A stretch of DNA of 16,321 nt from Bacilli bacterium (lineage in GTDB: Bacteria > Bacillota_I > Bacilli_A > RFN20 > CAG-826). Both the position numbers and the translations under genes were made by a program. Shown here piece by piece: positions 1 to 16,321 of this stretch; the first letter of the stretch is position 1; every line of letters starts with the position of its first letter. Below the pieces are notes generated by a model. That model was not told where the DNA came from. It saw nothing but the letters and a program-made list of their open reading frames with translations, and did no database searches. The stretch is from assembly GCA_024413875.1 (NCBI GenBank), contig JAKSVY010000035.1, forward strand, positions 1 through 16,321, given 5' to 3'.

Positions 1-69
1 CTCATTGGTGTTCCAATGACACTTTTAACAAGATTCTTACTTGATAAATATGGTCCATCGGAGAAATAA
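1..69 (+). CDS. C-terminal end of an upstream gene, probably MalF-type sugar ABC permease (partial)
   Basis: Frame 1 is open from the window edge to a TAA at 67-69 and gives 22 residues ending KYGPSEK. The visible piece has a short hydrophobic stretch followed by a polar tail, which fits the last helix of an integral membrane protein. The stop lies 3 bp before the next ATG, which starts a MalG-type permease. In carbohydrate ABC operons the MalF-type permease normally precedes the MalG-type one with such tight spacing, so the identity is inferred from position. A GGAG at 60-63, inside this coding end, serves the next gene. Too little sequence remains for a domain match. Confidence 0.6.
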   Translation, partial: LIGVPMTLLTRFLLDKYGPSEK

Positions 70-72
70 ACT

Positions 73-981
73 ATGAAAACAAAAGTAAAAACTCCAAAGA
101 TTAACCAACCAAAGAAGAAATTTTCAATCTTCTCAATAATTATCACCATTCTTTTGTGTGTATATTCACTTTCATTAATCGTCCTTATTTTATGGGCGTT
201 TGTTTCGTCGTTTAAAGATAACTTATTAGATTTTGAAATAAACCCAGTTTGGCTTCCTAAAGAATGGGTCACAACAAACTATGAAGTTGCATGGAATCAA
301 TTCTCTATCGATATTGAAACTCCAACAGGATTTGATACAGTTACTATGCCAATGATGTTCCTATATGGATTTATCTACGCTCTTGGATGTTCGTTTGCTG
401 CAACATTTGTTCCATGTATTACTGGATATATGTGTGCAAAGTTCAACTACAGGTTCTCCAAAATTATCTATCTTGTTGTTGTTATCGTTATGATCTTACC
501 TATTTTTGGTAATTTACCAGCTGAAATTAAGATGGTGAGAACATTTGACCTTGACGAACATATATGGGGTGTTTGGATCATGAAAGCTAACTTCCTTGGC
601 TTATATTTCATTGTCTTCTATAACTACTTCAAGAGTTTGCCAAATGCATATAATGAAGCTGCAAAGATTGATGGTGCAGGTAACTTTAGAATTTTATTCA
701 GAGTCATTCTTCCAATGGCGATGCCAATCTTCTTTACAGTTATGTTAATTAACTTCATTACATTCTGGAATGACTATCAAACACCATTAATTTACTTACA
801 AACAAAGCCAACCATCGCGTTAGCTATGTATAAAATCGCTATGGAAAACATTCCAGGGGTTGCGCTTCCACCAATCAAGATTGCGGCAGCAATGCTTGTT
901 TTAACACCTGTATTAATTTTATTTTTAGTGTTCCACAAAAAGTTGTTAGGCAACTTAACAATGGGTGGTATTAAAGGATAG
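73..981 (+). CDS. carbohydrate ABC transporter permease, MalG/LacG type
   Basis: This 302-residue inner-membrane protein is the second transmembrane subunit of a CUT1-type sugar ABC importer. After a basic N-terminus it has about six membrane segments (roughly 21-45, 95-118, 130-148, 167-187, 213-236, 268-290). The EAA loop that docks the ATPase is clear: E195-A-A-x-I-D-G-A202 with the usual L-P at 213-214, followed by the W-N-D motif at 232-234. Length is somewhat above the usual 270-290. The start is set by GGAG at 60-63, 9 nt upstream. The stop is 8 nt before the next gene, so they are co-transcribed. No ATPase gene lies in this operon within the window; a MalK/MsmX-like one starts at 6606 in a separate unit and may energise it. 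The substrate cannot be read from sequence; the neighbours suggest a complex plant or host glycan. Confidence 0.93.
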   Translation: MKTKVKTPKINQPKKKFSIFSIIITILLCVYSLSLIVLILWAFVSSFKDNLLDFEINPVWLPKEWVTTNYEVAWNQFSIDIETPTGFDTVTMPMMFLYGFIYALGCSFAATFVPCITGYMCAKFNYRFSKIIYLVVVIVMILPIFGNLPAEIKMVRTFDLDEHIWGVWIMKANFLGLYFIVFYNYFKSLPNAYNEAAKIDGAGNFRILFRVILPMAMPIFFTVMLINFITFWNDYQTPLIYLQTKPTIALAMYKIAMENIPGVALPPIKIAAAMLVLTPVLILFLVFHKKLLGNLTMGGIKG

Positions 982-989
982 GAGGATTT

Positions 990-3935
990 ATGAAGAAACT
1001 TTTATTAGCGGCTTTCCCATTACTCGCTGTTTCTGCATTTGCACCTTTCGCAAATAAAGGTAACGCTAGCGAAATGAAAAGAGCTGTCCGTTCTTTAAGT
1101 ATCGAAAACGAATATGATTTCGGTGAAACTTTCGAAGTTCCTACATTAGTTAAAGATGGCGTAACCTTTAGTTCTACTGTTGTTTATCCAGATGGAAACG
1201 CAACACGTGAAACACAAGTAGTGTTAAACCAATCTGGTACTTATGAAATCCATTATACTGCTAATGTTAATGGTAAATTGGATTCAGAAGATTACTCATT
1301 TATTGTTCAAAACCAATACTATTCATTCTCAGGTGAAAAATCTTTCGCAAGCTATGAAAGATCAGCAAGAACTTATGACCAAGAAGGTTTATTTGTATCT
1401 CTTGCTGCGGGTGAAACTATTACATTCTCTGAAGTAATGGATTTACGTAACACAACAAAAGCAGATAACCTTTTTAAAGCGTTCTCTGCACCTACATTTG
1501 TTTCTATTGAAGATTATTCAGAATTAGATTTCATCTTCACTGATGTTTCTGATCCAACTAACTTTTTAAGATATGTTTCAACCGCTACTAAGGATGGAAC
1601 ATCATATCCATATAGCTATTGGAAAGCTGGTGGAAATGGCCAAGATTTAGTTGGTGTTGAAAATGGCACTAACATTCACATTAACAATAACTTTGGTACA
1701 TCATGTGTCCACAGTTATTCAGGATACTATCCAGGCGGACAAAAAGTCGGTGAACCATTATTAAATGCTCAATATGACGCTGCTAACAATGCAGCCTATA
1801 CAAACTATGGTGCATCAATGATTACTGATCTTGATAACACTAAATATGCTCCTACACCATGGGAAGGCTTTAAGACTGGAATGGTTAAGTTAACTATTCA
1901 AGCTAAATCCTATGCTGCAGAAATGGCAAACTTTGTTATTAAAGAAGTTAGAGGTTTAGATATCACAAGTAGCATCTATACTGATAATGAAGCTCCTGTT
2001 ATCACTGTTGATAATCCTTATGAAGTATTGCCTAACGCTGTTAAAGGTGCTAAGTATCCAGTCTTTAATGCAACAGCAAAAGATAACATCACAAGCCATG
2101 TTGAAGTTAAAGCAAATGTTTATTATGAAAAGAATGGAAAACAATATGATGTAAATATCAATGACGATAATACATTTGACGTTAACTATTCTGGTGTTTA
2201 TAAAATCGTTTATGAAGCAGTTGATGGGGTTGGTAATGTCGCTAACAAGACATTAACAATTGCTACAACTGATGTTGCTACTCCAATTAACATCGTTCCT
2301 AAGGCAAAGATTGCTGATTCTTGGAAGAAAGGTGTTTATTACACATTGCCTGATTTTAAAGTCAGTGGTGGTGTTGGAAATATCGAAACATCTTATAAGG
2401 TTACATATAACGGAAAACCAGTTGAAATTACTGATAACAAATTCCTTCCAATGGAACTTGGTAATTATACTGTTGAATTTATCGCTAAAGACATGACAGG
2501 AAAGACTCAAGTCTATGCTTTTGATGTCTTTATTGAATATAACGATGGTGTTGTATTCTATGACTTACCAAACTTACCAAAATACTTTATTTCTGGCTAT
2601 GGTTTTAAATTACCAGCAGTCTATGGTACTGACTTTGGTAATAACGGAAACAAAGTTTTAGCAGATGTTGATATCGACTGTGGTTTTGTTTCTCAAACAG
2701 TTAAGAGTGGTACATACTTCCAACCAGATGTTCCAAACAATATGGATAACATCAAGATTACATACCGCGCAAAAGACACAGAACTCGTATATGAAATCCC
2801 ATGTATTAAATCTGTTAAAGGTAAAGAATTACAACTTCAAAACTACTTCATTGGTGAAGGTTTTGAATTAGACATGGGTTATAACGATAAAGCCATCTTA
2901 AAGACAACAGTTAACGGAAACGTTAAGTGGGAATTCGCTAATTCTGTCGCGGCAGAAGGTTTATCTTTAGGCCTTTCAACAGTTGAAGGCTTATCAACAT
3001 TTAAAGAATTAAAAGTTGTTCTTGCTGATAAGGTAAATACAACTGAAACAGTTACAGTTGATATGTATTTATCAGGTAAGATTGTAATGATTAAAGTTGG
3101 AGACAACTTATTAAAGACTGATAAATCATTTGACGCTAACAATACATTTACACTCAAGGTTTCTGGAAACCAAATTCTTTTTGATAAATCTTCAATCACT
3201 ATCAATAAATTTGATAACGGAAAAGAATTCACTAAATTCTCTTCTGACTTTGTCTATGTTTCTACCGAAATTGTTAATGGCACAGTTGGATGTGGATATG
3301 AAATCCGTAAATTTGATAACCAAACAATTTGTGAAACAGCATTCGACTCAATTGAACCACGTATTACCATCGTTGATAGCTATGGTGGCTTTAAACAAAT
3401 TGGTGAAGTTTCAAACACAGCAAGAATTATTGTTTCCGATGTATTAGATCCAAACGTTAGTGCGTCAGTTTCCGCAATTGACCCTAACCACGTTGTGATT
3501 AAAGATGTTAATGGTCAACCAATTAACGAATTAAATCCAAGCATCCAATATTCAATCCCATTAAATGAATATGGACAATACGCGATTAAGTATGTTGCTA
3601 AAGATAGTAGTGATAATGAAGCTACATTCTCATATTCAATTGGTGTTCTTGATGATGTTGCACCAGTAATTAAGATTACTTCTGATTACACAAAATCATG
3701 CAAGGTTGGTGAGGCTATTGTTGTTCCTACATTTGAAGTAACAGATAACTTCAATAAACCAGAAGATATCATTACATTTGTAAACATCAAATCACCATCA
3801 CATATCTACTATCCATTACCAGCTCACTCAAATTCATTAATCGCAAGTTACGCTGGTGAGTACGAAGTAATTATTACTGCTCTTGATCAAGCAGGTAACA
3901 TGGCGGAATTCAGCTATGTTGTTACTGTTAAATAA
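990..3935 (+). CDS. large secreted multi-domain protein with Ig-like and lectin-like modules
   Basis: This 981-residue exported protein has a signal peptide (MKK followed by a hydrophobic core, likely cleavage near residue 25-28). Its layout repeats. An Ig-like strand-rich module (about 33-110) is followed by a jelly-roll/lectin-like stretch (about 112-325), three Ig-like modules (about 334-425, 430-515, 520-605), a second lectin-like stretch (about 610-785), and two final Ig-like modules (about 790-895 and 896-981). Several Ig modules open with an APVI-type strand and end with a Y-x-x-x-D-x-x-G/S-N-x-A signature typical of DUF5011/bacterial Ig and HYR-like domains. No catalytic motif is visible and there is no lipobox, LPXTG or C-terminal membrane helix. 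The RBS GGAGG (981-985) sets the start. Its place between a sugar permease and a DUF4838 lipoprotein suggests glycan binding or scaffolding at the surface. The exact ligand is unknown. Confidence 0.75.
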   Translation: MKKLLLAAFPLLAVSAFAPFANKGNASEMKRAVRSLSIENEYDFGETFEVPTLVKDGVTFSSTVVYPDGNATRETQVVLNQSGTYEIHYTANVNGKLDSEDYSFIVQNQYYSFSGEKSFASYERSARTYDQEGLFVSLAAGETITFSEVMDLRNTTKADNLFKAFSAPTFVSIEDYSELDFIFTDVSDPTNFLRYVSTATKDGTSYPYSYWKAGGNGQDLVGVENGTNIHINNNFGTSCVHSYSGYYPGGQKVGEPLLNAQYDAANNAAYTNYGASMITDLDNTKYAPTPWEGFKTGMVKLTIQAKSYAAEMANFVIKEVRGLDITSSIYTDNEAPVITVDNPYEVLPNAVKGAKYPVFNATAKDNITSHVEVKANVYYEKNGKQYDVNINDDNTFDVNYSGVYKIVYEAVDGVGNVANKTLTIATTDVATPINIVPKAKIADSWKKGVYYTLPDFKVSGGVGNIETSYKVTYNGKPVEITDNKFLPMELGNYTVEFIAKDMTGKTQVYAFDVFIEYNDGVVFYDLPNLPKYFISGYGFKLPAVYGTDFGNNGNKVLADVDIDCGFVSQTVKSGTYFQPDVPNNMDNIKITYRAKDTELVYEIPCIKSVKGKELQLQNYFIGEGFELDMGYNDKAILKTTVNGNVKWEFANSVAAEGLSLGLSTVEGLSTFKELKVVLADKVNTTETVTVDMYLSGKIVMIKVGDNLLKTDKSFDANNTFTLKVSGNQILFDKSSITINKFDNGKEFTKFSSDFVYVSTEIVNGTVGCGYEIRKFDNQTICETAFDSIEPRITIVDSYGGFKQIGEVSNTARIIVSDVLDPNVSASVSAIDPNHVVIKDVNGQPINELNPSIQYSIPLNEYGQYAIKYVAKDSSDNEATFSYSIGVLDDVAPVIKITSDYTKSCKVGEAIVVPTFEVTDNFNKPEDIITFVNIKSPSHIYYPLPAHSNSLIASYAGEYEVIITALDQAGNMAEFSYVVTVK

Positions 3936-3949
3936 GGAGGAAATAGAAA

Positions 3950-5881
3950 ATGAATAAAGTAATTAAATCTCTTCTTCCATTAATCTTCCTTTCAACAACT
4001 TTAGTTGGTTGTAATAATGGTTCTGCTAAGGTTGAACCTATTAATCCAATTGGTGAAAATGAATTCCACAAAGTTGAAGGAACACTTCATAAAGTAAATG
4101 TTACTGAAGGTACAGTTAACTTTATTGAAGACACTAAGACTGATTTTAGAATCCTTATCCCAAATAATGATAGTGCGCTTAAAGCTGCTTCATTTATTGG
4201 TTCTAAAGTTACTGAAGCAACAGGAGTGTCTATTGATATCGTTACTTTTGATAACACATATCAATATCTTTCTTCTGATAAATTAATTGTTTTAGGTGTT
4301 GATGAAATCTCCGCTCAAGCAGGCGTTAAGAAAACAGAAGAAAATCTTGATGTTACAGGTTATCAAATCACATCTAAAGATAATTCAGTGTTCGTCTTTG
4401 TTAATCATAACTATGGTTTCCAACAAGCTGCACTTTGTTTCTTAAAATACGCGGTTGGATATGACCGTATCTCAGAAAGAATCACCCTTTATAAGGATAA
4501 TTTCTCTAAGATGCCTAACTTTGATGTTGTTGAAAGACCTGATTTTCAAATCAGAACTCAAAGTAATAAGGTTACACAAAACTATTCATATGAAACAGGA
4601 TTCCTCCTTTCAAATGAAGTTTTCTATAACTCCGCTAAAGTTAAATTCGTCCATAACTCATTCGACTGGGCAAATCCTAGTATTTATAAAAAAGATCACC
4701 CAGGATGGTTTGCGGATGAAGGCGAACAACTTTGTTACACCGCTCATGGTGATGAAGTTGAATATCAAGCACTTATAGATTTAGTTGTTTCTGAAATGAA
4801 GGAAGCAATTTTAGCTAAACCTGACTGCACTCGTATCTCTTTAACAATTGAAGATAACCACTCTTCATGCGGATGCCCATCTTGTAAAGAATCTCTTAGA
4901 CAATACGGAGCAGAATCAGCAGCAGTGGTTAAATTCATGAACTCTATTGATAATGAAATTCAACCATTCATTAAAGAAAAAACTCCTACAAGTAATATTG
5001 ACCTTGTCTTCTTCGCGTATAACAAAGTTGAAAAGGCTCCAGTTAAATTAGATTCAAATGGTAACTATGTTGCAACATCACCTGACGTTATGTGTAATGA
5101 ACACGTATCTGTTTATATTGCGCCTATCGCAGCAAACTACCAAGAATCATTCTACGCAACAGAAAATGAATCTGCGCGTGAAACAATTGAAGGTTGGTCA
5201 GCTGTTTGTAAACGAATTAACTACTGGTTATATGAAACAAACTTCTCTCATTACCTTTATCCTTTAAATTCTTACACAACAATGATTGATACATATCGTT
5301 ATTGTACAGATAAGAATGCGACCTACCTTTATAACGAAGGTCAACATAACCAAGGTGCAGTTACTTGCTTTGGTAGATTCAAAGAATATTTAAATCAAGT
5401 TTCTGAAATTGATGTAAATACTGACTTTATCACTATTGAAGATCACTTCTTCAAAGAATACTTTAAAGAAGCTGAAGTTCCTATGCGTAATTTATATAAC
5501 GAAATTCAACAACATATGAACTATCTTAAGACAGTTTACTTCTCAGATATCGTTGGTAACATCTACGATGGTATTGCTCAAACTAAGTTCTGGCCTAAGC
5601 AATTACTTGAACGCTGGAACCAATATTGTGAAGAAGCTAAAGAACTCGTTAAAGGTTATAGATACACTAACTACAACTTATACGAAACACTTCTTGATAA
5701 CATTACTCTTGAATCAATCTTCCCTCGTTTTGCGTTAATTGAACATCACTCAGGTAAATTCACTTCTGATGATCTCTACAATATGAGAAAAGCATTCCTT
5801 GAAGATTGTACAAATCTTGGAATTACAAACATCAGTGAAGGTACAAAGATTGAATCATTTAAATCATCTTGGGGATTCTAA
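3950..5881 (+). CDS. DUF4838 domain lipoprotein (GH67 alpha-glucuronidase-related family)
   Basis: This is a 643-residue surface lipoprotein. The signal peptide ends in the lipobox L18-V-G-C21. Residues about 62-175 resemble the small alpha/beta domain found before the catalytic barrel in GH20/GH67/GH84-type proteins. From about 195 the sequence follows the DUF4838 pattern, whose best marker is the cysteine cluster C307-G-C-P-S-C312 just after I300-E-D-N-H304. DUF4838 proteins are common in glycan-utilisation loci and are structurally related to alpha-glucuronidases, but their activity is poorly defined. I therefore infer binding or hydrolysis of an acidic or branched glycan and do not assign a reaction. 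AAGGAGG, overlapping the previous stop region 14 bp upstream, sets the start. The protein is co-transcribed with the permease and the Ig-like protein, which supports a joint role in glycan capture. Confidence 0.8.
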   Translation: MNKVIKSLLPLIFLSTTLVGCNNGSAKVEPINPIGENEFHKVEGTLHKVNVTEGTVNFIEDTKTDFRILIPNNDSALKAASFIGSKVTEATGVSIDIVTFDNTYQYLSSDKLIVLGVDEISAQAGVKKTEENLDVTGYQITSKDNSVFVFVNHNYGFQQAALCFLKYAVGYDRISERITLYKDNFSKMPNFDVVERPDFQIRTQSNKVTQNYSYETGFLLSNEVFYNSAKVKFVHNSFDWANPSIYKKDHPGWFADEGEQLCYTAHGDEVEYQALIDLVVSEMKEAILAKPDCTRISLTIEDNHSSCGCPSCKESLRQYGAESAAVVKFMNSIDNEIQPFIKEKTPTSNIDLVFFAYNKVEKAPVKLDSNGNYVATSPDVMCNEHVSVYIAPIAANYQESFYATENESARETIEGWSAVCKRINYWLYETNFSHYLYPLNSYTTMIDTYRYCTDKNATYLYNEGQHNQGAVTCFGRFKEYLNQVSEIDVNTDFITIEDHFFKEYFKEAEVPMRNLYNEIQQHMNYLKTVYFSDIVGNIYDGIAQTKFWPKQLLERWNQYCEEAKELVKGYRYTNYNLYETLLDNITLESIFPRFALIEHHSGKFTSDDLYNMRKAFLEDCTNLGITNISEGTKIESFKSSWGF

Positions 5882-5898
5882 AGAAAGGATTATCGATT

Positions 5899-6516
5899 AT
5901 GAAAACAAAAACATTAATTAGTCTTATTGCTCTTGCATCATGTGTTGGTCTTGCCTCTTGTGGAGGAAAGTCATCAGAACCAACGAGTGTTGTTGAAGAA
6001 GCAAAGCTTGTCCTTAGCCAAACCAAATTAACAATTGAAAAATATGAAGAAGCAACTCTTTTTTATGAACTCATTGGTTCAACAGAAAAAGTATCTTGGA
6101 GAGTATCTAATCCAGAGGTCGCTACTGTATTAAATGGTGTCGTTTCTGCTGTTGGTATTGGTGAATGTGTTGTTACTGCAAAAGCAGGTAATTTAACTGC
6201 AACATGTGCGGTTGAAGTTACAATGCCAAGCCAAGCCGCTGTCTTAGTAGTAGGTAATTCTGATATCAACCTCCTTGTTGGTGGTGAAGAATATAAAACA
6301 AATCTCTTTGCAACTTACAAAGGTGATAGAGTCCAAGCTACATTTGATCTTTCCTTTGTAGAAGGTGAAGCAACTGACGTTGTTTCTCTTAGACACGAAA
6401 GCAATAAGCTGGTTGTTACTCCATTAAAGGCTGGATCAACAAAGGCTATCGTCTCTGCTACTGTAAGAGATACATTACTTGTTAAAGTCATCAATATCAC
6501 TGTTGATAACGCTTAA
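5899..6516 (+). CDS. Big_2 (bacterial Ig-like) lipoprotein
   Basis: This is a 205-residue lipoprotein. I chose the ATG at 5899 over an in-frame ATG at 5869 because the 5869 start lies inside the preceding gene and would add a polar extension before the signal peptide. From 5899 the signal peptide begins MKTKT and ends in the lipobox L18-A-S-C21, with a GA-rich RBS at about 5882-5889. Residues about 34-108 form a Big_2 domain: a strand ending in L-T-I, then a VSWRVSNPEVATV-type core, then a GxGxCVVTAKAG-type strand. Residues about 111-205 look like a second, degenerate copy. There is no catalytic motif. It is the last gene of the operon, followed by a hairpin terminator. Likely role is adhesion or a spacer/accessory for the glycan-handling lipoproteins; this is inference. 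Its mature end CGGKSS is shared with two other lipoproteins in the window. Confidence 0.82.
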   Translation: MKTKTLISLIALASCVGLASCGGKSSEPTSVVEEAKLVLSQTKLTIEKYEEATLFYELIGSTEKVSWRVSNPEVATVLNGVVSAVGIGECVVTAKAGNLTATCAVEVTMPSQAAVLVVGNSDINLLVGGEEYKTNLFATYKGDRVQATFDLSFVEGEATDVVSLRHESNKLVVTPLKAGSTKAIVSATVRDTLLVKVINITVDNA

Positions 6517-6528
6517 TTATTAATAATT

Positions 6529-6579
6529 AAAAATAAACCGATTCGATACTTAACCAGTATTATTGTTGGTTTATTTTTT
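6529..6579 (+). terminator. two-tier hairpin terminator of the glycan operon
   Basis: AAAATAAACC (6530-6539) pairs with GGTTTATTTT (6568-6577) and runs into a T tract ending at 6579. The loop holds a second small hairpin, ATACT (6546-6550) with AGTAT (6556-6560). It lies 13 bp after the stop of the Big_2 lipoprotein gene. Confidence 0.75.
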
Positions 6580-6605
6580 ATTTATAAAAACTTATAATTA
6601 TTTAT
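6570..6605 (+). promoter_or_regulatory. promoter for the ATPase operon, probably giving a leaderless mRNA
   Basis: A perfect -10 box TATAAT lies at 6593-6598. A weak -35 candidate TTTATT lies at 6570-6575 with a 17-bp spacer, inside the T tract of the preceding terminator. The A of the start codon (6606) is 7 nt after the -10 box, exactly where transcription would start. No Shine-Dalgarno sequence fits between. Confidence 0.65.
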
Positions 6606-7334
6606 ATGATTAAAGTTGAAAACCTTACACTAACATATCCTAAAACAAGAAGGGAAGCTCCTCGAACAGCGTTAAGAAATATTAACGTTACTTTCGAAGA
6701 TAATTCCTTCAATGTTATTGTTGGAGCATCTGGTAGTGGTAAAACCTCTCTTCTTCATGCGGTTGCAGGTCTTTTAAAATATGAAGGTGATGTTTATTTT
6801 AATGATAGGAACGCGCGTGAAATAGATATTGTGGACCGCAATATGGCGTTAGTAAATCAAAGTTATGTCTTATATCCACATATGACAATTTTTGATAATA
6901 TTGCTTTCCCATTAAAGTCTAAAGGCGCTTCAAAAAAAGAAGTAATGGATGCAGTTAATGAAGTGGCGGAGATTTTAGAATTAGATTATTTATTAACACG
7001 TAAACCAAAAGAGCTTTCGGGCGGACAACAACAAAGAGTTGCCTTGGCAAGAGCGCTTATTAAACATCCAGATATCTATCTTTTTGATGAACCATTAAGT
7101 AATGTTTCTGAAGAAATGAGAGATAAAGAAAAAGAAATGATTCGTAAGGCTGTTAGAAAATATCAATCAATGGCTATCTATATCACTCACAACATGAGAG
7201 AGGCCACCTCTTTAGCGGATAAAATTATCGTCTTAAATGAAGGTGAAATAGTCTTTGTGGGAACCCCTGATGAAGCAATTAAAAGTGATAACAAAGTTAT
7301 TAAAGAATTAATGGAGGCATCATATGTTTTATAA
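6606..7334 (+). CDS. ABC transporter ATP-binding protein, short MalK/MsmX-like
   Basis: This 242-residue cytoplasmic ATPase drives an ABC transporter. It has Walker A GASGSGKT (40-47), Q-loop Q85, signature LSGGQQQR (137-144), Walker B IYLFDE (157-162) and H-loop H195. The order N-V-x-L-Y-P-H-M-T after the Q-loop is typical of sugar-type (MalK/UgpC/MsmX) ATPases. Those run to about 360-380 residues, whereas this one ends right after the nucleotide-binding domain and lacks the C-terminal OB/TOBE regulatory part. The D-loop is unusual: S165-N-V-S168 where S-N/A-L-D is expected. The gene opens a four-gene operon and overlaps the next one by 11 bp. It may serve the permease pair upstream, as multitask ATPases do, or the membrane proteins of its own operon. 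Confidence 0.9.
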   Translation: MIKVENLTLTYPKTRREAPRTALRNINVTFEDNSFNVIVGASGSGKTSLLHAVAGLLKYEGDVYFNDRNAREIDIVDRNMALVNQSYVLYPHMTIFDNIAFPLKSKGASKKEVMDAVNEVAEILELDYLLTRKPKELSGGQQQRVALARALIKHPDIYLFDEPLSNVSEEMRDKEKEMIRKAVRKYQSMAIYITHNMREATSLADKIIVLNEGEIVFVGTPDEAIKSDNKVIKELMEASYVL

Positions 7335-7794
7335 CAAAGAACAAATCCTCCAACTTAAAAATGAAACAAAGAAATATCTAATTATTTCCTCAGTTGTTTT
7401 AGGTATTAGTCTTGCTTTATTTATTACTCTTTTATTCTTTTTAAATGATCAAATTATTAGATATGTTCAAGTAGGTGTATCCATCATTCTTTCATTAGCA
7501 GTGTGCTTTTTCTTATACGTCATTATCAATATTGTTTTAAATAACAATAGACGTCAAAAATTTATCGATAACATTCTTAAAAGAGAAGAAGCTACATATG
7601 AATGCACTATCTTAGAGATTGGTAAAATTAGAACCATTAATCATAATATTAAAGTCTATGATGTAACTATCTCTTATAAAGGAAGAATAGCGACAGTTCT
7701 TTTAGATGATGAATATAGTGGTAAGATTCATGAACTTAAAGGTTTAGTAACCTTAAAAGTTTGCGATAAATATATTGTGGAGATTATTAAATAG
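7324..7794 (+). CDS. two-TM membrane protein with small C-terminal beta-type domain
   Basis: This is a 156-residue protein I do not recognise. A short polar start is followed by two membrane helices (about 18-40 and 46-72) with a tight N-D-Q loop between. A basic stop-transfer patch (N-R-R at about 75-77) suggests both ends face the cytoplasm. Residues about 85-156 alternate hydrophobic and polar residues as in a small beta-barrel or NfeD/PH-like domain. The start overlaps the ATPase gene by 11 bp and uses GGAGG at 7313-7317, inside that gene, so translation is probably coupled. Conserved tight packing suggests it works with the ATPase or the YesL-like protein. No function is assigned. Confidence 0.7.
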   Translation: MFYNKEQILQLKNETKKYLIISSVVLGISLALFITLLFFLNDQIIRYVQVGVSIILSLAVCFFLYVIINIVLNNNRRQKFIDNILKREEATYECTILEIGKIRTINHNIKVYDVTISYKGRIATVLLDDEYSGKIHELKGLVTLKVCDKYIVEIIK

Positions 7795-7796
7795 TT

Positions 7797-8399
7797 ATGA
7801 ATAAGGTTATTAAAAATATTCTCCATCATTGGTATTTATATGTTCTCGCTAGTGTATCGACTACCGCGGTAGTGGTGATGACCACAAACGCGATTAATCG
7901 TCCAATTAACGAAGAAACTATATCTATTTTTGTTGGTTCATGTGGATCATCAAACACTAAGTTATATAACAAATTACTTGAAGATAAGCCTAGTTATCTT
8001 AGACAAATTAGGATTAACTCTGCTGTGTATTTTAATTCTGACTTTGGATATTTATATACAGCGTTTGGTAAAGGCGAAAGTGATTTAGTTATCATTCCTG
8101 AAAGTGTTATTGTGGATGATGTTGTGAAATACTATTACACTCCACTTAATGAATCATACATGAATTCAAAACTAGGTGAAGTTACTTATTACACCCCTAG
8201 TGATATGGATACACCTTATGGTGTGTTAATTAGAACCAAAGGTGATACAAGTAGTAATTTGATCGCGTATTCAAATGAAACACATGATGAAAATTATTAT
8301 GCTTTCTTATACAAAAAATCATTCCACGCAGGTGAAAACAATAAAGTAGAACATGACACCGCAATTAAGTTTATTAAAACGATTAAAAACTATAAATAA
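7797..8399 (+). CDS. membrane-anchored protein, possibly a reduced solute-binding-protein-like domain
   Basis: This is a 200-residue protein with one N-terminal membrane helix (about 12-32) that is not followed by a cleavage site or lipobox, so it is likely anchored with the rest outside. The outer part starts with a strand (TISIFVGSCG, 41-50), has an acidic D-L-V-I-I-P-E-S motif near residues 96-103 and a Y-G-V-L-I strand near 141-145, and ends with a helix of the type seen at the end of extracellular sugar-binding proteins. These are generic features of periplasmic-binding-protein folds, but the length is about half of normal. The start is 2 bp after the previous stop; the only nearby GGAG (7779-7782) is 14 nt away, so re-initiation by the terminating ribosome is likely. 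The assignment is tentative. Confidence 0.6.
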   Translation: MNKVIKNILHHWYLYVLASVSTTAVVVMTTNAINRPINEETISIFVGSCGSSNTKLYNKLLEDKPSYLRQIRINSAVYFNSDFGYLYTAFGKGESDLVIIPESVIVDDVVKYYYTPLNESYMNSKLGEVTYYTPSDMDTPYGVLIRTKGDTSSNLIAYSNETHDENYYAFLYKKSFHAGENNKVEHDTAIKFIKTIKNYK

Positions 8400-8401
8400 T
8401 T

Positions 8402-9253
8402 ATGGCAAGAAAAGTAGCGAGCAAAGACTTTAACAAAAACTCTCTTCCAAGAAATAGAAAGGAACAGTTTTTTGATATTATCAAAAATAGACAAATGGAA
8501 TTCTTTAAAGTAGGCGCTCTCTTACTTTTATTTTTCATTCCATTTTTAGTTTCAATCATTATTAAAGATGTTTCCGTTCTTTCAATTACAAGTATGGAAA
8601 GTGTAACTGAAGAAGAAATTGCTTCTATGATTTTCTCTACAAACATTATCTATAACGCGATGATGTTTGTGTCTATTATTATCTTCTCAATTGGATTATC
8701 AGGAATCATTAAAATCTTTAAAGAATTAATCTATTCAGAACCAATATTCTTTAAGGAAGATTTCTTCCAAGGAATCAAAGAAAATATCAAATCTCTTGTT
8801 GTTATTTCTGTGATTGTGGGATTACTTACCGCAATATCAAATATTGCTTACATTATCTTTGATAACATTGCCTTAAGAGTGCTTCCAACTGCAATTAATT
8901 TCGCGCTTATTTTCCCAGCGTGTTTAATCGCTATTTTCTTAACATCTATTTATAACAATAAAGCATTTGTCACTATCAAAACTTCATACGCTTTATACAT
9001 CAGGTATTTCCCACAAATACTACTTTCTTATGTCTTAGTAATCTTAATGGTGTTTTTAAAATTAATCCCAATTGAATACTTCTTCATTAAGTACATTGTT
9101 CTTATCTTAGCAGTGGTCTTTTATTATCCAACGATCATCTTTGGAAGCTATATTTTCCAAGTAAGTGTTTATGATAAAAACTTCAATAAAACTCAGTTTA
9201 TTGAATATTATCATAAAGGATTATTTAATGAAGACCTTACTGATAAAAAATAA
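8402..9253 (+). CDS. YesL/DUF624-like polytopic membrane protein
   Basis: This is a 283-residue integral membrane protein with about six hydrophobic segments (near 35-55, 80-105, 130-150, 158-182, 205-222, 228-252). The best family clue is the stretch from about residue 99: G-L-S-G-I-I-K-I-F-K-E followed by F-x-x-D-F-F-Q-G-I-K-E-N. This matches the cytoplasmic loop of YesL/DUF624 proteins, where a regulator-like E-x-x-x-x-x-D-F-W/F-x-x-F-K-x-N pattern occurs. YesL proteins are usually about 200-220 residues and sit beside sugar ABC transporter genes; their role is unclear. This copy is longer, with an extra N-terminal basic segment and an outside loop of about 25 residues. It starts 2 bp after the previous stop without a clear RBS, so it is probably coupled. 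It is the last gene of the operon. Confidence 0.65.
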   Translation: MARKVASKDFNKNSLPRNRKEQFFDIIKNRQMEFFKVGALLLLFFIPFLVSIIIKDVSVLSITSMESVTEEEIASMIFSTNIIYNAMMFVSIIIFSIGLSGIIKIFKELIYSEPIFFKEDFFQGIKENIKSLVVISVIVGLLTAISNIAYIIFDNIALRVLPTAINFALIFPACLIAIFLTSIYNNKAFVTIKTSYALYIRYFPQILLSYVLVILMVFLKLIPIEYFFIKYIVLILAVVFYYPTIIFGSYIFQVSVYDKNFNKTQFIEYYHKGLFNEDLTDKK

Positions 9254-9265
9254 TTTTTAATCAGT
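9239..9265 (+). repeat. inverted repeat spanning the stop codon of the YesL-like gene
   Basis: ACTGAT (9239-9244) pairs with ATCAGT (9260-9265), continuing through A/T pairs to a tiny loop at 9252 with a single A-A mismatch. It contains the TAA stop. It could protect the 3' end or help termination. It lacks a following T tract, so it is not called a terminator. Confidence 0.4.
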
Positions 9266-9281
9266 ATTTGCCTAAAAATTG

Positions 9282-9320
9282 TAATTATCATTTTACCTAT
9301 GGTTAAATGATGAATAATTA
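9282..9320 (+). repeat. imperfect inverted repeat downstream of the ATPase operon
   Basis: TAATTATCATTTTACC (9282-9297) faces GGTTAAATGAT then AATTA (9301-9320) with a 3-nt loop, one mismatch and a small bulge. No T tract follows. It may be an RNA hairpin that stalls transcription or blocks exonucleases ahead of the true terminator at 9350. Confidence 0.4.
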
Positions 9321-9349
9321 CTATACAAAATAGCAAAACCATAAACAAC

Positions 9350-9382
9350 AAACCTAATTATAAATAATTAGGTTTTTCTTTT
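9350..9382 (+). terminator. intrinsic terminator after the ATPase operon
   Basis: AAACCTAATTAT (9350-9361) pairs perfectly with ATAATTAGGTTT (9364-9375) and is followed by TTTTTCTTTT. The formal loop is only 2 nt, so the innermost pairs probably open. Confidence 0.8.
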
Positions 9383-9412
9383 GCCTTTAAAAGCATTGTT
9401 TTTAGGTAATAG

Positions 9413-9442
9413 TTGTTATATTTTATATTTATAAAATAGATA
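9413..9442 (+). promoter_or_regulatory. candidate promoter of the large surface-protein gene
   Basis: TTGTTA (9413-9418) and TAGATA (9437-9442) are 18 bp apart, in an AT-rich stretch between the terminator and the strong RBS AGGAGG (9475-9480). Other AT-rich hexamers (e.g. TATAAA at 9430) compete, so the exact boxes are uncertain. Confidence 0.35.
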
Positions 9443-9485
9443 TTCATTAAAGCGTATGACTTTTTGAATATCTTAGGAGGGATTT

Positions 9486-12293
9486 ATGAAATTTAAAAAA
9501 CTCACAGGTAGAGTCCTTATTAGTTCATTAATCGGTTTTGGTCTTCTTGCTCCAGTTACATCTGCAACCGCTGTTGGAGTAAGAGCAGAAGAAGGTATCA
9601 ATGTTGTAATTGATTTTAGTTCTCTTACATTTACAACAAATAAAAGCGAATACCTTGCTTTCTCACAACCTGCTAATGCTCAACCAGACATTGCTGGTAC
9701 AAGTAACTTCTACGTTCCTAATGGCGCAACAGTAAGACGCGCTAATGGAACAGTTGAAACTGTCTCACCATGTATTGCTAAAGAAGGCTCTTGGTATAAC
9801 ATTTATTTCAATAACAATACTTGGGCAGCAGCTTCAAAGTTTACTGTTGAAGTTGGTGATTCATTAACAATTAAAGCTGGTACTTGGACAAGCCCAACCG
9901 GACATAGTATCACTTTCCCAAAAGATTTAGTTGCTGATAGAACTGCTGATGGATATAGCATGGGTGTTGCTAACAAAGTATCTTATACATTCACTAAAGA
10001 TGATTTAGGTTTTGGTGCTGCTACAGACACATCAACCTTATATCTTACAGTTCCTCAAGACTTAACATCTTTACCATTCAATGGTAACTGGGGTGTAAGA
10101 CTTAAAGCTAAAAACGCTGTTACATATACACCAGCTGGTGCTGCGCCTGAAGTAATTGCTAATACAGGTGTTGCTCTTATTGGTGGCAAATTATGTTTTG
10201 AAACAGGTATTGGATGGAATGGTGTTTCATTCATGCGTAGCGCTGTTAATGAAGGAGATAAGTTCGAAATCAATGGTAAATACACAACAACAGTTGGTGA
10301 AACACTTTATGAATTTAACATTGAATTTGAAACAGAATATAAAGGTGGCGCTTGGACAATCCCAATGATTGAAACTCCAGCATATAACTATAGTGATTCA
10401 AACATTATGTCTGTTACTACACAAGTTGCTGATGATAAATCATATTACCTTATGGGCGTGACTGTTGATTCAGATGACTTATTCCCAATTGATTCAGACT
10501 GGAACGCTCAATCTATTATGGAAAATGGTGCTCTCATCACATCAGCTGATGGTACACAAAAAACAATGGACATTGGCTTCATTAAAAATGCTGAACGTAA
10601 ATACTCAATGCTTATGATGGCAAGATATTGGCCAGCACGTGCTCATGATTGGCAAGTAGGGGATAACATTAAGATTAATGGTACACTCACTGCTTTAAAC
10701 GGAAGAAATAAATATACAGTCAATATCTCTAACTGGGATTTCACCTGGGATGGAAGACAATTTAACGCTAACTTCAATAGAGCAGAATTAATCCAAAAAG
10801 TCACACAAGAAATCCAAAATCTTGGTGAACCTTCATTAGATACAGAATGGGTAAATAAACTTAACCAAGCAAAATCTGATACAAGTAGATTAACATCAGT
10901 TGAAGCAACTCAAATCGATAGACTCGTTCTTGCTTCTTTATATCAAAAAGACCGTGCATATCGTGCTTTAGTTGCTGAAAGCCAAGGTAAGACAGTTCAT
11001 AGAACAACACTTAAAGATGTAACTGCTACAACTGAAGGTAATATCTACGATACAGGTGCAATTATTCATTACTCAAACGAATATATCGAGTATACACCTT
11101 ATGGTGGTTCATGGACTGATTACCACAATGGTTCACCATATGATGTTAAGATCTCTCCACTTGATGGAAGTGCTCCAACATTCGTTAAGAGTGCTATGTG
11201 TAACTCATCAGAATCACTTAAATACATCGTCTTAATCTTCATTTCTGAATGGGGACCACACAATGGTTATCCATTTGCGGCAGGTGATAGAGTTGAAGTT
11301 GCTCCAACAGGTTATACTGCTGAAACAGATACAGACTTCTATTTAATGGAAGTTCCTGCTATCGATATGATTTGGTGTGGTAGAGTCTGGAGAGACTATA
11401 AAGATGATGGCGCTGCAATCCAAGACGTAATCACAAAGATTAACTCAATTGGAGAAGTTGAATACACCTCTGAATCAAAAGCAAAGATTGACGCTGCACA
11501 AGCAGCATATGATGCTCTTGATAAGGCTGCAGCGGGTTCTTTATCCGATACCCTTATTGAAACATTAGATAATGCTCAAGCAGAATATCAAAGATTATCA
11601 AATGTCGCAGATGCTAAAGCAATTGTTGATTTAATTAAAGCTATCGGTACAGTTGAATATACCGCTGCATGTAAAGCTAGAATCGATGCTGCTAGAAATG
11701 CATATAATTCCGCATCAACAGAAGTTCAAGCATTAATCTCTGCTGAAGACTATAAGATTTTAACTGATGCAGAAGCTAGATATGTTGTTCTTGGCTATCA
11801 AATCGAAGCTGATGCAGTTGCAGAATTAATTAACGCTATCGGAACAGTTGAATATACAGATGCTTGCAAAGCAAAGATTGATGCTGCAAGATCTGCATAT
11901 GATGCATTAGCAGATGAAGCAAAAGAATTAATTGATGATGCTACATATCAAAAACTTCTTGATGCTGAAGCTCGTTATGATGTCTTAAAAGCAGAAGATG
12001 ATTTTGTTAAATTAGTTAATACATTAAATGAAAACTCTACATTAGATCAAATCTATAGTGTTGTTACTAGGGCGTTATCAATGTATAAGAAGATTGAAAA
12101 CAAAGCTGATGTTGCAGAAGCATATAACAAACTTCTTACATACATTGAAAAATACAATCAATCAATCGCTTCAGTTAACACTGCTCATGAAGAAGCAAAT
12201 GAAGCTGCTGTTAATATGGTAGGTCTTGCTGTTGCAGCACCTGCTTTAGTAGCATTCTTAGCTTATGCTATTTCTAAGAAAGGACTTTTCTAA
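9486..12293 (+). CDS. large cell-surface repeat protein with C-terminal membrane anchor
   Basis: This is a 935-residue exported protein. The signal peptide runs to about residue 34 (cleavage likely after V-R-A). Four related beta-rich modules of about 110-130 residues follow; each has a G-D-x-x-x-I/V turn near its end (GD at 124-125, 257-258, 392-393, 600-601) and then an aromatic-rich strand pair. A degenerate helical repeat (about 432-500) separates modules three and four. Residues 644-838 are three tandem 65-residue helical repeats sharing I-G-x-V-E-Y-T and A-x-I-D-A-A; repeats of this FIVAR-like style occur in Firmicutes surface proteins. A further helical stretch leads to a membrane helix (911-929) and the tail SKKGLF. 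There is no LPXTG. AGGAGG at 9475-9480 sets the start. Likely role is ligand binding held off the membrane by a helical stalk; the ligand is unknown. Confidence 0.8.
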   Translation: MKFKKLTGRVLISSLIGFGLLAPVTSATAVGVRAEEGINVVIDFSSLTFTTNKSEYLAFSQPANAQPDIAGTSNFYVPNGATVRRANGTVETVSPCIAKEGSWYNIYFNNNTWAAASKFTVEVGDSLTIKAGTWTSPTGHSITFPKDLVADRTADGYSMGVANKVSYTFTKDDLGFGAATDTSTLYLTVPQDLTSLPFNGNWGVRLKAKNAVTYTPAGAAPEVIANTGVALIGGKLCFETGIGWNGVSFMRSAVNEGDKFEINGKYTTTVGETLYEFNIEFETEYKGGAWTIPMIETPAYNYSDSNIMSVTTQVADDKSYYLMGVTVDSDDLFPIDSDWNAQSIMENGALITSADGTQKTMDIGFIKNAERKYSMLMMARYWPARAHDWQVGDNIKINGTLTALNGRNKYTVNISNWDFTWDGRQFNANFNRAELIQKVTQEIQNLGEPSLDTEWVNKLNQAKSDTSRLTSVEATQIDRLVLASLYQKDRAYRALVAESQGKTVHRTTLKDVTATTEGNIYDTGAIIHYSNEYIEYTPYGGSWTDYHNGSPYDVKISPLDGSAPTFVKSAMCNSSESLKYIVLIFISEWGPHNGYPFAAGDRVEVAPTGYTAETDTDFYLMEVPAIDMIWCGRVWRDYKDDGAAIQDVITKINSIGEVEYTSESKAKIDAAQAAYDALDKAAAGSLSDTLIETLDNAQAEYQRLSNVADAKAIVDLIKAIGTVEYTAACKARIDAARNAYNSASTEVQALISAEDYKILTDAEARYVVLGYQIEADAVAELINAIGTVEYTDACKAKIDAARSAYDALADEAKELIDDATYQKLLDAEARYDVLKAEDDFVKLVNTLNENSTLDQIYSVVTRALSMYKKIENKADVAEAYNKLLTYIEKYNQSIASVNTAHEEANEAAVNMVGLAVAAPALVAFLAYAISKKGLF
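11415..11999 (+). repeat. three tandem 195-bp coding repeats
   Basis: The codons for the I-G-x-V-E-Y core fall at 11448, 11643 and 11838, exactly 195 bp (65 residues) apart. Copies two and three are closest, sharing I-G-T-V-E-Y-T, A-C-K-A and I-D-A-A-R; copy one is more diverged. They form the helical stalk of the surface protein. Confidence 0.85.
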
Positions 12294-12294
12294 T

Positions 12295-12855
12295 ATGAAG
12301 AACACAGGTTTAAAATTATTAGTCTTATTAGCATCTACATCGTTATTAGCTAGCTGTGGTGGAAAGTCTTCTAACACACCTAAGGCTGATCCATATAAAG
12401 ATGTTAATGAAAGTTTAGAAAAAGTTTATGTTAGCTTCGATATGACTGTTAAAACAGTTGGTAATGGAACTGAATTAAATTCCCATTATTCATTCGCATT
12501 TAATGGAGCCTACTATGTTGTTAACTATGAAGTTGAAAAACTTAATGAATTAAGTGCAGATACATCAACTTCACAAAAAACAACTGAAACAGGTAGTTAC
12601 AACACTAATGTTGAAGAAGCAACGCTTGCTAAATTCAAAGTAAGTGATGAAACATTCACTAACATCGAATATCAAGCAGGTGTTTCATTCACCGGAACCG
12701 CTAAAGATGGAAAAGCATATCTTGGTGTCTCTTATGAAGTAAATAACCTTGCTTTAACAGTAGAGCTTGATGATGGACTTACAAAAGTTGAATACACATA
12801 CACTGTTGCGAGTGGAGCTCAAAACACTGTTACATATTCAAACTTTGTTGAATAA
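12295..12855 (+). CDS. small lipoprotein of unknown function
   Basis: This is a 186-residue lipoprotein. I chose the ATG at 12295, one base after the previous stop, over an in-frame ATG at 12265, because only the later start puts a normal signal peptide (MKNTG, hydrophobic core, lipobox L18-A-S-C21) at the N-terminus. The RBS AAAGGA (12279-12284) lies inside the preceding gene, so translation is coupled to the 935-residue surface protein. The mature part begins CGGKSS and then alternates strands, with a Y-x-F-x-F-N-G-A-Y-Y-V-V-N-Y-like hairpin and a V-E-Y-T-Y-T-V-A end, as in all-beta lipoproteins of the LolA/LppX or DUF-type barrels. No family is claimed. The coupling suggests it works with, or in equal amount to, the surface protein. 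Confidence 0.75.
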   Translation: MKNTGLKLLVLLASTSLLASCGGKSSNTPKADPYKDVNESLEKVYVSFDMTVKTVGNGTELNSHYSFAFNGAYYVVNYEVEKLNELSADTSTSQKTTETGSYNTNVEEATLAKFKVSDETFTNIEYQAGVSFTGTAKDGKAYLGVSYEVNNLALTVELDDGLTKVEYTYTVASGAQNTVTYSNFVE

Positions 12856-12869
12856 CATTTACTAAAGTA

Positions 12870-12920
12870 AAAAGTCTCCTTAAAAACCTATAAAACAGGC
12901 GATATGAGGAGGCTTTTCTT
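12870..12920 (+). terminator. intrinsic terminator after the surface-protein operon
   Basis: AAAAGTCTCCT (12870-12880) pairs with AGGAGGCTTTT (12907-12917), 11 pairs with one T-G wobble, followed by CTTATT. The 26-nt loop contains a small CCT/AGG pairing. Confidence 0.75.
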
Positions 12921-12984
12921 ATTCAAAGAATAAATGTAACAAAACTTATTAAATTTAACCAAAAACAAAGAAAATCAAATATTA

Positions 12985-13014
12985 ATTAATTTTTGAAAAC
13001 AAAATTAATATAAT
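12985..13014 (+). promoter_or_regulatory. -10 box and overlapping inverted repeat before the 627-residue lipoprotein gene
   Basis: A perfect TATAAT lies at 13009-13014, with no good -35 at the right distance (TTGAAA at 12993-12998 is only 10 bp away). An inverted repeat, ATTAATTTTTG (12985-12995) with CAAAATTAAT (13000-13009), touches the -10 box and has one extra T. It may be an operator. The RBS AGAGGA (13025-13030) follows. Confidence 0.45.
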
Positions 13015-13036
13015 TATCTCGAAAAGAGGAAATCTT

Positions 13037-14920
13037 ATGAAAAAATCTTTAATTACAACATCGTTAATGCTTTTAATGTTAGTCACATCTTGTGGTGGTA
13101 AGTCATCTGATACTGCTCCTACAAATGTTGATCCAGTAAAACCATCAACAACATACACTGATCCTGATGAAGCTGATAAGGATAGTGGTAACACTGACAA
13201 TAATGAACCAGTTAAGGTTGAAAGTTCTCCATACACTCAAGAAGAACTTTATTTTGGTGCTAGAGTCTTTGGTAAAGACTTCTTAGAAGCTAACGCTAGT
13301 GAAGCAACTAAACCAAACGCTAATAGTGCTAGAGTTGTTGAATTCCAATTTGATTCACAAGCTGGTGTAGCAACAAAATACACTCCAATTGTCGCTAAAA
13401 GTTACGATGGCATGTTCCGCCCATTCTCTCTTGTAACAGAAGAGGAAACTTTCTTAGGTGCACCTACATCTGCAGCTAAGGTTTATAGAATAGGAGCACC
13501 TGAAGTTGGTGGTCTTTATGCTGGGCCAGACACACTTGCGAATAATGGTAACTACGCTATTTGTGATGGATATGGAAATAGAATTTTAAACACAAATTCT
13601 TCAGGATACTTTTACTTTGGTGCAGCAGTATTTGAAAAAGGTTATATGGTTCATGAAGAAGAAAATGAATGCGCTCCAATTGAAGGATTACATCTTCAAT
13701 TTAATGCTGGAAGTTCAAGTTCAAGCTATAAAACATATGAAAAATTTGTTTTCTATAAGGACACCAAAGTTATCGCAGTTCTTGACTATAATGCCGCTTT
13801 ATTCTGCCCATTAGCAGGACAACACCAAGGTGATGATATTGAAGGTATTGAATTCCCAAGAATGTCATTAGATAAATATGGTAAAAAGGATTGGACATAT
13901 ACTGAAATTGATGGCCATTTCCGTTTCTACAATGAACAAGGAAAGATTGTCTCTGCTATCGCTACAAACTTTAAGGATGCTGTCCCAGAATATTCAACAA
14001 CATGGTTCTCAGCAAACCACTTAAATATTCAAACAACTTACGAAACTGATGATAAGCATAACTATACATTCACTACAGGTGGTAAGTATTACAACGTAAC
14101 AAACACAGTATTTGAATACACTACAGGTAAAACATATCAAGTTAAGAATCTTAACTATGTTGTTTCTACAACAACTGACATGAAATACTCAAATACTTAC
14201 TATGATTTCACATTAGCAAATGTTCAATTCATTAGTAATAAAACATTACAAGAATTCTCTTATACATTTATTATCGATAAAGATCTTGTATTAAGAGATG
14301 ATGTCACTGAATTAATCTCTGCAGAAATTGTTAAAACAGATAATTACTATTATTCAACCGCTAACGGAAAAACTAATTTCTTTGATAAATCAACAGCGGT
14401 TCACGCATTATCAGTAAATAAAGCAAACATTGTTAACATGTATCCATGTAGTGAAATGTTTGCTTACAAAACTGCAAGCTCAAAATTAGGTCTTGTAGGT
14501 TTTGATGGTAAATATTTATTTGACGCTGACTATGCAAATTTCTGTGACCCTCAATACGCAGATGGATATAACTATATTGTCGGTAAGAAATATACTGGAA
14601 ATGAATACTATCTCCTTAACTTAAAAGAAAAGACAAAAACATATCTTGGTAAACCAGATGGTGCAAATACACAAGGTATATGGAGTGGATATTACTTAGT
14701 TGAAAACAGTGCAGAATATCGTTTCTATAATTTAACAACTGGCGAAACTGTATACACATACAACAAATCATATGTAACCGCTCAATCTGACTTCGTAAAT
14801 GAATTAAGTGGTGCAGGTAGATACAGTATGAAGTTATTCCATTTTGAAAAAGCTAGTGGTGGATTCATCATTCTTAAGTTTGGTGAAAAACTCGTTTGCG
14901 ATAATAACCAAAAAGCATAA
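13037..14920 (+). CDS. large lipoprotein with WG-repeat-like C-terminal region
   Basis: This is a 627-residue surface lipoprotein. The signal peptide ends in V16-T-S-C19; the mature end CGGKSS is followed by a Ser/Thr/Asp/Pro-rich linker (about 25-60) and then a long strand-rich domain. Around residues 480-505 the pattern K-L-G-L-V-G-F-D-G-K-Y, then an F-x-A-x-Y stretch, matches a WG repeat (normally K-W-G-L-I-D-x-x-G-K). Similar turns near 290-310 (F-R-F-Y-N-E-Q-G-K) and 555-575 (Y-R-F-Y-N-L-T-T-G) suggest more diverged copies, so a propeller- or solenoid-like fold is possible. No catalytic residues are recognised. It is a single-gene unit with its own -10 box and a strong terminator. A role in binding at the cell surface is inferred from location only. 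Confidence 0.75.
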   Translation: MKKSLITTSLMLLMLVTSCGGKSSDTAPTNVDPVKPSTTYTDPDEADKDSGNTDNNEPVKVESSPYTQEELYFGARVFGKDFLEANASEATKPNANSARVVEFQFDSQAGVATKYTPIVAKSYDGMFRPFSLVTEEETFLGAPTSAAKVYRIGAPEVGGLYAGPDTLANNGNYAICDGYGNRILNTNSSGYFYFGAAVFEKGYMVHEEENECAPIEGLHLQFNAGSSSSSYKTYEKFVFYKDTKVIAVLDYNAALFCPLAGQHQGDDIEGIEFPRMSLDKYGKKDWTYTEIDGHFRFYNEQGKIVSAIATNFKDAVPEYSTTWFSANHLNIQTTYETDDKHNYTFTTGGKYYNVTNTVFEYTTGKTYQVKNLNYVVSTTTDMKYSNTYYDFTLANVQFISNKTLQEFSYTFIIDKDLVLRDDVTELISAEIVKTDNYYYSTANGKTNFFDKSTAVHALSVNKANIVNMYPCSEMFAYKTASSKLGLVGFDGKYLFDADYANFCDPQYADGYNYIVGKKYTGNEYYLLNLKEKTKTYLGKPDGANTQGIWSGYYLVENSAEYRFYNLTTGETVYTYNKSYVTAQSDFVNELSGAGRYSMKLFHFEKASGGFIILKFGEKLVCDNNQKA

Positions 14921-14928
14921 ACTAAACA

Positions 14929-14957
14929 AAAAGCGTGATTGATCGTCACGCTTTTCT
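14929..14957. terminator. bidirectional terminator between convergent genes
   Basis: AAAAGCGTGA (14929-14938) pairs perfectly with TCACGCTTTT (14946-14955) around a 7-nt loop. It ends in T's on the + strand and reads TTTTTGTTT on the - strand, so it can stop both the lipoprotein transcript and the minus-strand regulator transcript. Confidence 0.88.
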
Positions 14958-15021
14958 AATAGTTATTATAAAATTCACCAGCCTTTATCACTTTGGGTGT
15001 TTAAATTTGCCTCAAAAATCT

Positions 15022-15273
15022 TTATTTATGTTCATTTAATAACTTTTGGACATCATCTTCATTATATAATTCAGCTTTTGCTGCTTCACCATGCATTTCT
15101 TGTTGCATGAGTTTTAAGGCACAAACAGAGGAGTTTGCTAAAACAACTTGGTCTCCAACAACAATGAAAGACACCCTATCACCGACGCCTAAACCTAATA
15201 ATTTTCTGATTTCTTGTGGGATAGTAATTTGACCTTTTGGCATTACTTTTGCTTGTTCAATATATGAGTTCAT
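15022..15273 (-). CDS. AbrB/MazE/SpoVT-type DNA-binding protein
   Basis: This 83-residue protein has the swapped-hairpin fold of AbrB-like transcription factors and antitoxins. Residues about 8-50 carry the family pattern K-G-Q-I-T-I-P-x-E-I-R-K-L-L-G-L, then G-D-R-V-S-F, then a V-V-L strand. The acidic helical tail (about 55-83) is of the type that binds a partner toxin in antitoxin members. No toxin gene lies beside it: only a terminator follows on its strand, and the gene on the other side is a divergent phosphoesterase. It is therefore either a solitary regulator or an orphan antitoxin. AGGAGG (15281-15286 on the opposite strand) lies 7 nt before the ATG. An 18-bp palindrome sits at its predicted transcription start, which points to self-repression. 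Confidence 0.85.
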   Translation of the reverse strand: MNSYIEQAKVMPKGQITIPQEIRKLLGLGVGDRVSFIVVGDQVVLANSSVCALKLMQQEMHGEAAKAELYNEDDVQKLLNEHK

Positions 15274-15296
15274 AATATTTCCTCCTAATACTGAAT

Positions 15297-15314
15297 AGTA
15301 GGGAATTCCCTACT
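15297..15314. promoter_or_regulatory. 18-bp perfect palindrome, probable operator of the AbrB-type gene
   Basis: AGTAGGGAATTCCCTACT is its own reverse complement across all 18 bases. It lies immediately downstream of the minus-strand -10 box and covers the expected transcription start near 15311, an ideal place for repression by the dimeric AbrB-type product. A GC-richer centre in an AT-rich spacer makes chance less likely. Confidence 0.75.
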
Positions 15315-15317
15315 TTC

Positions 15318-15346
15318 ATTGTAATAGAAGACTTTCTTACATACAA
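15318..15346 (-). promoter_or_regulatory. minus-strand promoter of the AbrB-type gene
   Basis: On the minus strand, -35 TTGTAT (15346-15341) and -10 TACAAT (15323-15318) are separated by exactly 17 bp. The predicted start near 15311 is inside the palindrome at 15297-15314. Confidence 0.7.
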
Positions 15347-15353
15347 ACAGTTA

Positions 15354-15388
15354 TTTATTTTTCTAAAAATAAGACTAAAATAGTAACC
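15354..15388 (+). promoter_or_regulatory. plus-strand promoter of the PHP phosphoesterase gene, probably leaderless
   Basis: TAAAAT (15376-15381) is a good -10 box, with a weak -35 TTTATT (15354-15359) and a 16-bp spacer. The start codon A (15389) is 7 nt after the -10 box and there is no Shine-Dalgarno sequence. Geometry is the same as for the ATPase operon at 6606. Confidence 0.55.
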
Positions 15389-16192
15389 ATGAAAACAATA
15401 CACGACCAACACGTTCACACCCATTATTCAAAAGATTCAGAAGCCGATATTGGCGAATATATTAATAGAGCAATAGAATTAGGTTGTTCTTATTTTGTTG
15501 TTACTGATCATCTTGACTATGATTTAGCGGGTGAGGGTGATGATTGGATTGCAGACTATAAAACCCAAGCTGAGGAATTAAATAAATATAAAGAACAATA
15601 TAAAGATAAGATTACAATTCTCCAAGGAATTGAAATTGGTTTCAAAAGAACTTATTTACCACAAATCCATGATGTCATGAATATGCTTGATTATGATGTT
15701 TATAATTTAAGTATCCATGACTATAAGGATATGGATTTTTATAAGGCTAAACCATTTGTCTTATATGGTGTTAACTCAATGATTAACCTATATTTGGATT
15801 TATATTATGATGCAATTACATCTGGCATTGAATATGACGTAGTTACACATATTGACTACGCGTTCGCGACCGCATTGAAGATTGATCCAAAATTACAATT
15901 CTCTCATCATGACGCGAAATTAAGAGTGTTGTTCCAAGAAATTATTAAACAAGGAAAAACACTTGAGTTAAATACCAAGGTTCAAGAAAAAGTAAATAAT
16001 GTTGAACATGCGAAATATATTCTTGGGCTTTATTATTCATTAGGCGGTAGGGATATTACAATTTCTAGTGACGCTCATACGGTTGATAGATATTTATCTA
16101 GCTTTGAAACTTATAAAGATATCGCTAAAGAAATAGGATTTGATCATCTTTGTTATTTCATTAAACACAAAAAATATTATTTCGATATTTAA
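15389..16192 (+). CDS. PHP-family phosphoesterase, histidinol-phosphatase (HisK)-like
   Basis: This 267-residue cytoplasmic metal-dependent phosphoesterase is of the polymerase-and-histidinol-phosphatase family. All usual metal-site motifs are present: D6-x-H8-x-H10-T, T39-D40-H41, E82 in G-I-E-I-G, H110 in S-I-H, H154 in T-H-I-D, and D228-x-H230 in S-S-D-A-H. Length fits HisK-type histidinol-phosphatases (about 260-280), which release phosphate from histidinol phosphate. However, no other histidine-synthesis gene is nearby, and many PHP proteins of this class act on other phosphate esters, so the substrate is open. It has its own promoter divergent from the AbrB-type gene, with the ATG at the expected transcript start, and its own terminator. 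Confidence 0.87.
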   Translation: MKTIHDQHVHTHYSKDSEADIGEYINRAIELGCSYFVVTDHLDYDLAGEGDDWIADYKTQAEELNKYKEQYKDKITILQGIEIGFKRTYLPQIHDVMNMLDYDVYNLSIHDYKDMDFYKAKPFVLYGVNSMINLYLDLYYDAITSGIEYDVVTHIDYAFATALKIDPKLQFSHHDAKLRVLFQEIIKQGKTLELNTKVQEKVNNVEHAKYILGLYYSLGGRDITISSDAHTVDRYLSSFETYKDIAKEIGFDHLCYFIKHKKYYFDI

Positions 16193-16194
16193 TT

Positions 16195-16218
16195 AAGGCC
16201 ATCATTCGATGGCTTTTT
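16195..16218 (+). terminator. intrinsic terminator after the PHP gene
   Basis: AAGGCCATC (16195-16203) pairs with GATGGCTTT (16208-16216), with one G-T wobble and an ATTC loop, and runs into T's to 16218. Confidence 0.85.
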
Positions 16219-16219
16219 A

Positions 16220-16280
16220 AATAGCTAATATATTAACCAAAACCAAGTAAAATAAGAACAAATAGTTAATATATTAACCA
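16220..16280. promoter_or_regulatory. two direct copies of a 20-bp AT-rich palindromic repeat (operator candidate)
   Basis: AATAGYTAATATATTAACCA occurs at 16220-16239 and 16261-16280, 41 bp apart, differing at one base (C or T). The second copy contains a perfect 14-bp palindrome GTTAATATATTAAC (16265-16278). They precede a possible -35 box near the window edge and probably bind a regulator of a gene beyond the window. Confidence 0.55.
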
Positions 16281-16311
16281 CGAAAAAATTCAAAAATGAA
16301 TCCAAAAATTT

Positions 16312-16317
16312 TTGACT
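16312..16317 (+). promoter_or_regulatory. possible -35 box at the window edge
   Basis: TTGACT matches the -35 consensus at five of six bases. The -10 position would fall outside the window. It overlaps a 12-bp palindrome CAAAAATTTTTG (16303-16314). Confidence 0.35.
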
Positions 16318-16321
16318 CTTA

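Follow-up and report, generated by a model that had tools for sequence, protein, structure and literature searches.

Proteins of the DUF624 (YesL) family are neighbours of sugar importers and two-component genes, and CysZ is a sulfate permease. MsmX-type ATPases are shared between importers, according to the accessible part of one report (PMC7658222). The accessible part of a 2026 paper calls the function of CTL proteins unknown and argues against transport by CTL1/PNS1 (PMC13160678), and the literature examined, as far as its text was available, makes no mention of an ATPase partner of CTL1/PNS1 or CysZ. The role of YesL/DUF624 proteins looks open in the literature searched. No paper with YesL or DUF624 in its title or abstract was among the matches listed, the available text of a paper on B. 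subtilis ABC systems does not mention YesL (PMC11466899), and the available excerpts of two further papers give a gene neighbourhood (PMC6120924) and a table entry (PMC8406281). Here we describe a four-gene block that joins a YesL-like membrane protein to an ABC ATPase; the block is a real, conserved module, and no earlier description of it was found.

The block lies at positions 6606-9253 of the window, the 16,321-nucleotide stretch analysed here (contig JAKSVY010000035.1 of the Bacilli bacterium assembly GCA_024413875.1). Its four ORFs, all on the + strand, encode P1 (6606..7334, 242 aa), a stand-alone MalK-type ABC ATPase; P2 (7324..7794, 156 aa), a two-helix protein of no known family whose C-terminal domain is probably cytosolic; P3 (7797..8399, 200 aa), with one N-terminal helix and a predicted single sugar-binding-protein-like lobe outside the cell; and P4 (8402..9253, 283 aa), a six-helix remote relative of DUF624/YesL with a CysZ/CTL-like predicted fold. 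The 11-bp overlap of P1 and P2 and the 2-bp gaps on either side of P3 are as given in the original prediction, which had also read the products as a MalK-like ATPase trimmed to its nucleotide-binding domain, a two-TM protein, an anchored binding-protein-like domain and a YesL/DUF624-like protein, and had suggested either one complex that energises or gates the upstream sugar importer or an unusual transporter with the YesL-like protein as its permease. Upstream on the + strand lies an operon with a CUT1-type, UgpE/MalG-like sugar importer permease (73..981; PF00528, E 6e-16), and a 981-aa Ig-like protein, a DUF4838 protein and an Ig-like lipoprotein are also encoded upstream of the block. Terminator-like hairpins with T-rich tails, both on the + strand, flank the block on the side of the sugar operon (6529..6578; fold −16.1 kcal/mol, z −5.1) and on its 3′ side (9350..9375; fold −10.4 kcal/mol, z −3.9), and the block may therefore form a separate transcript. 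Neither hairpin is among the matches of a pattern scan, the corresponding gap in locus L001 shows no unusual folding, and only 3 bp separate the block from the preceding gene in L043.

P1 matches the Pfam ABC_tran family (PF00005) with 104.9 bits and carries GASGSGKT, VNQ, LSGGQ, IYLFDEP with the catalytic Glu, and ITHN. Its best NCBIfam match, UgpC, stays below the cut-off (231 bits vs. 432) and covers positions 14-223 of 357, which bears out the predicted trimming to a nucleotide-binding domain: the C-terminal regulatory domain of MalK/UgpC is absent. Matches in the PDB are of the maltose/sugar ATPase kind, and P1 shares the Walker A, Q, signature, Walker B and H-loop residues of MalK/UgpC/MsmX-type ATPases, although it has Ser in the D-loop, where full-length MalK-type rows have Asp in 20/20. 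The block does not have the make-up of an ECF transporter, as P1 scores 151 bits vs. 330 against ECF ATPase models, the block holds a single ATPase, and no match to EcfT was found in P2-P4 with Pfam or NCBIfam.

None of P2, P3 and P4 matches a family above cut-off in the Pfam scan. For P4, no Pfam match appears at E ≤ 1, PF04854 (DUF624) included, and PF04854 was found in 0 of 12 relatives scanned, one of which gave a weak match to an unrelated family. Six of ten sub-threshold DUF624 matches (17-21 bits, cut-off 24.2) nevertheless fall inside P4 genes, five of these in relatives without a stand-alone ATPase. When the P4 family profile was compared with four DUF624 proteins, probabilities of 95.2% (E 2.8e-8, 114 columns) and 92.2% (E 5.8e-7, 75 columns) were obtained, vs. 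0.3% for a family of 22 UgpE-like permeases. By sequence, P4 is thus a remote DUF624/YesL relative: the kinship that had been predicted holds at the level of profiles and of the superfamily in the wide sense, and not at the strict Pfam gathering score. Relative to the four DUF624 proteins used for comparison, P4 has some 60-80 additional residues, and it differs from them in bringing its own ATPase. The low permease probability and the lack of a Pfam match also led us to reject P4 as an ordinary type I importer permease (PF00528).

The P4 model (pLDDT 88.7, pTM 0.86) contains six helices and resembles CysZ and CTL1/PNS1, a likeness seen in the predicted model and not, as far as shown, in sequence. 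ABC permease folds are absent among the structural matches listed for this model, which by itself excludes nothing. Internal repeats score 23.4, 22.9 and 17.5 for the three pairs, compared with 14.2, 16.6 and 14.6 for the best of 100 column shuffles; among 15 windows taken from an unrelated permease the top score is 17.4, so the third pair is marginal. Conservation reaches 2.6-2.7 bits in the N-terminus, the loop between helices 2 and 3, and the C-terminus, vs. 1.27-1.61 in most helices and outer loops. Residues 107-130 (8720..8791, + strand), which cover a cytoplasmic loop and the start of helix 3 with a mean of 2.73 bits, rank with the two terminal stretches as the best-conserved parts of the protein and form a candidate ATPase docking site.

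P2 has two hydrophobic stretches, in agreement with the predicted two-TM protein when its topology is read by eye, followed by a C-terminal domain for which Pfam, NCBIfam and profile comparison, the latter with an alignment of 30 sequences, gave no recognised relative. The idea that this domain is the missing MalK regulatory domain was dropped, as the profile comparison gave only 0.3%. P3 is modelled as one helix with an outside alpha/beta lobe of ~163 residues (pLDDT 83.5, built on 7 sequences). Most of the 50 Foldseek matches and nearly all of the 50 VIA-align matches listed for this model are ABC-importer binding proteins or fusions that contain one; the Foldseek E-values are weak (best 0.004). 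The alignments span ~300 target residues with about 127-143 aligned, a pattern that would be expected if the second lobe were missing. ABC substrate-binding proteins have two lobes and a ligand cleft; the P3 model has a single lobe whose fold matches theirs, and it differs from MalE and YesO-type sugar-binding proteins in this and in its helix anchor. The P3 profile shows no kinship with five binding proteins encoded in these loci (probability 0.9%). The anchored, binding-protein-like domain of the original prediction therefore stands in the predicted model and not in sequence profiles, and it is the fold of the model that suggests one lobe of a sugar-binding protein.

Protein searches returned 14 matches for P4, the window's own included, and 5 for P3, while a P4 profile search returned 67, again with the window's own. 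A scan of genome contigs recovered three loci (L001-L003), two of them in Bacilli assemblies (from deer rumen and omasum) and the third in an uncultured Erysipelotrichaceae. Each carries the four genes in the window order, even though identities to the window in L003 are as low as 34% (P1), 21% (P2), 18% (P3) and 27% (P4). P4 relatives occur in 18 of 395 genomes sampled from the class of genome G001. The genome search for P4 yielded 46 distinct places, namely L001-L003, 42 whose surroundings were analysed, and one fragment of ~104 residues at a contig end (G186:C55:676), which stands outside the locus analysis and within the sugar-permease distance count below. With gene labels assigned by profiles, all four genes occur together in 20/46 P4 loci, 18 in the window order and 2 as P4-ATPase-P2-P3, and the co-occurrence in relatives that the original prediction requires is therefore seen. 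A stand-alone ATPase accompanies P4 without P2 and P3 in 8/46, and P4 stands alone or in a partial set in another 8/46, five of them beside a full-length MalK-type gene. P2, P3 and P4 occur without an intact stand-alone ATPase in 10/46; of these ten, six carry a full-length MalK-type gene, a contig end truncates one, and three have none. Counted by ATPase, 11/46 loci carry a full-length MalK-type gene but lack a stand-alone ATPase, in 6/46 no intact ATPase, stand-alone or full-length, lies beside P4, and one more locus, L067, is truncated by a contig end. P2 and P3 are found in the same 30/46 P4 loci and never apart. All 20 strong P3 profile matches (E < 1e-30) in the 395-genome sample lie in the same gene run as P4. 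Nine matches are weaker; around one of these nine, in G119, a P2 gene, a shortened P3 and a MalK-end-like sequence were found and no P4.

A P4 tree was built without the incomplete rows L053 and L067. It contains a clade of 26 members (support 100/95), all with a stand-alone ATPase, seven of which are missing P2 and P3. The ATPase label requires 3 changes on this tree, vs. 13.4 in shuffles, and the P2/P3 state requires 4, on a tree with several long branches. Because the ATPase is present in 26/26 of the clade though seven members are without P2 and P3, the ATPase and P4 look like the core, a unit kept together by selection, with P2 and P3 as an optional accessory pair. The set of four is therefore an inherited unit, as predicted, but not one of four equal parts. 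Co-inheritance with a private ATPase suggests a first concrete candidate partner for YesL/DUF624-type proteins. Three P4 residues also track the type of ATPase: P243 is present in 27/27 rows with a stand-alone ATPase, G38 in 25/27 and P172 in 24/27, each vs. 0/13 in the comparison group. Their distribution largely follows the P4 tree and is not independent evidence.

Mirror-tree correlations over 14 common loci range from 0.45 to 0.60 for pairs within the module. P4 correlates with the ATPase at r 0.60 and with the permease at 0.57, and the permease correlates with the ATPase, P2 and P3 at 0.31, 0.33 and 0.35. On larger, differing sets, computed without L067, values within the module are 0.40-0.66, and P4 correlates with full-length MalK at 0.58 (19 loci). 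These values do not cleanly separate module from locus: because the divergence of P4 tracks the permease about as well as the ATPase, part of the correlation could come from shared location.

The stand-alone ATPases differ as a class from the full-length MalK-type proteins, which are defined here by length (419-696 aa) and tree position, without a domain scan of each. In the ATPase tree, built without 10 of 59 ATPase matches (fragments, the gene cut by a contig end and other ABC proteins), 21 full-length proteins group in a single tight clade (100/100) whose branches are mostly short, while the 27 stand-alone ATPases are diverse, with longer branches. The stand-alone/full-length label requires 2 changes vs. 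16.4 in shuffles, and six of the 27 branch on the full-length side, so the stand-alone set is not one clean group. The ATPase of L052 (357 aa, with a C-terminal extension) counts as stand-alone in the locus counts, the P4 residue comparison and the P4 tree and as full-length in the ATPase tree. All of 26 stand-alone ATPases keep the catalytic Lys, Asp, Glu and His, 24/26 the Q-loop Gln and 21/26 the D-loop Asp. In the permease-docking groove, four positions (window numbering) separate the two kinds in counts made without L079 and, for the full-length group, without the rows of L052 and L002: residue 82 is Y in 19/26 stand-alone vs. M in 20/20 full-length, residue 84 S in 14/26 vs. F in 20/20, residue 99 I in 23/26 vs. 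M in 18/20, and residue 102 P in 24/26 vs. G or A in 18/20. All 26 stand-alone ATPases have none of the full-length residues at these positions, and all 20 full-length proteins have two to four. P1 of the window has L, N, I and P, matching the commonest stand-alone residue at only two of the four positions, and keeps the MalK-like LYPHMT segment after the Q-loop. A full-length MalK-type gene is present in 8 of 10 P4-bearing genomes tested (E ≤ 1e-70), and such a gene lies in or beside the block in L003, L041, L044, L054, L055 and L065. The groove residues and the presence of full-length MalK in most of the genomes tested speak for a P1 partner other than the importer permeases; since the groove differences largely match tree groups, ancestry alone could give the same pattern.

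The predicted association with sugar importers was borne out. P4 lies within 15 kb of a sugar-permease match at 27 of 32 places in eight genomes, vs. about 7.4 expected, and within 10 kb at 20 of 32, vs. 5.2 expected, a match being any hit to the window permease at E ≤ 1e-5, which can include other ABC permeases. The five places without a permease within 15 kb include two partial P4 matches and one 9-kb contig.

We propose that the products of the four genes form a single ATP-driven membrane complex dedicated to the sugar-utilisation locus in which they are encoded, a plausible reading that we hold with reserve. P1 would dock on the conserved cytoplasmic face of P4, as the pattern of inheritance suggests, and P4, built as three helix hairpins, would be moved by ATP binding and hydrolysis at P1. 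P3 would expose its binding-protein-like lobe on the outer side of the membrane and P2 would contribute a small domain on the inner side, as an accessory pair that can be missing as a unit. The complex would most probably act on the neighbouring CUT1 importer or its substrate by gating, capture or feeding, with full-length MalK energising the importer itself; most likely it would work alongside the importer and not in its place. P1 could alternatively be a private energiser of that importer, with P2-P4 as importer accessories and P4 not bound to P1. The nearness of P1 to MalK/UgpC-type ATPases, the retained LYPHMT segment and the clustering of P4 places around sugar-permease matches fit this account, which we consider unlikely because full-length MalK-type genes occur in most of the genomes tested, some in or beside the block, the groove positions of the P1 class differ from those of full-length MalKs, the ATPase follows P4 throughout its clade, even where P2 and P3 are gone, and the divergence of ATPase and permease correlates weakly. 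Since MsmX-type ATPases are known to be shared, as far as the accessible part of the source goes (PMC7658222), the importer needs no ATPase of its own. The simple form of the original prediction, in which the set energises the upstream importer, is weakened by the full-length MalK genes and the class-specific groove residues.

A block that is itself the transporter, with P4 as a permease of a new ABC kind and P3 as a tethered half receptor, is similarly improbable. Two-lobed receptors close on their ligand and a single lobe cannot, P4 shows little conservation in its helices and outer loops, and a sugar permease lies nearby at most of the P4 places examined. A permease role for P4 is possible on its predicted fold, which resembles that of CysZ, a sulfate permease, but also that of CTL1/PNS1, for which the accessible part of one paper argues a non-transport role, a point against this reading (PMC13160678). 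The conserved P4 surface is on the cytoplasmic side only and AraC-type regulator genes lie directly 3′ of P4 in L002, L003 and L044, which, with the two-component genes near DUF624 genes, would suit a sensor in which P4, P3 and P2 detect either external sugar or the importer's state, and P1 signals inside as a regulatory ATPase while no solute is moved. P1, however, keeps Walker A, the Walker B Glu, the signature and the H-loop, and Pfam and NCBIfam scans found no signalling domain in P2 or P4, so that we regard a sensor as very unlikely. Returning to the dedicated complex, a broader version of it is possible but doubtful: P1 and P4 would form an ABC machine whose YesL-type membrane subunit, of CysZ/CTL fold with threefold repeats, is driven by ATP through its cytoplasmic helices, and YesL/DUF624 proteins would generally partner MalK-type ATPases. 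If P4 is driven by the ATPase, a fold like that of CysZ and the eukaryotic CTL proteins would be added to those of the membrane partners of ABC ATPases.

In L079, an ATPase lies beside a P4 that falls outside the 26-member clade and has none of P243, P172 and G38; this locus stands apart from the 26- and 27-row residue counts. Genome G002 alone encodes 12 P4 relatives, one of them partial. Two further P4 genes, found later in G201 and standing outside the P4 tree, both have a stand-alone ATPase next to them, and one belongs to a complete four-gene block.

In five loci from other genomes (L072-L074, L076 and L080), a relative of P4, the 283-aa six-helix protein remotely related to DUF624/YesL, is followed immediately by the gene for an ATPase (597-696 aa) classed as full-length MalK-type by its size and tree position. 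These P4 relatives occur without the two-helix P2 or the one-helix lobe protein P3. Upstream genes in L074 were named by eye as LacI-like and fructokinase-like. MalK genes may be adjoined more widely by YesL-like proteins.

Two prolines of P4, P172 (codon at window positions 8915-8917) and P243 (9128-9130), lie near matching places of internal repeats 2 and 3. Among 27 P4 proteins whose loci encode a stand-alone ATPase, every one carries P243 and 24 carry P172, vs. 0/13 for each in the comparison group, a distribution that largely follows the P4 tree and is not independent evidence. The P4 of locus L079, which is not among the 27 but also has an ATPase beside it and lies outside the supported clade, contains neither proline.

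A decayed relative of the P1-P4 module was observed in genome G119 (L121:8266-9297), where P2 is followed by a P3 shortened to 79 aa and, immediately 3′ of it, by sequence resembling the end of a MalK-type ATPase; P4 was not found at this locus.

In the sugar operon upstream of the block, a gene at 3950-5881 encodes a DUF4838 protein, and a relative occupies the same place, one gene ahead of the ATPase, in L001, L043, L046, L050, and L058. Elsewhere in the window, two genes with lipoprotein-like starts (12265-14920) encode proteins of 196 aa and 627 aa with no above-cut-off match in the libraries tried, and an AbrB/MazE-like antitoxin-type gene is encoded on the minus strand (15022-15273).
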